Shown: piece after piece, positions 1-64,000 of the stretch | Layout: each line of letters begins with the position of its first letter | Position numbering within the stretch: position 1 is the first letter of the stretch | Assembly: GCF_025980345.1 (NCBI RefSeq) | Contig: NZ_JAPDUI010000008.1 | Location: 1-64,000, forward strand | Direction: 5' to 3' | Origin: Arenimonas sp. GDDSR-1 | GTDB lineage: Bacteria > Pseudomonadota > Gammaproteobacteria > Xanthomonadales > Xanthomonadaceae | DNA: 64,000 bases | Position numbers and translations under genes: made by a program | Notes under the pieces: generated by a model | What the model saw: only the letters and a program-made list of their open reading frames with translations | Database searches by the model: none | Told to the model about the DNA's origin: nothing

Positions 1-152
1 TTGTCGAGGGTTTTGTTGCCGTCGGCACCATGGCAGGCGGCACATGCAGCGGCTTTCTGCTTTCCGGCGGCGGCATCGCCTTTGACGCCCATGGCAGCGG
101 TTTGGCCGGCCAGACAGAACAAGGCGACAGCGAGGAGGGGTTTGATCTTCAT
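1..152 (-). CDS. c-type cytochrome, partial (C-terminal part beyond the window edge)
   Basis: The frame opens with ATG at 152 on the minus strand and runs off the left edge after 50 codons. It begins with a Sec signal peptide (MKIKPLLAVALFCLAG, cleavage near AMG) followed by mature sequence with a CAACH haem-binding motif near residue 36. This is the start of a secreted monohaem or dihaem class I cytochrome c of the c4/c5 kind. The next gene upstream, with the same orientation 12 bases away, is another small cytochrome, so the two are probably cotranscribed and serve the same periplasmic electron-transfer route. Whether it is mono- or dihaem cannot be seen here. Confidence 0.85.
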   Translation of the reverse strand, partial: MKIKPLLAVALFCLAGQTAAMGVKGDAAAGKQKAAACAACHGADGNKTLD

Positions 153-164
153 CGATGGGGTCCT

Positions 165-488
165 TTATTTGGCCGGTTTCAGCGCGGAGATGTAGGCGGC
201 AATGTCGGCGATGTCCTGGGCGCTGAAGCTCTTGGCCTGCGCGGCCATGGTCGGGTGACTGCGCTCACCTTTGCTGTACGCGGTCAGGGCATTGACGATA
301 TAAGCCTCGTTCTGACCGGCGATTTTCGGCACGTGGTAGCTCGGATAGGCATTTTTGTACTCCGGAATGCCGTGGCAGCCGGTGCAGGTATACGCCAGCG
401 CTTTGCCTTTCTGGGCATCGCCTTTGGCCAGGCAGGTGCCGCCGGCCAGAGCCAGCGCTAAACCGATGAGGAGGGACGTTTTGGTCAT
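165..488 (-). CDS. small secreted c-type cytochrome (107 aa)
   Basis: The protein has an N-terminal signal peptide (hydrophobic to about residue 21, ending LAGGTCLAKG) and one CTGCH haem-attachment motif at about residues 35-39. The C-terminal helix contains QDIADIAAYISAL, typical of class I cytochromes of the c4/c553 group. A methionine (TMAAQ) about 40 residues after the haem motif is a plausible axial ligand. The full length fits a monohaem periplasmic electron carrier. It is the first gene of a minus-strand pair with the partial cytochrome at 1-152. Its redox partner is not in the window. Confidence 0.88.
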   Translation of the reverse strand: MTKTSLLIGLALALAGGTCLAKGDAQKGKALAYTCTGCHGIPEYKNAYPSYHVPKIAGQNEAYIVNALTAYSKGERSHPTMAAQAKSFSAQDIADIAAYISALKPAK

Positions 489-521
489 AGCAAAATGCCG
501 AAGTGGGGTTCAAGTCCGGTA

Positions 522-527
522 ATTATA
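522..527 (-). promoter_or_regulatory. candidate -10 element of the cytochrome pair
   Basis: The minus strand reads TATAAT here, 34 bases upstream of the cytochrome start at 488, in the 151-base divergent gap between the cytochromes and the efflux operon. No good -35 hexamer is seen at 16-18 bases. The rest of the gap holds nothing I recognise. Confidence 0.35.
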
Positions 528-639
528 CCTAAAATTCACCGGAATCAGGCAAGTATGTATGACTTTAGGCAGGTACGCAGGGGGCGGTTTCCCGATACCA
601 TTTCGCTTAATTCCCCCCAGTACGGTAACCGGTAAGCCC

Positions 640-1797
640 ATGCCTCTTTCTTCCAAACATGCAAAAACCACGGCCTTGATGTTGGCCATTGCCTTGGCTC
701 TGACGGCCTGCGGCGGCAAGCCCGATGCAGCCGGCACGGCAAAGTCCGAAGCCGGCGCCGAACAGGGCAAGGATGGCAAAGACGGAAAGCCCAAGGAGCC
801 GGAAGCGGTTCCGGTCGAGGTGGTGACTGCCGCCAGCCAGAGCATCAACGCCAGCTATGCCGGCACTGCCAATCTGGAAGCGCCGAACGAGGCCCAGGTG
901 GTTGCCAAAAGCTCGGGCGTCATGGTGTCGCAGCTGGCCGAGGAGGGCGACAGCGTCCGTCAGGGCCAGGTGCTTGCCCGCATCGATCCGGCCCGCGCGC
1001 AGCTTGAAGTCCAGCGTTCCCAGGCAACCGTCAACAAGCTGAGCAACAACTTTGCCCGCGCCCAGGAATTGCGCAGACAGAATCTGATCTCCGCCGAAGC
1101 CCACGATCAGATCCGGTTTGATCTGGAGTCCGCCAAAGCCAGTCTGAATCTGGCCAAGCTCGAACTGTCCTACACCAATGTCACGGCACCGATATCCGGC
1201 GTCATCGCACAGCGCATGGTCAAGCAAGGCAACCTGGTGACGCTGAATGCTCCGGTGTTCCGCATCGTCAATACCCAGTATCTTGAAGCCGTAATGAATG
1301 TTCCCGAACGTGAGCTGGCACTGATCAAGTCCGGCATGCCGGTGCGGATGACCGTGGATGCCGTGCCCGGCCAGGCCTTTGAAGGCCGCGTCGACCGCGT
1401 CAGTCCGGTGATGGAAGCCGGAAGCGGTACCTTCCGCGTGACCTGCGCCTTCGACGGCAAGCAGATTCTGCGTCCGGGCATGTTCGGCCGCTTTGAAATC
1501 ATCTACGACCGCCGTGAAAACGTGCTGACCATTCCCCGTACCGCCATGCTTGAAGACGAAACCGATCCGGCCGTCTATGTGGTCCGCTCAGGAAAGGCGG
1601 TGCGTGCTCCCGTCAAGATCGGATACAGCAACGGGGAAATCGCCGAAGTCGTGTCCGGCCTCAAGGGCGGCGACAAGATCATTACCGCCGGCAAGGTCGC
1701 GGTACGTGACGGTGCGCTGGTCAGCGTGATTGCGGTTGACGGCAAGACCGTGGCCCAGCCCAAGAAAGACGGCAAATCTGCGGATGCCGGAAAATGA
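640..1797 (+). CDS. RND efflux periplasmic adaptor lipoprotein (membrane fusion protein)
   Basis: This is the periplasmic adaptor of an HlyD/AcrA-type tripartite pump. I chose ATG 640 (385 aa) because it places an uncleaved charged start before a hydrophobic stretch and a lipobox LTAC (Cys24), so the mature protein is an inner-membrane-anchored lipoprotein like AcrA. A charged linker rich in KDG and PEP follows (about 43-57). Then come the split lipoyl/barrel-sandwich parts (SGVMVSQLAEEGDSVRQGQVLARID and LSYTNVTAPISGVIAQRMVKQGNLV) flanking a helical hairpin, and a C-terminal beta-barrel and membrane-proximal region. It overlaps the next gene by four bases (ATGA), so translation is coupled. 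An ATG at 559 would add 27 residues ahead of the signal and is unlikely. Confidence 0.92.
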   Translation: MPLSSKHAKTTALMLAIALALTACGGKPDAAGTAKSEAGAEQGKDGKDGKPKEPEAVPVEVVTAASQSINASYAGTANLEAPNEAQVVAKSSGVMVSQLAEEGDSVRQGQVLARIDPARAQLEVQRSQATVNKLSNNFARAQELRRQNLISAEAHDQIRFDLESAKASLNLAKLELSYTNVTAPISGVIAQRMVKQGNLVTLNAPVFRIVNTQYLEAVMNVPERELALIKSGMPVRMTVDAVPGQAFEGRVDRVSPVMEAGSGTFRVTCAFDGKQILRPGMFGRFEIIYDRRENVLTIPRTAMLEDETDPAVYVVRSGKAVRAPVKIGYSNGEIAEVVSGLKGGDKIITAGKVAVRDGALVSVIAVDGKTVAQPKKDGKSADAGK

Positions 1798-4700
1798 GTC
1801 TGGTCGAGTTTTCGACACGGCGGCGGGTTACCGTCGCGATGGTCACCTTCACCTTCGTGCTGTTCGGGCTCATCGCCCTGGGCAATCTGAAGGTCAACCT
1901 GCTGCCGGATCTGAGTTACCCGACGCTGACCGTGCGCACCGAATACACCGGTGCCGCGCCCGCTGAAATCGAAACCCTGATCAGCGAGCCGCTGGAGGAA
2001 TCCCTCGGTGTGGTCAAGAACCTGCGTAAAATCAAATCGATTTCGCGTACCGGCCAGAGCGATGTGGTTCTCGAGTTCGCCTGGGGCACCGATATGGACC
2101 AGGCGGGCCTCGAGGTCCGCGACAAGCTCGAACTGCTGCGTCTTCCTCTGGAAGCCAAATCGCCGGTCGTGCTGCGCTTCAATCCGAGTACCGAGCCGAT
2201 CATGCGTCTCGGTCTGGTCCTGCCGGAGAAAGTGTCCGGCAGCCGCCAGGCCCAGCTGATCCAGCTGCGCCGTTTTGCCGAAGAAGATCTGAAAAAGCGT
2301 CTTGAACCGGTCGACGGCGTTGCCGCGGTCAAGGTCGCCGGCGGTCTTGAAGATGAAATCCAGGTCGCCATCGACAACGAGCGCCTGTCGCAGCTGAACC
2401 TGTCGGTCGAAACCGTCATCAACCGCCTGCGCCAGGAAAACATCAACATCTCCGCCGGTCGCATCGAAGAAGGCAGCGAACGCTATCTGGTGCGCACCGT
2501 CAACCAGTTCGCCGATCTGGATACCATGGCCGACATGCTGGTGGCCAATACCGCCTTCGGTGTCCCGGTCAAGCTCAAGGATGTTGCGACGGTCACTCAG
2601 GGTTACAAGGAACGGCAGGCCATCATCCGCGTCGGCGGCCGCGAAGCCATCGAATTGGCGCTCTACAAGGAAGGCGATGCCAATACCGTGGCCGTGGCCA
2701 AATCGGTCAAGCAGGCACTCCAGCGCATGCAGGGCGATGGCGGCGCGTCCGATTCCGGAAAGCCGGCAAAAGCCGTCGCCGAGGGCGTCTATGAAATCGA
2801 CGGGCTGGAACTGACCACCATCGAAGACGCCTCCCTGTTCATCGAGAGCGCACTTTCCGAAGTCAAGAAGGAAGCGCTGCTCGGCGGCGTCTTCTCGATC
2901 CTGATCATCTTCTTCTTCCTGCGCGACGGCTGGAGCACTTTCGTCATCGGCCTGTCCCTGCCGATATCGATCGTGGCCACGTTCTTCTTCATGGACCAGT
3001 TCGGCCTCAGCTTGAATGTGATGTCGTTGGCGGGACTGGCACTGGCAACCGGCATGGTGGTCGATGACTCCATCGTCGTGCTGGAATCCATCGCCAAGGC
3101 CCGCGAGCGCGGACTCGGCATTCTGGATGCCGCCATCAAAGGCGCCGGCGAAGTCAGCATGGCGGTGGTCGCGTCGACACTGACCACGGTGGCCGTGTTC
3201 TTCCCGCTGGTTTTCGTGGAAGGCGTCGCCGGCCAGCTGTTCAAGGATCAGGCATTGACCGTTTCGATTGCGCTGATGATTTCGCTGATCGTCTCGCTGA
3301 CCCTGATTCCGATGCTCTCCTCGCTGAAGGCACATTCGCCGATGGCCTTCGCCGAAGACAACCAGCAACCGACGGCCGCCCGGGAGAAATGGCATCAGTT
3401 TCTGGCCAGTCTGAAGGAACTGTTCCGCTATCCGCTGCAGCGTGACTGGAAACGGCCCCTGGCCTATGCCGCATGGGTCCTTCTCGTTCCGCTCAAAATA
3501 CTGACGGCGCTGATCTATGTCATCGCCCTGCTGTTCAGCCTCGGATATCCGCTTGCCGTCTTCGGCATTACCTGGGTCATCGCCACCTTCAGCCGTTTCG
3601 GCAAGGGCACCGGCGGCAAGGGCATGGTCTGGTTGGGTGAAAAAATCATCCGGCCCTACGATTACGCCGCCGACTATTACCGTGGAATCCTTCCCAAAGC
3701 CCTGGAGCGCCCGCGTAAAATCCTGATCAGCGCTGCAGTCGCCTTCATCGCATCGCTGCTGCTGGCCACGACTCTCGGTTCGGACCTGATTCCGCAATTG
3801 GCCCAGGACCGCTTCGAAATGACGGCCAAGCTCGCTCCCGGCACGCGCCTCGAAGAAACCGACCAACTGGTCAGCGCCATCCAGTCCAGACACAAGGCCG
3901 ATACCGATATCCAGGCGCTTTACGGCGTCAGCGGTTCGGGCACGCGGCTGGATGCGAATCCGACCGAGTCCGGTGAAAACATCGCCAAGCTCAGCGTCGT
4001 TCTGGGCAAAGGCTACAGCCGCGACAGTGAAGCCGCCATCACCGAACGTCTGCGTGAAACAATGCGCGCCTATCCGGATGTGCAGGTCAAGTTCGGCCGG
4101 CCTGAACTGTTCAGCTTCTCCACGCCGCTGGAAATCGAAATCCGCGGCGCCGATCTGAATTCCCTGGAGAAATCCGCACGGAAACTTTCCGCCATGCTTC
4201 AGAAGGCCGAGCATTTCGCGGACGTCAAATCCAGCGTCGAACAGGGTTACCCGGAAATCCAGATCATTTTCGATCAGGACCGGGCCGCTGCGCTCGGACT
4301 GACCTCGCGGCAGATCGCCGATCAGGTGGTCAAGCAGGTCCGCGGCGAGGTAGCCACCCGTTACAGTTTCCGTGACCGGAAAATCGATGTGCTGGTCCGT
4401 GCCGAAGAACAGGCGCGGTCATCGGTCGATGATATCCGCAACATCATCATCAATCCGGCTGCGCCGCAACCGGTGACGCTGGCCTCGGTCGCGCAGGTCG
4501 TGGAAACCATCGGTCCCAGCGAAATCAACCGCGTCGACCAGACCCGCGTCGCCATCATTTCCGCCAACCTGCGCGATGTCGACCTCGGCACCGCGGTGTC
4601 GGAAGTACGCGACATGGTGGCTGCCGATCCGCTTTCGGCCGATGTCCGCATCGCCTTCGGCGGCCAGAGCGAGGAGCTCGATCGCTCCCGCAACTCGCTG

Positions 4701-5243
4701 TTCTTTGCCTTCGGGCTGGCCATATTCCTGGTCTATCTGGTCATGGCCTCGCAGTTCGAATCGCTGCTGCATCCCTTCGTCATCCTGTTCTCGATTCCAT
4801 TGGCGATGGTCGGCGCCGTCCTGGCGCTGTGGCTGAGCGGCTCGCCGATTTCGGTCGTGGTATTCATCGGCCTGATCCTTCTGGTCGGCATCGTGGTCAA
4901 GAACGCCATCGTGCTGATCGACAAGGTCAACCAACTGCGCGAAGAGGGCGTCGCCAAGCGCGAAGCCATATGCCGCGGTGCGGAATCCCGGCTTCGCCCG
5001 ATCATCATGACCACGCTGACCACGTTGTTCGGATTCGCGCCGCTGGCCTTTTTCGGCGGCGAGGGTGCCGAGGTGCGGGCGCCGATGGCGTTGACCGTGA
5101 TCGGCGGCCTGACGGTTTCGACCCTGCTGACGCTGGTCGTCATTCCGATCGTCTACGATCTTCTGGACCGCAAGCCGGACAGCTATTACAAGGCGCGTGG
5201 TGCGTTGCATCATGATGTCCTCGAAGGCGGGAGCATCGGGTGA
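1794..5243 (+). CDS. RND efflux pump, HAE1-type, with an enlarged central loop (1149 aa)
   Basis: This is an inner-membrane proton-driven efflux permease. The start LVEFSTRRRVTVAMVTFTFVLFGLIALGNL is TM1, and the TM4 proton-relay pair is intact (VVDDS, Asp424-Asp425). Both porter domains and the repeat TM7-12 can be followed to the C-terminus. At 1149 residues it is about 100 longer than AcrB-type pumps. The excess lies at about residues 515-635, between TM6 and TM7, and contains soluble sequence plus extra hydrophobic segments (LLVPLKILTALIYVIALLFSL and onward). It overlaps the adaptor by four bases and the second RND gene by four bases. No outer-membrane factor gene follows, so a TolC-type channel must be encoded elsewhere. 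Substrates cannot be deduced. Confidence 0.92.
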   Translation: MSLVEFSTRRRVTVAMVTFTFVLFGLIALGNLKVNLLPDLSYPTLTVRTEYTGAAPAEIETLISEPLEESLGVVKNLRKIKSISRTGQSDVVLEFAWGTDMDQAGLEVRDKLELLRLPLEAKSPVVLRFNPSTEPIMRLGLVLPEKVSGSRQAQLIQLRRFAEEDLKKRLEPVDGVAAVKVAGGLEDEIQVAIDNERLSQLNLSVETVINRLRQENINISAGRIEEGSERYLVRTVNQFADLDTMADMLVANTAFGVPVKLKDVATVTQGYKERQAIIRVGGREAIELALYKEGDANTVAVAKSVKQALQRMQGDGGASDSGKPAKAVAEGVYEIDGLELTTIEDASLFIESALSEVKKEALLGGVFSILIIFFFLRDGWSTFVIGLSLPISIVATFFFMDQFGLSLNVMSLAGLALATGMVVDDSIVVLESIAKARERGLGILDAAIKGAGEVSMAVVASTLTTVAVFFPLVFVEGVAGQLFKDQALTVSIALMISLIVSLTLIPMLSSLKAHSPMAFAEDNQQPTAAREKWHQFLASLKELFRYPLQRDWKRPLAYAAWVLLVPLKILTALIYVIALLFSLGYPLAVFGITWVIATFSRFGKGTGGKGMVWLGEKIIRPYDYAADYYRGILPKALERPRKILISAAVAFIASLLLATTLGSDLIPQLAQDRFEMTAKLAPGTRLEETDQLVSAIQSRHKADTDIQALYGVSGSGTRLDANPTESGENIAKLSVVLGKGYSRDSEAAITERLRETMRAYPDVQVKFGRPELFSFSTPLEIEIRGADLNSLEKSARKLSAMLQKAEHFADVKSSVEQGYPEIQIIFDQDRAAALGLTSRQIADQVVKQVRGEVATRYSFRDRKIDVLVRAEEQARSSVDDIRNIIINPAAPQPVTLASVAQVVETIGPSEINRVDQTRVAIISANLRDVDLGTAVSEVRDMVAADPLSADVRIAFGGQSEELDRSRNSLFFAFGLAIFLVYLVMASQFESLLHPFVILFSIPLAMVGAVLALWLSGSPISVVVFIGLILLVGIVVKNAIVLIDKVNQLREEGVAKREAICRGAESRLRPIIMTTLTTLFGFAPLAFFGGEGAEVRAPMALTVIGGLTVSTLLTLVVIPIVYDLLDRKPDSYYKARGALHHDVLEGGSIG

Positions 5244-8200
5244 AAAGTCTTGCCGAGCTGAGTCTGCGACGGCCGGTCACGGCGGTCATGTGTTTCGTTT
5301 CGCTGGTGGTCATCGGCCTGCTGGCCGCTGTCAGGCTGCCGTTGGAGCAGTTCCCCGACATCAACGTGCCTTTCGTTTTCGTCAGCGTGCCTTATCCCGG
5401 TTCCACCCCGCAGGAAGTCGAACGCCAGATCACCCGGCCGGTCGAGGAGGCGTTGTCGACGCTTCCCGGCATTTCGATGATGAATTCGACGTCGCGCTCG
5501 GACAATGCCGGCATTTTCCTGATGTTTTCGGACTGGGATCGCGACATCGCAATCACCGCCAGCGAAGCGCGTGATCGCATCGATGCCATCCGCTCCGAAC
5601 TGCCGGAAGATGTTCAGCGCTATTTCGTCCAGAAATTCTCGCCGAACGACGAGCCGCTGATGCGGGTGCGCTTCGCCTCCGACCGCGACCTCAAAAACAG
5701 CTATACCCTGATCCAGCATGCAATCCAGAAGCGCATCGAACGCATTCCCGGTGTCGCCCGCGTCGACATCACCGGCGCACCGCCGCCGGAAGTCGAAATC
5801 GCCATCGATCCGGTCCGCCTTGCCAGCCACAATGTCGGCCTCAACGAGCTGTCGGCCAAACTGCAATCCGTCAATTTCTCGGTTTCAGCCGGCGACATCA
5901 ACGACCGCGACCGCCGTATCCGGGTACAGCCGGTCGGCGAAATCAAGACGGTCGAGGAGCTTCGCAGTCTGCCCTTGAATGACAAGGGCCTGAGGCTCGA
6001 TGACATCGCCGATGTGCGCTTCAAGTTGCAGCGCCAGGACTTCGGCCGCCGCCTCGATGGCCGGCCGGCGGTCGGTGTCGACATCCTGCGCGAACAGAAC
6101 GCCAATCTAGTCAATGTCGCCGATGCCATCCATGCCGAGATCGAAAAAATCAAGCAAGATCCGGAGCTTGCCGGCATCAAGTTCATCATCGTCAGCGATT
6201 CCGCGGAAAGCGTAAAGAGTTCCATTGCCGAACTCATCGAGGCCGGCATGATCGGCTCGCTGCTGTCGATCATCGTGCTGTTCTATTTCCTGCGCCACTG
6301 GCCTTCCACGCTGATGGTCAGTCTGGCTATTCCGATCTGCATCGTGATCACACTGGGTGTGATGTACTTCACCGGCATGACACTGAATGTCCTGTCGATG
6401 ATGGGTTTGCTACTAGGCATCGGCATGCTGGTCGACAACGCGGTCGTGGTGGTCGAGAGCATCTATCAGTACCGCGAAAAATATCCGGATAATCCGATGA
6501 TGTGCGCCATCGAGGGCACCAAATCGGTGCAACTGGCGATTTCCTGCGGCACCCTGACTTCCATCATCGTATTCCTGCCGAACCTGTTCGGCGACAAGAA
6601 CTTCATCTCCATCTATCTCTCGCAGGTCGCCCTGACCATCACCATCTCGCTGCTGGCTTCCTGGCTGGTCGCGGTCAGCCTGATTCCGATGATTTCGGCG
6701 CGACTGAAAACACCGCCGGCCATCACCCAGTCGCACGGATTCGTACCGGCATTGACCCGGCGCTATGAAGCATTCCTGGCCTGGACGCTGGCGAACCGCA
6801 GGCTTTCCCTGCTCGGCATCCTGATGATCATCTTAGTCAGCATGGTGCCTTTCAAATTCACCAAGTTCGACATGAACTCGAACGAAGTGGGCCGTGAACT
6901 GTCCATGTATTTCAAGTGGAACGGCGCTTATTCCCTGGAGCAGATGTCCGATGAGGTGGCCAAGGTCGAGCAGTTCATGAATGAGAACCGGGAGCGCTAT
7001 CAGGTCAAGCAGGTGTATGTGTTCTTCAGCGAGCAGGGCTGGGGCGGGATGAACCTGACCCTGCGCGATGATCTGCGTTCCTGCGGAAGTTTCGTTTCAC
7101 GCAGCATCCGACTGGTCAACCCGGAGTACCTCTGTGCGATGTCCTCGGAACAGGTGCAGGAAATGATCCGGGCCGAGATTCCCAAGTTCGCGCGGGCGGA
7201 AGTCGGCTTTCAGGGCGGCGGCGGCCCCGGCGGCGGAGGCGGCGGCGGTCAGGACAACAGCGTAGAAATCTTCCTGAACGGCGATTCCACCGAAATGCTC
7301 AAGAAAATCGGAGCCGAAGTGATTCCGGTGCTGGCAAAACAGCCGGAACTGCGCGATGTGCGTCTCAACAGCGGTGACGAAAACAGCGAAATCCGCGTCA
7401 GCGTCGACCGCGACCGCGCCGGAGCCCTGGGCTTCAGCGCGCAGGATGTGGCCCAATACATCAGCATCGCATTGCGCGGTACCACGCTGCGCGAGTTCCG
7501 CAAGGATGACCAAGAAATTCCGATGTGGGTGCGTTTCGCCGGAGCGGAACAGTTCAGGGTCGAAGAGCTGTCAGGCCTGAACCTGCGACGCCCGGACGGC
7601 ACCACGGTTCCGCTGATGTCCGTCATCAATGTCGAGATCCGTAAAGGCGACAGCGAGATCTACCGTCAGGACCGCTTGACTTCGCTGTCCATCAAGGCCA
7701 ATAAAGCCGACAACGTGACCACCGAAGAAGCCATGGCGGCATTCAAGAAAGTGCTGAACAATCTGCCTCCGGGGTATTCCTGGAGCGAAAGCCAGGGCGG
7801 GTTCAACGGCGGCGATGCCGGAGGGCAGATGGCGACGAACACCCTGATTGCCCTGCTAATGATTCTGATTGTTATGGCGGCGCTGTTCGAGTCGATGCTG
7901 ATGCCGCTGGCGATCCTGACCAGCATCCTGTTCTCGGCGCTCGGCGTGTTCTGGCTGTTTGCCCTGACCGGCACGACATTCTCGATCATGGCCTCGATCG
8001 GCATTCTGGTTCTGATGGGCGTGGTGGTGAACAACGGCATCGTGCTGTTCGAACACATCAACGCCCTGCGGCGCAGCGGCCATGCCCGAACCGAGGCATT
8101 GATCATGGGTTGCAAGGAGCGTCTGCGTCCGATTCTGATGACCATGGGTACCACCATTCTCGGCATGTTGCCGCTGTGTTTCGGTACCACCCAGATCGGC

Positions 8201-8389
8201 GGTGATGGTCCGGCCTACTATCCGATGGCGCGTGCGGTGGTGGGCGGCCTGGCGTTCTCGACCATCGTCAGCCTGATCTTTTTGCCGACCATCTATGCGG
8301 CATTGGATGACCTGCGCATCAAGACCGGAGGCGTCATCGCCCGGGCCAAAGACAAGGCGCCGTTGCGGCGCTTCGTGAAACCGGCCTGA
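5240..8389 (+). CDS. second RND efflux pump of the operon (1049 aa)
   Basis: A full-length HAE1-like RND permease that overlaps the previous RND by four bases. One adaptor with two RND genes recalls MdtABC-type systems, in which two different permeases form a mixed trimer. The TM4 relay reads LVDNA (Asp399-Asn400), so the second aspartate of the usual Asp-Asp pair is asparagine, unlike the first pump in the operon, which keeps both. A glycine-rich run with one proline sits at residues 659-670, in the second porter half. I infer that the two permeases may have unequal roles in energisation. Asn at this position also occurs in other RND subgroups, so it does not prove inactivity. Confidence 0.9.
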   Translation: MKSLAELSLRRPVTAVMCFVSLVVIGLLAAVRLPLEQFPDINVPFVFVSVPYPGSTPQEVERQITRPVEEALSTLPGISMMNSTSRSDNAGIFLMFSDWDRDIAITASEARDRIDAIRSELPEDVQRYFVQKFSPNDEPLMRVRFASDRDLKNSYTLIQHAIQKRIERIPGVARVDITGAPPPEVEIAIDPVRLASHNVGLNELSAKLQSVNFSVSAGDINDRDRRIRVQPVGEIKTVEELRSLPLNDKGLRLDDIADVRFKLQRQDFGRRLDGRPAVGVDILREQNANLVNVADAIHAEIEKIKQDPELAGIKFIIVSDSAESVKSSIAELIEAGMIGSLLSIIVLFYFLRHWPSTLMVSLAIPICIVITLGVMYFTGMTLNVLSMMGLLLGIGMLVDNAVVVVESIYQYREKYPDNPMMCAIEGTKSVQLAISCGTLTSIIVFLPNLFGDKNFISIYLSQVALTITISLLASWLVAVSLIPMISARLKTPPAITQSHGFVPALTRRYEAFLAWTLANRRLSLLGILMIILVSMVPFKFTKFDMNSNEVGRELSMYFKWNGAYSLEQMSDEVAKVEQFMNENRERYQVKQVYVFFSEQGWGGMNLTLRDDLRSCGSFVSRSIRLVNPEYLCAMSSEQVQEMIRAEIPKFARAEVGFQGGGGPGGGGGGGQDNSVEIFLNGDSTEMLKKIGAEVIPVLAKQPELRDVRLNSGDENSEIRVSVDRDRAGALGFSAQDVAQYISIALRGTTLREFRKDDQEIPMWVRFAGAEQFRVEELSGLNLRRPDGTTVPLMSVINVEIRKGDSEIYRQDRLTSLSIKANKADNVTTEEAMAAFKKVLNNLPPGYSWSESQGGFNGGDAGGQMATNTLIALLMILIVMAALFESMLMPLAILTSILFSALGVFWLFALTGTTFSIMASIGILVLMGVVVNNGIVLFEHINALRRSGHARTEALIMGCKERLRPILMTMGTTILGMLPLCFGTTQIGGDGPAYYPMARAVVGGLAFSTIVSLIFLPTIYAALDDLRIKTGGVIARAKDKAPLRRFVKPA

Positions 8390-8396
8390 GGGCCGG

Positions 8397-9596
8397 TCAG
8401 CCGAGTTTGATGAAAAAGGCCGCGCCGGCAACCCAGACCGCCAGGGCGGTGCCGGTATTGGTCAGGATGAAGTTCACCAGGATGCGTGCGAAGCGGTTTT
8501 TCCACCAGCCCGAGATTTCGATGGTATCGTCCTTGAGCTTCAGCAGATCTTCATACGTCGGTTTGCGCAGTTTGGCCTCGACATAGGCCGAAACCATGCC
8601 CGAGCTCAGGGCCGGGTGCAGCGGCGTCAACGGCGAGGCGATGAACGCGGCCAGACAGCTCAGCCAGTGCCCCTTGGCGGCGATGCACCCGATCAGTCCG
8701 CCGGTACCGGTGATGAGCGCCCATTGCAGCAACAGCATTCCGGCCAATTTCATCCCGCCTTCGTGGATGCCCCAGGCGAATCCGCCGATGAGAAAGACGG
8801 CAATGAACAGGCTGAACCAGGGCATCTCCGATTTTGCCGGAATGCTTTCCAGTGAAGCGAGTACGGCGCCATCCAGATTTGCGGAATCCTGAAGTGCGCG
8901 TTCCAGGCCGGCCAGATGGCCGGCGCCGACCACCGCAAGGACGTTTTTGACATCATCGTGCGCATGCAGCTGCAACAGCTTGGCGGCCATGTAACGGTCG
9001 CGTTCGGCGATGATGCTTTCATACAGTTCCGGAGTCTGCTTGGCGAAATCGCCGAAGCTCGACTCCAGCATGTCGCCTTCCTTGAGCTGCTCGATTTCGG
9101 TCTCGCCGATGTCATCCGAGCTGATTAGGCTGGCGCCCAGGCCGGCCACCAACTGACCGCGCTTGAAAAAGCCCAGCTTCGACCAGCTGCGCTTTAAGGT
9201 GATGCCGGCGTCGCGATCGATCAGCGCCATGCGCAGGCCGCGGGCTTCGGCTTCCTGCGCGGCGGCCTTGAGCTCAGCGCCGGGTTCGATGCCCAGCTGT
9301 TCGGCCAATCGGCGTTGGTAGGCGGCCAAAGACAGGTTGGCGGCGACCAGTCCGATCTTGTCTTCCTTAATGATCTGGAAAATGTCGAGCTTGTAGAGGG
9401 CATCCGGTTGGGTCAACTGCCGATGCCGGTTAACATCGAGCTCCACGGCAACGGTGTCGAAGCCGCCGCTGTCAATCGCGGCTTTGACCGCTTCAAGACT
9501 TTTCAGCGAAACGTGGGCGGTGCCGAGCAGGGTATAGACGACCCCGTTCACGGTGCATTGGCGGACCGGCTGGCCGGCGAAGTCAGGCAGACTCAT
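8397..9596 (-). CDS. TraB/PrgY-family membrane protein
   Basis: The N-terminal two thirds is a TraB domain: the start TLLGTAHVSLKSLEAV and the acidic VAVELD motif are characteristic, with the second conserved GAGHLAGL near the middle. The last 150 residues contain several hydrophobic segments (PWFSLFIAVFLIGGFAWGI, then a Gly/Ala-rich pair, then a final one near the end), so it is a membrane protein with a cytoplasmic or periplasmic TraB head. Family members are linked to pheromone shutdown (PrgY) and to protease-like folds, but the function in Proteobacteria is unclear. I chose ATG 9596 (399 aa) over the TTG at 9602. It follows the agmatine genes closely and is probably in their transcript, without a known functional link. 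Confidence 0.85.
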   Translation of the reverse strand: MSLPDFAGQPVRQCTVNGVVYTLLGTAHVSLKSLEAVKAAIDSGGFDTVAVELDVNRHRQLTQPDALYKLDIFQIIKEDKIGLVAANLSLAAYQRRLAEQLGIEPGAELKAAAQEAEARGLRMALIDRDAGITLKRSWSKLGFFKRGQLVAGLGASLISSDDIGETEIEQLKEGDMLESSFGDFAKQTPELYESIIAERDRYMAAKLLQLHAHDDVKNVLAVVGAGHLAGLERALQDSANLDGAVLASLESIPAKSEMPWFSLFIAVFLIGGFAWGIHEGGMKLAGMLLLQWALITGTGGLIGCIAAKGHWLSCLAAFIASPLTPLHPALSSGMVSAYVEAKLRKPTYEDLLKLKDDTIEISGWWKNRFARILVNFILTNTGTALAVWVAGAAFFIKLG

Positions 9597-9602
9597 CGGC
9601 AA

Positions 9603-10490
9603 TCAATCGCGGTAACGCTTCAGCAGATCGGCATACGCGTCGATCCGGCGGTCACGCAGGAAGGGCCACATGCGCCGGACCTGTTCGCTGCGGCCCAGAT
9701 CGAGCGTTGCGTAAAGTATTTCGGCGGCATCGGTGCCGGCTTCGGCCAGAATCTCGCCCTGCGGTCCGAGCGCATGAGAGCTGCCCCAGAAGCGGATGCC
9801 GCTGGCGCCCAGGGGGGATGCTTCAAAACCGGTCCGGTTGCAGCTCAGGACCGGAATGCCGTTGGCCACGGCGTGACCGCGATGGCTCAACATCCAGGCT
9901 TGCCGTTGCCGTTCGCGTTCTTCAGCCGTGTCGTCTGGATCCCAGCCGATCGCGGTCGGGTAGACCAGCACTTCGGCGCCGGCAAGCGCCATCAGCCGGG
10001 CGGCTTCCGGATACCATTGGTCCCAGCACACCAGTACGCCGATTTTCCCGATGCTGCTGTCGATCGGATGGAAACCGAGGTCGCCCGGCGTGAAATAGAA
10101 TTTTTCATAGAATCCCGGGTCATCCGGAATGTGCATCTTGCGGTACTTTCCGAGCAGCGTGCCGTCTTTTTCGAACACGACGGCGGTGTTGTGATAAAGA
10201 CCGGCGGCACGGCGCTCGAACAGCGAGCCGACCAGTACCACGCGGTTTTTGGCCGCCATTGCCGAAAGCCGTTCGGTGCTCGGGCCGGGTATGGCTTCGG
10301 CGCGGTCGAATTCACCGGCGGATTCGTGCTGGCAGAAATAGGCGCCGTTGTGGAGCTCCTGCAGCAAAACCAGCTCGGCACCGGCGGTAGCCGCCTCGGC
10401 CACGCGTTGCTCGATCTCGGCCAGATTCTCGGCCGCATCGCCGTGGTTGATGTCCTGGATCAGTGCGGCTTTCAGTGTCGAACGGCTCAT
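9603..10490 (-). CDS. aguB: N-carbamoylputrescine amidase
   Basis: A nitrilase-superfamily amidohydrolase of 295 residues, the usual length for this enzyme. The catalytic triad is visible as Glu45 (LLQELHN), Lys118 (KYRKMHIP) and Cys155 (VLVCWDQWYPE). It hydrolyses N-carbamoylputrescine to putrescine, CO2 and ammonia in the cytosol. Its ATG overlaps the stop of agmatine deiminase (ATGA), so the two enzymes are translationally coupled and complete the agmatine-to-putrescine route. Conservation of the YPEAARLMAL segment favours AguB over general nitrilases. Confidence 0.93.
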   Translation of the reverse strand: MSRSTLKAALIQDINHGDAAENLAEIEQRVAEAATAGAELVLLQELHNGAYFCQHESAGEFDRAEAIPGPSTERLSAMAAKNRVVLVGSLFERRAAGLYHNTAVVFEKDGTLLGKYRKMHIPDDPGFYEKFYFTPGDLGFHPIDSSIGKIGVLVCWDQWYPEAARLMALAGAEVLVYPTAIGWDPDDTAEERERQRQAWMLSHRGHAVANGIPVLSCNRTGFEASPLGASGIRFWGSSHALGPQGEILAEAGTDAAEILYATLDLGRSEQVRRMWPFLRDRRIDAYADLLKRYRD

Positions 10491-11518
10491 TTCAATAACC
10501 CTTCCGGTAGTTGCATGGTGCAGCAGTGCAGGCTGCCATTCTGCCAGATTAGATCGCGGCAGGGGATGCCGATGATGTCATGCGTGGGGAAAGCGCGCTG
10601 CATCACCGAGAGCGCACGGCCATCGGCCGCATCGGCGTAGACCGGCATCAGTACCGCACCGTTGATGATCAGGAAATTGGCATAGGAGGCCGCCAGTCGC
10701 CGGCCTTCATCCATAATCGGTTTCGGCCAGGGCAGGGCGTGCAGGGTGTAGGGCTTGCCTTCAGCCGTGCGCAACTGCCCCAGTTCCGCGGCCATGGCCT
10801 GCAGTTCGGAGTAATGGCTGTCCTGCGGATCGTCACAGGCTTGATAGATGATCGAAGTTTCCGAGGCGAAGCGGGCGAGCGTGTCGATATGGGCATCGGT
10901 GTCGTCGCCCTCGAGGTAACCGTGCTCCAGCCAGAGTACACGGTGCTGCCTGAGGTGCGATTTCAGCACCGCTTCGATGTCGGCCCGTGATTTCTCCGGA
11001 TGCCGCTCGTGCAGGCAGTGCCAAGTCGACAGCAGGGTCCCGGCACCGTCGGTTTCGATGCCGCCGCCTTCCAAGGCGAAGTCGATGCGGCGGTGCCGTG
11101 CATTGCGGAACAGCCCCAGTCGGTTCAATTCCGAGACGATCCGGTCGTCCAGTCCGGCTTCGAATTTGCCGCCCCAGGCGGTGAAATGGAAGTCCAGTAG
11201 CTCGAAGCCTTCATTGTGGCGCAGGCTGATCGGGCCGCTGTCGCGCAGCCAGGTGTCGTTATAGGGCAGGGTGATGAACTGGACCCGCGCAAGATCCGCA
11301 TCGGCCTGGGCCAATGCGGTCCGCGCGTCGTCCTCGACCTCCGCCTCGGAGACCAGCAGCAGAAGCGTCTGATGCCGGCTGATGGCCGCGGCGATGCCCG
11401 CGAAACAGCCGCGGGTTTTCTCGAGCCGTGCCGCCCAGTCGGTACCGGCATGCGGCCAAGCCATCAGGATGGCGGATTGCGGTTCCCATTCGGCCGGGAA
11501 GCGGGGCGTATCGGTCAT
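10487..11518 (-). CDS. aguA: agmatine deiminase
   Basis: A peptidyl-arginine-deiminase-like enzyme of 343 residues that converts agmatine to N-carbamoylputrescine and ammonia. Landmarks are FPAEWEPQSAILMAWPH at the start, WLRDSGPISLR around residues 88-98, LEGGGIETDG (about 150-160) and the nucleophile region NGSLHCCTMQLPEG near the C-terminus. Canonical agmatine deiminases read GGGNIHCIT at that point, so the catalytic Cys is the first or second of the CC pair. The start at 11518 is preceded by a clear GGGAG ribosome-binding site. It is the first gene of aguA-aguB-traB-like on the minus strand, insulated from upstream rpmJ by a terminator. Confidence 0.94.
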   Translation of the reverse strand: MTDTPRFPAEWEPQSAILMAWPHAGTDWAARLEKTRGCFAGIAAAISRHQTLLLLVSEAEVEDDARTALAQADADLARVQFITLPYNDTWLRDSGPISLRHNEGFELLDFHFTAWGGKFEAGLDDRIVSELNRLGLFRNARHRRIDFALEGGGIETDGAGTLLSTWHCLHERHPEKSRADIEAVLKSHLRQHRVLWLEHGYLEGDDTDAHIDTLARFASETSIIYQACDDPQDSHYSELQAMAAELGQLRTAEGKPYTLHALPWPKPIMDEGRRLAASYANFLIINGAVLMPVYADAADGRALSVMQRAFPTHDIIGIPCRDLIWQNGSLHCCTMQLPEGLLK

Positions 11519-11551
11519 CAGTGACTCCCTAAGCCAAGCGGCTTGAACATG

Positions 11552-11574
11552 AAAAAGCCGGCTTCAGCCGGCTT
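11552..11574 (-). terminator. intrinsic terminator of rpmJ
   Basis: On the minus strand the sequence forms AAGCCGGC, loop TGAA, GCCGGCTT followed by T residues. It lies 27 bases after the rpmJ stop codon and 34 bases before the aguA start, so it should separate the two transcripts. Confidence 0.85.
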
Positions 11575-11600
11575 GATCGGAACAACGGCCTTGAAAGCGA

Positions 11601-11726
11601 TTAACGCTGACGGGCTTTGAAACGGGGATTCGATTTGCAAATCACAAAGACCTTGCCGCGACGACGGACGACCTTGCAGTCACGATGGCGGGTCTTGGCC
11701 GACTTAAGCGAATTAAGGACTTTCAT
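11601..11726 (-). CDS. rpmJ: 50S ribosomal protein bL36, variant lacking most zinc ligands
   Basis: This 41-residue basic protein starts [20 protein letters not shown] and ends NPRFKARQR, clearly bL36. Standard zinc-binding bL36 carries three cysteines and a histidine; here only Cys17 and Cys30 remain, and the usual histidine position is phenylalanine (NPRFK), so it is of the zinc-independent type (like YkgO of E. coli). It stands alone rather than in the spc ribosomal operon, with its own TATAAT promoter and terminator. An AGGA ribosome-binding site precedes the start. From memory, Xanthomonas has nearly the same 41-residue protein as its bL36. Confidence 0.95.
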
Positions 11727-11762
11727 GGCTATATTCCTAAACAACGAAAACGGGAAGCGGAA

Positions 11763-11791
11763 ATTATATCGCCAAAATCCTGTGAAAGCAA
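11763..11791 (-). promoter_or_regulatory. sigma-70 promoter of rpmJ
   Basis: On the minus strand TTGCTT (11791-11786) is separated by 17 bases from a perfect TATAAT (11768-11763), 37 bases upstream of the rpmJ start codon. The 84-base gap between rpmJ and the TetR gene holds nothing else I can identify. Confidence 0.65.
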
Positions 11792-11810
11792 GTACTTGTT
11801 AAATAAACCC

Positions 11811-12437
11811 TTAATCCGTGTAGGCTTTGGACAGGGTATGCAGATGCAGGCGCTCGGAGTCCCGCAGGAAGGGGGAAACCAGCATCATTACCTGCACGAT
11901 GCCCTGCTGGATGGCACGCTGCTCGTCCTTTTCGCCGCGGACATTGGCGTAATTCAGCCAAAACGTGGCCAAAACCAGGATATTGGTGGCCAAACCCTCG
12001 ATTTCGGCGGCACTGGCCCGCATGGCTCCGGTTTCGTTCAGACCGCGCATGATGCCGTGTGCATTGGCCGATCCGCGTTTCAGGATCCGGGCAAAGCGAA
12101 GGCGCAAGCTCCTGTTTCTACTCAGGATATTGATGATGTCCCGGTAGATGAAGCGGTAGTTCCAGATGCACTCGAACACCAGATGAAGCTGCAGCCAGAC
12201 ATCTTCAAGGGTGACTTCGCGGCCTTCCGGCGCGACCAAGGCCTGATCCATGCGTTCTTCGAAACGCTGGAACAGCTGCTCGATGATGTCATCCTTGTTG
12301 CGGTAGTGGTAGTACAGGTTGCCGGGGCTGATTTCCAGCTCTTCGGCAATATGGTTGGTGGAGATATTGGTCTCGCCCTGTTCGTTGAACAGGCGCAGCG
12401 CGACATCGAGAATGCGGTTTCGGGTTTTTCCGGACAC
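11811..12437 (-). CDS. TetR-family transcriptional regulator
   Basis: A 208-residue repressor-type protein. The N-terminal helix-turn-helix is clear: ILDVALRLFNEQGETNIS, then IAEELEISPGNLYYHYRNKDDI, residues about 9-50. The rest is an all-helical ligand domain of the length usual for TetR proteins. Its start lies one base after the acyl-CoA-binding protein stop, so the two form an operon, and the pair is transcribed divergently from the fatty acyl reductase. I infer that it senses an acyl-CoA or fatty acid and controls this divergent promoter region. An 18-base imperfect palindrome there (12728-12745) is the best operator candidate. Confidence 0.9.
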   Translation of the reverse strand: MSGKTRNRILDVALRLFNEQGETNISTNHIAEELEISPGNLYYHYRNKDDIIEQLFQRFEERMDQALVAPEGREVTLEDVWLQLHLVFECIWNYRFIYRDIINILSRNRSLRLRFARILKRGSANAHGIMRGLNETGAMRASAAEIEGLATNILVLATFWLNYANVRGEKDEQRAIQQGIVQVMMLVSPFLRDSERLHLHTLSKAYTD

Positions 12438-12438
12438 G

Positions 12439-12696
12439 TCAGTCCTTCAGGGAGTGGACAAGGTCGACATACTTTTTCATGGCCGATTCCCGGCTGGTGC
12501 CCTCCAGCTTCTGCCAGGCCTGATGTTTTGCCGAGGCGACGAAATCGAACATGCCCGGTGCCGGGCCGCTGACATCGCCTTCGGAACCCTGTTTGTAAAG
12601 GGCGTACATGCGAAGCAGGGTGTCGTTGTCGGGACGATGCTTGAGATTTTTGGCTTCCAGGGCCGCCAGCTCGAACTGTTCCTGCAATGTTGCCAT
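12439..12696 (-). CDS. acyl-CoA-binding protein (ACBP)
   Basis: An 85-residue four-helix ACBP, the normal size of the family. The signature region MYALYKQGSEGDVSG (about 32-46) holds the Tyr and Lys that bind the CoA phosphate, and the C-terminal KHQAWQKLEGTSRESAMKKYVDLV is typical. It binds medium- to long-chain acyl-CoA in the cytosol and would buffer or deliver substrate. It is first in a two-gene operon with the TetR regulator and divergent from an acyl-CoA reductase that uses the same substrates. ACBPs are common in eukaryotes and patchy in bacteria, so this context is informative. Confidence 0.93.
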   Translation of the reverse strand: MATLQEQFELAALEAKNLKHRPDNDTLLRMYALYKQGSEGDVSGPAPGMFDFVASAKHQAWQKLEGTSRESAMKKYVDLVHSLKD

Positions 12697-12707
12697 GAAG
12701 AAGTCCT

Positions 12708-12735
12708 TTGACCTGAAGTCGGATTCCAGTATTAT
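12708..12735 (+). promoter_or_regulatory. candidate promoter of the fatty acyl reductase gene
   Basis: TTGACC (12708-12713), a 16-base spacer and TATTAT (12730-12735) lie about 75 bases before the reductase start. The -10 overlaps the imperfect palindrome at 12728-12745. Fit to consensus is fair, not perfect. Confidence 0.45.
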
Positions 12736-12745
12736 GCATTAAACT
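12728..12745. promoter_or_regulatory. candidate TetR operator: 18-base imperfect palindrome
   Basis: The segment AGTATTATGCATTAAACT matches its own reverse complement at 14 of 18 positions and centres on ATGCAT. It overlaps the -10 of the plus-strand promoter and the likely -10 of the minus-strand promoter. Its site, between a TetR gene with its ACBP partner and a divergent target, is where such a repressor would be expected to bind. The assignment is inference. Confidence 0.4.
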
Positions 12746-12767
12746 GCGATTTGCGGTAAAAAATCAA
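12738..12767 (-). promoter_or_regulatory. candidate promoter of the ACBP-TetR operon
   Basis: On the minus strand TTGATT (12767-12762) is followed after 18 bases by TTTAAT (12743-12738), 42 bases upstream of the ACBP start. It is a moderate match and overlaps the candidate operator. Confidence 0.35.
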
Positions 12768-12809
12768 GCACCTATTCAACATTCAACGGGAAAGGGATCG
12801 GGTATTTCT

Positions 12810-14798
12810 ATGGCTTATTTCGTCACCGGCGCCACCGGCTTCATCGGCCGTTTCTTGGTCAGCAACCTGCTGAAGCGCAAAGGCCAGGTGCATGTGCTGG
12901 TTCGCAAAGGATCGGCCAAGAAGCTCAGCCAGATCGGTGAAACGATGGGGTGGGACATGAAGCGCATCGTCCCCGTCACCGGTGATCTCTCCAAACCGAA
13001 ACTCGGACTCAGCGCAGCCCAAATTACCGCGCTCAAGGGAAAAATCCAGCATTTCTTCCATCTGGCCGCCATCTACGACCTGACCGCCGATGCCGACAGC
13101 CAGAAACTGGCCAACATCGGGGGCACCAAGAACGCCCTCGAGCTGGCAACGGTCATCAAAGCCGGATGTTTCCATCACACCAGCTCCATCGCCGCCGCCG
13201 GGCTCTATCCGGGCGTGTTCCGCGAGGATATGTTCGAGGAAGCCGAAGGCCTGAAGGATCCCTACCTCAAGACCAAGCACGAATCGGAAGGCCTGGTGCG
13301 CAAGCAGACGGCAGTGCCTTACCGGATTTACCGGCCATCGATGGTGGTCGGGCATTCCAAAACCGGTGAAATCGACAAAATCGACGGCCCTTACTACCTG
13401 TTCACCCTGATCAAGAGAATCCGTCAGACCCTGCCGCAGTGGATGCCGACTCTGGGTATCGAGGGCGGACGGATCAATGTCGTGCCGGTGGATTTCGTGG
13501 CCGATGCCATGGACCACATCGCCCACAAGAAAGGACTGGACGGCCACTGCTTCCATCTGGTGGACCCGGAACCGATGCGTTTCGGCGAGCTGATGAACAC
13601 CTTCGCCCGCGCCGCGCATGCGCCGGAAATGACCATGCGTCTGGATGCCCGCATGTTCGCGTTCATCCCGGCGCCCATGCGCATGGCGGTCAACAATCTG
13701 CCGCCGGTGAAGCGCCTGACCAACATGATCCTGCGCGATCTTAAAATCCCGAAATCGACTCTGGCCTTCATCACCTATCCGACCCGCTTCGATACCCGCG
13801 AGGCCGAGCGTGCCCTCAAGGGTTCCAAAATCGCAGTGCCGCCGCTTGAAAGCTATGCCTGGCGCCTCTGGGATTACTGGGAACGCAATCTCGATCCCGA
13901 TCTGTTCATCGACCGTTCGTTGCGCGGCAAGGTCGAGGGCAAAGTGGTGCTGATTACCGGCGGCTCGTCCGGCATCGGCAAGGCCGCCGCCATTAAAATC
14001 GCCGAAGCCGGCGGAAAGGTGGTCATTGCCGCACGCGGCGAGGAAGAACTGGAAGCGACCCGCAAGGAAATCTGCGATGCCGGCCATCTGTGCTATGCCT
14101 ACAAGGCGGATCTGGCCGATCTGGACTCCTGCGACAGCCTCATCGAACAGGTCTCCAAACAACATGGCGGCGTCGATATCCTGATCAACAATGCCGGCCG
14201 CTCCATCCGCCGTTCGATCGAGCTGAGCTTTGACCGCTTCCATGATTTCGAGCGCACCATGCAGCTGAATTATTTCGGCTCGTTGCGCCTGATCATGCAG
14301 TCCCTGCCGGGAATGATCGCCAAACGCCGGGGCCACATCATCAATATTTCATCCATCGGCGTTCTGGCCAGCTCACCCCGGTTCTCGGCTTATGTGGCCT
14401 CGAAAGCCGCGCTGGACGCGTTCAGTCATTGTGCGCAGGGCGAATTGTCCGGCAAAGGCATCAGCTTCACCACCATCAACATGCCTCTGGTGAAAACGCC
14501 GATGATCGCTCCGACCAAGATGTACGATTCGGTGCCGACGCTCAGCCCTGAAGAGGCCGCCGATCTGATCGTCAAGGCCATCATCGACAAACCCAGCCGT
14601 GTCGCCACCCGTCTCGGCGTATTCGCCGGCGTCGTGCATGCCGTGTTCCCGAAAGCCTATGAAGTGGTGATGAGCACCGCCTTCGAGCTGTTCCCGGACT
14701 CGGCTGCCGCCAAAGGCATGGCCGGACGCGGCGAGGCCGCGCAGCCGACCAATGAACAGATCGCTTTCGCATCGCTGATGCGAGGCGTGCACTGGTAA
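12810..14798 (+). CDS. two-domain alcohol-forming fatty acyl-CoA/ACP reductase
   Basis: This 662-residue protein joins two short-chain dehydrogenase folds. The N-terminal half is an extended SDR with GATGFIG (residues 7-13), an active-site YLKTK (about 152-156) and fatty acyl-CoA reductase landmarks (HTSSIAAAGLYPGVFREDMF, YPTRFDTREAERAL). The C-terminal half is a classical SDR with TGGSSGIGKA (about 384), NNAGRSIRRS and YVASKAALD (about 528-536). Architecture, length and long motifs agree, as I recall them, with Marinobacter wax-ester fatty acyl reductases, which reduce acyl-CoA or acyl-ACP through the aldehyde to the fatty alcohol with NADPH. It is a single gene with its own promoter and a strong terminator, divergent from ACBP-TetR. 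Aldehyde-only activity on one domain cannot be excluded. Confidence 0.88.
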   Translation: MAYFVTGATGFIGRFLVSNLLKRKGQVHVLVRKGSAKKLSQIGETMGWDMKRIVPVTGDLSKPKLGLSAAQITALKGKIQHFFHLAAIYDLTADADSQKLANIGGTKNALELATVIKAGCFHHTSSIAAAGLYPGVFREDMFEEAEGLKDPYLKTKHESEGLVRKQTAVPYRIYRPSMVVGHSKTGEIDKIDGPYYLFTLIKRIRQTLPQWMPTLGIEGGRINVVPVDFVADAMDHIAHKKGLDGHCFHLVDPEPMRFGELMNTFARAAHAPEMTMRLDARMFAFIPAPMRMAVNNLPPVKRLTNMILRDLKIPKSTLAFITYPTRFDTREAERALKGSKIAVPPLESYAWRLWDYWERNLDPDLFIDRSLRGKVEGKVVLITGGSSGIGKAAAIKIAEAGGKVVIAARGEEELEATRKEICDAGHLCYAYKADLADLDSCDSLIEQVSKQHGGVDILINNAGRSIRRSIELSFDRFHDFERTMQLNYFGSLRLIMQSLPGMIAKRRGHIINISSIGVLASSPRFSAYVASKAALDAFSHCAQGELSGKGISFTTINMPLVKTPMIAPTKMYDSVPTLSPEEAADLIVKAIIDKPSRVATRLGVFAGVVHAVFPKAYEVVMSTAFELFPDSAAAKGMAGRGEAAQPTNEQIAFASLMRGVHW

Positions 14799-14821
14799 TG
14801 CACTAAAGTCTCCGGACGAAA

Positions 14822-14845
14822 AAAAGCACCGCTTGCGGTGCTTTT
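14822..14845. terminator. bidirectional terminator between the reductase and the phasin-like gene
   Basis: AAAAGCACCG, loop CTTG, CGGTGCTTTT is a perfect 10-base stem with A and T tails on both sides. It lies 23 bases after the reductase stop and about 70 bases beyond the end of the convergent phasin-like gene, so it can serve both. Confidence 0.9.
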
Positions 14846-14916
14846 CTCTTTCGCGCCGGCTGCGTTGTCCGTGCCGGGAGGGAAGGCGGCGGACAGTGCT
14901 GGCCGGTATTGGAAAA

Positions 14917-15474
14917 TCAGGCTTTCGGAGCGCGCGGGGTCGGGGCTTTCGGAAGCACGGCTTTGCCGGCTTTCTTGGCCACGGCGGGCTTCTTCACGGC
15001 TTTCTTGACCGGCACGGCGGCTTTCTTGGCAACCGGGGCTTTGCCATTCTGCTTGCGCAGCTCGGCAGTCAGGGACTCGACGCGCTTGTTCAGGCCGGCC
15101 AGATCCTCACGGGTCGGCACGCCGAGGCGGGTCAGTGCGCGCTGGACGCGGTCTTCAAAGACCTTTTCCATGCGGTCCCAGGTGTCGGTGGCTTTTTCGC
15201 GGACGTTTTCGACGCGGTCTTCAACGCTGGCACGCACGACATCGACTTTGCCGTTGGCCAGTTTACGGGTCTGGGCTTCCAGGCTCATGCCTTTCTTGAC
15301 CAGGGCATCGAACATGTCGGTACCTTCACCTTGGGCGCGTGCCAAGGCACCAACGCCGGCAGCCCAGATTTGCTGGGCAGTGCCAATCAGGTTGTGCGAA
15401 ACGGCTTCGGCGCGTTTTGCGGCCGGCTTGCGGCTTGCGGTTTTGGTGCGGGCGGCTTTTTTGAGCTTGGCCAT
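14917..15474 (-). CDS. phasin / PHA granule-associated protein (PhaF/PhaI-like)
   Basis: A 185-residue protein starting MAKLKKAARTKT, with a GAGGT ribosome-binding site upstream; the longer open frame upstream is not expected to be translated. The middle (about 25-125) is amphipathic helix and coiled coil (NLIGTAQQIWAAGVGALARAQGEG, DRVENVREKATDTWDRMEKVFEDRVQRAL), the pattern of phasins coating lipid or polyester granules. The last 50 residues are Ala-Lys-Pro repeats like the DNA-binding tail of PhaF, which also binds nucleoid. It could coat polyhydroxyalkanoate or neutral-lipid inclusions. No PHA synthase gene is in the window. Confidence 0.85.
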   Translation of the reverse strand: MAKLKKAARTKTASRKPAAKRAEAVSHNLIGTAQQIWAAGVGALARAQGEGTDMFDALVKKGMSLEAQTRKLANGKVDVVRASVEDRVENVREKATDTWDRMEKVFEDRVQRALTRLGVPTREDLAGLNKRVESLTAELRKQNGKAPVAKKAAVPVKKAVKKPAVAKKAGKAVLPKAPTPRAPKA

Positions 15475-15504
15475 GGGGTAACCTCGATAATTGGGAATGA
15501 AGTA

Positions 15505-15528
15505 ATCAAGCCGGACTACCGACTTGAT
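15505..15528. repeat. inverted repeat in the phasin 5' region
   Basis: ATCAAGCCGG, loop ACTA, CCGACTTGAT forms a 10-base stem with one mismatch, 31 bases upstream of the phasin-like start. It could be a leader hairpin or half of a control region with the neighbouring palindrome. Confidence 0.45.
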
Positions 15529-15541
15529 GCGCATTATGCGC
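15529..15541. promoter_or_regulatory. palindrome GCGCAT-T-ATGCGC upstream of the phasin-like gene
   Basis: A perfect 6-base inverted repeat with a single central base, abutting the 15505-15528 repeat. On the minus strand it contains CATAAT, a possible -10, so a repressor bound here would cover the promoter. The 117-base gap up to the patatin stop holds no gene. Confidence 0.4.
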
Positions 15542-15591
15542 CCCCTGTCTAGAGCAAACACACCAGAAATCAAGGGCTTCAGCGGGTCGGG

Positions 15592-16821
15592 TCAGCGTAT
15601 TTTACGCTTGCGCAGCCCGTGTTCGATATCATCGAGATTGTGCCAGAGCTGGGCAGTCGCGGCGGTCCGGCGATAGACCGGGGCGATGCCGTCCAGAAGC
15701 GTAATATCCGGATCGTTGAGTACGGCCATGTTCAGGGTCAGGCCGTGCTTGGCCAGCAGCGGCGCCAGTTGCTTTGCACGCGATTTCAGGTCGCGCAGGG
15801 TGCTCTGGAAGGCGTGTTCGCAGACCCGGTGACGCGAGGAGTAACTGAATACATTGGTGAAAAACATCTCGGCATCGTCTTCGTTCGGTTCCAGAACGAG
15901 CTGGTCGGTTTCCGGATACTGGCGTGCGTATTTCTCGAGACCGACCTGCATGCGCGACTGCAGCAGGGTACGGAACGTCTGCGACAGCACCATGGGCAAT
16001 CCGCCGTCGGCGAGTTTGACCGCAGGTTCGGTGCCCTTGGGCCGGTTCTTGGCATTGAACGGCACGAACGGATTGATGCCGATCATCAGATCGATGCCGT
16101 GATCGAGCACGACCGAAGCATGCATGGTCCTGCGCAGTGCGCCGTCCACGAAATGGTGTCCGTTGATGTCGACCGGCGGATACAGGCCGGGCAGGGCGGC
16201 GCTGGCCTGCACGGCCTGGGAAATCGGCACGGCATTCCAGTCCTTGCTGCCGAACCGGACGGCTTTGCCCTGGTCGAGGTCGACGGCGACGACATACAGC
16301 GGCCGTTCCAGCTCGCGGAAATCGTTGCTGCGGCCGGGCCCGGTGAAGATGCCTTTCAGGAATTTCTCGATTGGTGCGTTATCGAACAGACCGGTCGGCA
16401 CGGCACCGGTGAAACGCGATGTCAATTCGCTCAGTTGCGATCCGGTCGGGTCGGTGACCAGGCTTTTCCACCAGTCGAAGGCCAGTCCGGGCAGCGAAGA
16501 GACGCGTTTGCCGAACTCCATGAAAGCCGGCTTCAGGAACATGCGCGGCGAGAAATGAATCTCCGGATGGTCATTGGTAATGAAGATCTGGCAGATTTCC
16601 GCTGTGCTCAGGCGGTTGACCAGCCCGGCCGCGAGGAAGGCGCCGGAACTGACGCCGACATAGACATCCAGACGATTGAGGTCCAGTCCGTCGATGGCCA
16701 CTTCCAGTGCACGCAGGGCGCCCAGTTCATACATGCCGCCGATGGGTCCGCCGCCGGCAATGGCGAGGCCGATTTTACCTTGGTGTCTTGCGGACTGACT
16801 GGCGGCTTGCAATACGAGCAT
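15592..16821 (-). CDS. patatin-like phospholipase / acyl hydrolase
   Basis: This 409-residue protein has the patatin core: the oxyanion loop AGGGPIGG (about 22-29), nucleophile elbow GVSSG with Ser58, and the second dyad residue in FVDGAL. Patatins hydrolyse acyl esters of glycerolipids. No signal peptide is evident, so it should act in the cytosol or at the inner membrane or a lipid body. It lies upstream of, and in line with, the phasin-like gene and close to acyl-CoA reductase and ACBP, which suggests a role in turnover of stored or membrane lipid. The C-terminal 120 residues carry no motif I recognise. Confidence 0.9.
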   Translation of the reverse strand: MLVLQAASQSARHQGKIGLAIAGGGPIGGMYELGALRALEVAIDGLDLNRLDVYVGVSSGAFLAAGLVNRLSTAEICQIFITNDHPEIHFSPRMFLKPAFMEFGKRVSSLPGLAFDWWKSLVTDPTGSQLSELTSRFTGAVPTGLFDNAPIEKFLKGIFTGPGRSNDFRELERPLYVVAVDLDQGKAVRFGSKDWNAVPISQAVQASAALPGLYPPVDINGHHFVDGALRRTMHASVVLDHGIDLMIGINPFVPFNAKNRPKGTEPAVKLADGGLPMVLSQTFRTLLQSRMQVGLEKYARQYPETDQLVLEPNEDDAEMFFTNVFSYSSRHRVCEHAFQSTLRDLKSRAKQLAPLLAKHGLTLNMAVLNDPDITLLDGIAPVYRRTAATAQLWHNLDDIEHGLRKRKIR

Positions 16822-16898
16822 GAAATGGCCGTGAATTGACGGTGGATTTCATTGTAAGGCTAAAATAGCCCGAGTCCAATCTTGGAGTGCCATCCCGC

Positions 16899-17621
16899 AT
16901 GGCGGTCAATGATCTGCAAAGCCGTCTGGGGCGCCGACTGCGTTGGCAGAAACAGGCGCATCTGTTGGAAAAACAGGATGTTGTACTCGCGAAGTGGTTG
17001 CCCGTTCTCCGTGACTGGCAGGCCAAACGGCTTGCCGCGAGTTTTGCTCATTTCATGGACGATCCGCGCAAGCAGCCGGCGGCTTCGTTTTTCCTGTCCG
17101 ATCTTTACGGTGATGCCGATTTCATGAAACGTGATGAAGAGGCCGCCAAAATACTGCCGAAGATGTCGCGTCTGCTGCCGGAAAATCTGTTGACCGCAGC
17201 GGTGGATGCCATCGAACTTTCCGTGCTCAGCCATGCCGTCGACATGCGCATGGCCCGTGAGCTGCACAGGACCGGAAAAAAACCGGCGGCACTCGATGCC
17301 GCGCTCTATCAGCAGGCCTACCGCAGCGTCGGTCTGCGCCGGCTGCGTCGACGTCAGATCGATCTGGTGATGGATGTCGGCTCCCGACTGGATGCGGTGG
17401 TTCAAAAGCATGGCATCTCGAAGCTGCTGGCGGCTTCACGCCTGCCGGCACGCATGCTCGGACTACAACACCTGCAGAGCTTTCTGGAACGCGGATTCAG
17501 TGCCTTCAACCATCTCGGCGGCGCCGAGGAGTTCCTGGATGAAATCCACCGTCAGGAAACCTGCATCGCGAAGCGCCTTGCAGCGGGTTCCCCGGATCCG
17601 TTTGCGCCGCCTTTCAGCTGA
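16899..17621 (+). CDS. FFLEELY-motif protein (conserved, function unknown)
   Basis: A 240-residue, mostly helical soluble protein. The segment ASFFLSDLYGDADFMKRD (about 60-77) matches the FFLEELY motif that names a family of uncharacterised proteobacterial proteins. Several Arg/Leu-rich helices follow (LRRLRRRQIDLVMDVG). I chose ATG 16899 because a GGAG lies 11 bases upstream; a GTG at 16887 would sit on that site. It is divergent from the patatin gene, and its end overlaps by eight bases the convergent PHA-system gene, so it is embedded in the lipid-granule neighbourhood. No enzymatic motif is visible. Confidence 0.8.
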   Translation: MAVNDLQSRLGRRLRWQKQAHLLEKQDVVLAKWLPVLRDWQAKRLAASFAHFMDDPRKQPAASFFLSDLYGDADFMKRDEEAAKILPKMSRLLPENLLTAAVDAIELSVLSHAVDMRMARELHRTGKKPAALDAALYQQAYRSVGLRRLRRRQIDLVMDVGSRLDAVVQKHGISKLLAASRLPARMLGLQHLQSFLERGFSAFNHLGGAEEFLDEIHRQETCIAKRLAAGSPDPFAPPFS

Positions 17622-17889
17622 ACTCTTCGTCCAGATAACGTTCGATTTCGCTTTCAATCGGACCTTTGAGCGCCGACAGGAAAAAGCCGAGATCGGCGAA
17701 GACATGAATGGATTTCGGATTCACCTTGATGTGGCCGTCGACCCCAGAACGGCTGAAGTTGAGCATGTTGCCGTCCCATTCGCATTCGACATCGAATTTT
17801 TCAACGATGTGATCGGCGACTTTCTGGACCTTTTTCTTGGCCTTGGCGATTTCAAGGCCGTGCGTGCGTTTGATGTCGATGGCGGCCAT
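17614..17889 (-). CDS. polyhydroxyalkanoic acid system family protein (91 aa)
   Basis: A small alpha/beta protein with the family pattern IDIKRTHGLEIAKAKKKVQKVADHI near the N-terminus and a later GHIKVNPKSIHVFADLGFFLSAL with a C-terminal helix IESEIERYLDEEF. Such proteins are named from their frequent occurrence near PHA genes and are proposed to act at granules; the biochemical role is unknown. Here it is 2-3 kb from the phasin-like gene. It overlaps the FFLEELY gene tail to tail by eight bases. Confidence 0.88.
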   Translation of the reverse strand: MAAIDIKRTHGLEIAKAKKKVQKVADHIVEKFDVECEWDGNMLNFSRSGVDGHIKVNPKSIHVFADLGFFLSALKGPIESEIERYLDEEFS

Positions 17890-17981
17890 GGGCTTCCCGT
17901 AAACCTGCGAAGCCTAGAAAATACAATGAAATTGTCGGTTTGTCAGGCCGGATATGGTAAATTTCCAAAAAAGGTCGATCT

Positions 17982-18782
17982 ATGCAATGGCTTCTGAACA
18001 TCCCCGGACAAACTGCCGTCCTCGTCGGTGACACTCCCGTGCGTGTCGGCTCCGATCCGGCCTCGGAGATTTATCTGGCGCAGCCCGGCGTTGCCCCCGT
18101 GCATGCCCGTCTGCTTCCGGATGCCGGCGGTGTTCTGTGGATCGAGCCGGCTTCCGATGAGGCCGCGGCCGTGCACGTCAACGGCCGGCGGATCGTGCGC
18201 GCGGCGATGCTTGCACCCGGTGATGATCTGCATTTGGGAACCTGCGCGTTGCGGGTCTGTTCCGCGCAAAAACCGGACGCCGCCCGGCGCCCTGCGGAAC
18301 AGCCGATCAATTTTTCGGGCAGGGTGGTGTTGCGCATGCTGACCGGTGCCGATACCGGACGGGCCCATGTGATGGTCAACAGCCTGTGCATCGGACGCTC
18401 TGATCTGTCCGAAGTACGCATCGACGATTCCGCGCTGGCCGAACGTCAAATTCTGCTGCAACGGCAGGGCAATGACATTTTCGCCAAGAATCTCAGCCCG
18501 GTGCTGGAAATGCGTATCAACGGATGGGTCTGTGAAGAGGCCCTGCTGCAGACCGGTGCGCGCATTGCCATCGAGCAGCATCGGTTCCGTCTGGAAGGAC
18601 CCTGCAACGATGCCCAGCCCGTTTCCGGCCCTGAAATCGTCGAGACCGTGCATTTATCGGAGTCGCCGGCTCCGGATATTGCACCGGTCAAGCGTATATT
18701 CAGTCCGGCGCAGTGGATTCTTCTGGCGGCAGCGATTGCCATCTCCGCGGTTTTCATCATTCTGCTGAGTTTTTCGCCGTAA
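17982..18782 (+). CDS. tail-anchored protein with two FHA-like domains
   Basis: The 266-residue protein shows two forkhead-associated-like folds, about residues 15-85 and 125-200, joined by a short linker, and a single C-terminal membrane segment (about 240-262: AQWILLAAAIAISAVFIILLS) with almost nothing after it. The second FHA keeps the phosphothreonine-binding Gly-Arg-Ser (CIGRSDLSE) but reads LAERQI where a Ser-x-x-His is common; the first reads VGSDPAS without the Arg but keeps PVHARL. The N-terminal bulk should be cytosolic. No kinase or phosphatase gene lies nearby. An AAGG ribosome-binding site precedes ATG 17982. Confidence 0.8.
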   Translation: MQWLLNIPGQTAVLVGDTPVRVGSDPASEIYLAQPGVAPVHARLLPDAGGVLWIEPASDEAAAVHVNGRRIVRAAMLAPGDDLHLGTCALRVCSAQKPDAARRPAEQPINFSGRVVLRMLTGADTGRAHVMVNSLCIGRSDLSEVRIDDSALAERQILLQRQGNDIFAKNLSPVLEMRINGWVCEEALLQTGARIAIEQHRFRLEGPCNDAQPVSGPEIVETVHLSESPAPDIAPVKRIFSPAQWILLAAAIAISAVFIILLSFSP

Positions 18783-18862
18783 TTTAAGGAAAATCCGTGA
18801 AATGGGTTTCGCAGGCCAAGCCCTGCGTGATAGGCTAGAACCCATATTTCATGGAGTTTTTT

Positions 18863-19948
18863 ATGTCGCGCGCGTTCAATTTCAGTGCCGGTCCGGCCAC
18901 TTTGCCCGAATCCGTTCTCGTTCAGGTCCGGGAGGAACTGCTGGAATGGCAGGGCGAGCGCGCTTCGGTCATGGAAGTGAGCCACCGCGGCAAGGCCTTC
19001 ATCGATTGCGCCGCCCAGGCCGAGGCCGATCTGCGGCATCTGCTCGGCGTTACGGATGAGTATGCCGTGCTGTTCCTGCAGGGCGGAGCCACGACTGTGT
19101 CGGCACTTCTGCCGATGAATCTGGCCCGGGCCGACCAGGCCGGCGAATACCTGTTGACCGGCCATTGGGGTGAAAAGGCACTCGAAAATGCAAAGGCCTC
19201 GCTGGCTACGCATGTCGTTGCCAGCGATAAGATCAACGCCTATCGGAACATACCGGAAGCCTCAGCCTGGCAGCGTGCCGGCAATGCGGCTTACTTCCAT
19301 TACACCTCCAATGAAACCATCCACGGCGTCGAGTTCGCGGATATCCCGGATTCCGGCGATGTGCCGCTTGTGGCCGATTTCTCCTCCAACTTCCTGGCGC
19401 GTCCGGTGGATGTCAGCCGCTTCGGCATGATCTATGCCGGCGCCCAGAAGAACCTCGGACCGGCCGGCATCACCATCGCGGTCATCCGCCGTGACCTGCT
19501 CGGCCGCCACGGCCGTGATCTGCCGCCGATTTTCGAATGGCAGAACCAGGTCAAGAACGATTCGATGTTCAATACGCCGCCGACATTCCCCTGGTATGTG
19601 GTCGGTCTGGTGCTGAAATGGATGATCGCCGAAGGCGGCACCGAAGCCTTCGCGCGCCGCAATGCCGAGAAAGCCGCATTGCTGTACAAGACCATCGACG
19701 GCTCCGGAGGTTTTTACCGGAACGAAGTCGCGGTATCGGCGCGCTCGACCATGAACGTGCCCTTCATGCTGAAAGACGAGGCCCTGGACAAGGCGTTTCT
19801 GAAAGAGAGCGAATCTGCCGGGCTGATGGGGCTGAAAGGCCATCGCGCACTCGGCGGCATGCGGGCCTCGATTTACAATGCCATGCCCGTGGCCGGAGTC
19901 CGGGCCTTGGCCGATTTCATGAACGATTTCGCGGTGCGCCATGGCTGA
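18863..19948 (+). CDS. serC: phosphoserine aminotransferase
   Basis: A PLP enzyme that transaminates 3-phosphohydroxypyruvate with glutamate in serine synthesis and also serves pyridoxal phosphate synthesis. It starts MSRAFNFSAGPATLPE, the standard SerC opening; a GGAG seven bases upstream supports ATG 18863 over the in-frame ATG at 18851. The PLP lysine is Lys196 in GAQKNLGPAG. At 361 residues it is normal length. The end overlaps pheA by eight bases, so it leads the serC-pheA-hisC-aroA-cmk-rpsA series known from Pseudomonas and relatives. Confidence 0.96.
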   Translation: MSRAFNFSAGPATLPESVLVQVREELLEWQGERASVMEVSHRGKAFIDCAAQAEADLRHLLGVTDEYAVLFLQGGATTVSALLPMNLARADQAGEYLLTGHWGEKALENAKASLATHVVASDKINAYRNIPEASAWQRAGNAAYFHYTSNETIHGVEFADIPDSGDVPLVADFSSNFLARPVDVSRFGMIYAGAQKNLGPAGITIAVIRRDLLGRHGRDLPPIFEWQNQVKNDSMFNTPPTFPWYVVGLVLKWMIAEGGTEAFARRNAEKAALLYKTIDGSGGFYRNEVAVSARSTMNVPFMLKDEALDKAFLKESESAGLMGLKGHRALGGMRASIYNAMPVAGVRALADFMNDFAVRHG

Positions 19949-21113
19949 GCGTGCGGGAAAGCCGCCTTCGAAGAAGAAACCGGCCGACAAGTCCGCGAAT
20001 AAAGCCGGCAAGAACGGCGCATCGCCGGCCGGCAATCCGGAGAAACTGCAGGAAGTACGCGCCCAGATCGACGGCATCGACCGGCAGATCCAGGAGCTGA
20101 TCACCCAGCGCGCGACCTGGGCGTCCAAAGTGCGTGCCGCCAAGGGCGAGCTGCGTGCGGCGGTCGAATACTACCGGCCCGAGCGCGAATCGCAGATTCT
20201 GCGGCGCGTGCTCGACCGCAATCAGGGCCCGCTCAGCAACGAAGTCCTTCTGCGCCTGTTCCGTGAAATCATGTCGGCCTGTCTTGCCCAGCAGGAACCT
20301 CTGAAGGTCGGTTTCCTCGGTCCGGAGGGCACGTTTTCCCAGCAGGCCCTGCACAAGCACTTCGGACATTCCGCGCGATCCCTGCCGCTGGCCAGCATCG
20401 AAGAGGTCTTCCAGGAAATCGAAAGCGGCAATGCCGATTTCGGCGTCGTGCCGGTCGAGAATTCAGGTCAGGGCACCATCCAGTCCACGCTCGACATGTT
20501 CCTGACCTCCAAACTCAAGATCTGCGGCGAAGTCGAACTGCGCGTGCATCAGCACCTGCTGTCCCGCACCGGCAGGCTCGAGGACATCGAGCGCGTGTAT
20601 TCGCACCCGCAGTCGCTGGCGCAGTGCAAGGCTTGGCTGCGCGCGAACCTGCCGCATGCCGAAAAAATCGCCGTATCCAGCAATGCCGAAGCCGCACGCC
20701 GGGCCCGCATCGCCGATGATGCCGCCGCCATCGCCGGCGAAACCGCCGGTCATGTGTACGGACTGAAGGTCCTTGCTGGACCGATCGAGGACCGGCAGGA
20801 CAACACCACGCGTTTTCTGGTCATCGGCCGGGAGTTCTTCACTCCCTCCGGACACGATCGTACCTCGCTGCTGGTGTTCGTGCGCGACCAGCCCGGCGCC
20901 CTGTACAGCGTGCTGAGTCCATTCGCCAAGCATGGTGTCAGCATGAACCGCATCGAATCGCGCCCGGCACACAGCGGCCGTTGGCAATATGTGTTCTTCA
21001 TCGATGTCAGCGGCCATGTCGAAGATGAAAACGTGGCGAAGGCCATGTCGGAACTCGGCGAGTTCGCCTCCGATGTGGTGGTGCTGGGATCCTATCCGGT
21101 TGCCCTGCTGTAA
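19941..21113 (+). CDS. pheA: bifunctional chorismate mutase / prephenate dehydratase (P-protein)
   Basis: This 390-residue protein carries a lysine-rich leader of about 30 residues, an AroQ chorismate mutase domain (about 33-120: EKLQEVRAQIDGIDRQIQELI), a prephenate dehydratase domain (about 122-300: VGFLGPEGTFSQQAL, VVPVENSGQGTI) and a C-terminal ACT domain with the phenylalanine-sensing ESRP motif (RIESRPAHSGRWQYVFFID). It converts chorismate through prephenate to phenylpyruvate, with feedback by phenylalanine expected from the ACT domain. It overlaps serC, and hisC begins two bases after its stop. Confidence 0.96.
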   Translation: MAERAGKPPSKKKPADKSANKAGKNGASPAGNPEKLQEVRAQIDGIDRQIQELITQRATWASKVRAAKGELRAAVEYYRPERESQILRRVLDRNQGPLSNEVLLRLFREIMSACLAQQEPLKVGFLGPEGTFSQQALHKHFGHSARSLPLASIEEVFQEIESGNADFGVVPVENSGQGTIQSTLDMFLTSKLKICGEVELRVHQHLLSRTGRLEDIERVYSHPQSLAQCKAWLRANLPHAEKIAVSSNAEAARRARIADDAAAIAGETAGHVYGLKVLAGPIEDRQDNTTRFLVIGREFFTPSGHDRTSLLVFVRDQPGALYSVLSPFAKHGVSMNRIESRPAHSGRWQYVFFIDVSGHVEDENVAKAMSELGEFASDVVVLGSYPVALL

Positions 21114-21115
21114 GC

Positions 21116-22243
21116 ATGGCCGGCACTCCCGATTTCAAGGCTCTGGCCAACCCGGCCATGCGGAATCTTTCCGCCTATGATCCCGGTCATGACATTCCCG
21201 CGCTTCGCCGCCGCTTCGCCGGGGCCGGCGGGCTGCTCGAGCTGGGCTCCAACGAAAATCCGTTCGGACCGTCGCCCTCGGTGATTCCGGCCATCCAGGC
21301 CGAGTTGGCGCAGCTGCACCGTTACCCCGATCCGGCCGGAAACGCCTTGAAACGCGCCATTGCCCGATCACAGGGCGTTGGCGAGCAGCACATCATGCTC
21401 GGCAACGGCTCGCATGAATTGCTGATGCAGTTGGCGCAGGTGTTTACCGGACCCGACGACGAGGTGCTGCTGAGCCGCTATTGTTTTGCGGTCTATCCCA
21501 TCGCGGCGAAAGCCGCCGGCGCGCTGCCGGTCTATGCCGATGCCTATCCGGCGGACCATGCCATGGCGCTCGGTCATGACCTCGATGCGCTGGCCGCCGC
21601 GATTACGCCACGCACCAAACTGATCTGCTTCGCCAATCCCAATAATCCGACCGGAACCTGGTTCGGCAGCCGGCAACTCATCGATTTCCTCGACCGTGTG
21701 CCGCCCGAGGTGCTGGTGCTTGTCGATGAAGCCTATATCGAGTACGTTTCCGATCCTGCGCTGGGCAGCGCCTTGGCGCTGTGCACGCGCTATCCGAACC
21801 TGATCGTGGCACGGACCTTTTCCAAGGCGTATGGTCTGGCCGGGCTGCGTGTCGGGTACCTCATCGCCGAGCCGTCCGTATTGGCGCTGTTGGAGCCGGT
21901 CCGCGAATCATTCAATGTGAATGCCCTGGCTTTGGCGGCGTCCGAGGCGGCCCTTGCCGATGGACCCCACCTGCAGAAGGTGGTCGCCCGGACGCAGGAA
22001 CAACGCGAGTGGCTGTCAGCGGCTTTACGTGGACTCGGACTGCGTGTGTCGCCATCGCAGACCAATTTTCTGTTGGTGCATTTCGGGCCCGAAACACCGG
22101 CCATCGAGCAGGTCCTGCTTCAGCAGGGAATCGTGGTCCGGCCCATGGGCGGATACGGGCTGGGCGAATACCTACGCATTACGGTGGCGGACCGCTCTGA
22201 AAATGAGCGTCTGATGGCCGCGCTGAAGGCGGTGCGGCCATGA
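21116..22243 (+). CDS. hisC: histidinol-phosphate / aromatic aminotransferase
   Basis: A fold-type I PLP aminotransferase of 375 residues. It contains LGSNENPFGPSP near the start, CFANPNNPTGTW, VDEAYIEYV, the PLP lysine Lys237 in RTFSKAYGLAGLRVGY, and the substrate-carboxylate arginine region EYLRITV at the end. Family knowledge: HisC acts on imidazoleacetol phosphate and, when placed with pheA and aroA, often on prephenate or phenylpyruvate. It overlaps aroA by four bases. No histidine operon gene is near, which favours the broad-specificity aromatic role. Confidence 0.93.
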   Translation: MAGTPDFKALANPAMRNLSAYDPGHDIPALRRRFAGAGGLLELGSNENPFGPSPSVIPAIQAELAQLHRYPDPAGNALKRAIARSQGVGEQHIMLGNGSHELLMQLAQVFTGPDDEVLLSRYCFAVYPIAAKAAGALPVYADAYPADHAMALGHDLDALAAAITPRTKLICFANPNNPTGTWFGSRQLIDFLDRVPPEVLVLVDEAYIEYVSDPALGSALALCTRYPNLIVARTFSKAYGLAGLRVGYLIAEPSVLALLEPVRESFNVNALALAASEAALADGPHLQKVVARTQEQREWLSAALRGLGLRVSPSQTNFLLVHFGPETPAIEQVLLQQGIVVRPMGGYGLGEYLRITVADRSENERLMAALKAVRP

Positions 22244-23538
22244 GCCTGAACTGGACGGCATCGCGCTCAGCCGGTCTGGCCGGCAGCTTCCAGGTGCCCG
22301 GCGATAAATCGATTTCCCACCGGGCGGTCATGTTCGGTGCATTGGCCGAGGGAACAACCCGTATCCACGGCTTTCTGGAAGGCGAAGACACCCGTGCCAC
22401 GGCACGCATTTTCAGCCAGCTCGGGGTGCGCATTGACATACCGGATACGCAATCCCGGGTCATCCATGGCGTAGGCCTGCATGGCCTGCGTGCCAGCACT
22501 GAGGTGCTTGACTGCGGAAATGCCGGAACCGGCATGCGGTTGCTGTCCGGACTGCTGTGTGCCCAGGCCTTTGACAGCGTCCTGACCGGGGATGCCTCCC
22601 TGTCGCAGCGCCCGATGGCACGGGTCATCGGCAAACTGGAAGCGATGGGTGCCCGCATTACCGCGCGTGACGGAAATTACGCGCCGCTGCATATCCATGG
22701 CGGCCAGCAGTTGAAGCCGGTTGTGATTGATACCGGCGTGGCCAGCGCGCAAGTCAAATCCGCCTTGCTGTTCGCGGCGATGTATGCGGACGGCGAATCG
22801 GTCATCACCGAACCGCGGCCGACCCGCGATTACACCGAAGCCATGCTCAAATCGTTCGGCTGGCCGGTCACCTACGGTCCCGGACGGGTCCAGATCCGGG
22901 GCGGCGGCCGTCTTCAAGCCGGCGATATTCGGATTCCGGGCGATATTTCTTCCGCGGCATTTTTCATCACCGCCGCACTTCTGATTCCGGGTTCCGACAT
23001 CACCTTGGAGAATATCGGCATCAATCCGCGCCGCACCGGGATTTTGCAGGCGCTGCGACTGATGGGCGGCCGCATCGAGGTGATCAATGCCCGGGAGCAG
23101 GGCGGGGAACCGGTGGCCGATCTGCGCGTCCGGCATTCGGACTTGAAGGCAATCGATCTGCCGGAAAGCCTGGTTCCCGACATGATCGACGAATGCCCGA
23201 TTTTTTTCGTGGCGGCCGCACTGGCCGAAGGCACCACCCGTGCCCGGGGCTTGGCCGAGTTGCGGGTCAAGGAGTCCGATCGGATTGCCAGCATGGTGGC
23301 GGGCTTGCGGGCCATGGGCATTGCGGTTGAAGACACCCCGGAGAGCGTCACCATTACCGGCGGTATCTTGCATGGTGCCGCCATCGACAGTCACGACGAC
23401 CACCGGATTGCCATGAGTTTCGCCGTGGCGGCGCAATGCGCGTCCGGACAGACCCTGATCCGCGATTGCGACAATGTGGCGACTTCCTTCCCCGGATTCG
23501 TCGATTTGGCGCGTTCAGCGGGTATGATTCTTGAATGA
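22240..23538 (+). CDS. aroA: 3-phosphoshikimate 1-carboxyvinyltransferase (EPSP synthase), class II-like
   Basis: This 432-residue two-domain enzyme joins shikimate-3-phosphate and PEP on the chorismate pathway. Visible active-site segments are GDKSISHRAVMFGALAEG (about 20-37), DCGNAGTGMRLLSGLL, GDASLSQRPMARVIGKL, DISSAAFFITAAL and LRVKESDRI near the end. GDASLSxRPM resembles class II and Gram-positive enzymes rather than the ERPIGHLVD form of E. coli AroA. Its start overlaps hisC (ATGA). tyrA, which sits between hisC and aroA in Pseudomonas, is absent here. Confidence 0.95.
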   Translation: MSLNWTASRSAGLAGSFQVPGDKSISHRAVMFGALAEGTTRIHGFLEGEDTRATARIFSQLGVRIDIPDTQSRVIHGVGLHGLRASTEVLDCGNAGTGMRLLSGLLCAQAFDSVLTGDASLSQRPMARVIGKLEAMGARITARDGNYAPLHIHGGQQLKPVVIDTGVASAQVKSALLFAAMYADGESVITEPRPTRDYTEAMLKSFGWPVTYGPGRVQIRGGGRLQAGDIRIPGDISSAAFFITAALLIPGSDITLENIGINPRRTGILQALRLMGGRIEVINAREQGGEPVADLRVRHSDLKAIDLPESLVPDMIDECPIFFVAAALAEGTTRARGLAELRVKESDRIASMVAGLRAMGIAVEDTPESVTITGGILHGAAIDSHDDHRIAMSFAVAAQCASGQTLIRDCDNVATSFPGFVDLARSAGMILE

Positions 23539-23570
23539 GGGCTTAATTGCCCGCGCCTTTCGGAGAGCCC

Positions 23571-24257
23571 ATGTCGCACATTTCAGTCCCTGTGGTGACC
23601 ATTGACGGACCGGCTGGAGCCGGGAAAGGCACGGTCAGCCGGCTGGTGGCCCAAGCCCTGGGATGGGCCTACCTGGACTCCGGCGCCCTGTACCGGGCGG
23701 TCGGGATTGCCGCTGCATGGGAAGGGATCGGCTTGGATGAGCCGGAGCAGTTGGCGGCATGCGCAGCTCGAACAGACATTAAGTTCGTTACTCAAGCTAC
23801 TGATGAACCTAAAATAATTGTCAATGGAAAAGAAGCGACCGACGATATCCGTTCGGAATTAGCCGGCTCCATGGCGTCGGCTTTGGCCGCCCAGCCGGAG
23901 GTCCGTACGGCCTTGGTCCTGCTGCAGCGGAGCTTCCGGGCGCCGCCGGGACTGGTCGCCGATGGTCGCGATATGGGCACGGTCATCTTTCCTGATGCCC
24001 CGTACAAGTTCTTCCTGACCGCCAGTCCCATGGAGCGTGCCCAGAGACGGCATAAGCAGTTGATGGAAAAAGGAGTTTCTGTTAAACTTGACGACCTATT
24101 GCACGAAATCGTGGCCCGTGATGAACGTGATGCGAACCGTGCGGTGGCGCCGTTGAAGCCGGCCGATGATGCCATCATCATCGACTCGACATCCCTGCCC
24201 ATCGCTGCGGTCATCGATCGGATCCTTTCCGTTCTGCCGTCACATTACCGCTCGTAA
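23571..24257 (+). CDS. cmk: cytidylate kinase
   Basis: A 228-residue P-loop kinase ([13 protein letters not shown], about residues 11-23) that phosphorylates CMP and dCMP. Other landmarks are [35 protein letters not shown] and [28 protein letters not shown] 23571 was chosen for the CGGAGAG ribosome-binding site and the family start. Bases 23761-23850 are AT-rich compared with the rest of the gene (24 G or C in the 60 bases from 23761), although the reading frame and motifs continue normally. It stands between aroA and rpsA, the usual context. Confidence 0.95.
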
Positions 24258-24326
24258 GCGGGTTTCCGGTTCTGCAATAGGACAGGCCTCTGCCCCGGCA
24301 GGGATTTTCAACGTGCATCCGCACAC

Positions 24327-24358
24327 AACAGGTGGGTTGCCTAATCCGGCAACCTGTT
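24327..24358 (+). promoter_or_regulatory. rpsA leader hairpin
   Basis: In the 121-base cmk-rpsA gap, AACAGGT...GGTTGCC pairs with GGCAACCTGTT around a TAATCC loop: a perfect 7-base upper stem extended below a small bulge. It ends 20 bases before the rpsA start. There is no T-tract, so it is not a typical terminator. Structured leaders mediate S1 autoregulation in other Gammaproteobacteria, and this is a candidate for the same role. Confidence 0.5.
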
Positions 24359-24378
24359 CATCAACTCGAGAGTTAATC

Positions 24379-26058
24379 ATGACCGAATCATTTGCAGAAC
24401 TGTTTGAGCAAAGCCAAACATCCCTTAACAACCTGAAATCCGGCGCCATCGTTACCGGCACCGTGGAAGAAATCCGCGCCGACGTCGTCGTCGTCAACGT
24501 CGGCCTGAAGTCGGAAGGCGTCATCGACATCAATCAGTTCCGCAACGAACAGGGCGAAATCGAAGTCGCCGTGGGCGACATCGTCAAGGTCGCGTTGGAA
24601 GCCGTCGAGAACGGTTTCGGCGAAACCATCCTTTCCCGTGACAAGGCGAAAAAAGCGCTGGTCTGGGACGAATTGGAAACCGTCATGGACGCCGGCGAAA
24701 TCGTCACCGGCCGTATCAGCGGCAAAGTCAAAGGCGGCTTCACGGTCGATATCCGCGAAGTGCGCGCCTTCCTGCCCGGCTCCCTGGTGGATGTGCGCCC
24801 CGTGCGCGACCCGGGTTACCTGGAAGGCAAGGAACTGGAATTCAAGATCATCAAGCTCGACCGCAAACGCAACAACGTCGTTGTGTCGCGCCGCGCCGTG
24901 GTTGAAACCGAAAACAGCGCCGAACGCGAGCAGATGCTGGAACGCCTGACCGAAGGCACCATCGTCACCGGCGTGGTCAAGAACCTCACCGATTACGGCG
25001 CATTCGTCGATCTCGGCGGCGTCGACGGCCTGTTGCACATCACCGACATGGCCTGGAAACGCGTCCGTCATCCGTCCGAAGTGGTCAACGTCGGCGACGA
25101 ACTGCAGGTCCGCGTACTGAAGTACGACCGCGAACGTAACCGCGTTTCGCTGGGCCTCAAGCAGCTGGGCGAAGATCCGTGGGAAAACATCGCGCGTCGC
25201 TACCCGGCCAACACCCGCGCTTTCGGCAAGGTCTCCAACGTCACCGATTACGGTGCATTCGTGGAAATCGAACCGGGCGTCGAGGGTCTGGTGCACGTGT
25301 CCGAAATGGATTGGACCAACAAGAACGTCAACCCGAGCAAGGTCGTCCAGCTGGGCGATGACGTCGAAGTCATGGTTCTGGACGTCGACGCCGAACGCCG
25401 CCGCATTTCGCTCGGCATCAAGCAGTGCGTGTCCAATCCGTGGGAAGCTTTCGCCGCCATCTACAAGAAAGGCGACAAGGTTTCCGGCCAGATCAAGTCG
25501 ATCACCGATTTCGGCGTGTTCATCGGTCTGGACGGCGGCATCGACGGCCTGATCCACCTGTCCGACATCTCCTGGAGCTCGACCGGCGAAGAAGCCGTGC
25601 GCGAACTCAAGAAGGGCGACACCCTGGAAGCCGTCGTTCTGGCGGTCGATCCGGAACGCGAGCGCATTTCGCTGGGCGTCAAGCAGCTTGAACAGGACCC
25701 GATGGGCCAGTTCACCGCGAACACCCAGAAAGGCGCCATCGTCAAGGGCACCGTGCGCGAAGTCGACGCCAAGGGCGCCGTCATCGATCTCGAAGGCGGA
25801 CTCGAAGGCTACGTGAAAGCCAACGACATCGCCAAAGAGCGCATCGAAGACGCCAGTCAGCACCTGAAAGTGGGCGATGTGATCGAAGCCAAGTACATCG
25901 GCAACGACCGCAAAGGCCGCGTCATGCAGCTGTCCATCCGTGCCAAAGATGAAGCCGAACTGCAGGAAAGCCTGGCTGAAGTGAACAAGGCCGATGCTTC
26001 CAGCGGTACCACCAAGCTGGGCGCGCTGCTGCGTGAACAGATGGGTAAAGGCGAGTAA
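24379..26058 (+). CDS. rpsA: 30S ribosomal protein bS1
   Basis: A 559-residue protein beginning [13 protein letters not shown], the usual bS1 start. Six S1 (OB-fold) repeats follow: two degenerate ones that bind the ribosome, then four with the [16 protein letters not shown]-type RNA-binding core (for example [21 protein letters not shown]). It helps bind and unfold mRNA on the 30S subunit. It is preceded by a leader hairpin and followed by a 12-base stem-loop before ihfB. Length and repeat number match E. coli S1. Confidence 0.97.
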
Positions 26059-26067
26059 TTAAGCACC

Positions 26068-26098
26068 ATCCGGTCCGGCGCAAGCCGGACCGGATTTT
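26068..26098 (+). terminator. stem-loop terminator after rpsA
   Basis: ATCCGGTCCGGC, loop GCAA, GCCGGACCGGAT, then TTTT: a perfect 12-base stem ten bases after the rpsA stop and 15 bases before the ihfB start. The short T-tract suggests partial termination, setting ihfB expression below rpsA, unless ihfB has its own promoter. Confidence 0.75.
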
Positions 26099-26112
26099 AC
26101 CGGGTAACCAAC

Positions 26113-26415
26113 ATGACCAAGTCCGAGCTCATTGAATTCCTGTCCAAGCAACAGCCGCATCTGAAAGCGGACGATGTCGACCTCGCGGTCAAGACCATTC
26201 TGGAAATGATGAGCTCCTCGCTGTCCGAGGGCAAGCGCATCGAAATCCGCGGCTTCGGCAGTTTTTCCCTGCATTACCGTCCGGCCCGTACCGGCAGAAA
26301 CCCCAAGACCGGTGAGGCTGTCGAGCTCAGCGGCAAACACGTGCCGCACTTCAAGCCCGGCAAAGAGCTGCGCGACCGCGTCAACAACGTCACCGAAATC
26401 CAGCCGCACAGTTAA
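26113..26415 (+). CDS. ihfB: integration host factor subunit beta
   Basis: A 100-residue HU/IHF-family DNA-bending protein. It starts [17 protein letters not shown] and carries the beta-arm motif [27 protein letters not shown] with the intercalating Pro. The C-terminal helix [17 protein letters not shown] is typical of IHF-beta. It pairs with IhfA, encoded elsewhere, to bend DNA at regulatory and recombination sites. The position after rpsA matches Pseudomonas and Enterobacteria. Confidence 0.96.
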
Positions 26416-26464
26416 TTCCGCAGGTCTTTTCGGTTAAGCTGTAGCAATCGGAACGGAGACGGAC

Positions 26465-26719
26465 ATGCGCGCGCTCAAAGCCATCATCGCCCTGTTGTTC
26501 GTGCTGGCGGGCATCGCGCTCGGCGCACTCAACCAGCAGACGATTACCGTTGATCTGTTTTTCGCACGTTATCAGGCCCATCTCGGCCTGGCGCTTTTGT
26601 TATGTGTAATTGCAGGCGCCGTCATCGGCGGAGCCCTGGCAAGCGTCGGTTTGGTTTCAGGCCGATCCAGACCTCCAAAGTCAGCCGAATCCCGTACCGA
26701 AGGCGGTAAATCCGCATGA
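26465..26719 (+). CDS. lapA: LapA domain protein (LPS assembly protein A)
   Basis: An 84-residue inner-membrane protein with two hydrophobic segments: about 2-20 (ALKAIIALLFVLAGIALGAL) and 38-62 (LGLALLLCVIAGAVIGGALASVGL). The NQQTITVDLFFARYQAHLGL stretch between them is conserved in LapA/YciS. A GGAGACGGAC ribosome-binding site precedes it. It overlaps lapB by four bases; the two proteins act together at the inner membrane to regulate LPS synthesis. Confidence 0.9.
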   Translation: MRALKAIIALLFVLAGIALGALNQQTITVDLFFARYQAHLGLALLLCVIAGAVIGGALASVGLVSGRSRPPKSAESRTEGGKSA

Positions 26720-27888
26720 TGACCAACGTCGCATGGCTGCTGCTGATTCCGGCCGCGATTGCGATTGGCTGGCTGCTTGGGCGCCGTGGCGGTGAGATCA
26801 AGGGCGGCGCCAAGATTTCGCGTCTGTCCAATACCTATTTCCGCGGCCTCAATTACCTGCTCAACGAGCAGCAGGACAAAGCCCTCGAGATATTCCTTCA
26901 AATCGCGGAAGTCGACAAGGAAACCGTGGAAACCCAGTTCGCTTTGGGACACCTGTTCCGCCGCCGGGGCGAAGTCGACCGCGCCATCCGTCTGCACCAG
27001 AATCTGGTGGCGCGTACCGGCCTCAGTGAAGAACAGAAAACCCGCGCCGTGCTCGAACTTGGCGAGGATTACATGCGTGCCGGGCTTCTGGACCGCGCCG
27101 AAACCCTGTTCAACGATCTGGTACAGATGGGCGTCCATGCCCCGAAAGCCCTGCAACAGCTCATTTCAATCTATCAGTCCGAACGCGACTGGAAGCAAGC
27201 CATCACCTATGCCCTGAAGTACGAGCAGATCACCGGCGAGGCCATGGGTGAAAGCATCGCCCACTACTATTGCGAACTGGCCGATAAGCACGTGCATGAG
27301 GGCAATCTGGTTGCCGCCCGCGACCGCATCGCCTCCGCCTATTCTTCGGATTCCCAATGCGTGCGCGCAGGGATGATCGAAGGCCGTCTCGACCTGCTCG
27401 AGGACAACGATGCCGGTGCCATCCGCGCCTTCGAACGGGTTGCCCGGCACGATGTCGATTACCTGCCGGAAGTGCTGCCGCAGCTGATGGAGTGTTACGA
27501 ACGCCGCGGCGAGCTGATGCGTGCGCGCGGCTTTCTGCAGGAAGTCATCGAACAGTATGCCGGCGTCACGCCATTGCTGGCGCTGACCGATCTGATCGAG
27601 CGCGATGAAGGTCCCTTGGCGGCACAGGAGTTCCTGGCCAAACAGCTGCTGCAGCGTCCGTCGGTTCGCGGCGAAGCGGTACTGTTGGAAAAGGCCGTCG
27701 CCAATCCGGGCGCCGAGCCGGTGGAAACCCTGAAAACGCTCAAGCAGATCACCGATCAGCTGCTGGTGCGTTCCGCCAATTACCGCTGCGTCAACTGCGG
27801 CTTCGGCGCCCGTGCCCACCACTGGCAGTGTCCGAGCTGCAAGCATTGGGGCAGCGTGAAACCGCTGCTCAACCTGTTGGGATCATGA
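26716..27888 (+). CDS. lapB: LapB (YciM), TPR adaptor controlling LpxC turnover
   Basis: A 390-residue protein with one N-terminal membrane anchor (about 4-22), a cytoplasmic array of TPR helices and a C-terminal rubredoxin-like metal site made of CVNCGF and CPSCKHWGS. The N-terminal GAKISRLSNTYFRGLNYLLNEQQDKALEIF is highly characteristic of LapB. Family knowledge: it presents LpxC to FtsH and so balances LPS against phospholipid. The normal lapA-lapB order is kept and the genes overlap. Confidence 0.95.
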   Translation: MMTNVAWLLLIPAAIAIGWLLGRRGGEIKGGAKISRLSNTYFRGLNYLLNEQQDKALEIFLQIAEVDKETVETQFALGHLFRRRGEVDRAIRLHQNLVARTGLSEEQKTRAVLELGEDYMRAGLLDRAETLFNDLVQMGVHAPKALQQLISIYQSERDWKQAITYALKYEQITGEAMGESIAHYYCELADKHVHEGNLVAARDRIASAYSSDSQCVRAGMIEGRLDLLEDNDAGAIRAFERVARHDVDYLPEVLPQLMECYERRGELMRARGFLQEVIEQYAGVTPLLALTDLIERDEGPLAAQEFLAKQLLQRPSVRGEAVLLEKAVANPGAEPVETLKTLKQITDQLLVRSANYRCVNCGFGARAHHWQCPSCKHWGSVKPLLNLLGS

Positions 27889-27901
27889 ACAAGGACGGTC
27901 G

Positions 27902-28783
27902 ATGGCATTCCAGGTAAAGAAAGCGGTATTTCCGGTCGCCGGCCTCGGCACCCGGTTTCTGCCGGCCACCAAGACGGTGCCCAAGGAAATGCTTCCGGTG
28001 GTCGATAAACCGCTGATCCAGTATGCGGTCGATGAAGCCATCGAGGCCGGCATCGATACCCTGGTGTTCGTCACCAACCGCTACAAACATGCCGTGGCCG
28101 ATTATTTCGACAAGGCTTACGAGCTGGAACAGAAGCTGGAAAAGGCCGGAAAATCCGAACTGCTGGCAATGATCCGGGATGTGCTGCCAAAGCATGTGCG
28201 ATGCGTATTCGTCACCCAGGCCGAAGCGCTGGGCCTTGGCCATGCCGTGCTGTGCGCGAAACCGGTCATCGGCAATGAACCTTTCGCCGTCCTTCTACCC
28301 GATGATCTGATCTGGAGCAAGGGCAGGGGTGCGTTGGGCCAGATGGTCGATCTGGCCGGCAAGGAAAATGCCAGCGTCATTTCCGTACAACCGGTTCCGC
28401 AGGAACAGACTTCGAGTTACGGGATCGTGTCGGCCCCGAATTTTACCGGCCGGTTCGGCGCCATCGAGCAGATTGTCGAGAAACCCAAGCCGGAAAAGGC
28501 GCCGAGCAATCTGGCCGTAGTCGGCCGTTACGTGCTCAGCGGGGCCATTTTCCCGATTCTGGAAAAAACACGTTCCGGGACCGGCGGCGAGATCCAGTTG
28601 ACCGATGCCATCGCCGAACTGCTCAAGCAGGATAAAGTCTTGGCTTACCAGTTTGAAGGACGCCGCTTCGACTGCGGAACCCGCATTGGATTGATTGAAG
28701 CCACCATCCAGTATGCGCTGGACCACGATGATCTGGCCGCCGAGGCCAGAGCCTACATGCAGGCCGCACTCGCGGCGAAATAA
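27902..28783 (+). CDS. galU: UTP-glucose-1-phosphate uridylyltransferase
   Basis: A 293-residue nucleotidyltransferase making UDP-glucose from UTP and glucose 1-phosphate. The N-terminal signature AVFPVAGLGTRFLPATKTVPKEM (about 7-29) and VVDKPLIQYAVDEA are standard. EKPKPEKAPSNLAVVGRYVL and GGEIQLTDAIAELL complete the family pattern. It begins 13 bases after lapB and feeds UDP-glucose to LPS core, exopolysaccharide and trehalose pathways. The length is typical. Confidence 0.95.
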   Translation: MAFQVKKAVFPVAGLGTRFLPATKTVPKEMLPVVDKPLIQYAVDEAIEAGIDTLVFVTNRYKHAVADYFDKAYELEQKLEKAGKSELLAMIRDVLPKHVRCVFVTQAEALGLGHAVLCAKPVIGNEPFAVLLPDDLIWSKGRGALGQMVDLAGKENASVISVQPVPQEQTSSYGIVSAPNFTGRFGAIEQIVEKPKPEKAPSNLAVVGRYVLSGAIFPILEKTRSGTGGEIQLTDAIAELLKQDKVLAYQFEGRRFDCGTRIGLIEATIQYALDHDDLAAEARAYMQAALAAK

Positions 28784-28805
28784 TCCGGCCCATGCCGGCA
28801 CGGTT

Positions 28806-28811
28806 TATAAT
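28806..28811 (+). promoter_or_regulatory. candidate -10 element for the fumarase gene
   Basis: A perfect TATAAT lies 22 bases before the fumarase start and is followed by a GAGGAGA ribosome-binding site. No convincing -35 is seen 17 bases upstream. Confidence 0.4.
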
Positions 28812-28832
28812 AACGGCCTGAGGAGAACCGTC

Positions 28833-30473
28833 ATGGCCGTCATCAAGCAAGCCGATTTCATCGAAAGCATCGCCGATGCGCTGCAGTACATTTCCTATTA
28901 CCATCCGGTCGATTACATCACCAATCTGGCTGCGGCGTATGCGCGTGAAGAATCGCCGGCGGCCAAGGATGCCATGGCGCAGATCCTGATCAATTCGCGC
29001 ATGAGCGCCGAGGGCCACCGGCCCTTGTGCCAGGACACCGGCATCGTCACCGTATTCCTTGAAATCGGCATGGATGTGCGCTGGGATGCCACGCTGTCGG
29101 TCGAAGACATGGTCAACGAAGGCGTGCGCCGCGCCTACAACCACCCGGACAACAAACTGCGCGCCTCGGTGCTGGCCGATCCGGCCGGAAAGCGCATCAA
29201 CACCAAAGACAACACCCCGGCCGTGGTCAACATGAAAGTGGTGCCGGGCCGTACGGTAGACGTCATTGTGGCGGCCAAAGGCGGCGGCTCGGAAGCCAAG
29301 TCGAAATTCGCCATGCTCAATCCCTCCGATTCCATCGTCGACTGGGTGGTTAAGACCGTGCCGACCATGGGTGCCGGCTGGTGCCCGCCGGGCATGCTCG
29401 GCATCGGCATCGGCGGAACGGCCGAAAAAGCCATGCTGCTGGCTAAAGAAGCCCTGATGGAACCGATCGACATCAATGACCTGAAAGCACGCGGTCCGTC
29501 TAATCGTGCCGAAGAGCTGCGTCTGGAGCTGTTCGAGAAAGTGAATGCGCTCGGCATCGGCGCCCAGGGGCTCGGCGGTTTGACCACCGTTCTGGATGTC
29601 AAAGTGAAGGATTTCCCGACGCATGCCGCCAATCTGCCGGTCGCGCTGATTCCCAACTGCGCCGCGACCCGCCATGCCCATTTCACCCTGGATGGCAGCG
29701 GTCCGGTCAGTCTGGAACCGCCGACGTTGAGCGATTGGCCCCAGCTGGCACTGGATTTCAAAAAATCGCGTCCGGTCAATCTCGACACGCTGACTCCGGC
29801 CGAAACCGCGACATGGAAGCCCGGTGAAACCCTGCTGCTCAGCGGAAAGATGTACACCGGACGTGATGCCGCCCACAAGCGCATGGTCGACATGCTCAAC
29901 CGCGGCGAAAAACTGCCGGTGGATTTCACCGGCAAGATGATTTATTACGTCGGCCCGGTCGATCCGGTACGCGATGAAGTGGTCGGTCCGGCCGGCCCGA
30001 CCACGGCCACCCGCATGGACAAATTCACCGAGCAGGTCCTGGCACAGACCGGTCTGATCGGCATGATTGGAAAGTCCGAGCGTGGTCCGGCGGCCATCGA
30101 GGCCATCAAAAAGCACAAGTCCGTTTATTTGATGGCGGTCGGCGGCGCCGCCTATCTGGTGTCCAAAGCCATCAAAGCCGCCAGAGTGGTGGGTTTCGAA
30201 GACCTGGGCATGGAAGCGATTTACGAATTCACGGTCAAGGACATGCCGGTCACCGTTGCCGTCGACAGCACCGGCGAATCGGTCCACGAGACCGGCCCGA
30301 AGCAATGGCAGGCGCGCATCGGCAAGATTCCGGTGGTGAAAGCTCGACGAGGTCTGCTACGAAATCCGCGGACCCGCCTTGGAGCGGGCCAAGGAGCTCG
30401 AAGACCAAGGTCACAGCATCATCAAACTCAACATCGGCAATCTGGCCGTGTTCGGGTTCAATCCGCCGGATGA
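28833..30473 (+). CDS. class I (Fe-S) fumarate hydratase with abnormal C-terminal extension
   Basis: The enzyme interconverts fumarate and malate. The three likely 4Fe-4S ligand cysteines are in RPLCQDTGIV, GAGWCPPGM and IPNCAATRH; the C-terminal half has KMIYYVGPVDPV and GKSERGPAAI. Similarity to the family is continuous to GKIPVV, about residue 502, where such proteins end within a few residues. Here no stop occurs. The frame reads on for 44 residues that are the following aminotransferase gene out of frame, until 30473. The true stop and intergenic bases appear to be missing near 30339. A GGAGAA ribosome-binding site supports ATG 28833. The catalytic part looks intact. Confidence 0.85.
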   Translation: MAVIKQADFIESIADALQYISYYHPVDYITNLAAAYAREESPAAKDAMAQILINSRMSAEGHRPLCQDTGIVTVFLEIGMDVRWDATLSVEDMVNEGVRRAYNHPDNKLRASVLADPAGKRINTKDNTPAVVNMKVVPGRTVDVIVAAKGGGSEAKSKFAMLNPSDSIVDWVVKTVPTMGAGWCPPGMLGIGIGGTAEKAMLLAKEALMEPIDINDLKARGPSNRAEELRLELFEKVNALGIGAQGLGGLTTVLDVKVKDFPTHAANLPVALIPNCAATRHAHFTLDGSGPVSLEPPTLSDWPQLALDFKKSRPVNLDTLTPAETATWKPGETLLLSGKMYTGRDAAHKRMVDMLNRGEKLPVDFTGKMIYYVGPVDPVRDEVVGPAGPTTATRMDKFTEQVLAQTGLIGMIGKSERGPAAIEAIKKHKSVYLMAVGGAAYLVSKAIKAARVVGFEDLGMEAIYEFTVKDMPVTVAVDSTGESVHETGPKQWQARIGKIPVVKARRGLLRNPRTRLGAGQGARRPRSQHHQTQHRQSGRVRVQSAG

Positions 30474-31542
30474 CATCGTCCGCGATGTCATCGGAAACCT
30501 CAGTCGCGCCGGCGGCTACAGCGATTCCAAGGGCATTTATTCCGCGCGCAAGGCGGTCATGAACTATGCCCAGGACTGCGGCATACGTGGCGTCGGTCTG
30601 GAGGACATCTACATCGGCAACGGCGTGTCCGAACTCATTCTGCTGGCCATGAATGCGCTTCTGGATGATGGCGATGAGGTGCTGGTGCCGGCGCCGGATT
30701 ACCCGTTATGGACGGCGGCGGTTTCCCTTTCCGGCGGCAAGCCGGTGCATTACCTGTGCGATGAAGCCGCCGACTGGCAACCCGATCTTGACGATCTGCG
30801 CGCACGGATAACGCCAAACACCAAAGCGCTAGTCGTCATCAACCCCAATAATCCGACCGGTGCCGTGTACCCCAAACCGATGCTTGAAGCCTTGCTGCAG
30901 ATCGCCAGGGAACACCAGCTGCTGGTGTTCGCCGACGAAATCTACGACAAGACCCTGTATGACGGCGAAACCCATACCGCGCTCGCCTCGCTTGCCGAAG
31001 ATGTGTTCTGCATCAGCTTCGGCGGGCTTTCCAAAAACTACCGCGCCTGCGGTTACCGCGCAGGCTGGATGATTCTCAGCGGTGCACGCGAACATGCCAA
31101 GGACTACATCGACGGCCTCAATATCGTCACTTCGATGCGGCTTTGTGCCAACGTGCCTGCACAGTATGCCATCCAGACCGCGCTCGGCGGCACCCAAAGC
31201 ATCGAGCATCTGGTCGCAGCCGATGGCCGATTGACCCGGCAGCGCGATCTGGCCTGGCAGCGGCTGACCGCGATTCCGGGTGTCAGCTGCGTCAAACCCA
31301 AAGGCGCCCTGTATCTGTTCCCGAAGTTCGACCCGTCGGTGTATCCGATCGACGATGACCAGAAGTTCATCACCGAATTGCTCGAGCAGGAGAAGGTGCT
31401 GCTGGTCCAGGGCACCGGGTTCAACTGGCCGAAACACGACCATGTGCGCGTGGTGTTCCTGCCCAACACCGATGAAATGACCGAAGCGCTTGACCGCATT
31501 GAACGCTTCCTCGCCGATTACCGTGCCCGGCACGGCACCTGA
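30379..31542 (+). CDS. AlaA-type aminotransferase, N-terminus truncated at the fumarase junction
   Basis: A fold-type I PLP aminotransferase (glutamate-pyruvate type, AlaA/AlaC-like): NPNNPTGAVY, FADEIYDKTLYDG, the PLP lysine in GGLSKNYRACGYRAGWM, and a C-terminal HVRVVFLPNTDEM. Homology begins at AAG 30340 (KLDEVCYEIRGPALERAKEL), directly after an in-frame TGA at 30337-30339. The 10-15 residues and ATG expected before that are absent. The first usable start is TTG 30379 (387 aa), inside the conserved first helix; the next ATG is 30559. It therefore looks 5'-truncated by the event that removed the fumarase stop. Translation by readthrough coupling from fumarase is possible. Confidence 0.82.
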   Translation: MERAKELEDQGHSIIKLNIGNLAVFGFNPPDDIVRDVIGNLSRAGGYSDSKGIYSARKAVMNYAQDCGIRGVGLEDIYIGNGVSELILLAMNALLDDGDEVLVPAPDYPLWTAAVSLSGGKPVHYLCDEAADWQPDLDDLRARITPNTKALVVINPNNPTGAVYPKPMLEALLQIAREHQLLVFADEIYDKTLYDGETHTALASLAEDVFCISFGGLSKNYRACGYRAGWMILSGAREHAKDYIDGLNIVTSMRLCANVPAQYAIQTALGGTQSIEHLVAADGRLTRQRDLAWQRLTAIPGVSCVKPKGALYLFPKFDPSVYPIDDDQKFITELLEQEKVLLVQGTGFNWPKHDHVRVVFLPNTDEMTEALDRIERFLADYRARHGT

Positions 31543-31555
31543 ACAGGAGATTGTC

Positions 31556-32188
31556 ATGTACACACTCTATTACGCCCCCGGTGCCGCCAGTCTGGTGGTC
31601 CATTGGCTGTTGATTGATCTTGATCTGCCCCATGCGCTGATCAAGCTCGACATCGCCGCCCGCGAACACAAGACGCCGGAATATCTTGCGCTCAACCCCG
31701 CCGGCGTGGTGCCGACCTTGCTGATTGACGGCAAACCCATGTGCGAAGCGGCCGCCATGGCCGTGCTGCTGGCGGAGGCCCGGCCTGAAGCGGGGTTGAT
31801 TCCACCAGTGGGCAGCGCCAAACGCGGCGAGTTCCTGCAATGGATGTTCCATTTGGCCAACACGCTCCAACCCCCGTTCCGACTTTGGTGGTACCCGAGC
31901 GAAGCTGCCGGAGAAGACCATGCCGATGCCGGAAAGGCCGCTGCCGAGCTGCGAATCCATGCCGTCTTCGCCAATCTGGACGCGCATCTGGCCAAGAATG
32001 GCCCCTACCTTCTGGGCGATCGTGCTTCGGCGGCGGATTTCATGCTGGTAATGCTGATGCGCTGGTCGCGCAACATGCCCAAAACGGCTCTCGACTATCC
32101 GGCTCTTGCCAGACTGGCCGCACTGATGAAATCCCGACCGAGCTGGCAGGCACTCTATGCCTCCGAAGGACTGACCGAATGGGCCTGA
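31556..32188 (+). CDS. glutathione S-transferase family protein
   Basis: A 210-residue cytosolic GST-like protein. The thioredoxin-fold N-terminal domain reads YTLYYAPGAASLVVHWLL, with the cis-proline region NPAGVVPTLLIDG and the glutathione gamma-glutamyl-binding CEAAAMAVLLAE (normally ESxAI). The helical C-terminal domain ends with LGDRASAADFMLVMLMRW. ATG 31556 follows an AGGAG ribosome-binding site, 13 bases after the aminotransferase stop. The substrate cannot be inferred. It overlaps the next gene by ten bases. Confidence 0.88.
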   Translation: MYTLYYAPGAASLVVHWLLIDLDLPHALIKLDIAAREHKTPEYLALNPAGVVPTLLIDGKPMCEAAAMAVLLAEARPEAGLIPPVGSAKRGEFLQWMFHLANTLQPPFRLWWYPSEAAGEDHADAGKAAAELRIHAVFANLDAHLAKNGPYLLGDRASAADFMLVMLMRWSRNMPKTALDYPALARLAALMKSRPSWQALYASEGLTEWA

Positions 32189-32670
32189 AGCTGAACCCGT
32201 CCGGATGGCAGAACTGGAGCGATTTCATTCCGCTGTATGCGCTGGTAAATCTGCCTTTGATTTTCGTGGCAGCTTTACTCATGGCGTATCTGCCGTCTTC
32301 GGAACCGGTGTCTTTCGCCAGTGTTACCCGGGAAAGCGTATTCATCCTTTATATCTGCGGCGGAGTGTTCAGCTCCCTGGCTTCATTTCCCTGGCAGTGG
32401 CGTTTTCTGCGTCGGTGCATCGCACTGTCCGGCGAAACGGGCCGGTTCGACATTGCGGTTTTTGCGTTGGGTTATTATTGGCGCAATCTGCTGGTTTCTA
32501 TCATCGTTGCCGCTGCCGTAGCCGTTCCGTTGGTCTTCGTCATCTTTTTTCTGGTCGGATTTCCGTTGATGATGATGCTGGTGCCGGTGCATCTGCTTTC
32601 CGGTTTCGTAATCGGATTCATTGCGGCGAAATCCAAGCAGGCCCCCAACGGCGGGCCGACATCGGCCTGA
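32179..32670 (+). CDS. small inner-membrane protein, four predicted segments (unknown)
   Basis: A 163-residue protein starting MGLKLNPSGWQNWSDF. Hydrophobic segments lie at about 17-38 (LYALVNLPLIFVAALLMAYL), 53-70, 98-120 (NLLVSIIVAAAVAVPLVFVIFF) and 122-148. I recognise no family. It overlaps the GST gene by ten bases, which suggests coupled translation. It probably belongs to the same transcript. Confidence 0.65.
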   Translation: MGLKLNPSGWQNWSDFIPLYALVNLPLIFVAALLMAYLPSSEPVSFASVTRESVFILYICGGVFSSLASFPWQWRFLRRCIALSGETGRFDIAVFALGYYWRNLLVSIIVAAAVAVPLVFVIFFLVGFPLMMMLVPVHLLSGFVIGFIAAKSKQAPNGGPTSA

Positions 32671-32751
32671 ATAGTTTGAAGGAAGGGCGGCTGGAACGCC
32701 GTTTGTCGCGATTCATGTACTATATCCGGAGTCTGTTCCCGAGAGGCTCCC

Positions 32752-33816
32752 ATGAAAAAATCCCTTCGATTGTCGGAAACCTGGTTCAATCGCGGCTTAT
32801 GGCTGGTGGCCCTGGTGTTTGCCGGGTTTTTGATCGGACTTGGCGGTCAGGTGGTCCAGGATCTGCCTGGTGTCGATCGCCAGCTCAGTCTCGATGATTA
32901 CATCGACAGCACCAAAGCCCAACCGCTGCGTACCCAATTGCAGAAGGCGGAGCAGGCGGCCCAGGAAGCCCGGCTGGAGCAACAGCAGGCGCGCCTGCTG
33001 CGCGATGCGGCGCAATCGGATTCCCGAAACGCAAATGAGTCTTTCAGTAACTGGATTGCCACCCGGAAGGCCACGCAGCAATCCGATCACAACGGCGAGC
33101 TGCTCAAGCGCACGCAGCAGTTGGATGCGCTCAAGCAGCGTGAATTAGCCGCCATCCGTTTACTCGAAGCACAGGACAAGGCGTTGTTGGATGCTGAACA
33201 GGCCGCTGACAAAGCCCGTACAGGGCTGACAGCACTCGAGGCCACGGCACAGAAAAGCTATGATGCCGAAGCCAGAAAGTTGGAGCTGCAGGTTTTCCTG
33301 ATTCGGTTGGCCATCACGCTGCCGCTGCTGGTATTGGCCGGGTGGCTATTCAGCCGCAAGCGGAAAACCGCATATTGGCCGTTTGTGTGGGGCTTTATCA
33401 TCTTTGCTGGCTTTGCTTTCTTCGTCGAGCTGGTCCCGTATCTGCCGAGCTATGGTGGCTATGTGCGTTATCTGGTCGGTATCGTACTGACAGTCCTGAT
33501 CGGTCGGCAGGCCATTGTGTCCTTGTCGCGCTACCTTGAGAAGCAACGTGCCGCCGAGCAATTATCGAGCAGCGAGCGCCAACAGGAGCTTGGCTATGAT
33601 GCGGCCTTGAATCTGCTCGGCAAGGGCGTGTGCCCGGGCTGCGAGCGGGGCGTGGACCTGAAAAACCCGAATATCGATTTCTGCCCGCATTGCGGCATGA
33701 CGCTGTTCTGCAAATGCAGCGCCTGTCAAACTCGGAAAAGCGCCTTCATGCGTTTCTGTCATGCCTGCGGACATGGCGGTCAAGCCGCTGGGACGACTGA
33801 TATTCCGGCGCATTAG
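32752..33816 (+). CDS. membrane coiled-coil protein with C-terminal zinc ribbons
   Basis: A 354-residue protein with an N-terminal membrane segment (about 15-35), a periplasmic coiled coil rich in Gln, Ala and Arg (about 60-170), two or three further hydrophobic segments (about 183-200, 210-228 and 237-255) and a cytosolic tail. The tail has four Cys pairs (CPGC, CPHC, CKCSAC, CHAC), two likely zinc ribbons. The layout suggests a signalling or scaffold membrane protein; I cannot assign a function. It ends in a four-base tail-to-tail overlap with the TonB-C gene. Confidence 0.75.
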   Translation: MKKSLRLSETWFNRGLWLVALVFAGFLIGLGGQVVQDLPGVDRQLSLDDYIDSTKAQPLRTQLQKAEQAAQEARLEQQQARLLRDAAQSDSRNANESFSNWIATRKATQQSDHNGELLKRTQQLDALKQRELAAIRLLEAQDKALLDAEQAADKARTGLTALEATAQKSYDAEARKLELQVFLIRLAITLPLLVLAGWLFSRKRKTAYWPFVWGFIIFAGFAFFVELVPYLPSYGGYVRYLVGIVLTVLIGRQAIVSLSRYLEKQRAAEQLSSSERQQELGYDAALNLLGKGVCPGCERGVDLKNPNIDFCPHCGMTLFCKCSACQTRKSAFMRFCHACGHGGQAAGTTDIPAH

Positions 33817-34682
33817 TCGGGCGGCAGACTGTCGCCAACCTCAAACCGGATCGGAATTCTCGCCATGCGCTTTTCCATGGCATCGGGAGGCAGTGTCTTC
33901 AGGTCGAGTTGCCACTCCAGTGCTTTGCCCACAGCGGCGAGGTCAAGGCTGCGATGGCCGGAACTTTGCAGGATCCAGCTGTCACGCACATTACCGCAAC
34001 GGTTGAACAGAATGCCGATGAATACGGTGCCGCCCTTACCCTCGCGCAGGGTATCAAGCGGATAGCGCGGGTGGTCCATGGTTGCCGGGCGTTCGATACA
34101 TGTTTCATCAAAAACCAGGTTTCGCCACTGCCGCGATGCTAATTCGCCCGCCGTTTCCTGCGGCTTTGGTGCCAGTAGTTCGGATTGTCTCTTGCTGAAG
34201 ATCTCGCAGGTGTCCGCTGCATCGTAGCAATGCACGGTTGCACGAACATGGTAGCCGTTCACCCCTGAAAGATCTTCGAGTTCAAGCGCACGCAGAGGCA
34301 TGCCACCTTGCGGGCCGGCAGCGTCGAAAACCCAGGTGTGGGTTTTATTTCCGGCCTTCCAGCGCCCCATCATGTTCAGCATTTGCTTGGCTGCGCTGTA
34401 CTCATGGCTTTTTTTATACTCATCCAGCTGACGGAGAGTGTTTCCGTTCAAGGTCCGGAGTGCGTTATCGCTTTGCCAGGAGGCCTCAGCGAAACGATCC
34501 GCCAGCCAAGTAGCGTTTTGGCTGCCCGTGCCGGATTCAAACACGCCCTTGCCGCTGTCGTCACGTGCAAGAAAGGCAGGGCGGGCAACGGGTGGTGCAG
34601 GGGGGAGAGGACGGGAAGATTCTGGGATTCGTGCCGGAGTCTGCTGGGTGGCCATCAATGCTAAAAGCAATATCGAGAACAT
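33813..34682 (-). CDS. TonB C-terminal-domain protein with short N-terminal signal
   Basis: The last 80 residues (PRYPLDTLREGKGGTVFIGILFNRCGNVRDSWILQSSG...LDLAAVGKALEW) fit a TonB C-terminal domain. The N-terminus is a very short hydrophobic run (FSILLLALMA) followed by a Pro-rich segment (about 16-35). The central 150 residues have no motif I recognise. It is 289 residues long, and no ExbB/ExbD pair is adjacent (the pair at 53 kb is distant). It may be an orphan energy transducer or a secreted TonB-like-fold protein. GC content is lower than in neighbouring genes: 28 of 60 bases at 34381-34440. Confidence 0.7.
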   Translation of the reverse strand: MFSILLLALMATQQTPARIPESSRPLPPAPPVARPAFLARDDSGKGVFESGTGSQNATWLADRFAEASWQSDNALRTLNGNTLRQLDEYKKSHEYSAAKQMLNMMGRWKAGNKTHTWVFDAAGPQGGMPLRALELEDLSGVNGYHVRATVHCYDAADTCEIFSKRQSELLAPKPQETAGELASRQWRNLVFDETCIERPATMDHPRYPLDTLREGKGGTVFIGILFNRCGNVRDSWILQSSGHRSLDLAAVGKALEWQLDLKTLPPDAMEKRMARIPIRFEVGDSLPPD

Positions 34683-34709
34683 TCTTATCCCTGATGCATT
34701 GAAGGTGGA

Positions 34710-35204
34710 TCAATACCACAGCGCAAACAGAAAGATTCCCATCATCGCGAAAGCCAGTCCGACTTTCAGCGCCACGCCGACGGCCATGCCGATCCAAGTG
34801 GCGAAACCGATCTTGCCGGCTTCGCGCATGCTCTTGCCCTGGGCGGTTTCCACCGCCATGACGCCGACGAAGGGGCCGAGAATGAGACCGGGCAGATTGA
34901 AAAACAGCATGCCGAAAAGGCTGCCCAGTCCGGCGCCGAGCACAGCAAGCTTGCTGGCACCGGCGCGCCTAGCGCCGAGCGCACTGGCCAGGAAATCAAT
35001 GGCCACCGAAGCCGCGGTCAATAAGCCCAACAGAATGAGCACCAGAACCGAAATCTCCTTGAAATCACCCGCCCAGGCCGCGAGCACCATGCCGACGAAG
35101 GCCAAGGGAATGCCAGGCAGCACCGGCAGAAAAACCCCCAGCAGTCCGATGATGATCAGTGCGGCTGAAACGATATAAAGAATCTGCTGCAGTTCGGCAG
35201 TCAT
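34710..35204 (-). CDS. DUF456-family membrane protein
   Basis: A 164-residue, strongly hydrophobic protein with about four membrane segments. The repeated glycine-rich motifs are those of DUF456: LIIIGLLGVFLPVLPGIPLAFVGMVL and ALGARRAGASKLAVLGAGLGSLFGMLFFNLPGLILGPFVG. The function of the family is unknown. It overlaps the upstream cytochrome c'-like gene by four bases (ATGA), so the two are translated together. Confidence 0.85.
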   Translation of the reverse strand: MTAELQQILYIVSAALIIIGLLGVFLPVLPGIPLAFVGMVLAAWAGDFKEISVLVLILLGLLTAASVAIDFLASALGARRAGASKLAVLGAGLGSLFGMLFFNLPGLILGPFVGVMAVETAQGKSMREAGKIGFATWIGMAVGVALKVGLAFAMMGIFLFALWY

Positions 35205-35611
35205 TTGTAATCCCGGTGGCAGTTGTCGCAGCCCTGCTTGATGGCGCTGGTGGCCGTGGCGAGATCGGCGCAGTTGTCGATGCCCTTGGCCAGCTGCAGA
35301 TCGAGTACGCGGCGAAGATCAGCGGCATAGCGGACGAACTGCGGGTCCTGCTCGGCCAGGGATTTGAAGGCCGGCTCGATATCGGCGGCGATAATCCGCA
35401 TCGGCAACAGTTCCTTCTGGATTTCCGGCGCGCTGCAGCGGTTGTCCTTCGCCAACTTGTTGAGCGCCGTAGCATGTGCGGCCTGGACGGCCATGACGCC
35501 GCGCGAGAATTCCGTGCCCTTGCTCAGTGCTTCGATGGCGATGCTGGTGCAGACCGCGCCCATGATCAGGCCGACCACCATGACGATCAGGAATTGCAGG
35601 GGTTTGTTCAT
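35201..35611 (-). CDS. membrane-anchored cytochrome c'-like protein
   Basis: A 136-residue protein with one N-terminal hydrophobic segment (about 5-27, probably a signal anchor or signal peptide) and a helical body. It ends in GCDNCHRDYK, a CxxCH haem motif near the very C-terminus. That position is the hallmark of the four-helix cytochrome c' / c556 group, although the sequence is otherwise divergent. It could handle nitric oxide or electrons in the periplasm. It is coupled to a DUF456 membrane protein. Confidence 0.75.
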   Translation of the reverse strand: MNKPLQFLIVMVVGLIMGAVCTSIAIEALSKGTEFSRGVMAVQAAHATALNKLAKDNRCSAPEIQKELLPMRIIAADIEPAFKSLAEQDPQFVRYAADLRRVLDLQLAKGIDNCADLATATSAIKQGCDNCHRDYK

Positions 35612-35675
35612 GCGGATTCTCCGAAAATAGATTTCGTCATACTAAAGGATAGCGCGAAGGCATTACAATAGTGGC

Positions 35676-36467
35676 ATGAATGCCCAATATGAACGCTTCG
35701 CCGGGGTGGAACGGCTTTACGGAAAAGGCGCGCTTCAGCGTCTTGGCGCGGCGCATGTCGCGGTCATCGGCATCGGGGGCGTCGGCTCCTGGCTGGTCGA
35801 GGCGCTGGCCCGGTCCGGTATCGGCCGGTTGACCCTGTTCGACGCCGATGACATCTGCGTGTCCAACAGCAACCGGCAACTGCATGCTTTGGATGGACAT
35901 TTCGGACGCAACAAGGTCGATGTGATGCGTGAGCGCTGCCTGGCCATCAATCCGGAGCTGCAGATTTCGGCGGTAGCGGCATTCGTGACCCCGTCTAATA
36001 TGGCCGAACTGCTGGCTGGGCCGTTCGATCTAGTCATCGACGCCTGTGATGCTTTCCGGGTCAAGGTCGAGCTGATTGTCTGGTGCCGCCGGCGCAAGCA
36101 GAAGCTGATCGTGGTCGGTGCAGCCGGCGGCCGAACCGATCCGACCCAGATCCGCGTCCGCGATCTGGCCCGCACCGAGCAGGATGCACTGCTGGCGTTG
36201 ATCCGTCGAAAACTCCGTACTGAATTCAACTTTCCGAAGAACAAAGACCGTTATTTCAGCATCCCTGCCGTCTATTCGCTGGAAAATGTCCAGTATCCAC
36301 AGGCGGATGGCTCGGTCTGCGGAATCCGTCCGGCAACGGATCCCGAAGGCGGGTTCAAACTCGACTGCGGCGACGGACTGGGTGCGGTCACGCATGTGAC
36401 CGGTGCTTTCGCATTCGCGGCATCAGCCAAAGCAATCGCCATGCTCCTAGGCCGCAAGTCCAAATAG
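35676..36467 (+). CDS. tcdA: tRNA threonylcarbamoyladenosine dehydratase
   Basis: A 263-residue E1/ThiF-type ATP-dependent enzyme that cyclises t6A37 of tRNA to ct6A. It begins NAQYERFAGVERLYGKGALQRL, followed by the nucleotide loop VAVIGIGGVGSWLVEALARSG (about 28-48) and the adenylation region DADDICVSNSNRQLHAL. The later KDRYFSIPAVYSLENVQYP is characteristic of TcdA/CsdL. Its end overlaps the convergent tatD gene by 21 bases. Confidence 0.92.
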   Translation: MNAQYERFAGVERLYGKGALQRLGAAHVAVIGIGGVGSWLVEALARSGIGRLTLFDADDICVSNSNRQLHALDGHFGRNKVDVMRERCLAINPELQISAVAAFVTPSNMAELLAGPFDLVIDACDAFRVKVELIVWCRRRKQKLIVVGAAGGRTDPTQIRVRDLARTEQDALLALIRRKLRTEFNFPKNKDRYFSIPAVYSLENVQYPQADGSVCGIRPATDPEGGFKLDCGDGLGAVTHVTGAFAFAASAKAIAMLLGRKSK

Positions 36468-37214
36468 TCGCTCGGCATTGATTCCGGTCTGTTCCGCGAC
36501 GACAGCCATGGGTATGCCGCGGATTTCCGCAACGGCCTCGGCCACCCGAATCAATTTTGACGGTTCGTTGCGTTTGCCCTGTTCGCCGGACATGGGTTGA
36601 TCGGGCGCATCGGTTTCCAGAAGCAGGTATTGCAGCGGGATTTCCTGCACGATGGCACGCAGCCGGGCACTGCGCGGATAGGTGATGGGGCCGCCGATGC
36701 CCAGCAAAAAGCCCATGGCCGTCAATTGACGGGCCTGCTCCAGGCTGCCGGAGTAGCTGTGGATGACGCCGCGCACCGGTCCATGCTGCCGCAGCAGCTG
36801 GATGACGCGTTCGGTAGCCTTGCGGGCGTGGATGATGAGCGCCTTGTCGCATTCGGCGGCCAGCCGGATATGTTCGCGGAAAATAACTTCCTGTCGTGCG
36901 GCATCCAGATCGGGCACGAAAAAATCCAATCCGCATTCACCCACCGCGATGCACTCCGGGCGCTTCAGCCAGTCGGGCAGGGTCTCGAGATCGGCATCCG
37001 TGTGTTCAGCCAGGAACATGGGGTGCAGGCCGTAAGCCGGGTGGAATCCCGGATGGCGGACGGCAAGCTGGGCCAAATGCGGCCACCCTGCGGCGGAAAT
37101 GGCCGGCACGATGAAGCGTTTGACGCCGGCCTGCTGCGCGCGGGCCAGTGTGTCCGGCAGATCATCCGCGAAATCAGCCACATCCAGATGGCAGTGGCTG
37201 TCGATCAGGTTCAT
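36447..37214 (-). CDS. TatD-family metal-dependent hydrolase (DNase)
   Basis: A 255-residue TIM-barrel amidohydrolase. It has the metal motif DSHCHLD (about 5-11), GECGLDFF with Glu, and later HARKATER, VIHSYSG and LLETDAPDQP. TatD proteins hydrolyse DNA ends or related phosphodiesters. It is followed by a small membrane gene upstream on the same strand whose stop overlaps the tatD start. Which TatD paralogue (TatD, YcfH or YjjV) is not clear; GLHPMFL favours the YjjV group. Confidence 0.9.
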   Translation of the reverse strand: MNLIDSHCHLDVADFADDLPDTLARAQQAGVKRFIVPAISAAGWPHLAQLAVRHPGFHPAYGLHPMFLAEHTDADLETLPDWLKRPECIAVGECGLDFFVPDLDAARQEVIFREHIRLAAECDKALIIHARKATERVIQLLRQHGPVRGVIHSYSGSLEQARQLTAMGFLLGIGGPITYPRSARLRAIVQEIPLQYLLLETDAPDQPMSGEQGKRNEPSKLIRVAEAVAEIRGIPMAVVAEQTGINAERLFGLAA

Positions 37215-37426
37215 TCCGCCGGCGGCTCCGGGTCTTTACGTTTTTTCCAACTGGCCAGTAGCGCAGTTCCTAAGCCCAGTAGAATTTCATCGAATGGAAT
37301 AAATGGCAATAGAATGTCAGGTGAAACTAAGTCAAGTATAAATACGACAAGGAAGATTTTGAATAACGTAGGAAATCGCAGCTTTGAGAAATAAGCAATA
37401 ATTGGGGCAATCAAGGACTTCAGCAT
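37211..37426 (-). CDS. AT-rich small membrane protein (71 aa; possibly DUF6116-like)
   Basis: The protein begins MLKSLIAPIIAYFSKLRFPTL, has a hydrophobic helix (about 23-48: KIFLVVFILDLVSPDILLPFI), then FDEILLGLGTALLASWKKRK and a short acidic Pro tail. The layout is like a small family I recall from Xanthomonadales as DUF6116; this name is from memory. The DNA is strikingly AT-rich, with only 20 G or C in the 60 bases 37321-37380. ATG 37426 was chosen because it begins the conserved-looking part. It overlaps the start of tatD by four bases. Confidence 0.68.
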   Translation of the reverse strand: MLKSLIAPIIAYFSKLRFPTLFKIFLVVFILDLVSPDILLPFIPFDEILLGLGTALLASWKKRKDPEPPAE

Positions 37427-37526
37427 GCGGGGCTCCGTGAAAACGCGGTGAATGGGCCCATTTTGGCACAATTCAGGGCAGGAATATGGGGTAAAATAGG
37501 CGACTGATTTTGATGAGGAAACCCCC

Positions 37527-38690
37527 ATGGCCCTGACCCCGACCGACCTGTTCGACATCCGCTCCATGCTGACTGAAGAAGAATGCATGATTCAGGATGC
37601 CGTGGCGCGTTTCACCGACGAGAAAGTCATCCCCATCATCGGCGACGCCTTCGATCAGGGCCGCTTTCCGAAAGAACTGGTTCCTGAAATCGCGGCCATG
37701 GGCCTGCTCGGCTCCTCCCTGCCGGAAGAATACGGCTGCGCCGGTCTGAACGGCGTCAGTTATGGTCTGATCTGCCAGGAACTCGAACGCGGCGATTCCG
37801 GAATTCGCAGTTTCGTCTCGGTGCAGAGCTCGCTGTGCATGTACCCCATTTTCGCCTACGGCTCGGAAGAACAGCGCCGTAAATATCTGCCGGGCATGGC
37901 CCGCGGTGAAATCATCGGTTGCTTCGGTCTGACCGAACCGCATGGCGGTTCGGATCCGGCCAACATGAAAACCCACGCCAAGAAGGATGGCGGCGATTGG
38001 GTCATCAACGGCGCCAAAATGTGGATCACCAACGGCAATCTGGCCGATATCGCCATCGTCTGGGCGATGACCGAGGAAGGCATCCAGGGCTTCATCGTTG
38101 AGAAGGGCACACCAGGTTTCGTGGCTCAGGAAATCAAACACAAGATGAGCCTGCGCGCTTCGGTGACTTCCGGTCTGTTCTTCGACAATGTACGCATCCC
38201 CGACAGCCAGCGCCTGCCGAACGTAAAAGGCCTGAAAGGTCCCTTGGGCTGTCTGACCCAGGCCCGCTACGGCATCACGTGGGGCCCGATCGGTGCCGCG
38301 CAGGCGTGTTTGACCGAAGTGGTCGAGTACACCAAAACCCGCATTCTGTTCAACCGTCCGCTGGCCGCGAATCAGGCCATCCAGATCAAGCTGGCGGAAA
38401 TGGCGCGCCGCATCACCATGGCGCAGTTGCTGAGTCTGCAGCTCGGTCGCCTGAAGGATGCCGGCACCATGCAGCCCTCGCAGGTGTCTTTGGCCAAGTG
38501 GAACAACTGCCGCATGGCGCTCGACATCGCCCGTGAAGCCCGCGACATCCTCGGCGGTGCCGGCATCACCACCGAATACTGTCCGATCCGCCATGCCCTG
38601 AATCTGGAATCGGTCATCACCTATGAAGGGACCGAAACCGTGCATCAGCTGGTCATCGGCCGCGAACTGACCGGTATCAACGCGTTCTGA
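37527..38690 (+). CDS. gcdH: glutaryl-CoA dehydrogenase (acyl-CoA dehydrogenase family)
   Basis: A 387-residue FAD enzyme. It shows FGLTEPHGGSDPANMKTHAKK, the substrate-binding ITNGNLADIAIVWA, and the C-terminal NLESVITYEGTETVHQLVIGRELTGINAF, where the Glu of YEGTETVH is the catalytic base; this ending is typical of GcdH. It oxidises and decarboxylates glutaryl-CoA to crotonyl-CoA in lysine and tryptophan breakdown and passes electrons to ETF. It is directly followed, 25 bases on, by a fused 2-oxoacid dehydrogenase E1 that could make its substrate. Confidence 0.9.
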   Translation: MALTPTDLFDIRSMLTEEECMIQDAVARFTDEKVIPIIGDAFDQGRFPKELVPEIAAMGLLGSSLPEEYGCAGLNGVSYGLICQELERGDSGIRSFVSVQSSLCMYPIFAYGSEEQRRKYLPGMARGEIIGCFGLTEPHGGSDPANMKTHAKKDGGDWVINGAKMWITNGNLADIAIVWAMTEEGIQGFIVEKGTPGFVAQEIKHKMSLRASVTSGLFFDNVRIPDSQRLPNVKGLKGPLGCLTQARYGITWGPIGAAQACLTEVVEYTKTRILFNRPLAANQAIQIKLAEMARRITMAQLLSLQLGRLKDAGTMQPSQVSLAKWNNCRMALDIAREARDILGGAGITTEYCPIRHALNLESVITYEGTETVHQLVIGRELTGINAF

Positions 38691-38715
38691 ATGTAATGCG
38701 CAAGAAGGATTTTGC

Positions 38716-40977
38716 ATGAGCGCCGCCCTGATTCCCGCCCGCCAGAAAGACGTCAACCGCGCCAAGGTCTGCGATGACAACTTCATCGCCTTCGTGCAGA
38801 ACTGGCAGGGCGAGGTGTTTCCCAAGCCATCGCCCGAAGAGCCGATTCTGGACGGCAGCGCCTGTTCGGCCCATGACTTCGATGCGCTGTTCCGCTCCCA
38901 GCTGATCTCACGCCATCTCGATCTGATGGCCCGCGTATTGCGCGTGCAGCAGAAGGTGTTCTACACCATCGGCTCCAGCGGGCATGAAGGCAATGCCATG
39001 GTCGCGCGTCTCACGCGCCATACCGACCCGGCATTCCTGCACTACCGCAGCGGGGGCTTCATGGCCGAGCGGTTCCGCAAGTTGCCGGGCATGGATCCAA
39101 TCATGGATTCGGCGCTCAGCTTCGCCGCCAGCAAGGATGATCCGATTTCCGGTGGCCGGCACAAGGTCTGGGGAAGCAAGCCATTGTGGGTGCTTCCGCA
39201 GACTTCGACCATCGCTTCGCATCTGCCGAAGGCGCTGGGTACCGCCATCGCCGTCGAGCAGGCCAAACGCATCGGGCATGCCTCGCCGATTCCGGAGGAT
39301 TCGATCGTCATCTGTTCCTTCGGTGATGCTTCCAGCAATCACGCCACGGCACAGACCGCTTTCAATACCGCGCAATGGACGGCCTATCAGAAACTGCCGG
39401 CTCCGGTGCTGTACGTCTGCGAAGACAACGGCATCGGCATCTCGGTGAAAACACCCACCGGCTGGATCAACAATGCCTTCCGCAACCGGGACGGCTTGGA
39501 TTACTTCTACGCCGATGGTCTCGATATCGCCGAAGGCTATGGCCAGATTGAACGGGCCGTCAATCATTGCCGGCAGACCCGCCGTCCGACATTCCTCCAT
39601 CTGCGAACGACCCGCATCATGGGTCATGCCGGTACCGATTTCGAGATTGAATGGCGCAGCTTCGAAGAACTCATGGCCGTGGAAGCGACCGATCCGCTGC
39701 TGCGCTCTGCGGAAATTGCCCTGCATTCGGGGTTGATGACCCGGCAGGAGGTGCTTGATCTTTATGAATCCACCCGCCGTCAATGCTTTGCCGCGGCCGA
39801 GGAGGCCGACAAGCGTCCGAAGCTGGAAACCCTCGAAGAAGTCATCGCCCCGCTGGCGCCGTTCCATCCCGAAGCGGTGATGGCCGAAGCGACCCGGGCC
39901 GATTACGCGGAAAAGCGGCTGGCCGTATTCGGTAGCGAGGACAAGCTCCCGGAAAAGCTGCCGTCGCGCCATCTCGCCCTGCAGATCAACAGTGCCCTGC
40001 ATGATCTGTTCTGCAAATATCCGGAGACTCTGCTGTTCGGCGAAGACGTGGCCCAGAAGGGCGGCGTGTACACCGTGACCAAAGGACTGCAGAAAACCTT
40101 CAAGGGCGCCCGTGTATTCAACACGCTGCTCGATGAAACCATGATTCTCGGCCTGGCCCAGGGCTTCGCCAATCTCGGCATGCTGCCGCTGCCGGAAATC
40201 CAGTATCTGGCCTACTTCCACAATGCCTGCGACCAGATCCGCGGCGAGGCCTGTTCACTGCAGTTCTTCAGCAACGGACAGTACCGCAATCCGATGGTGA
40301 TGCGCGTGGCTTCGCTCGGCTATCAACGCGGTTTCGGCGGCCATTTCCATAACGACAACTCGATCACCGCGCTGCGCGACATCCCCTCTTTGGTGGTCGG
40401 CTGTCCTTCGCGCGGCGATGATGCGGTGACCATGCTGCGTTCCATGACCGCGTTGGCGAAAGTCGACGGCCGGGTCTGCGCGTATCTGGAACCGATTGCC
40501 CTGTACATGACCAAGGACCTCTACGAAACAGGTGACGGTCTCTGGCAGACCCGTTATCCGGCGCCCTCGGAAGCCATGGAAATCGGCAGTGAGCGCGTGT
40601 ATTTCCCGGAAAACAATGATGTTGTGGTATTCACCTTCGGCAATGGCGTGCCGATGAGCCTCCGTGCCGCCCGCCAGATCGAAGACACCCTGCAATGGAA
40701 AGTGCGCGTGGTCGATCTGCGCTGGCTGCAGCCCTTGAACGAGGCGGCGATTGCGCGCCATGCCGGTGAGTGCAAACGGATTCTGGTGGTCGATGAAGGC
40801 CGACGCAGTGCCGGGGTGGGCGAGGGCATCATCACCGCCATCGTCGAGGCCGGTCATGGCGCCAAACCCCTGCGTCGCGTAGTCGGTGCCGATACTTATA
40901 CGCCGCTGGCGGGTGCCGCCTTTGCGGTAATCCCGGCCGACGCTGACATCGTCAACGCCGCCATCGATCTGGTCTGA
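38716..40977 (+). CDS. 2-oxoacid dehydrogenase E1, alpha and beta subunits fused
   Basis: A 753-residue thiamine-diphosphate enzyme. The N-terminal 400 residues are an E1-alpha: YTIGSSGHEGNAMVA and the ThDP motif FGDASSNHATAQTAF...LYVCEDNGIGIS (from about residue 203). The C-terminal 330 are an E1-beta: LFGEDVAQKGGVYTVTKGL, FNTLLDETMILGLAQGFA, and the transketolase-C part VVFTFGNGVPMSLRAARQ. Branched-chain and related E1 enzymes are normally two chains. Partners E2 and E3 are not in the window. Next to gcdH, 2-oxoadipate (giving glutaryl-CoA) is an attractive substrate, but branched-chain oxoacids are equally possible. It ends one base from the convergent binding-protein gene. Confidence 0.88.
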   Translation: MSAALIPARQKDVNRAKVCDDNFIAFVQNWQGEVFPKPSPEEPILDGSACSAHDFDALFRSQLISRHLDLMARVLRVQQKVFYTIGSSGHEGNAMVARLTRHTDPAFLHYRSGGFMAERFRKLPGMDPIMDSALSFAASKDDPISGGRHKVWGSKPLWVLPQTSTIASHLPKALGTAIAVEQAKRIGHASPIPEDSIVICSFGDASSNHATAQTAFNTAQWTAYQKLPAPVLYVCEDNGIGISVKTPTGWINNAFRNRDGLDYFYADGLDIAEGYGQIERAVNHCRQTRRPTFLHLRTTRIMGHAGTDFEIEWRSFEELMAVEATDPLLRSAEIALHSGLMTRQEVLDLYESTRRQCFAAAEEADKRPKLETLEEVIAPLAPFHPEAVMAEATRADYAEKRLAVFGSEDKLPEKLPSRHLALQINSALHDLFCKYPETLLFGEDVAQKGGVYTVTKGLQKTFKGARVFNTLLDETMILGLAQGFANLGMLPLPEIQYLAYFHNACDQIRGEACSLQFFSNGQYRNPMVMRVASLGYQRGFGGHFHNDNSITALRDIPSLVVGCPSRGDDAVTMLRSMTALAKVDGRVCAYLEPIALYMTKDLYETGDGLWQTRYPAPSEAMEIGSERVYFPENNDVVVFTFGNGVPMSLRAARQIEDTLQWKVRVVDLRWLQPLNEAAIARHAGECKRILVVDEGRRSAGVGEGIITAIVEAGHGAKPLRRVVGADTYTPLAGAAFAVIPADADIVNAAIDLV

Positions 40978-40978
40978 G

Positions 40979-41842
40979 TTATTTCTTGACCGGTGCCGCC
41001 GTGACCGGAGCCGCTGCTGCCGGTTTGGCTGCGGGGGCCGGAGCCGGTTTCGGATAACCGAAAACGCGGCGCAGCATTCGTTCGTTGCCGGCGATTTCGG
41101 CCGCATTGGTCTTGACGAATTGGGCCGTGCCGAGCTCGGTCAGCACATCGATAAGGGCCGGATTTTCATGCAGCTTGAGCATGGCGTTGGTCACCGCGGT
41201 ACGCACATCGGCCGGGACTTTGCGGGAGGCATTGAGACTCCGGCCCGGCAGGCTGCGGGAAAGGTGCACGGACTCGAGATTCGGGTACTGTTGGGCGATG
41301 TAGACCGGTACCATGGCAGCCTTGGCTTCCTGGGCGAACACCGCATCGACACCGTCTTTCCAGGTCTGCGCCGTCGAGGCGATTTCGGGCTGGGCAATCG
41401 GATTGGGAAACAGTTCGCCAAGGAACAGATAGCCGAGGCTCGGTGACGGCATGCTGACGATGGTGCCCGACATCAGGCCCTGCGGACCGGCAGCGGTGTT
41501 TTCCGGGCTGACCAAGAGCGAGAACTGGGTCGGTTCGGCGACGCGAACCAAAGGCACGAAACCGTAGCGTTTGGCGCGGAAATCAGCGAACGGCGCTTCT
41601 TCGAAGGAAAAATCGACCGGCGCATTGGCCAGGATGTCGCGCCAGTAGGCATGGTAGTTGTTGCTGGTTTTCAGGGTGAAGGTGTGTCCGGTGCTTTTGC
41701 CGAGATAAGCCATCAGCGGCTTGTAGATTTCCTGGGCCTGGGCGGCGGGGTAACTTGGGTCGACCGTGACGGTATAAGTGGCGGCGGAAACGGTGGCTGC
41801 CGAGAAGGTCAAGGCAATGGCGAACAGCGAACGGCGCAACAT
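40979..41842 (-). CDS. PhnD-type periplasmic substrate-binding protein, orphan
   Basis: A 287-residue secreted protein with signal peptide (MLRRSLFAIALTFSAATVSA). The mature part resembles phosphate/phosphonate-type binding proteins: DPSYPAAQAQEIYKPLMAYLGKSTGHTFTL, FSFEEAPFADFRAKRYG, then VPADVRTAVTNAMLKLHENPALIDVL. A 25-residue Ala-Pro-Lys tail ends the protein. ATG 41842 follows an AGGGG ribosome-binding site. No ABC permease or ATPase gene is adjacent, so it may act as a sensor partner or with a distant transporter. The ligand is unknown. Confidence 0.8.
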   Translation of the reverse strand: MLRRSLFAIALTFSAATVSAATYTVTVDPSYPAAQAQEIYKPLMAYLGKSTGHTFTLKTSNNYHAYWRDILANAPVDFSFEEAPFADFRAKRYGFVPLVRVAEPTQFSLLVSPENTAAGPQGLMSGTIVSMPSPSLGYLFLGELFPNPIAQPEIASTAQTWKDGVDAVFAQEAKAAMVPVYIAQQYPNLESVHLSRSLPGRSLNASRKVPADVRTAVTNAMLKLHENPALIDVLTELGTAQFVKTNAAEIAGNERMLRRVFGYPKPAPAPAAKPAAAAPVTAAPVKK

Positions 41843-41900
41843 AATCAATCCCCTGGAAAATGACGTAATACCGCAAGAAGCCTAGCATATTTTGCCGATC

Positions 41901-41922
41901 CGGGCATGCGGCGGCATGCCCG
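41901..41922. repeat. perfect inverted repeat between binding-protein and GAF genes
   Basis: CGGGCATGC, loop GGCG, GCATGCCCG forms a perfect 9-base stem in the 96-base divergent gap, 17 bases before the GAF start. It could be an operator or a leader hairpin; no T-tract follows. Confidence 0.5.
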
Positions 41923-41938
41923 TGTTACATTTACAGGC

Positions 41939-42529
41939 ATGGATACAGAAGACCGCCGTTCTGCGCCCGACACCGAAGAAAAAGCCGTCCGTGAAAAACA
42001 ACTCTGGGCGCTGGAAGCCTATGCCCGCGCATCGCGCGCCTTGATCCATGCCAAGACCCCGCAGGCCCTGATTGAGCAGGTCTGCCGCGCCGTGACCGAA
42101 ATGCCGCCCTATGTCATTGCCTGGGTCGGTTTGGCCCTGAATGACCCGTCGAAGACGGTTAAAGTCCTGGGCGTTTCCGGTGCCGTCACGTCCAGAGGCT
42201 ATGCGCAGGGAATCGCGGTCAGTTGGGATGCCTCGGTGCTGGAAGGACAGGGTCCGACCGGTCAATCGATCCGCTTGGGCAAGACCGTGCTGTTGGCGGA
42301 TACCGAAACCGATAAGCGTTTCATGCCCTGGCGGGATCGTGCCCGGTCTTTCGGCATCCGATCGTCCGTATCGGTGCCGATGATAAGCAATGACAAGGTC
42401 ATCGGAGCCTTCATGGTGTATGCCGGACTGCCGGATGCCTTCGGGGACTATGAAATCCGGCTCTTTGAAAATCTGGCCGGCGAGATCGCCCTTGGTCTGG
42501 GCAAATTCGGAAATATCGATTCGCAGTAG
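41939..42529 (+). CDS. stand-alone GAF-domain protein
   Basis: A 196-residue cytosolic protein made of a short helical lead (EKQLWALEAYARASRALIHAKTPQALIEQVCRAV) and one GAF domain (about 45-190), including VSWDASVLEGQGPTGQSIRLGKTVLL and RSSVSVPMISNDKVIGAFMVYA, with a final helix LFENLAGEIALGLG. The GAF type is that fused to GGDEF or histidine kinase modules elsewhere; here no output domain follows. It may bind a small ligand or haem and act on a partner. It is divergent from the orphan binding protein and ends next to convergent ygfZ. Confidence 0.82.
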   Translation: MDTEDRRSAPDTEEKAVREKQLWALEAYARASRALIHAKTPQALIEQVCRAVTEMPPYVIAWVGLALNDPSKTVKVLGVSGAVTSRGYAQGIAVSWDASVLEGQGPTGQSIRLGKTVLLADTETDKRFMPWRDRARSFGIRSSVSVPMISNDKVIGAFMVYAGLPDAFGDYEIRLFENLAGEIALGLGKFGNIDSQ

Positions 42530-43348
42530 TCAAGCTCCGGTAACCGCCGCACCGATGACGCTGCCGCCATCAAGGACCGTGCCCAATGCGATGTCCGCCG
42601 GCAGAACGGCAACAGCCAGCGTGCCGTCCCCGCTGTGGTCGGCGATACGGCCGATTTCACGGCCATCCAGCGAGAGCAGCGCGCCCGCCTGCAGGCCGGC
42701 GCCGTGGATGCCGAAAAGCCCCCGCTTGCTCTTCCCGAGGAAATGGGTGCGCGCGACGATTTCCTGACCCGGATAGCAGCCTTTGCTGACGCTGAAGGCC
42801 TTCAATTGCTGCAAGCCGAGCATGTGCGGCGTCCACAGGTCTTGAACGGCTTGATCAATCCATACCCAGCCGATGGCCATGTCGATTTCATGCCATCGCT
42901 GCGCGGCATCCTCATCGAGGTTGCCGGAATGGCTGCCAAGCCTTAGCTGGCGTGAACCTTCGCCGTGACCGATCTGCAGGCATGGCCCGTCCGGCTGCGG
43001 GGCCGCGCCGAAGCTGGCCAGAAGATGTCCGGAGCTCTCGATGGCGAAAGTCACCTTGGACCGGAAAACATAGCGTTTCAGCCCGTCAATCAGTTTTTGC
43101 GGATCCAGTGCCGGCAGAACAAGCAAAAAATGCGCGGTTTCGATCTTGATCAGGTAAAACAGCGCCAGCACCCGTCCTTGGGGGCTCAGCCAGCCGTTGT
43201 ATTGCCATTGGCCGGTTTCGAGGGCATTCACGTCATTCATGCATTGCGCCTGCAAGAATGACTGTGAATCCGGACCGGTGACATGGATGACGGCGTGTCC
43301 AGGCAGCCGAAAATCCTTGGCGGGACTGAAATTTAGCTTGAATGGCAT
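42530..43348 (-). CDS. ygfZ: folate-binding Fe-S maturation protein YgfZ
   Basis: A GcvT-like tetrahydrofolate-binding protein with the diagnostic KGCYPGQEIVARTHFLGKSKRGL motif, containing the redox Cys of KGCYPGQE. It helps assembly or repair of certain iron-sulfur enzymes. I chose ATG 43348 (272 aa, MPFKLNFSPAKDF); ATG 43366 and a start at 43390 are in frame, but the latter would overlap the divergent DUF1674 gene. It sits directly against the succinate dehydrogenase locus, an Fe-S client candidate. Confidence 0.9.
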   Translation of the reverse strand: MPFKLNFSPAKDFRLPGHAVIHVTGPDSQSFLQAQCMNDVNALETGQWQYNGWLSPQGRVLALFYLIKIETAHFLLVLPALDPQKLIDGLKRYVFRSKVTFAIESSGHLLASFGAAPQPDGPCLQIGHGEGSRQLRLGSHSGNLDEDAAQRWHEIDMAIGWVWIDQAVQDLWTPHMLGLQQLKAFSVSKGCYPGQEIVARTHFLGKSKRGLFGIHGAGLQAGALLSLDGREIGRIADHSGDGTLAVAVLPADIALGTVLDGGSVIGAAVTGA

Positions 43349-43366
43349 GGCGTGGGGATTTACCAT
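43338..43366 (+). promoter_or_regulatory. possible sdh-locus promoter inside the ygfZ 5' end
   Basis: TTGAAT (43338-43343), a 17-base spacer and TACCAT (43361-43366) match four of six consensus bases each. Transcription would start close to the DUF1674 ATG, giving a nearly leaderless message. The evidence is weak. Confidence 0.25.
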
Positions 43367-43372
43367 AGAGGG

Positions 43373-43543
43373 ATGAATCAAACGCCCCATTCTAGCGAGA
43401 ATCCGGAACCGGCGTCAGCCGCGGAGGCTTTGCCGGAAAACAGCCCGCAGCCCGAGCCGATTCCCGAAATCGGCGGCCGTGGCGGCCCGGATCCCACCCG
43501 TTACGGGGATTGGGAAAAGAACGGCCGCTGCATCGACTTCTAA
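43373..43543 (+). CDS. DUF1674 protein, SDHAF4-like succinate dehydrogenase assembly factor
   Basis: A 56-residue protein with a Pro/Glu-rich, probably disordered N-terminus and the conserved C-terminal block GGPDPTRYGDWEKNGRCIDF. This block is the DUF1674 / Sdh8 (SDHAF4) signature; the mitochondrial homologue binds flavinated SdhA and protects it before complex assembly. The position, 18 bases upstream of sdhC, agrees with that role. The start codon lies only 24 bases from the divergent ygfZ start. Confidence 0.88.
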   Translation: MNQTPHSSENPEPASAAEALPENSPQPEPIPEIGGRGGPDPTRYGDWEKNGRCIDF

Positions 43544-43561
43544 CCCTGACCGGTAGCCCCT

Positions 43562-43954
43562 ATGTCCGCGCAAAAACGACCCCTGTCACCGCATCTGCAG
43601 ATCTACAGCAAGCAGATTACCTCCGTGATGTCCATCCTGCACCGCATCACCGGCATCATTCTGGCCATCGGCAGTCTGGGGCTGCTGTGGATTCTGGTCG
43701 CGCTATCGCTCGGGGAAGCGGCCTTCAGCACTACCCAGGCTTGCCTGTCCTCCAGTTTTGGGCGGTTCGTGCTGCTCGCCTTCAGTGCCTGCCTGATGTA
43801 CCACTTCTTCAACGGCATCCGCCATCTGCTCTGGGACGCCGGTAAAGGTTTTGCAATCCCGGATGTCTATCGGTCCGGCTACGCCGTGATTGCCTTGACG
43901 GTGCTGTGTACCGCCGGTATCTGGTGGTTGGCCCTGCAGGGAGGTGCGGCATGA
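43562..43954 (+). CDS. sdhC: succinate dehydrogenase cytochrome b556 subunit
   Basis: A 130-residue membrane anchor with three helices. It opens RPLSPHLQIYSKQITSVMSILHRITG, the ubiquinone and haem region, and later has MYHFFNGIRHLLWDAG, with the conserved His that binds haem b. It anchors SdhAB to the inner membrane and helps pass electrons to ubiquinone. The stop overlaps sdhD (ATGA). Confidence 0.95.
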   Translation: MSAQKRPLSPHLQIYSKQITSVMSILHRITGIILAIGSLGLLWILVALSLGEAAFSTTQACLSSSFGRFVLLAFSACLMYHFFNGIRHLLWDAGKGFAIPDVYRSGYAVIALTVLCTAGIWWLALQGGAA

Positions 43955-44331
43955 ATCTGCGCGATCCTCTGGCCACCGCCCGCGGTCTGGGTTCGGCCAA
44001 AACCGGATTCGGCCATTGGTGGGCGCAACGCGTCAGCGCCGTGGTGCTGGCCTTGCTGACCCCTTTTGCCGTCTATTGCCTTGCCCGTTACGGCATCGCC
44101 GATTACGCCGCGCTGAAAGCACAGTTCGCCAACCCGCTGTGGAGCGCCGCGCTGGTGCTTTATGTGCTCGCGCTGTTCTGGCACGCGCGCCTAGGTCTGC
44201 AGGTGGTGGTCGAAGACTACGTCCATCACGGCGCTTTTGAAATCGTGCTGCAGGTGCTGATCAAAATCGTTTTTTCCTTCGCTGCCGTGGCTGCCGTGAT
44301 CGCCATCGTCCGCCTCGCTTCGGGTTCCTGA
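43951..44331 (+). CDS. sdhD: succinate dehydrogenase membrane anchor subunit
   Basis: A 126-residue, three-helix anchor starting [38 protein letters not shown], the standard SdhD pattern. [19 protein letters not shown] contains the haem ligand and quinone-site residues. I chose ATG 43951 because it begins the family homology and overlaps sdhC by four bases. sdhA follows after seven bases. Confidence 0.94.
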
Positions 44332-44338
44332 GAATTTT

Positions 44339-46132
44339 ATGAGTCAAGCCTACAAAATCACTGAGCACCAGTACGACATGATCGTGGTCGGCGCCGGCGG
44401 CGCCGGCCTGCGGGCGACCTTCGGGCTGGCCGCCAAAGGACTTAAAACCGCCTGCATCAGCAAGGTGTTCCCGACCCGATCGCACACCGTGGCGGCCCAG
44501 GGCGGCATTTCCGCGGCTCTGGCCAACATGGGCGAAGACGATTGGCGCTATCACTTCTTCGATACCGTCAAGGGTTCCGACTGGCTCGGCGACCAGGACG
44601 CCATCGAATACATGTGCCGCGAGGCCATCCCGGCCATCATCGAACTCGAGCATTACGGCGTGCCGTTCTCGCGTACCGAAGAGGGCAAGATCTACCAGCG
44701 TCCGTTCGGCGGCATGACCACCCGTTACGGCGAAGGTCCGCCGGCCCAGCGCACCTGCGCGGCAGCCGACCGCACCGGCCATGCCATCCTGCATACGCTG
44801 TACCAGCAGTCACTGAAGCATGATGCCAAGTTTTTCATCGAATTCTTCGCGCTTGATCTGATCATGGACGAGGAGGGCGTCTGCCGAGGCGTCATCGCGC
44901 TTGACATGGCCGAAGGCACCATTCACGTGTTCCGCGCCCACGGCGTGGTGCTCGCCACCGGCGGTTACGGCCGCGCCTACTTCTCGGCGACCTCGGCACA
45001 TACCTGTACCGGCGACGGCGGCGGCATGGCCCTGCGTGCCGGATTGCCGTTGCAGGACATGGAGTTCGTGCAGTTCCATCCGACCGGCATCTACGGTGCC
45101 GGCTGCCTGATTACCGAAGGCGTCCGCGGCGAAGGCGGCATCCTGCGCAACGATTCCGGGGAGCGCTTCATGGAGCGCTACGCACCCAGCGTCAAGGATC
45201 TGGCGCCGCGCGACATGGTCAGCCGTTCGATGACCATCGAAATCCGCGAAGGCCGCGGTGTCGGCCCGAAAAAGGACCACATCCATCTCGACCTGACGCA
45301 TCTCGACCCGGCAGTGATCCACGAGAAACTGCCCGGCATTTCCGAAACCGCGAAAATCTTCGCCGGCGTCGATGTCACCAAACAGCCGATTCCGGTCCTG
45401 CCGACCGTGCACTACAACATGGGCGGTCTGCAGACCAACTACCATGGCGAAGTGGTCACCCTGAAGAACGGCGATCCCAACAGCGTGGTTCCCGGACTAT
45501 ACTCCATCGGCGAGGCGGCCTGCGTATCCGTTCACGGCGCCAACCGTCTGGGATCGAACTCGCTGCTCGATCTGGTGGTGTTCGGCCGTGCCGTCGCCAA
45601 CCGCTGCGCCGAAACCATCAAACCGAACATGCCGCATAAATCGTTGCCGGCATCGGCCTTGGACAAGTCCTTGGCCAATTTGGACAAACTGCGGTTCGCC
45701 AGCGGCTCGACGCCGACCGCGGAAATCCGCGACAACATGCAGCGCATCATGCAGAACGATGCCGCCGTGTTCCGCACCGGTGAAACCCTGCAGCAGGGCG
45801 TGGTCAAGATCCGGGAAGCGTTCAAGAGCTTCGAGGACGTCAAGGTCTCCGACCGGTCGCTGGTCTGGAACTCGGATCTCATCGAAACCCTGGAACTGCA
45901 GAATCTGCTCGGCCAGGCCGTGGTCACCATGGTCTCGGCGGAGAACCGCAAGGAATCCCGTGGTGCCCACGCCCGCGAGGACTTCAAGACCCGCGATGAT
46001 GAGAACTGGATGAAGCACACCCTGACGTGGATCGATGACAAGGGTGATACCGTCATCGATTACCGCCCGGTGCATCTCAACACGCTCAGCTCGGATGTGG
46101 CTTACATCCCGCCTAAAGAACGCAAATATTGA
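44339..46132 (+). CDS. sdhA: succinate dehydrogenase flavoprotein subunit
   Basis: A 597-residue FAD-linked dehydrogenase. Landmarks are [17 protein letters not shown] (FAD Rossmann loop), the covalent-FAD His in [19 protein letters not shown], the active-site region [39 protein letters not shown] and [17 protein letters not shown]. It oxidises succinate to fumarate and passes electrons to SdhB. Length is normal. It is followed not by sdhB but by a lipoprotein gene. Confidence 0.97.
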
Positions 46133-46146
46133 TTGAGGTGTCACGA

Positions 46147-46749
46147 ATGAAACACATTTCACTGCTTGCCATCGCTCTAATTTCGCTTTCTCTTGGTGCT
46201 TGCAGCTCTACCATGAAAGCGGTAAAACCGGACGTCACCGGTAGCTTTCCCACCAAAGACGCACTGAAGCCTGAGGAAATTCTGGTCAATGAACCGCTTC
46301 CGTTGGCTGATTATCGTCGTCTGGCCTTTATCCAGGCCGGTGACCGCGGCGAAAGTTACGAGGATTTTATCCAAGAGTCGGTATCAAATATCGGCTTTTT
46401 CCAAAAAGTGCTGAACAAACAGGGTTTCGAACAGGAACTCATCACCAGTGGAAAATCCGATTCAGTAAGTAACATATCTGACTTAATCGGCCTCCGTCAG
46501 GCGGCCAAGGCTTATGGGCCGTTCCTTGTGGTCAGGACCAATGTCGAGTGGCTCGGAGGATACGACTACACCGCAAGCATCGAAGCCATAGATCCTGTTA
46601 CTGGACGCACACATTTTCATGCGAAACGCAAAGCATTCAACTGGGCCGGTTTGGACAAGCCTCTGTTCTATCCACTGTTCAACGGCTTTCTGAGCTGGGT
46701 GAACGCCAACAAACAGGCTCCCGCTGCTTCGGCTCCGGCACAGAACTGA
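46147..46749 (+). CDS. lipoprotein of unknown function between sdhA and sdhB
   Basis: A 200-residue protein with a lipoprotein signal peptide (MKHISLLAIALISLSLGACSS, lipobox LGAC, Cys19). The mature part reads DALKPEEILVNEPLPLADYRRLAFIQAGDRGESYEDFIQES, then a YDYTASIEAIDPVTGRTHFHAKRKAFNW section. It recalls periplasmic lipoproteins of the DUF4136/LpoB-like type only in general layout; I do not recognise the family. It lies 14 bases after sdhA and 27 before sdhB, on the same strand. Its composition is poorer in G+C than that of the flanking genes (26 of 60 bases at 46441-46500), which suggests insertion into the operon. Confidence 0.8.
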   Translation: MKHISLLAIALISLSLGACSSTMKAVKPDVTGSFPTKDALKPEEILVNEPLPLADYRRLAFIQAGDRGESYEDFIQESVSNIGFFQKVLNKQGFEQELITSGKSDSVSNISDLIGLRQAAKAYGPFLVVRTNVEWLGGYDYTASIEAIDPVTGRTHFHAKRKAFNWAGLDKPLFYPLFNGFLSWVNANKQAPAASAPAQN

Positions 46750-46776
46750 TTCCGGAACTTCCAACAGGAACAAAAC

Positions 46777-47565
46777 ATGGCTGAATTTACCCTGCCGGCA
46801 AACTCGAAAATCACCAAAGGCACGCACTTTCCCGCCAAGTCCGGCGGAAAGAATCTGCGCAGCTTCAAAATCTACCGTTGGAACCCGGATGATGCCGCAA
46901 ACCCACGCGTCGATACCTATGAAATCGATCTTGACCAGTGCGGCCCGATGGTGCTGGATGCGCTGATCAAGATCAAGAACGAAATCGATCCGACCCTGAC
47001 CTTCCGCCGTTCCTGCCGCGAAGGCATCTGCGGCTCGTGCGCCATGAACATCGACGGCAGCAATACCCTGGCCTGCACCAAGGCCATCGATGAATGCGGA
47101 AAGAAGGAAGTGCCGATCTATCCGCTGCCGCACATGCCGGTGATCAAGGATCTGGTTCCCGACCTGTCGCATTTCTACGCGCAGTATGCTTCGATCAAAC
47201 CCTGGATCCGAACCCAGTCGGCCACGCCGGCCTCCGGGGAGCGCCTGCAGTCCAAGGAAGACCGCGCCAAGCTTGATGGCCTGTACGAGTGCATCCTTTG
47301 CGCCTGCTGCAGCACCAGCTGCCCGAGTTACTGGTGGAACGGCGACCGTTATCTCGGGCCGGCCATTCTGCTGCAGGCCTACCGCTGGATCATCGATTCG
47401 CGCGATGAAGATACCGGTGCCCGTCTGGACGAACTGGAAGATCCGTTCAAACTGTACCGCTGCCACACCATCATGAACTGCGCCCGCACCTGCCCGAAAG
47501 GCCTGAATCCGGCCAAAGCCATCGGCGAGATCAAGAAGCTGATCCTGCAGCGTCACGGAGCCTGA
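46777..47565 (+). CDS. sdhB: succinate dehydrogenase iron-sulfur subunit
   Basis: A 262-residue Fe-S protein with all three clusters visible: [16 protein letters not shown] (2Fe-2S, with a further Cys in LACTK), [16 protein letters not shown] (4Fe-4S) and [17 protein letters not shown] (4Fe-4S/3Fe-4S). It wires SdhA to the membrane quinone site. The N-terminal [19 protein letters not shown] extension is typical of Xanthomonadales-like SdhB. The MAPEG gene begins one base after its stop. Confidence 0.97.
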
Positions 47566-47566
47566 G

Positions 47567-47983
47567 ATGGGCAATCCGCTGTTCTGGCCGATGATTGCGA
47601 TGGCGGGACTGACCTTCCTGGTCTGGCTGCGCATGTTCCAGACCCGGGTCGGTGAAATGAAACGCCGCCGCATCCATCCGCAATCCGTGGCGCAAAGCGC
47701 GCAGATGGCGCAGCTCGTCGAGGACAGCCGGGCTGCCGATAATTTCCGCAATCTTTTCGAATTGCCGGTCCTGTTCTATGCGGCCATGCTGCTGTGCCTG
47801 CAGGCCGGAATCGATTCCGTGGCCATCCTGGTGCTGGCTTGGGCATTTGTGGCGTTGCGCGCCCTGCACAGTTATATCCACTGCACCTACAACCGGGTCA
47901 TGGACCGGTTCAAAGCCTATGTGCTCAGCGGTTTCGTGCTCTGGGCCATCTGGGGTCTGCTGGTCTGGAACTGGCTGGGCTGA
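47567..47983 (+). CDS. MAPEG-family membrane protein
   Basis: A 138-residue, four-helix membrane protein of the MAPEG superfamily (microsomal glutathione transferase-like). It has the pattern [10 protein letters not shown]..., [25 protein letters not shown] (conserved Glu/Asn/Pro) and [27 protein letters not shown]. The bacterial role is poorly known. It is translationally linked to sdhB upstream and to sdhE downstream (overlap TGATG), so it is a fixed part of this operon. Confidence 0.88.
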
Positions 47984-48240
47984 TGCCCGGAGTCGGGGAA
48001 AATCCGGAAATCAAACGCCTGCGCTGGCGTTGCCGTCGCGGCATGCGTGAACTCGACCAGTTGATGCTGCGCTACCTCGACCGGCGCTGGCCCATGGCGG
48101 AGGACGCGGAAAGAGCCGTATTCCTACAATTGCTCGACTGTGAAGACGATAAGCTGTGGCGGTGGTTCATGGGGCGCGAACGCCCGGAGAATGCCGAACT
48201 CGATGCCCTCGTCACCCTTATCGCCGGATTGCCGGCCTGA
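47983..48240 (+). CDS. sdhE: SdhE flavinylation factor (SDHAF2/YgfY homologue)
   Basis: An 85-residue helical protein that helps attach FAD to SdhA. The diagnostic RGxxE motif is present ([11 protein letters not shown], about 18-28), followed by a conserved acidic helix and [20 protein letters not shown]. The start codon overlaps the MAPEG stop. With DUF1674 at the head of the locus, both known SdhA-maturation factors flank the structural genes. Confidence 0.93.
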
Positions 48241-48667
48241 ATGCCGGACTCCGGCGCTGGCGCGCCAGGCGATCACTGTCCTTCTGGTGATCGCCATCAG
48301 CTGCATCATCGGGTCCGATACCGGACTGCTCTGGCAAGCCATCCTGACCGGCGCTGCACTTTTTGAAGCCTGGGTCGGCCTGAAATCCATCTCAGACTTC
48401 AAACCGTTCACGCTGCAACGCGATGCCGCCGATGGCTATTGCATGGATGACGGGTGCGGCCTCAAGCCGATCTCCGGCGTGCATTGGCGCGATTTCGGGT
48501 ATCTGGCCATCCAGCATTATCATCAGGATGGCCGCCGCCGTGCCGCGCTGTGGTGGCTGTTGCTGATGCCGGTGCGGCAGCGCCGGCAGCTGCACTTATG
48601 GATGAATGTCCCTGCAACGCGGGATGTGGCGGAACTGCCAAGTATTCTCGTAAACCCAGTATCATAG
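48191..48667 (+). CDS. YgfX/CptA-like membrane protein (start uncertain)
   Basis: The recognisable part begins near [16 protein letters not shown] (48255 onward): a hydrophobic hairpin ([34 protein letters not shown]), then a soluble C-terminal domain with [17 protein letters not shown] and [16 protein letters not shown]. Order sdhE-ygfX is conserved in Proteobacteria, and YgfX has been described as an SdhE partner and as a proposed toxin acting on FtsZ/MreB. ATG 48191 and ATG 48203 both lie inside sdhE in another frame; neither has an ideally spaced ribosome-binding site, so the N-terminus is provisional. Confidence 0.65.
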
Positions 48668-48671
48668 AGCG

Positions 48672-49916
48672 ATGTTCCAACCTCTGACTGCCGCCATCGG
48701 ACTCCGCTATCTGCGTGCCAAGCGCCGAAACGGATTCATATCCTTTATTTCGCTGGCATCGGTTCTCGGCATCTTCATCGGCGTGGTTGCCCTGATTACC
48801 ACCATCTCGGTCATGAACGGTTTCCAGGATGAGCTGCGCAACCGCATTCTGGGCACCGTGGCCCATGCCACCATTGAAGGCGTCAACGGTTCCTTGCCCG
48901 ACTGGCAGCGTGCCGTTGCACTCGCGGAAAAACACCCGCGTGTAATCGGCGCTGCGCCCTACGTGCAGACCGAAACCCTGCTGCAGGCGCAGAGCAAGCA
49001 GGGCGCGCTTCTGCGCGGCATTGAACCGGCGCTGGAGGGCAGGGTGTCGGAACTGCCCCGGAAAATGGTGCAGGGCCGTCTGGACAGTCTTGCTCCCGGC
49101 AGCTTCAACATCGTGCTCGGCTCGGAGCTGGCCGCAGCGCTCAATGTCCGGGTCGGCGATTCGGTCAATGCCTTCGTCAGCGAATCGGTGGCCACGCCGT
49201 TCGGCTCCATGCCCCGCGCCAAACGCTTCACCGTGACCGGAATTTTTTCCGTGGGCGCGCAGGAGTACGACTACGGACTGGCGCTCGTACATATGAAGGA
49301 CGCGCAGACCCTGCTGCGCATGGGTGATGACGCCACCGGGGTCCGGCTCAAGCTCGATGACATCTGGCAGGCCTGGTCGGTGGCACGCGATCTGGCCAAC
49401 CGCATGGAAGGCATATACCAGGTCCGCGACTGGACCCGTGATCACGCCAATTTCTTCCGAGCGCTCAAAATGGAAAAAACGGTGATGTTCATTTTGCTGT
49501 CGCTGGTGATCGCAATCGCCGCCTTCAATCTGGTGTCCTCGCAGGTCATGCTGGTGCAGGACAAACAGGCCGATATCGCCATTCTGCGCACCCTCGGCAT
49601 GTCACCGGCACAGGTCATGCAGGTGTTCACGGTCCAGGGATTGGTCATCGGTCTGGTCGGCGTGGCGCTCGGAACCGCTGCCGGCGTAATGCTTTCCCTC
49701 AATCTGAGTGCGCTGGTGCGCGTCATCGAATCCCTGACCGGCAACGAGCTGATGCCCTCCGATGTCTACTACATCAGCGGCGTACCGACCGTGGTCAATG
49801 CCCCGGATGTCCTGCTCATCGTCGCGGTCGCCATCGCCATGTGCCTGCTGGCCACCATCTATCCGGCCTGGCGCGCGGCGCGCACCAATCCGGTCGAGGC
49901 GCTGCGCTATGAGTGA
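48672..49916 (+). CDS. lipoprotein-releasing system permease (LolC/LolE/LolF type)
   Basis: A 414-residue ABC permease with four membrane segments: one near the N-terminus ([39 protein letters not shown]), a large periplasmic domain (about 50-270) and three near the C-terminus. Together with LolD it detaches outer-membrane lipoproteins for Lol[28 protein letters not shown] is the family fingerprint. Only one permease gene accompanies lolD here, so it may form a homodimer (LolF type), unless a second lies elsewhere. It overlaps lolD by eight bases. Confidence 0.93.
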
Positions 49917-50595
49917 CATCATTCTGCAGGGTTTGAATCTCGGAAAAACCTACCAGGAAGGCGATTTGGTCACGCCGGTTTTTTCCGGCATCAACATCCA
50001 GATCCGTGCCGGCGAATCCCTGGCAATCGTCGGGGCATCCGGCTCGGGCAAGAGCACCTTGCTGCATCTGCTGGCCGGACTCGATGCGCCCACCGAGGGC
50101 GATGTCAGCCTGCTGGGCGATGATCTTTACCGGCACTCGGAAGCGGAGAAGGGCCGGTTGCGTAACCGCCATCTCGGGTTCATCTACCAGTTTCACCATC
50201 TGCTTCCGGAATTCACCGCGCTCGAGAACGTGATGATGCCGCTGTTGATCAATGGCACTTCATCGGCCAAGGCCTCCGCGCCGGCCCGTGAGCTTCTCGA
50301 GCAGGTCGGCCTGTCGCACCGTTTGGCACACAAACCCGGTGAGCTGTCCGGAGGCGAGCGTCAGCGCGTTGCCGTAGCGCGAGCCCTGGTCAACCGGCCG
50401 GCCTGCATTCTGGCCGATGAACCGACCGGAAACCTGGATGAAAAAACCGCCGAGTCGGTGTTCAATCTGCTGTTGGACCTGAAACAGCAGCAGCAAACCG
50501 CTCTGGTCATCGTCACCCATGATCACCGGATCGCGGATCGATGCGGGCGTTCGCTCGAACTGTTCCGCGGGCAATTGCGGGAACGTGCGGGGTGA
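49909..50595 (+). CDS. lolD: lipoprotein-releasing system ATP-binding protein
   Basis: A 228-residue ABC ATPase: Walker [10 protein letters not shown] (about 38-46), signature [15 protein letters not shown], Walker [13 protein letters not shown]. The [22 protein letters not shown] segment is typical of LolD. It powers extraction of lipoproteins from the inner membrane with the upstream permease. Its start lies inside the permease gene and its stop overlaps a GTG start of comEC, so three genes are coupled. Confidence 0.95.
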
Positions 50596-52910
50596 GTTCC
50601 CGGGTGCAGCCCCGTCTGCACCCCTTTCACCTGTTCGCCTTCGCCCTCGGGGTTGCCGTCCTACAGCGCATGCCGGCATTGCCCGATGCCGGGCTTTGTC
50701 TTTTTCTGATGGCAGTCTCGGGTTTCCTGTTCTTCCGGTACCCGCGGCACGGCATGCTTCCGGCGTTCTTTTTCGGCGCCCTGTTCGCCGCCTGGACCGC
50801 CAGCGGCGTGCTTTCGCAGCGGCTTGCTTTGTCGGAGTCCGGTTCCCGCGGTGAAATCACCGCCGCAATCACGGACCTGCCGCAACGCAGACAGGACCAG
50901 TGGCAGTTCGAAGCGGAAGTCATCGACAGCGCCGATTTTCCGGCGCTTGCCGGCCGGCGCGTCAAGCTGGCATGGTACCGAACCAATGCCGTATTGGTTC
51001 CGGGCAACATCCACCGCTTTGAAGTCACTCTCCGGACTCCGAACGGTGTCTACAATCCCGGCGGTTTTGATGCCGAGCAGAGGGCGCTTCAGAAACGCTG
51101 GGCGGCACAGGGCTATGTCCGTCATGCAATCAGCGCCGAAGGCCACCGTGTCACCATCGACCGGATCCGGGATGCGCTGTCCGGACAGATCCGACGGCAG
51201 ATCGGCGACCGGCAGGCGCGCTTCGTCAGTGCATTGGCGCTTGGCGATACCCGTCTGCTGGATGATGCGGATTGGGAAATACTGCGGCGGACCGGAATCA
51301 CCCATCTCATCGCGATTTCCGGATTCCATGTCGGCATAGTGGCCTTGTCTGCGGCGTGGCTCGTGCTCGCCGTTTACCGCGTTCTGCCCACTCTGGGTCT
51401 GCGCCTGCCGCAGCCGAAGGCCGCAGCCTGGGCGGCCATTGCCGCGGCCTGGGCCTACACGGCTTTTGCCGGATTCGCTTTGCCGACGGTGCGCACGGCC
51501 CTGATGATCGCCGTATTCATGAGCTGCCGGCTGCTCGGACGACGTTGTACGGTGATCCATGCGGTGGCATTGAGCATGACGGCGATGCTGCTGTGGGATC
51601 CGCTGGCGATTCTCGCCCCCGGATTCTGGCTGAGCTTCGGCGGCGTGCTCTTTCTGGTCGCTTTCATGCCCGGGCAAAGCGGATCGGGAATGCTCCGGCC
51701 GTTCCTGCAGGCGCAATGGGTGGCTTCGCTCGGCTTATTGCCCCTGTCGCTCGGGTTCTTCGGCCAGACCACACTGGTCGGACCGTTGGTCAATCTGTTG
51801 GCCATTCCATGGATCAGTCTGGTCGTGGTTCCGCTGGCGCTGTTGGGCTGTCTGTTTGCCGGGATTGCGCCGATTGCAGAGGGCTTTTGGCATTCGGCCG
51901 CGGCACTGATGCAGTGGCTGTGGGTGCTGTTGCAGTGGCTGCAGGCGCTGCCCTGGTCAAGCCGCATGCTGCCGGAGGCCGGGTTGCCGGCGCTGCTGCT
52001 GGCCATGTTCGGCGTGTGTTTATTTCTCCTGCCCCGCCAGGTTCCCGGCCGCCGGCTCGGCCTGTTGCTGATGCTGCCGATACTGTTTCCAAAACCGGAT
52101 GTGATTCCTGAGGGGCAGCTGCGTGTGGCCATGATCGATGTCGGGCAGGGGACTTCGGTGCTGGTGCGGACGCACCGGCATGCCCTTCTTTACGATGCGG
52201 GACCCGGTCTGCCCGGCGGTTTCAGCCGCGGCGAGAGCACGGTACTGCCTGCGCTACGCGCACTGGATGTCCAGCGTCTGCACCGCGTCGTCATCAGTCA
52301 TGGCGATAACGACCACGCCGGGGGACTCGCGGCCATCCGAAACGGCATTCGTGTCGACCACATCGAGGCTTCCAGGCAGGCACTGCCGAAGGAGATACCG
52401 TACCGGGAATGTCTTGCCGGCGACCACTGGCAGTGGGATGGGGTCGAATTCGCCTATCTTTGGCCAGTGTCCCGCCATGCCGGCGGCGATAATGACCGGT
52501 CCTGCGTGTTATCGGTCAAAAGCGGTCAACGCCGCATTCTGCTGACCGGAGACATCAGTTCGGCGGCCGAGACCCAGCTGCTTGAACGCTACGGCAATGA
52601 ATTGAATGCGGAGATCATGCTGGTGCCGCATCACGGCAGCGCCGGATCCTCATCGGATCCCTTCATCGCCGCGGTCCGGCCACGGATTGCATTGATTTCG
52701 AGTGGTTTCCAGAACCGGTTCAGACACCCCCGGCGCGAAGTGGTTGCCCGCTACCGGAGCCACGGCGCGCTGACAGTCAATTCCGTGGAGACCGGTTGGG
52801 CGGAATTAGCCGGGACGCCGACGGGCTGGGCATGGACGCATCGGTCCCGATTCGATGACCGCCGGTATTGGCTGCGGGCAACCCCCGAGGACGCCGTAAC
52901 CGGTTATTAA
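50592..52910 (+). CDS. comEC: ComEC/Rec2 DNA-uptake channel
   Basis: A polytopic inner-membrane protein with three expected modules: an N-terminal OB-like DUF4131 region after the first helices, the central ComEC channel ([40 protein letters not shown]), and a C-terminal metallo-beta-lactamase-like domain ([54 protein letters not shown]). It imports single-stranded DNA in natural transformation. I chose GTG 50592 (772 aa), which overlaps the lolD stop; an upstream start at 50541 would run through lolD. Confidence 0.92.
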
Positions 52911-52980
52911 TCCGGCAAATTATCGCTATCCATGCCATCTCGGGTATGCTATCGGGAGTGCATTTGCAGGTTGATGAATT

Positions 52981-53592
52981 ATGCTGGAACTACTGATGTC
53001 GGGCGGTTGGGTCATGCTGCCGCTGTTGATTCTGGCCGTGGTGGCCACGGCCATTGCCTTGGAGCGCTTCTGGACGCTGCGGCGTTCGGAGGTCATTCCC
53101 CACGGCATCGGTCTGGAAATCGAACATTGGTCGCGTGGAAAGACCCTTGAAATCGGAGAAATCCAGCGCCTGCGTCAGGATTCGCCGATGGGCGAGCTGC
53201 TGGCCGCCGCCCTGCTGGTGCGTCACAAGCCGCGTGACGTCATCAAAGAGCGCATCGAAGATGTCGGCCGGCACATTACCCATGATCTGAACCGGTTTCT
53301 TCCGACCTTGGGAACCATCGCCTCGGTGGCCCCGCTTTTGGGCCTGCTGGGCACGGTCATCGGCATGATCCAGATGTTCCTGACCATTCTCAGCACCGGC
53401 GTCGGCGACGCCAACCAGCTTGCCGGCGGCATCGGCCAGGCGTTGATCTCGACGGCGGCCGGGCTCTGTCTGGCCATTCCGGCCCTGCTGCTGCACCGCT
53501 ATTTCCGGGGCCGCGTCACCGGTTATGTCATCGAGATGGAAAAAGTCGCCATCAATCTGCTGGATGTTCTCGAAGCACGGCAGGCGGACTGA
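52981..53592 (+). CDS. exbB: ExbB/TolQ-family proton channel subunit
   Basis: A 203-residue MotA/TolQ/ExbB protein with three membrane segments: about 8-28 (WVMLPLLILAVVATAIALERF), 112-135 (TLGTIASVAPLLGLLGTVIGMIQMF) and 150-175. The conserved APLLGLLGTVIGMI and GLCLAIPALL motifs are clear. It drives TonB- or Tol-like transducers with ExbD, encoded five bases downstream. Its place before msbA is shared with Xanthomonas and suggests an envelope-lipid link. Confidence 0.92.
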   Translation: MLELLMSGGWVMLPLLILAVVATAIALERFWTLRRSEVIPHGIGLEIEHWSRGKTLEIGEIQRLRQDSPMGELLAAALLVRHKPRDVIKERIEDVGRHITHDLNRFLPTLGTIASVAPLLGLLGTVIGMIQMFLTILSTGVGDANQLAGGIGQALISTAAGLCLAIPALLLHRYFRGRVTGYVIEMEKVAINLLDVLEARQAD

Positions 53593-53597
53593 CTCCG

Positions 53598-54026
53598 ATG
53601 CGTCTGGATACCGCAACCGGCGATGACGATGTCGAAATCAACCTGACCGCGTTGATCGATGTCGTTTTCACCCTCATCATTTTTTTCGTGGTGACCACCA
53701 GCTTCAACAACCGGTCGGCACTGAAGATCACGCTGCCCAACAGTGCCGCCAGCCAGGTCGAAGCGCAGCGTAAACCGCTCGTCGTGCTGATCGACCGCGC
53801 CGGTAATTATTACGTCGGCGACAGCGCCCTGGTCCGCAGCGATCTGGCCAGTCTCAAGGAAGCCATCCGGCAACAGGCCGGAACCGACACCGACCGCACC
53901 ATCGTCATCCAGGCCGATGCCAAGACCTCGCACCAGTCCGTCATCACGGCGATGGATGCCATCGGCCAGCTCGGCTTCAGCAGGCTGTCGATCGCCACGG
54001 CGCCGGAGAAACAGGGTGAGCGCTGA
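53598..54026 (+). CDS. exbD: ExbD/TolR-family protein
   Basis: A 142-residue protein with one N-terminal membrane helix carrying the essential Asp (VEINLTALIDVVFTLIIFFVVTTSF, Asp about residue 22) and a periplasmic domain ending VITAMDAIGQLGFSRLSIATAPE. It forms the proton channel with ExbB. The msbA GTG start lies within its last codons, so exbB, exbD and msbA form one unit. Confidence 0.93.
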   Translation: MRLDTATGDDDVEINLTALIDVVFTLIIFFVVTTSFNNRSALKITLPNSAASQVEAQRKPLVVLIDRAGNYYVGDSALVRSDLASLKEAIRQQAGTDTDRTIVIQADAKTSHQSVITAMDAIGQLGFSRLSIATAPEKQGER

Positions 54027-55773
54027 GCTTCCGCCGGGCGTCTGGGCCGTGTACCGGCGTCTGCTCGGCTATACCGGTAAATACCGGGTGTTCCTGCTGC
54101 TGGCTTTCCTCGGCATGATCGTCGAGGCGCTTGCCGCCGGTGCATTCACGGCACTGATGAAACCGATGGTCGACCAGACCTTCGTGGCCAAGAATCCGGA
54201 AGTGCGCTGGGTCCTTCCACTGTCGATAATCGGTCTGTTCGTGCTGCGCGGTGTCGCCACGTTCGTCACCGATTACGGCATGGCCCGTACCGGCAGAAGC
54301 GTTGTCCTCGATCTGCGTCAGCAGATCCTCGATAAATTCCTGCGCATGCCGAGTGCGCGTTTCGACCAGGAACCGATTCCGGCACTGGTCAGCCGCCTGA
54401 ACTACGATACCGATCAGGTTTCACAGGCGACCAGTGAAGCCATCAAGGTCTCGGTCACCGACACGCTTACGATTCTGGTCATGATTGCCGTGATGCTGAT
54501 GCAGAGCGTCAAGGTGACTCTGGCGGTGCTGCTCATCGCGCCGGTCATCGGTTTCATTTCCTCGAAGGTCGGCAAGCGCTACCGCCGCATCAACCGCAGC
54601 ATACAGGACGGTGTCGGCAAAATGGCGCAGGCGGCCGAAGAGGCCCTGTCCGCCCAGCATGAGGTCAAGATCTACGGCATGCAGGAAGCCGAACACCGGC
54701 GCTATGCCGGCCTGGCCCGAAACAATCTGGGCATGCATCTGAAGGTCGAGGCCACCAAAGCCACGGCTTCGGCAACGGTGCAGATTCTGGCGGCGGCGGC
54801 TTTGGCGGTCATCCTGATTGTTGCCGGTCATGAAGCCATGCAGGGCCGAATGACGGCCGGGGCTTTCGTGACCCTGATGACCTCGATGATGGTGCTGTTG
54901 CCCTCCCTGAAACGCATCACCAACGTACAGAGCATCATTCAGCGCGGCGTCGCCGCCAGCGAACGGCTGTTCGCCATCCTTGACCAGCCCGACGAACCGG
55001 ATGATGGCGTCCGCACGCTTGCGCGCGCGCGCGGGGAAATCCGTTTTGACGCGGTCGGCATCCGTTATTCGGAAAAGGGCCGGGCGGCCTTGACCGATAT
55101 TTCATTCACGGCCATGCCGGGGACGGTGACTGCGATCGTCGGCCGTTCCGGCAGCGGTAAAACCAGTCTGATTCGTCTTCTGCCGCGGTTTTATGAGCCG
55201 AATTCAGGACGTATCCTGCTTGATGGAATCGATATCCGCGAGCTGAAACTGGCCGATCTCCGGCGTCAGATCGCCCTGGTCAGCCAGCAGGTGATGCTGT
55301 TCGATGATTCGGTCATGGCCAACGTCCGCTACGGAAAAGCCGGTGCCAGCGATGAAGAGGTCTGGAACGCATTGCGGGCCGCCAATGCCGAGGAATTCGT
55401 GATCAAATTGCCCGAAGGCGTGCATACCGCCATCGGCGAACGCGGCGGCCGCCTCAGTGGCGGCCAAAGGCAGCGTCTTGCCATTGCCCGCGCTATTTTG
55501 AAAGATGCACCGGTTCTGATTCTCGACGAAGCCACGGCCGCGCTTGACAACGAATCCGAGCGGTTGGTGCAGGATGCCCTGGCGCATCTCATTCCTGACC
55601 GCACCACGCTGATCATCGCGCACCGTCTGTCCACGGTCGAACATGCCGATCAGGTCCTGGTGCTCGACGAGGGCCGTTTGGCCGAAATCGGAACGCATGC
55701 AGAGCTGCTGCAGCAGGGCGGTCTCTACAGCCATCTGCACCAGATGCAGTTCCGGGAACCGGATGGCGCCTGA
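54016..55773 (+). CDS. msbA: lipid A export ABC transporter MsbA
   Basis: A 585-residue half-transporter: six-helix exporter domain (about 20-320), then an ATPase domain with GRSGSGKTSLIRLLPRFY, LSGGQRQRLAIARAIL and PVLILDEATAALD. It flips lipid A-core across the inner membrane. I chose GTG 54016, which overlaps exbD by 11 bases and places about 35 residues before TM1. It overlaps lpxK by one base, the conserved msbA-lpxK pair. Confidence 0.95.
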   Translation: MSAELPPGVWAVYRRLLGYTGKYRVFLLLAFLGMIVEALAAGAFTALMKPMVDQTFVAKNPEVRWVLPLSIIGLFVLRGVATFVTDYGMARTGRSVVLDLRQQILDKFLRMPSARFDQEPIPALVSRLNYDTDQVSQATSEAIKVSVTDTLTILVMIAVMLMQSVKVTLAVLLIAPVIGFISSKVGKRYRRINRSIQDGVGKMAQAAEEALSAQHEVKIYGMQEAEHRRYAGLARNNLGMHLKVEATKATASATVQILAAAALAVILIVAGHEAMQGRMTAGAFVTLMTSMMVLLPSLKRITNVQSIIQRGVAASERLFAILDQPDEPDDGVRTLARARGEIRFDAVGIRYSEKGRAALTDISFTAMPGTVTAIVGRSGSGKTSLIRLLPRFYEPNSGRILLDGIDIRELKLADLRRQIALVSQQVMLFDDSVMANVRYGKAGASDEEVWNALRAANAEEFVIKLPEGVHTAIGERGGRLSGGQRQRLAIARAILKDAPVLILDEATAALDNESERLVQDALAHLIPDRTTLIIAHRLSTVEHADQVLVLDEGRLAEIGTHAELLQQGGLYSHLHQMQFREPDGA

Positions 55774-56735
55774 TGCACGGCCTTGAAACCCGTCTCAACA
55801 CGATCTGGTATTCCGGCGCCCCCGTGCCTTGGATCCTGCGGCTGCTGTCCCGAATGCATGCCTTTCTGTTGCCATTGCGCAGATCCGTTGAAACGGCCGT
55901 GATGCCGGTGCCGGTGGTGGTAGTCGGTAATTTCACGGCCGGTGGAACCGGTAAAACGCCGGTCATCATTGCTTTGGTCGACTATCTGAAGCGCACCGGA
56001 CACGCTCCGGGCGTGATCAGCCGAGGCTATGGCCGGCGTGGATCCGGTCCCGTAACGGTCTCAAAGGATTCACCGGCCGCCCTGACGGGCGATGAGCCGC
56101 TGTTGATCGCACGCCGCTGCGATGTACCGGTCCGTGTCGATGCCGACCGGCGCCGCGCCGCAGAATTCCTGCGCCATGCGGGATGTACCGTCATCGTATC
56201 CGATGATGGCCTGCAGCATCGCCGGTTGCCGCGCAGCCTCGAAATCGAAATCATCGATGACGCCCGCGGATACGGCAATGGCTTGCTTTTGCCGGCCGGC
56301 CCGCTCAGGGAGTGGCCGCGCAAAGTCGATTTCCGCATCCGCAACGGCCAGGGGCCGGACAGTGCCGCTGCCTATGGCATGCAGCTCGAGCCGGGGCATT
56401 GCAAGAACCTGATGTCCGGTGAAGTCAGGGGCTTATCGGCGTTCTCCGGAACGACGGTGCATGCCTTGGCGGGCATCGGAAATCCGGACCGTTTTTTCGC
56501 GATGCTGCGGCACGCCGGTATTCAGGTGCTTTCCCGTGCCTTTCCCGATCATCACCGTTTCGTCGCCGCCGATCTGCCGGAAGGGACGGTGCTGATGACC
56601 GAAAAAGATGCCGTCAAGGTGCCGGCAGCCGGCCGTGATGACCTGTGGGCCGTCGGCGTCGAAGCCCGGCTCAGTGCCGATTTCTTCGCACAGTTCGACC
56701 GCCGGCTGGCGGCCGCCGGAGGCTCCCATGCTTGA
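55773..56735 (+). CDS. lpxK: tetraacyldisaccharide 4'-kinase
   Basis: A 320-residue P-loop kinase of lipid A synthesis. The Walker motif VVGNFTAGGTGKTPVIIAL (about 51-69) and SRGYGRRG are diagnostic, as is VSDDGLQHRRLPRSLEIEIID. It phosphorylates the 4' position of lipid A disaccharide at the inner membrane. The first 25 residues form the membrane-associated N-terminal helix. It overlaps msbA by one base and kdsB by eight. Confidence 0.95.
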   Translation: MHGLETRLNTIWYSGAPVPWILRLLSRMHAFLLPLRRSVETAVMPVPVVVVGNFTAGGTGKTPVIIALVDYLKRTGHAPGVISRGYGRRGSGPVTVSKDSPAALTGDEPLLIARRCDVPVRVDADRRRAAEFLRHAGCTVIVSDDGLQHRRLPRSLEIEIIDDARGYGNGLLLPAGPLREWPRKVDFRIRNGQGPDSAAAYGMQLEPGHCKNLMSGEVRGLSAFSGTTVHALAGIGNPDRFFAMLRHAGIQVLSRAFPDHHRFVAADLPEGTVLMTEKDAVKVPAAGRDDLWAVGVEARLSADFFAQFDRRLAAAGGSHA

Positions 56736-57477
56736 TTTCACCGTCGCCATTCCGGCCCGATTCGCGTCGACCCGGCTTCCAGGCAAGCCGTTGCTGGATA
56801 TCGGAGGCATGCCGATGATCCGGCATGTGGCCGAACGTGCGCTGGCGGCCGGAGCCCGTGATGTGGTGGTCGCCACCGATGACCTCCGCATCGTCGAAGC
56901 CCTGCAGATGGAATCGGTCAGGGTCTGCATGACCTCGCCGGAACACCGGTCCGGTACCGATCGCTTGGCTGAATGTGCCGGGCAGCTGTCCTGGCCGGAT
57001 GATCGCATCATCGTCAATCTGCAGGGCGATGAGCCGTTCGCGCCGGCAACGGGAATCCGGCAATTGGCGGAATTGCTTGCCGCCAGCGGTGAACCGATGG
57101 CGACCCTGGTTACCGAAATTCGCGATCTGGCCGAGTTCAACAACCCCAACGCGGTGAAGGTCGTGCTTGATCGGCGGGGCAGGGCGCTTTACTTCAGCCG
57201 CGCACCGGTGCCTTGGCCGCGCGATGTTCCCGGTGCGCTTCCCTCGCCGGCGTGGCGGCATATCGGAATCTATGCTTACCGTGCCGGGTTTCTCAGACAG
57301 CTCAGCATGCTGCCGCCCAGTCCGCTTGAATGCAGCGAATCGCTTGAGCAGCTGCGTGCTCTGGAAAACGGTTTCGGCATCGCCGTCGCCCGTACGCTTG
57401 CCGAATTCCCGCAAGGCGTGGATACTCAAGAGGATCTGGACCGCGCCAACCGTTATTGGGCGGACCGGAAGGAATGA
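56728..57477 (+). CDS. kdsB: 3-deoxy-manno-octulosonate cytidylyltransferase
   Basis: A 249-residue nucleotidyltransferase activating Kdo with CTP for LPS core synthesis. It begins DFTVAIPARFASTRLPGKPLLDI and contains IVNLQGDEPF, YFSRAPVPWPRD and HIGIYAYRAGFL, all standard for KdsB. ATG 56728 was chosen at the family start; it overlaps lpxK. Together msbA, lpxK and kdsB supply late LPS steps. Confidence 0.95.
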   Translation: MLDFTVAIPARFASTRLPGKPLLDIGGMPMIRHVAERALAAGARDVVVATDDLRIVEALQMESVRVCMTSPEHRSGTDRLAECAGQLSWPDDRIIVNLQGDEPFAPATGIRQLAELLAASGEPMATLVTEIRDLAEFNNPNAVKVVLDRRGRALYFSRAPVPWPRDVPGALPSPAWRHIGIYAYRAGFLRQLSMLPPSPLECSESLEQLRALENGFGIAVARTLAEFPQGVDTQEDLDRANRYWADRKE

Positions 57478-57501
57478 TATGAACCGGTTCAGGAGCAGGT
57501 C

Positions 57502-58926
57502 ATGAACCCAACACCGGCTTACGAGCTGAGTGCCAAACTCGATTGGCTCAATGCCGAACCGCAGCGCATCGCCGCGCACCGCGGCCGTATCGTCGTCCTG
57601 CTTTTCTGGAGCGCATCGTCGGTCTATTGCCACAACATCCTGCATGATCTGGCAGCAATCCAGCGCAAGTGGCCGGACGCGGTCTCCGTGCTGGCGATAC
57701 ACCATCCGAAATTCAACGCCGAGCAGGATGCCAAGCTGATGGCGGAAGCCCTGACGCGGCTCGACATCGGCTTCCCGGTCGCCAATGACCGCGAGTGGAT
57801 TGCCTGGCAGCACTACAATGCACATTCCTGGCCGTTCATGGTGCTGATCGATGGCAAGGGGCGGCATGTCGCCGACTTCGTCGGCGACGACCAGACTTCG
57901 GCCATTGAATCCCGAATCGCAGCCATGCTCGAATCGGCCGCGCCCGCCGGACCCAAGCCCGGACAGCTGAAAGCGAAGGCCCGCAGCAAGGTGTTCAGTA
58001 CGCTGAATGCGCCCTCCGGCCTGGTCATCGCCAATGGCCTGCTGTATATCGCCGATGCCGGGCACCATCGCGTCCTCGAATGCGCGCTCGACGGCCGCAT
58101 CATCCGGGAGTTCGGCAACGGCGTGCCGCTGTTCCTCGACGGCTCTGCCGGCGATTCCAGCTTTCACCGGCCGTCCGCACTTGCGGTTCACCGCGATCAT
58201 GTCTATGTGGCCGATACCGGCAATCACGCCGTCCGCCGTTTGAGTCTGCTGCACGGAAGCGTGGATACGCTGCTGGGAGACGGCCGTCCAGGCCATCTGA
58301 CCTCGGATGGCGGTTTGGAAGCCGCCGTTGCTAGACTGAACAATCCCTGCGGCCTCTGCATCCATCAGGACAGTCTGATCGTGGCGGACAGCGGCAACAA
58401 CCGCTTGGGTCTGCTCAATTTGGGAAACCGGCAGTTCACCGGACTGGTCGGCGGCGGGGCCATCGGATTTCTCGACGGCGTCGGTGACCGTGCCAGATTG
58501 GCCCATCCGCTCGGTCTGGCCGGTACGCAGAATTTCCTGTACATGGTCGAAGGCACGGCGTCGTCGCTCCGCACCGTTGCCGTGCCGGAAGGCCGCGTCA
58601 ATACCCTGATCGGACATGGCCTTTATCAGTTCGGGAATGCCGATGGCAACCGTCAGAATGCGGCCATGCAGCATCCGACCGGTGTCGTGGTCGATGAGGG
58701 GCGCGGGATGGCCTGGATTGCCGACGCCTACAACCGCAAGATCCGGAGTTACAGCCTCGTCAACAACCAGCTGTCCACGCTGCCCTTGATGCAGAATCTG
58801 GTTCGACCGAGCGCGCTGGCACTGGATGCCGAGTCCCTTTGGATTGCCGACAGTGCCGGCAACCATATCTACCGCTACTTTTTCGAATCCGAGTACCTCT
58901 CGCGCATCAACATCCACGCGGCCTGA
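57502..58926 (+). CDS. thioredoxin-like domain plus NHL-repeat beta-propeller protein
   Basis: A 474-residue protein. The N-terminal 140 residues have a thioredoxin-like fold (GRIVVLLFWSASSVYCHNILHDLAAIQ, then SWPFMVLIDGKGRHVADFVG), but where a redox CxxC is expected only one Cys remains (SVYCHN). From about 165 to the end lie several NHL repeats (for example NGLLYIADAGHHRVLEC, HVYVADTGNHAVRRL). The arrangement matches NHLRC2-like proteins of unknown biochemical role. There is no signal peptide. It lies between kdsB and uvrC on the same strand, with short gaps. Confidence 0.85.
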   Translation: MNPTPAYELSAKLDWLNAEPQRIAAHRGRIVVLLFWSASSVYCHNILHDLAAIQRKWPDAVSVLAIHHPKFNAEQDAKLMAEALTRLDIGFPVANDREWIAWQHYNAHSWPFMVLIDGKGRHVADFVGDDQTSAIESRIAAMLESAAPAGPKPGQLKAKARSKVFSTLNAPSGLVIANGLLYIADAGHHRVLECALDGRIIREFGNGVPLFLDGSAGDSSFHRPSALAVHRDHVYVADTGNHAVRRLSLLHGSVDTLLGDGRPGHLTSDGGLEAAVARLNNPCGLCIHQDSLIVADSGNNRLGLLNLGNRQFTGLVGGGAIGFLDGVGDRARLAHPLGLAGTQNFLYMVEGTASSLRTVAVPEGRVNTLIGHGLYQFGNADGNRQNAAMQHPTGVVVDEGRGMAWIADAYNRKIRSYSLVNNQLSTLPLMQNLVRPSALALDAESLWIADSAGNHIYRYFFESEYLSRINIHAA

Positions 58927-58932
58927 CCGGCA

Positions 58933-60765
58933 ATGACCGAATCATCCGACAGCGCATTCGATGGCCGCCTGTTTGCGCAGGACCTGTCCTCGGCTCCCGG
59001 CGTTTACCGGATGTACGCCGAAGACGGCGGCGTGCTGTACGTGGGGAAAGCCGCCAATCTGAAAAAGCGTGTCGCCAGTTATTTCCGTGACGACCTGCCG
59101 TCACGGCGCATCGCGCACATGGTCAAGCAGATCAGGCGAATGGAAGTCACGGTGACCCGCACCGAAGCCGAAGCGCTCATCCTCGAAAACCAGCTGATCA
59201 AATCGCTCAAGCCGCGCTACAACATCCTGCTGCGGGATGACAAAAGCTATCCGTATATCGTCATCACCGAGGAAACCTGGCCGCGGATCGCCTTCCACCG
59301 CGGCTCGAGGACACTGTCCGGCAGTTATTTCGGGCCTTATCCCAGCGTGACCGCCGTGCGCACGACGCTGGACCTCATGCAGAAGATTTTCCGCCTGCGC
59401 AGCTGCGAAGATGCGGTTTTCCGGAACCGTTCCCGGCCCTGTCTCCAGCACCAGATCGGCCGCTGCAGCGCGCCGTGCGTCGGTCTGATCGGCGCGCGTG
59501 AATACGATGCCAGCATCAAACGGGCAGGCATGTTCCTGAACGGTCGCAGCAAGGAACTGGTCGATGATCTTACCCGGGCCATGGATGAGGCCAGTCAACG
59601 TCTCGAGTTCGAAGCGGCTGCATCGCTGCGCGATACCATTGCCGGCATCCGGACCATCCAGGCCAAGCAGTATGTCGAGGGCGACCAGGTCGACATGGAT
59701 GTCCTGGCGGCCGTGCTGGAGGACGGTACGGCCTGCGTCATGAGCCTGAGTTTCCGCAACGGCATGAGTTTCGGCACGCGGGCCTATTTTCCGAAATGCA
59801 ACGGTGCAGAGCGTGCCGAGGAGGTGCTGTCGGCATTCGTCGCGCAGTACTATCTCGAGCGTCCGCCGCCGCGCGAACTGATACTCAGCCATGCCATTGA
59901 AGACCATCTCCTGCTGGAAACGGTTCTCTCGGATCTCGGACGCCGTCGGGTGGAAATCAAACATGCGGTGCGCGGAGAGCGGGCGCGCTATCTGGCCATG
60001 GCCATGCAAAACGCACAGCTGGCGCTTGCCACCGAACGCCACGGCAAGCTCGCGCAGCGCAACCGCCTGCATGCCCTGCAGGAACTGCTTGGCATGGCCG
60101 AGCCGCCGCAGCGCATTGAATGCTTCGACATCTCGCATACCCAGGGCGAAGCCACGGTGGCTTCCAATGTGGTTTTCAACGCGGAAGGTTCGGTCCCGGG
60201 CCAGTACCGCCGTTTCAACATCGGCGGCATCACCCCCGGAGATGACTATGCGGCCATGCAGCAGGCCCTGGAACGGCGCTTCAAGCGTGCATTAGAGCAG
60301 GGCGTGATGCCGGACGTGCTGCTGATTGACGGCGGGGAAGGTCAACTGGCGCGCGCAAGGGCGGTGTTGTCGGGGCTGGGCATCGTTTCCGTCGTACTTG
60401 TCGGTGTTGCCAAAGGCGCCGCCCGGAAGGCCGGCGACGAGACCCTCATTCTGCCTGACGGCCGAGAAATCAAACCCGGCGCCGAATCCCCAGCGCTGCA
60501 GCTGGTCCAGCAGGTCCGCGACGAAGCCCACCGTTTCGCCATTACCGGCCACCGCGGAAGACGGCAGAAAACGCGCGATACGAGTACACTAGAACGCATT
60601 GAAGGCATCGGCGCCAAGCGCCGGGCCAGCCTGCTGAAGCATTTCGGCGGCTTACCGGGATTGAAAGGGGCGGGAGTGGAAGAAATCGCGCGGGTCGACG
60701 GCATCAATCAGGCATTGGCGGAGCGCATCTACGCGCAACTGCACGGCATCGATCTGGTGCCCTGA
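58933..60765 (+). CDS. uvrC: excinuclease ABC subunit C
   Basis: A 610-residue nucleotide-excision-repair endonuclease. The GIY-YIG domain is at the N-terminus (APGVYRMYAEDGGVLYVGKAANLKKRV), a CxxH-type motif follows (RPCLQHQIGRCSAPCVG), then a UVR domain (about 200-235), the RNase H-like half (IECFDISHTQGEATVASNVVF, VLLIDGGEGQL) and two C-terminal helix-hairpin-helix motifs (IEGIGAKRRASLLKHFG). The stop overlaps pgsA. Length is standard. Confidence 0.96.
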   Translation: MTESSDSAFDGRLFAQDLSSAPGVYRMYAEDGGVLYVGKAANLKKRVASYFRDDLPSRRIAHMVKQIRRMEVTVTRTEAEALILENQLIKSLKPRYNILLRDDKSYPYIVITEETWPRIAFHRGSRTLSGSYFGPYPSVTAVRTTLDLMQKIFRLRSCEDAVFRNRSRPCLQHQIGRCSAPCVGLIGAREYDASIKRAGMFLNGRSKELVDDLTRAMDEASQRLEFEAAASLRDTIAGIRTIQAKQYVEGDQVDMDVLAAVLEDGTACVMSLSFRNGMSFGTRAYFPKCNGAERAEEVLSAFVAQYYLERPPPRELILSHAIEDHLLLETVLSDLGRRRVEIKHAVRGERARYLAMAMQNAQLALATERHGKLAQRNRLHALQELLGMAEPPQRIECFDISHTQGEATVASNVVFNAEGSVPGQYRRFNIGGITPGDDYAAMQQALERRFKRALEQGVMPDVLLIDGGEGQLARARAVLSGLGIVSVVLVGVAKGAARKAGDETLILPDGREIKPGAESPALQLVQQVRDEAHRFAITGHRGRRQKTRDTSTLERIEGIGAKRRASLLKHFGGLPGLKGAGVEEIARVDGINQALAERIYAQLHGIDLVP

Positions 60766-61319
60766 TGGCCATTACCATTCCGACCTGGCTGACCCTGTTC
60801 CGCATCATTACCATTCCGGTAATGGTCGCTGCGTTTTACTGGCCGCACCCGCAGGGGCATATCATCACCACGGCGGTTTTCGTGCTCGGCGCCCTGACCG
60901 ATTGGCTGGACGGTTGGGTTGCGCGCCGGTTCAACATGGGGTCGGCCTTCGGCGCTTTTCTGGATCCGGTCGCCGACAAGCTCGCGGTCGCCATCACCCT
61001 GTTCATCATCGTGCAACGCCACCATACGGTGTACATGGCCCTGCTTGCCGCCGTCATCGTCGGTCGTGAAATCACGATTTCCGCGCTACGGGAATGGATG
61101 GCGCAGATCGGCGCCCATGGTCTGGTGAAAGTGGCCGGGCTCGGGAAAATCAAGACCATATTCCAGATGGTGGCGCTGGGTTGCCTGCTGTTCCAGCAGG
61201 ACCTGTTCGGGTTGCCGATCTTCCTGATCGGTCAAAGCCTGCTCACCATTGCGGCGGCATTGACCCTGTGGTCCGGTGTGGATTACCTGCGGGCGGCATG
61301 GCCGAGCATGCAGAAATGA
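60765..61319 (+). CDS. pgsA: CDP-diacylglycerol-glycerol-3-phosphate 3-phosphatidyltransferase
   Basis: A 184-residue membrane enzyme of phosphatidylglycerol synthesis. The CDP-alcohol phosphotransferase motif D-x2-DG-x2-AR-x8-G-x3-D-x3-D is complete in DWLDGWVARRFNMGSAFGAF and the following LDPVADK (about residues 45-71). It begins with IPTWLTLFRIITIPVMV, the usual first helix. uvrC-pgsA followed by tRNA genes is an ancient gammaproteobacterial arrangement. Confidence 0.95.
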   Translation: MAITIPTWLTLFRIITIPVMVAAFYWPHPQGHIITTAVFVLGALTDWLDGWVARRFNMGSAFGAFLDPVADKLAVAITLFIIVQRHHTVYMALLAAVIVGREITISALREWMAQIGAHGLVKVAGLGKIKTIFQMVALGCLLFQQDLFGLPIFLIGQSLLTIAAALTLWSGVDYLRAAWPSMQK

Positions 61320-61336
61320 TTTGTTCAGATTGAGGG

Positions 61337-61365
61337 TTGACAGAAAATCGGGGAAAACCGATAAT
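61337..61365 (+). promoter_or_regulatory. sigma-70 promoter of the tRNA cluster
   Basis: A perfect TTGACA (61337-61342), a 17-base spacer and GATAAT (61360-61365) precede tRNA-Gly by ten bases. This is one of the best promoter matches in the window. Confidence 0.88.
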
Positions 61366-61375
61366 AGTCATCTCC

Positions 61376-61451
<76 letters not shown>

Positions 61452-61459
61452 GTTTTACG

Positions 61460-61486
61460 AAAAACCTCGGTCCGCCCGGGGTTTTT
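61460..61486 (+). terminator. terminator-like hairpin between tRNA-Gly and tRNA-Cys
   Basis: AAAAACCTCGG pairs with CCGGGGTTTTT (11 bases including one G-T) around a five-base loop, with a T-run on the 3' side. It would terminate or attenuate transcription after tRNA-Gly, or act as a processing signal. Confidence 0.65.
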
Positions 61487-61539
61487 CATTTTCCGGCCTA
61501 GAACTTTTCGGGGTTTTTCGCTAGAATTCAAAGCCCACC

Positions 61540-61613
61540 GGCCTGGTGGCAGAGTGGTCATGCAGCGGCCTGCAAAGCCGTGTACGCCGGTTCGATTCCG
61601 ACCCAGGCCTCCA
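61540..61613 (+). tRNA. tRNA-Cys (anticodon GCA)
   Basis: A 74-base cloverleaf: acceptor GGCCTGG pairs with CCAGGCC, anticodon GCA lies at 61572-61574, the T loop is TTCGATT, and CCA is encoded. A TAGAAT (61522-61527) just upstream could be a -10, but no -35 is evident. Confidence 0.97.
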
Positions 61614-61630
61614 TCGACAGCCCAGTCACC

Positions 61631-61717
61631 GCCCCGGTGGCGAAATTGGTAGACGCATGGGACTTAAAATCCCCCGACCGCAAGGTTGTGCCGGTTCGAG
61701 TCCGGCCCGGGGCACCA
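61631..61717 (+). tRNA. tRNA-Leu (anticodon TAA)
   Basis: An 87-base class II tRNA with a long variable arm. Acceptor GCCCCGG pairs with CCGGGGC, the anticodon stem GGGA/TCCC encloses CTTAAAA with TAA at 61665-61667, and CCA is encoded. It is the last of the cluster and runs into a terminator. Confidence 0.97.
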
Positions 61718-61718
61718 G

Positions 61719-61742
61719 AAAAACCGCCCTCCGGCGGTTTTT
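61719..61742. terminator. terminator of the tRNA cluster, overlapping the opposing gene's stop
   Basis: AAAAACCGCC, loop CTCC, GGCGGTTTTT starts two bases after tRNA-Leu. It reads as a terminator in both directions, and its last two bases belong to the stop codon of the convergent gene ending at 61741. Confidence 0.92.
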
Positions 61743-63372
61743 ATGTTTCTGCTGAGCCAGGTCGGTATGCGCTGGCAGCCAGTATTCGCCAGCCCTCCGG
61801 CATCAAATCGCCGCAGTTCGCCGCATCGGATGCACATACCCGTCCATCAAGCAACGCCTGCAACATCTGCAGCCACTGACCGTAAGCTTGAAAATCGGCT
61901 TGCCACTGCGGGGCTTCGGGGCCTTTCCGCGCGAGGTCTTCCAGCAATGCCGGTATGGACTCGCCGCTGACGCCTCTGAAGGCCGCCACATCGACGCCGG
62001 CGAAATGACTGAGACGGGCCAGCAAAACCCAGGCATTGGCCCGGTCAATCCGTTCCGTGAGTGCCGCAGGCGGGATCGATGCATTGCGTGTCTGCTGTGC
62101 GATGAAACGCAGCGGCGCATAATTCAGCAAGCGCGATGCCAGGGACCATTGCGCGGTATACAGAGCCAGAGCGAGCTTCAGCAGGTGCATCCAGGTGCCG
62201 TCCGCATCCATGCCCAGACTCGTGCGGATACCTTCTTCACCGGATTCCATGAATTTTAGCAGCGGGCCCGCGCCGGCAACCAGACGCGGATCGGCGGATC
62301 CGCATCCGTAAATCATGGGCAAAATCCACAGCTTGCGCAGTGCCTTCCAGCCGTTTTCCGCATAGGCGTGTTGCCAACGGTCCAGCAGCTGTTCGCACTG
62401 CGCACGCAAGTCGACCGTCTGTTCAGGAGCAAGCAGGGGCATGACGCAATCCCTGCACATGCGCGACATCAGTGCCCGCCGGTCGAGGGCATTGGTCATG
62501 GCGACGACACCTTCGAACCGGGCGGCATGGCGTTGCCGTTCATGCGACTCGACCTGCGGCGCCGCGCCGGTCTCAAGCCGGTAGGCACGTCCTGCTACGG
62601 TGAAACATCCCGGTGCTTTTGCCGCCACGGGCGTGAAATCATCCCAATCCGCGGCATTCCAGGTATGCCATGGTCCGGGTGCGGCGATCCGGACCAGAAA
62701 TTCGGCCTTGTTGCGGTTGCCGTAGCGTAGCCGTTCGTCGAACCGGTCCGGCGCATCGTCCCGGAAGGCAATCTGGGGTTCAATCGGATAGGCTCCCGGA
62801 ACTTCCATGAAGCGATCATTCGATTCCAGACGCAGCATCGGTATCAAGGCGTAAAGCGCATCGGTGTCGGCATCGAGGGTTCGGGTGAGGCTTACCCAGT
62901 CGTCCACGGTGAAATAGCACCCGCCGTCCAGTGGAATCGTCCAGCGGGCATGAGATTGTCCCAGGTCGAGAGCCATATTGCGGGCGCGATTGATGTTGAT
63001 AGCGGTCAGGGATTTGTGCCGGTAAATCCATTCAATGGCCAAGCGGTTACGAATCAGGACTGGATTGAAGTCGGGCGGATAATTGCCGGCCAAGTCCGCG
63101 GGCAGGCCGCTGGCATCGAGAAATTGGGCATTGTAGACCGCCTCATCGAACGGCAGCACATGGCATTCCTGGCCGGCGGCCTCAATCAATGTCCTGCATT
63201 CGGTGGCGAGCGCTTGATCGATAAGGCCATTCAGAATCCAGTGTTTGCTGCATCCCGGAAGATCCGCTTCATGCGCGAGGATGTAACGCAGATTGCGCAG
63301 GGTGCATTCGGGATCATGGCGTGGGGGTAGGGAATTTCCCAAAATGCGGTAAATGGCGAAGTTCACAGGCAT
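61741..63372 (-). CDS. two-part protein: possible glycosyltransferase-like N-terminus, alginate-lyase-like helical C-terminus
   Basis: A 543-residue protein without signal peptide. The N-terminal half begins VNFAIYRILGNSLPPRHDP and contains a sugar-nucleotide-like DGG centre (ARWTIPLDGGCYFTVDDW, about 148-165). The C-terminal half (about 330-525) is helical and follows the layout of alginate lyase-type (alpha/alpha toroid) proteins: DADGTWMHLLKLALALYTA at the position of the catalytic NNHGTW, and FAGVDVAAFRGVSGESIPALLEDLA at the end. The catalytic Asn-His pair is missing. I do not know the family; a role in polysaccharide handling is inference. Its stop codon is shared with the tRNA terminator. 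Confidence 0.7.
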   Translation of the reverse strand: MPVNFAIYRILGNSLPPRHDPECTLRNLRYILAHEADLPGCSKHWILNGLIDQALATECRTLIEAAGQECHVLPFDEAVYNAQFLDASGLPADLAGNYPPDFNPVLIRNRLAIEWIYRHKSLTAININRARNMALDLGQSHARWTIPLDGGCYFTVDDWVSLTRTLDADTDALYALIPMLRLESNDRFMEVPGAYPIEPQIAFRDDAPDRFDERLRYGNRNKAEFLVRIAAPGPWHTWNAADWDDFTPVAAKAPGCFTVAGRAYRLETGAAPQVESHERQRHAARFEGVVAMTNALDRRALMSRMCRDCVMPLLAPEQTVDLRAQCEQLLDRWQHAYAENGWKALRKLWILPMIYGCGSADPRLVAGAGPLLKFMESGEEGIRTSLGMDADGTWMHLLKLALALYTAQWSLASRLLNYAPLRFIAQQTRNASIPPAALTERIDRANAWVLLARLSHFAGVDVAAFRGVSGESIPALLEDLARKGPEAPQWQADFQAYGQWLQMLQALLDGRVCASDAANCGDLMPEGWRILAASAYRPGSAET

Positions 63373-63483
63373 CCCGGGCGGCTCGCGTCATCGCGATTCG
63401 GTTTCCAGTATCGGACAAGTTCCGCCCGAAAACAACGCGGTCGGCCCGCGGTACAATAGGACCGAATCGAACAGGAGAACCTC

Positions 63484-64000
63484 ATGGCCGGCCCCCTTCA
63501 GATCGAACCGTTCTACGATACGGCGACTTTCACCTACAGTTATCTGGTGCTGGACAGTGACGCGCGGGAAGCCGCCGTCATCGACAGCGTGCTGGATTTC
63601 GATGCCAAGTCCGGCCGGACTGCCACGGCATCCGCGGATGCCATCCGTGCCCGCGTCGACGCATTGGCCGTCAAGGTACGCTGGCATCTGGAAACGCATG
63701 TCCATGCCGATCATCTGTCCGGCGCGATTTATCTGAAACAGCAACTCGGCGGGGCGATTGCCATCGGTGCCAGGGTGCGTACGGTCCAGGAAGTGTTCGG
63801 CAGGATCTTCAATGCCGGGTCCGAATTTGCCCGCGATGGCAGTCAGTTCGATCGTCTTCTGGAACCCGGCGATGTCCTTGAGTTGGGGCGCTTCGGAATC
63901 ACCGTCATGCCCACGCCCGGCCATACGCCGGCCTGTCTGAGCTATCGCATCGATGACGGGACGCAAAGCCATGTCTTCGTCGGCGATACCCTGTTCATGC
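63484..64000 (+). CDS. metallo-beta-lactamase-fold hydrolase, partial (ETHE1/persulfide-dioxygenase-like)
   Basis: ATG 63484 follows an AGGAG ribosome-binding site, and the frame runs off the right edge after 172 residues. The metal motif HVHADH (THVHADHLSG, about residues 70-75) and MPTPGHTPACLSY are clear, followed by FVGDTLFM with the conserved Asp. The order and spacing fit ETHE1/Blh-type MBL proteins that oxidise persulfides or hydrolyse thioesters. The C-terminal part needed to separate these is outside the window. Confidence 0.88.
   Translation, partial: MAGPLQIEPFYDTATFTYSYLVLDSDAREAAVIDSVLDFDAKSGRTATASADAIRARVDALAVKVRWHLETHVHADHLSGAIYLKQQLGGAIAIGARVRTVQEVFGRIFNAGSEFARDGSQFDRLLEPGDVLELGRFGITVMPTPGHTPACLSYRIDDGTQSHVFVGDTLFM

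Follow-up and report, generated by a model that had tools for sequence, protein, structure and literature searches.

What would place the genes for an acyl-CoA-binding protein (ACBP) and a TetR-type regulator back to back with the gene for a two-domain fatty acyl-CoA reductase (FAR), and does the regulator adjust the synthesis of a storage lipid? Such an arrangement is found in the window, by which we mean the whole 64,000-nucleotide stretch of Arenimonas sp. GDDSR-1 DNA that was analysed. To our knowledge, little is known about how bacteria regulate wax-ester synthesis, and here, in small genomes (the assembly of the window comprises 2.04 Mb in 89 contigs), a specific candidate regulator comes with one FAR and a single ACBP.

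Organization of the locus

The open reading frames of ACBP, TetR and FAR are genuine, and the ACBP–TetR pair is divergent to FAR, as a preliminary description of this DNA had proposed. Its span, 12439–14798, omitted the TetR gene, and its view of the extent of the locus was too narrow: beyond FAR follow the genes for a phasin, a patatin-like lipase and a PHA_gran_rgn protein, which it did not mention and which are likewise conserved in relatives (Table 1). The GTG start codon of TetR begins one base past the stop codon of ACBP, and with this single base between them the two genes are probably co-transcribed. The start of ACBP and the start codon of FAR are separated by 113 bp.

Table 1. Features of the locus, with positions numbered along the window
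Feature	Position	Strand	Remarks
TetR-type regulator, PhaD relative	11811..12437	-	208 aa, GTG start; TetR_N + PF13972
Acyl-CoA-binding protein (ACBP)	12439..12696	-	85 aa; PF00887
Intergenic region between the divergent ACBP and FAR genes	12697..12809		Promoter-like site for each direction
Two-domain fatty acyl-CoA reductase (FAR), Maqu_2507 type	12810..14798	+	662 aa
Phasin	14917..15474	-	PF05597; start is an internal ATG, chosen by eye
Patatin-like lipase	15592..16821	-	PF01734
PHA_gran_rgn protein	17614..17889	-	PF09650

Reductase, ACBP and wax-ester synthase

FAR matches the NCBIfam model PRK07201 with 981.5 bits (cut-off 549) over residues 1–662 and contains the Pfam domains NAD_binding_4 (169.2 bits, residues 5–234) and adh_short (176.2 bits, residues 378–568). 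A homologue of the same architecture from Marinobacter denitrificans is 62% identical over 662 residues. Each domain carries Rossmann glycines and a YxxxK pair. When the window FAR was aligned with 13 others that are 62–80% identical to it, the residues of the two YxxxK pairs and most of the two Rossmann glycine motifs did not vary among the 14 sequences. By its sequence, the protein is thus a member of the Marinobacter two-domain fatty acyl-CoA reductase family rather than of an unrelated short-chain dehydrogenase (SDR) family, which bears out the likeness to Marinobacter wax-ester reductases drawn earlier. According to PMC3522743, Marinobacter acyl-CoA reductases yield fatty alcohol without releasing the aldehyde, and the mycobacterial FCR1, which is 40% identical to MAQU_2507, converts acyl-CoA to aldehyde and alcohol.

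ACBP matches PF00887 with 99.7 bits (cut-off 28.3), and its residues Y31, K35, K57 and Y76, presumably the ligand contacts, align without gaps to ACBP structures. It is the sole ACBP found in its genome, and none of the 61 genomes searched (see below) gave more than one ACBP match. The genome also encodes one wax-ester synthase (WS/DGAT; G000:C24:91678-92460), an enzyme that the preliminary description had suggested looking for. It has both Pfam domains, WS_DGAT_cat and WS_DGAT_C, and its translation contains HHCYADG, which fits the WS/DGAT motif HHxxxDG. The gene adjoins those of a photolyase and an ABC transporter and is unlinked to the ACBP–TetR/FAR locus.

Co-occurrence and conservation of the gene set

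The window's own genome and 60 relatives of the order (61 genomes) were searched for the set. FAR (at least 62% identity) is present in 47 of them, among which G003 has a copy broken by a frame change, G059 one truncated at a contig end and G016 one that starts at a contig edge; the matches in the other 14 are all partial and of the short-chain-dehydrogenase kind. WS/DGAT occurs in exactly the same 47 genomes and in none of the 14 (Fisher p 4e-14). ACBP was found in 45 of the 47 and 0 of the 14 (p 5e-12), and TetR in 46 of the 47, to which G060 contributes a fragment cut by a contig end, and again in 0 of the 14 (p 7e-13). TetR was counted at 37% identity or more, which leaves out weak matches of at most 33 bits in other genomes, and these p-values take no account of ancestry. 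Presence and absence of the set are both found within families f1, f7, f8 and f12. FAR, WS/DGAT, ACBP and TetR therefore track together across the order, the co-occurrence for which the preliminary description had proposed a search.

ACBP and TetR are adjacent, at most 298 bp apart, in all 45 genomes with ACBP; in G017 a contig end cuts the TetR gene next to ACBP. The pair is divergent to FAR in 39 of these 45 genomes, a degree of retention in relatives that makes the divergent trio more than a chance arrangement. Of the six exceptions, five have the pair elsewhere (G030, G032, G040, G046 and G059), about 9 kb from FAR in G032 and, as the sole such case of the five, beside WS/DGAT in G059; in the sixth, G039, the pair stands at the FAR locus in another orientation. 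In G044, a stretch of about 6 kb contains all four genes, FAR, ACBP, TetR and WS/DGAT. The two FAR genomes without an ACBP match are G016, where FAR sits at a contig edge, and G060, where TetR faces FAR with about 217 bp between them and no ACBP was found elsewhere; since this gap is too small for an ACBP gene, the loss in G060 may be real.

A further sample consists of the best 80 of the 583 stretches confirmed in named genomes, some of which also belong to the 61-genome set. The whole divergent trio is present in 52 of these 80. ACBP lies in the fetched flanks of 60 and is absent from 20; these 20 comprise all eight Marinobacter loci, Hahella and three Endozoicomonas-type loci, along with loci whose flanks are cut by contig ends. 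The trio is thus a typical feature of Xanthomonadales such as Lysobacter, Pseudoxanthomonas and Luteimonas, and it was found in Marinicella and Wenzhouxiangella too. Four betaproteobacterial loci (L093, L107, L120 and L131) have WS/DGAT between or beside ACBP and TetR; in L114, a fifth such locus, neither of the two frames scanned had a Pfam match.

Phasin and PHA synthase

Every one of the 47 FAR genomes has a phasin of the PF05597 family (detected at E 0.001), to which all phasin counts refer; so do 5 of the 14 others, the match in one of these five (G056) falling under the curated cut-off. PHA synthase, defined by a full PF07167 match (class I/II) or by TIGR01836 above its cut-off (class III), is present in 13 of the 47 FAR genomes and 8 of the 14 others; a weak TIGR01836 match of 21 bits in G059 was left out. 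Phasin is independent of PHA synthase (18/21 genomes with the synthase, 34/40 without, p = 1) and is kept in all 34 FAR genomes that have no PHA synthase. Within the window's genus, neither PF07167 nor TIGR01836 revealed a PHA synthase in any of 27 genomes, and a phasin lies within 2 kb of FAR in all 27. From this association, we infer that the phasin and its neighbours are lipid-body proteins.

A regulator related to PhaD

The regulator contains TetR_N (47.4 bits) and PF13972 (147.3 bits). Its predicted structure (mean pLDDT 90.5) is closest to 3nnr (Z 25.4, rmsd 1.8, 202 residues aligned), which is Maqu_3571 of Marinobacter and the nearest solved structure; 3rh2 comes second, followed by a broad mixture of TetR structures. 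In seven of the eight loci from Marinobacter (seven genomes) and Hahella (one), the best TetR homologue has a PF05597-type phasin as its neighbour; the eighth (L165) was left unlabelled by the ORF filter. On plasmids (56 records), every best place had less than 60% identity, and no lipid-storage gene is annotated around the TetR gene of the best match, from Cupriavidus oxalaticus.

PhaD itself was located through PhaC. A class-wide PhaC search of 274 genomes did not show the expected spaced synthase pair; PHA synthase pairs 1.9 kb apart were seen in this search in G167 and G288. A PhaC search in the order of Marinobacter covered 293 genomes, 135 of which matched at E 1e-20. Ten matches (181–202 bits) were picked by hand and wider regions were taken; PhaC is present in all ten. 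TetR was labelled in five of these regions (L201, L202, L204, L207 and L209), the ORF filter hiding some, and phasin in four (L201, L202, L204 and L209). Loci from this order have the gene order PhaC, PhaC, TetR, phasin, phasin, as in L201 (synthases 8028–9704 and 5324–7039, TetR 4676–5293, phasins 3680–4555 and 3185–3664). Because this order matches the Pseudomonas pha cluster phaC1ZC2DFI as given in PMC7204398 and PMC9049629, the L201-type TetR can be called PhaD by synteny, the match being one of synthases, TetR and phasins. PMC7204398 describes PhaD as binding and activating the phaC1 and phaI promoters and suggests a beta-oxidation metabolite as its effector.

The window TetR is 37% identical over its full length to the PhaD of L209, so assigned by synteny, and 37% identical to its Marinobacter homologue as well. 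A tree of 100 TetR rows, dereplicated from 157 matches above 100 bits and arbitrarily rooted, separates 97 rows from 3 others (100/100). A 35-row clade (99/92) unites PhaD, represented by six rows from six of the ten PhaC regions (L200, L201, L203, L204, L205 and L209), with Pseudomonadales relatives, many of which are phasin-linked. The window TetR falls outside this clade and inside a 32-row ACBP-linked clade (99/88). Taking identity and tree position together, the window TetR is, at the level of sequence, related to PhaD yet is not PhaD.

Signals in the intergenic region

A consensus scan of the region between ACBP and FAR gave one promoter-like site per direction, with second hexamers that overlap at 12731–12735; two sites against 1.4 expected make this a weak signal when taken alone. 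The block 12729–12741 is identical in the window and the five nearest genomes. In the next clade, ACBP and FAR have separate promoter-like elements, and the conserved intergenic blocks in general resemble promoters and differ from clade to clade.

Operators were sought with MAFFT footprints of 6 and of 22 intergenic regions and with a palindromic EM motif search on 75 regions, dereplicated from 92 divergent ones. The EM motifs outscored block-shuffled controls, which were lenient: the real set was given 60 starts, whereas each of the two shuffles made per width had 20. As operators these motifs were rejected: by eye they fall on -35/-10-like elements (TTGACC-17-TGnTA at ACBP and TTTG...TCTGGCAA at FAR) that are absent from the nearest clade of the window. 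Neither the footprints nor the EM search yielded an assignable operator or one common to both promoters.

A model for the locus and its alternatives

We propose that this is a neutral-lipid or wax-ester storage locus in which a PhaD-like TetR tunes ACBP–TetR and FAR to the supply of fatty acids, and we regard this reading as probable. FAR would reduce long-chain acyl-CoA to fatty alcohol, which the WS/DGAT encoded elsewhere would join to a second acyl-CoA to form wax ester, with triacylglycerol as a further possible product; the likely product of the cluster is fatty alcohol destined for storage wax. ACBP would buffer or deliver acyl-CoA, and the phasin, the PHA_gran_rgn protein and the patatin-like lipase would act on lipid inclusions, in their coat and turnover. 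TetR would bind in the 113 bp that separate ACBP from FAR and adjust transcription of both sides, possibly by repression and possibly by activation, in response to a ligand that is most likely acyl-CoA or another CoA thioester derived from fatty acids. The kinship with PhaD indicates which kind of ligand should be considered first.

The locus could serve lipid storage with a TetR that senses another signal (free fatty acid, fatty aldehyde or alcohol, or something unrelated), or that controls its own ACBP operon and not FAR, a reading we consider possible, if doubtful. It would fit the lack of a detectable operator common to both promoters, the separate promoter-like element on each side and the retention of the FAR-side element in G032, where ACBP is 9 kb away; moreover, the TetR fold does not disclose its ligand, and ACBP is tied more tightly to TetR (45/45) than the pair is to FAR (39/45). 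Against it speak the linkage to FAR, WS/DGAT or phasin across families and the beta-oxidation metabolite proposed as PhaD effector in PMC7204398. We judge it very unlikely, by comparison, that the locus stores PHA and that FAR is an incidental neighbour or supplies alcohol for another purpose: the Pfam and NCBIfam names of the phasin and PHA_gran_rgn neighbours, the PhaD kinship of TetR and the synthase in 13 of 47 FAR genomes would suit this idea, but the genus of the window has no detectable PHA synthase, phasin follows FAR and not the synthase, and FAR and WS/DGAT share the same 47 genomes. It is equally improbable that FAR is a general-purpose short-chain dehydrogenase, or an enzyme acting at the aldehyde level (in detoxification, for example), and makes no alcohol for wax esters. 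Both of its domains do belong to the large SDR superfamily, and 245 NCBIfam models match it at E 0.001; yet the best of these, PRK07201, covers the full length whereas the next reaches 314 bits and is partial, and the identity to the Marinobacter homologue and the exact co-occurrence with WS/DGAT argue against a general role.

Within the wax-ester reading, a broader proposal can be put forward tentatively. In this order of Gammaproteobacteria, PF05597 phasin, PHA_gran_rgn protein and PhaD-type TetR might serve wax-ester or triacylglycerol bodies and form, with ACBP, FAR and the lipase, a complete lipid-body module that is regulated by fatty acyl-CoA and has no PHA synthase. The "PHA granule" kit could then have been taken over from PHA or could be original to lipid bodies. 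That phasin goes with FAR and WS/DGAT even where PHA synthase is missing suggests a possible role in coating neutral-lipid bodies for proteins annotated as belonging to PHA granules; if so, the annotation of many genomes would change.

Comparison with known systems

Our literature search, judged largely by titles and including few subscription papers, found no published ACBP–TetR–FAR trio with its regulator and no work joining acyl-CoA-binding protein, TetR, phasin and polyhydroxyalkanoate. The earlier statement that no described regulatory system with these genes was known agrees with this search but has to be qualified, since clusters of ACBP, reductase and ws/dgat as well as PhaD are known. 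In PMC10351704, ACBP adjoins ws/dgat on two betaproteobacterial scaffolds, which also carry a PHA-system protein and a reductase with 59% identity to MAQU_2507; in Gammaproteobacteria, a reductase with 61.9% identity occurs with ACBP near ws/dgat. The main text of that paper does not contain the word TetR. In contrast to these clusters, the WS/DGAT of the window is unlinked and ACBP–TetR faces FAR. The pathway is well supported, and its known parts stand here in a regulated arrangement for which we found no description.

The Marinobacter FAR (Maqu_2507 type, PRK07201) has the length and the NAD_binding_4–adh_short order of the window protein, a likeness measured on the M. denitrificans homologue rather than on Maqu_2507 itself. 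Unlike in the window, ACBP lies beside neither FAR nor TetR in the seven Marinobacter genomes checked; as the same FAR is present in Marinobacter but unlinked to either gene, the trio is dispensable for the pathway. The acyl-CoA-responsive regulators FasR, Thermus FadR and Bacillus FadR share the TetR fold and are among the structure matches to the window TetR, with 14–18% identity. PhaD of the phaC1ZC2DFI cluster shares TetR_N, PF13972 and a nearby phasin with the window TetR, but the latter pairs with ACBP, faces FAR, resides in a genome in which no PHA synthase was found and belongs to a separate tree clade. With ACBP–reductase–ws/dgat clusters in print and PhaD known as a related storage regulator, the locus is best seen as a variant on known themes.

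Phasin retention in the genus

The phasin encoded after the fatty acyl-CoA reductase (FAR) gene is retained in all 27 genomes of the window's genus, whereas no polyhydroxyalkanoate (PHA) synthase was detectable in these 27 genomes. Among the genomes compared, phasin presence tracks FAR together with the wax-ester synthase WS/DGAT, and not PHA synthase. Further frames were observed around this region and beside the TetR gene (Table).

Table. Features of the window and of two related loci
Feature	Position	Strand	Observation
Short frame past TetR gene	11605-11727	-	candidate ribosomal protein L36, assigned by eye (41 residues, not shown)
Phasin region	14917-17889		
Frame between patatin and PHA_gran_rgn genes	16887-17621	+	putative, 244 aa; no Pfam match at E 0.01
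FHA-domain protein	17982-18782	+	additional match to the Pfam model for the cytoplasmic domain of T3SS YscD
Split FAR (L047)	G003:C1:2153876-2155782		two frames, break near residue 212
Locus lacking ACBP (L045)	G060:C84:1-3057		TetR–FAR spacing about 217 bp

Variants of the locus

Two loci depart from the window's arrangement. In a one-contig assembly from the same genus, FAR is made up of two frames, which reflects either a broken gene or a sequencing error. In another genome, FAR lies directly opposite TetR, and this locus is a two-gene version consisting of TetR and FAR. In Hahella and Marinobacter (loci L160 and L162), a PhaD-like TetR gene is flanked by genes for a phasin and an endonuclease/exonuclease/phosphatase-family protein.
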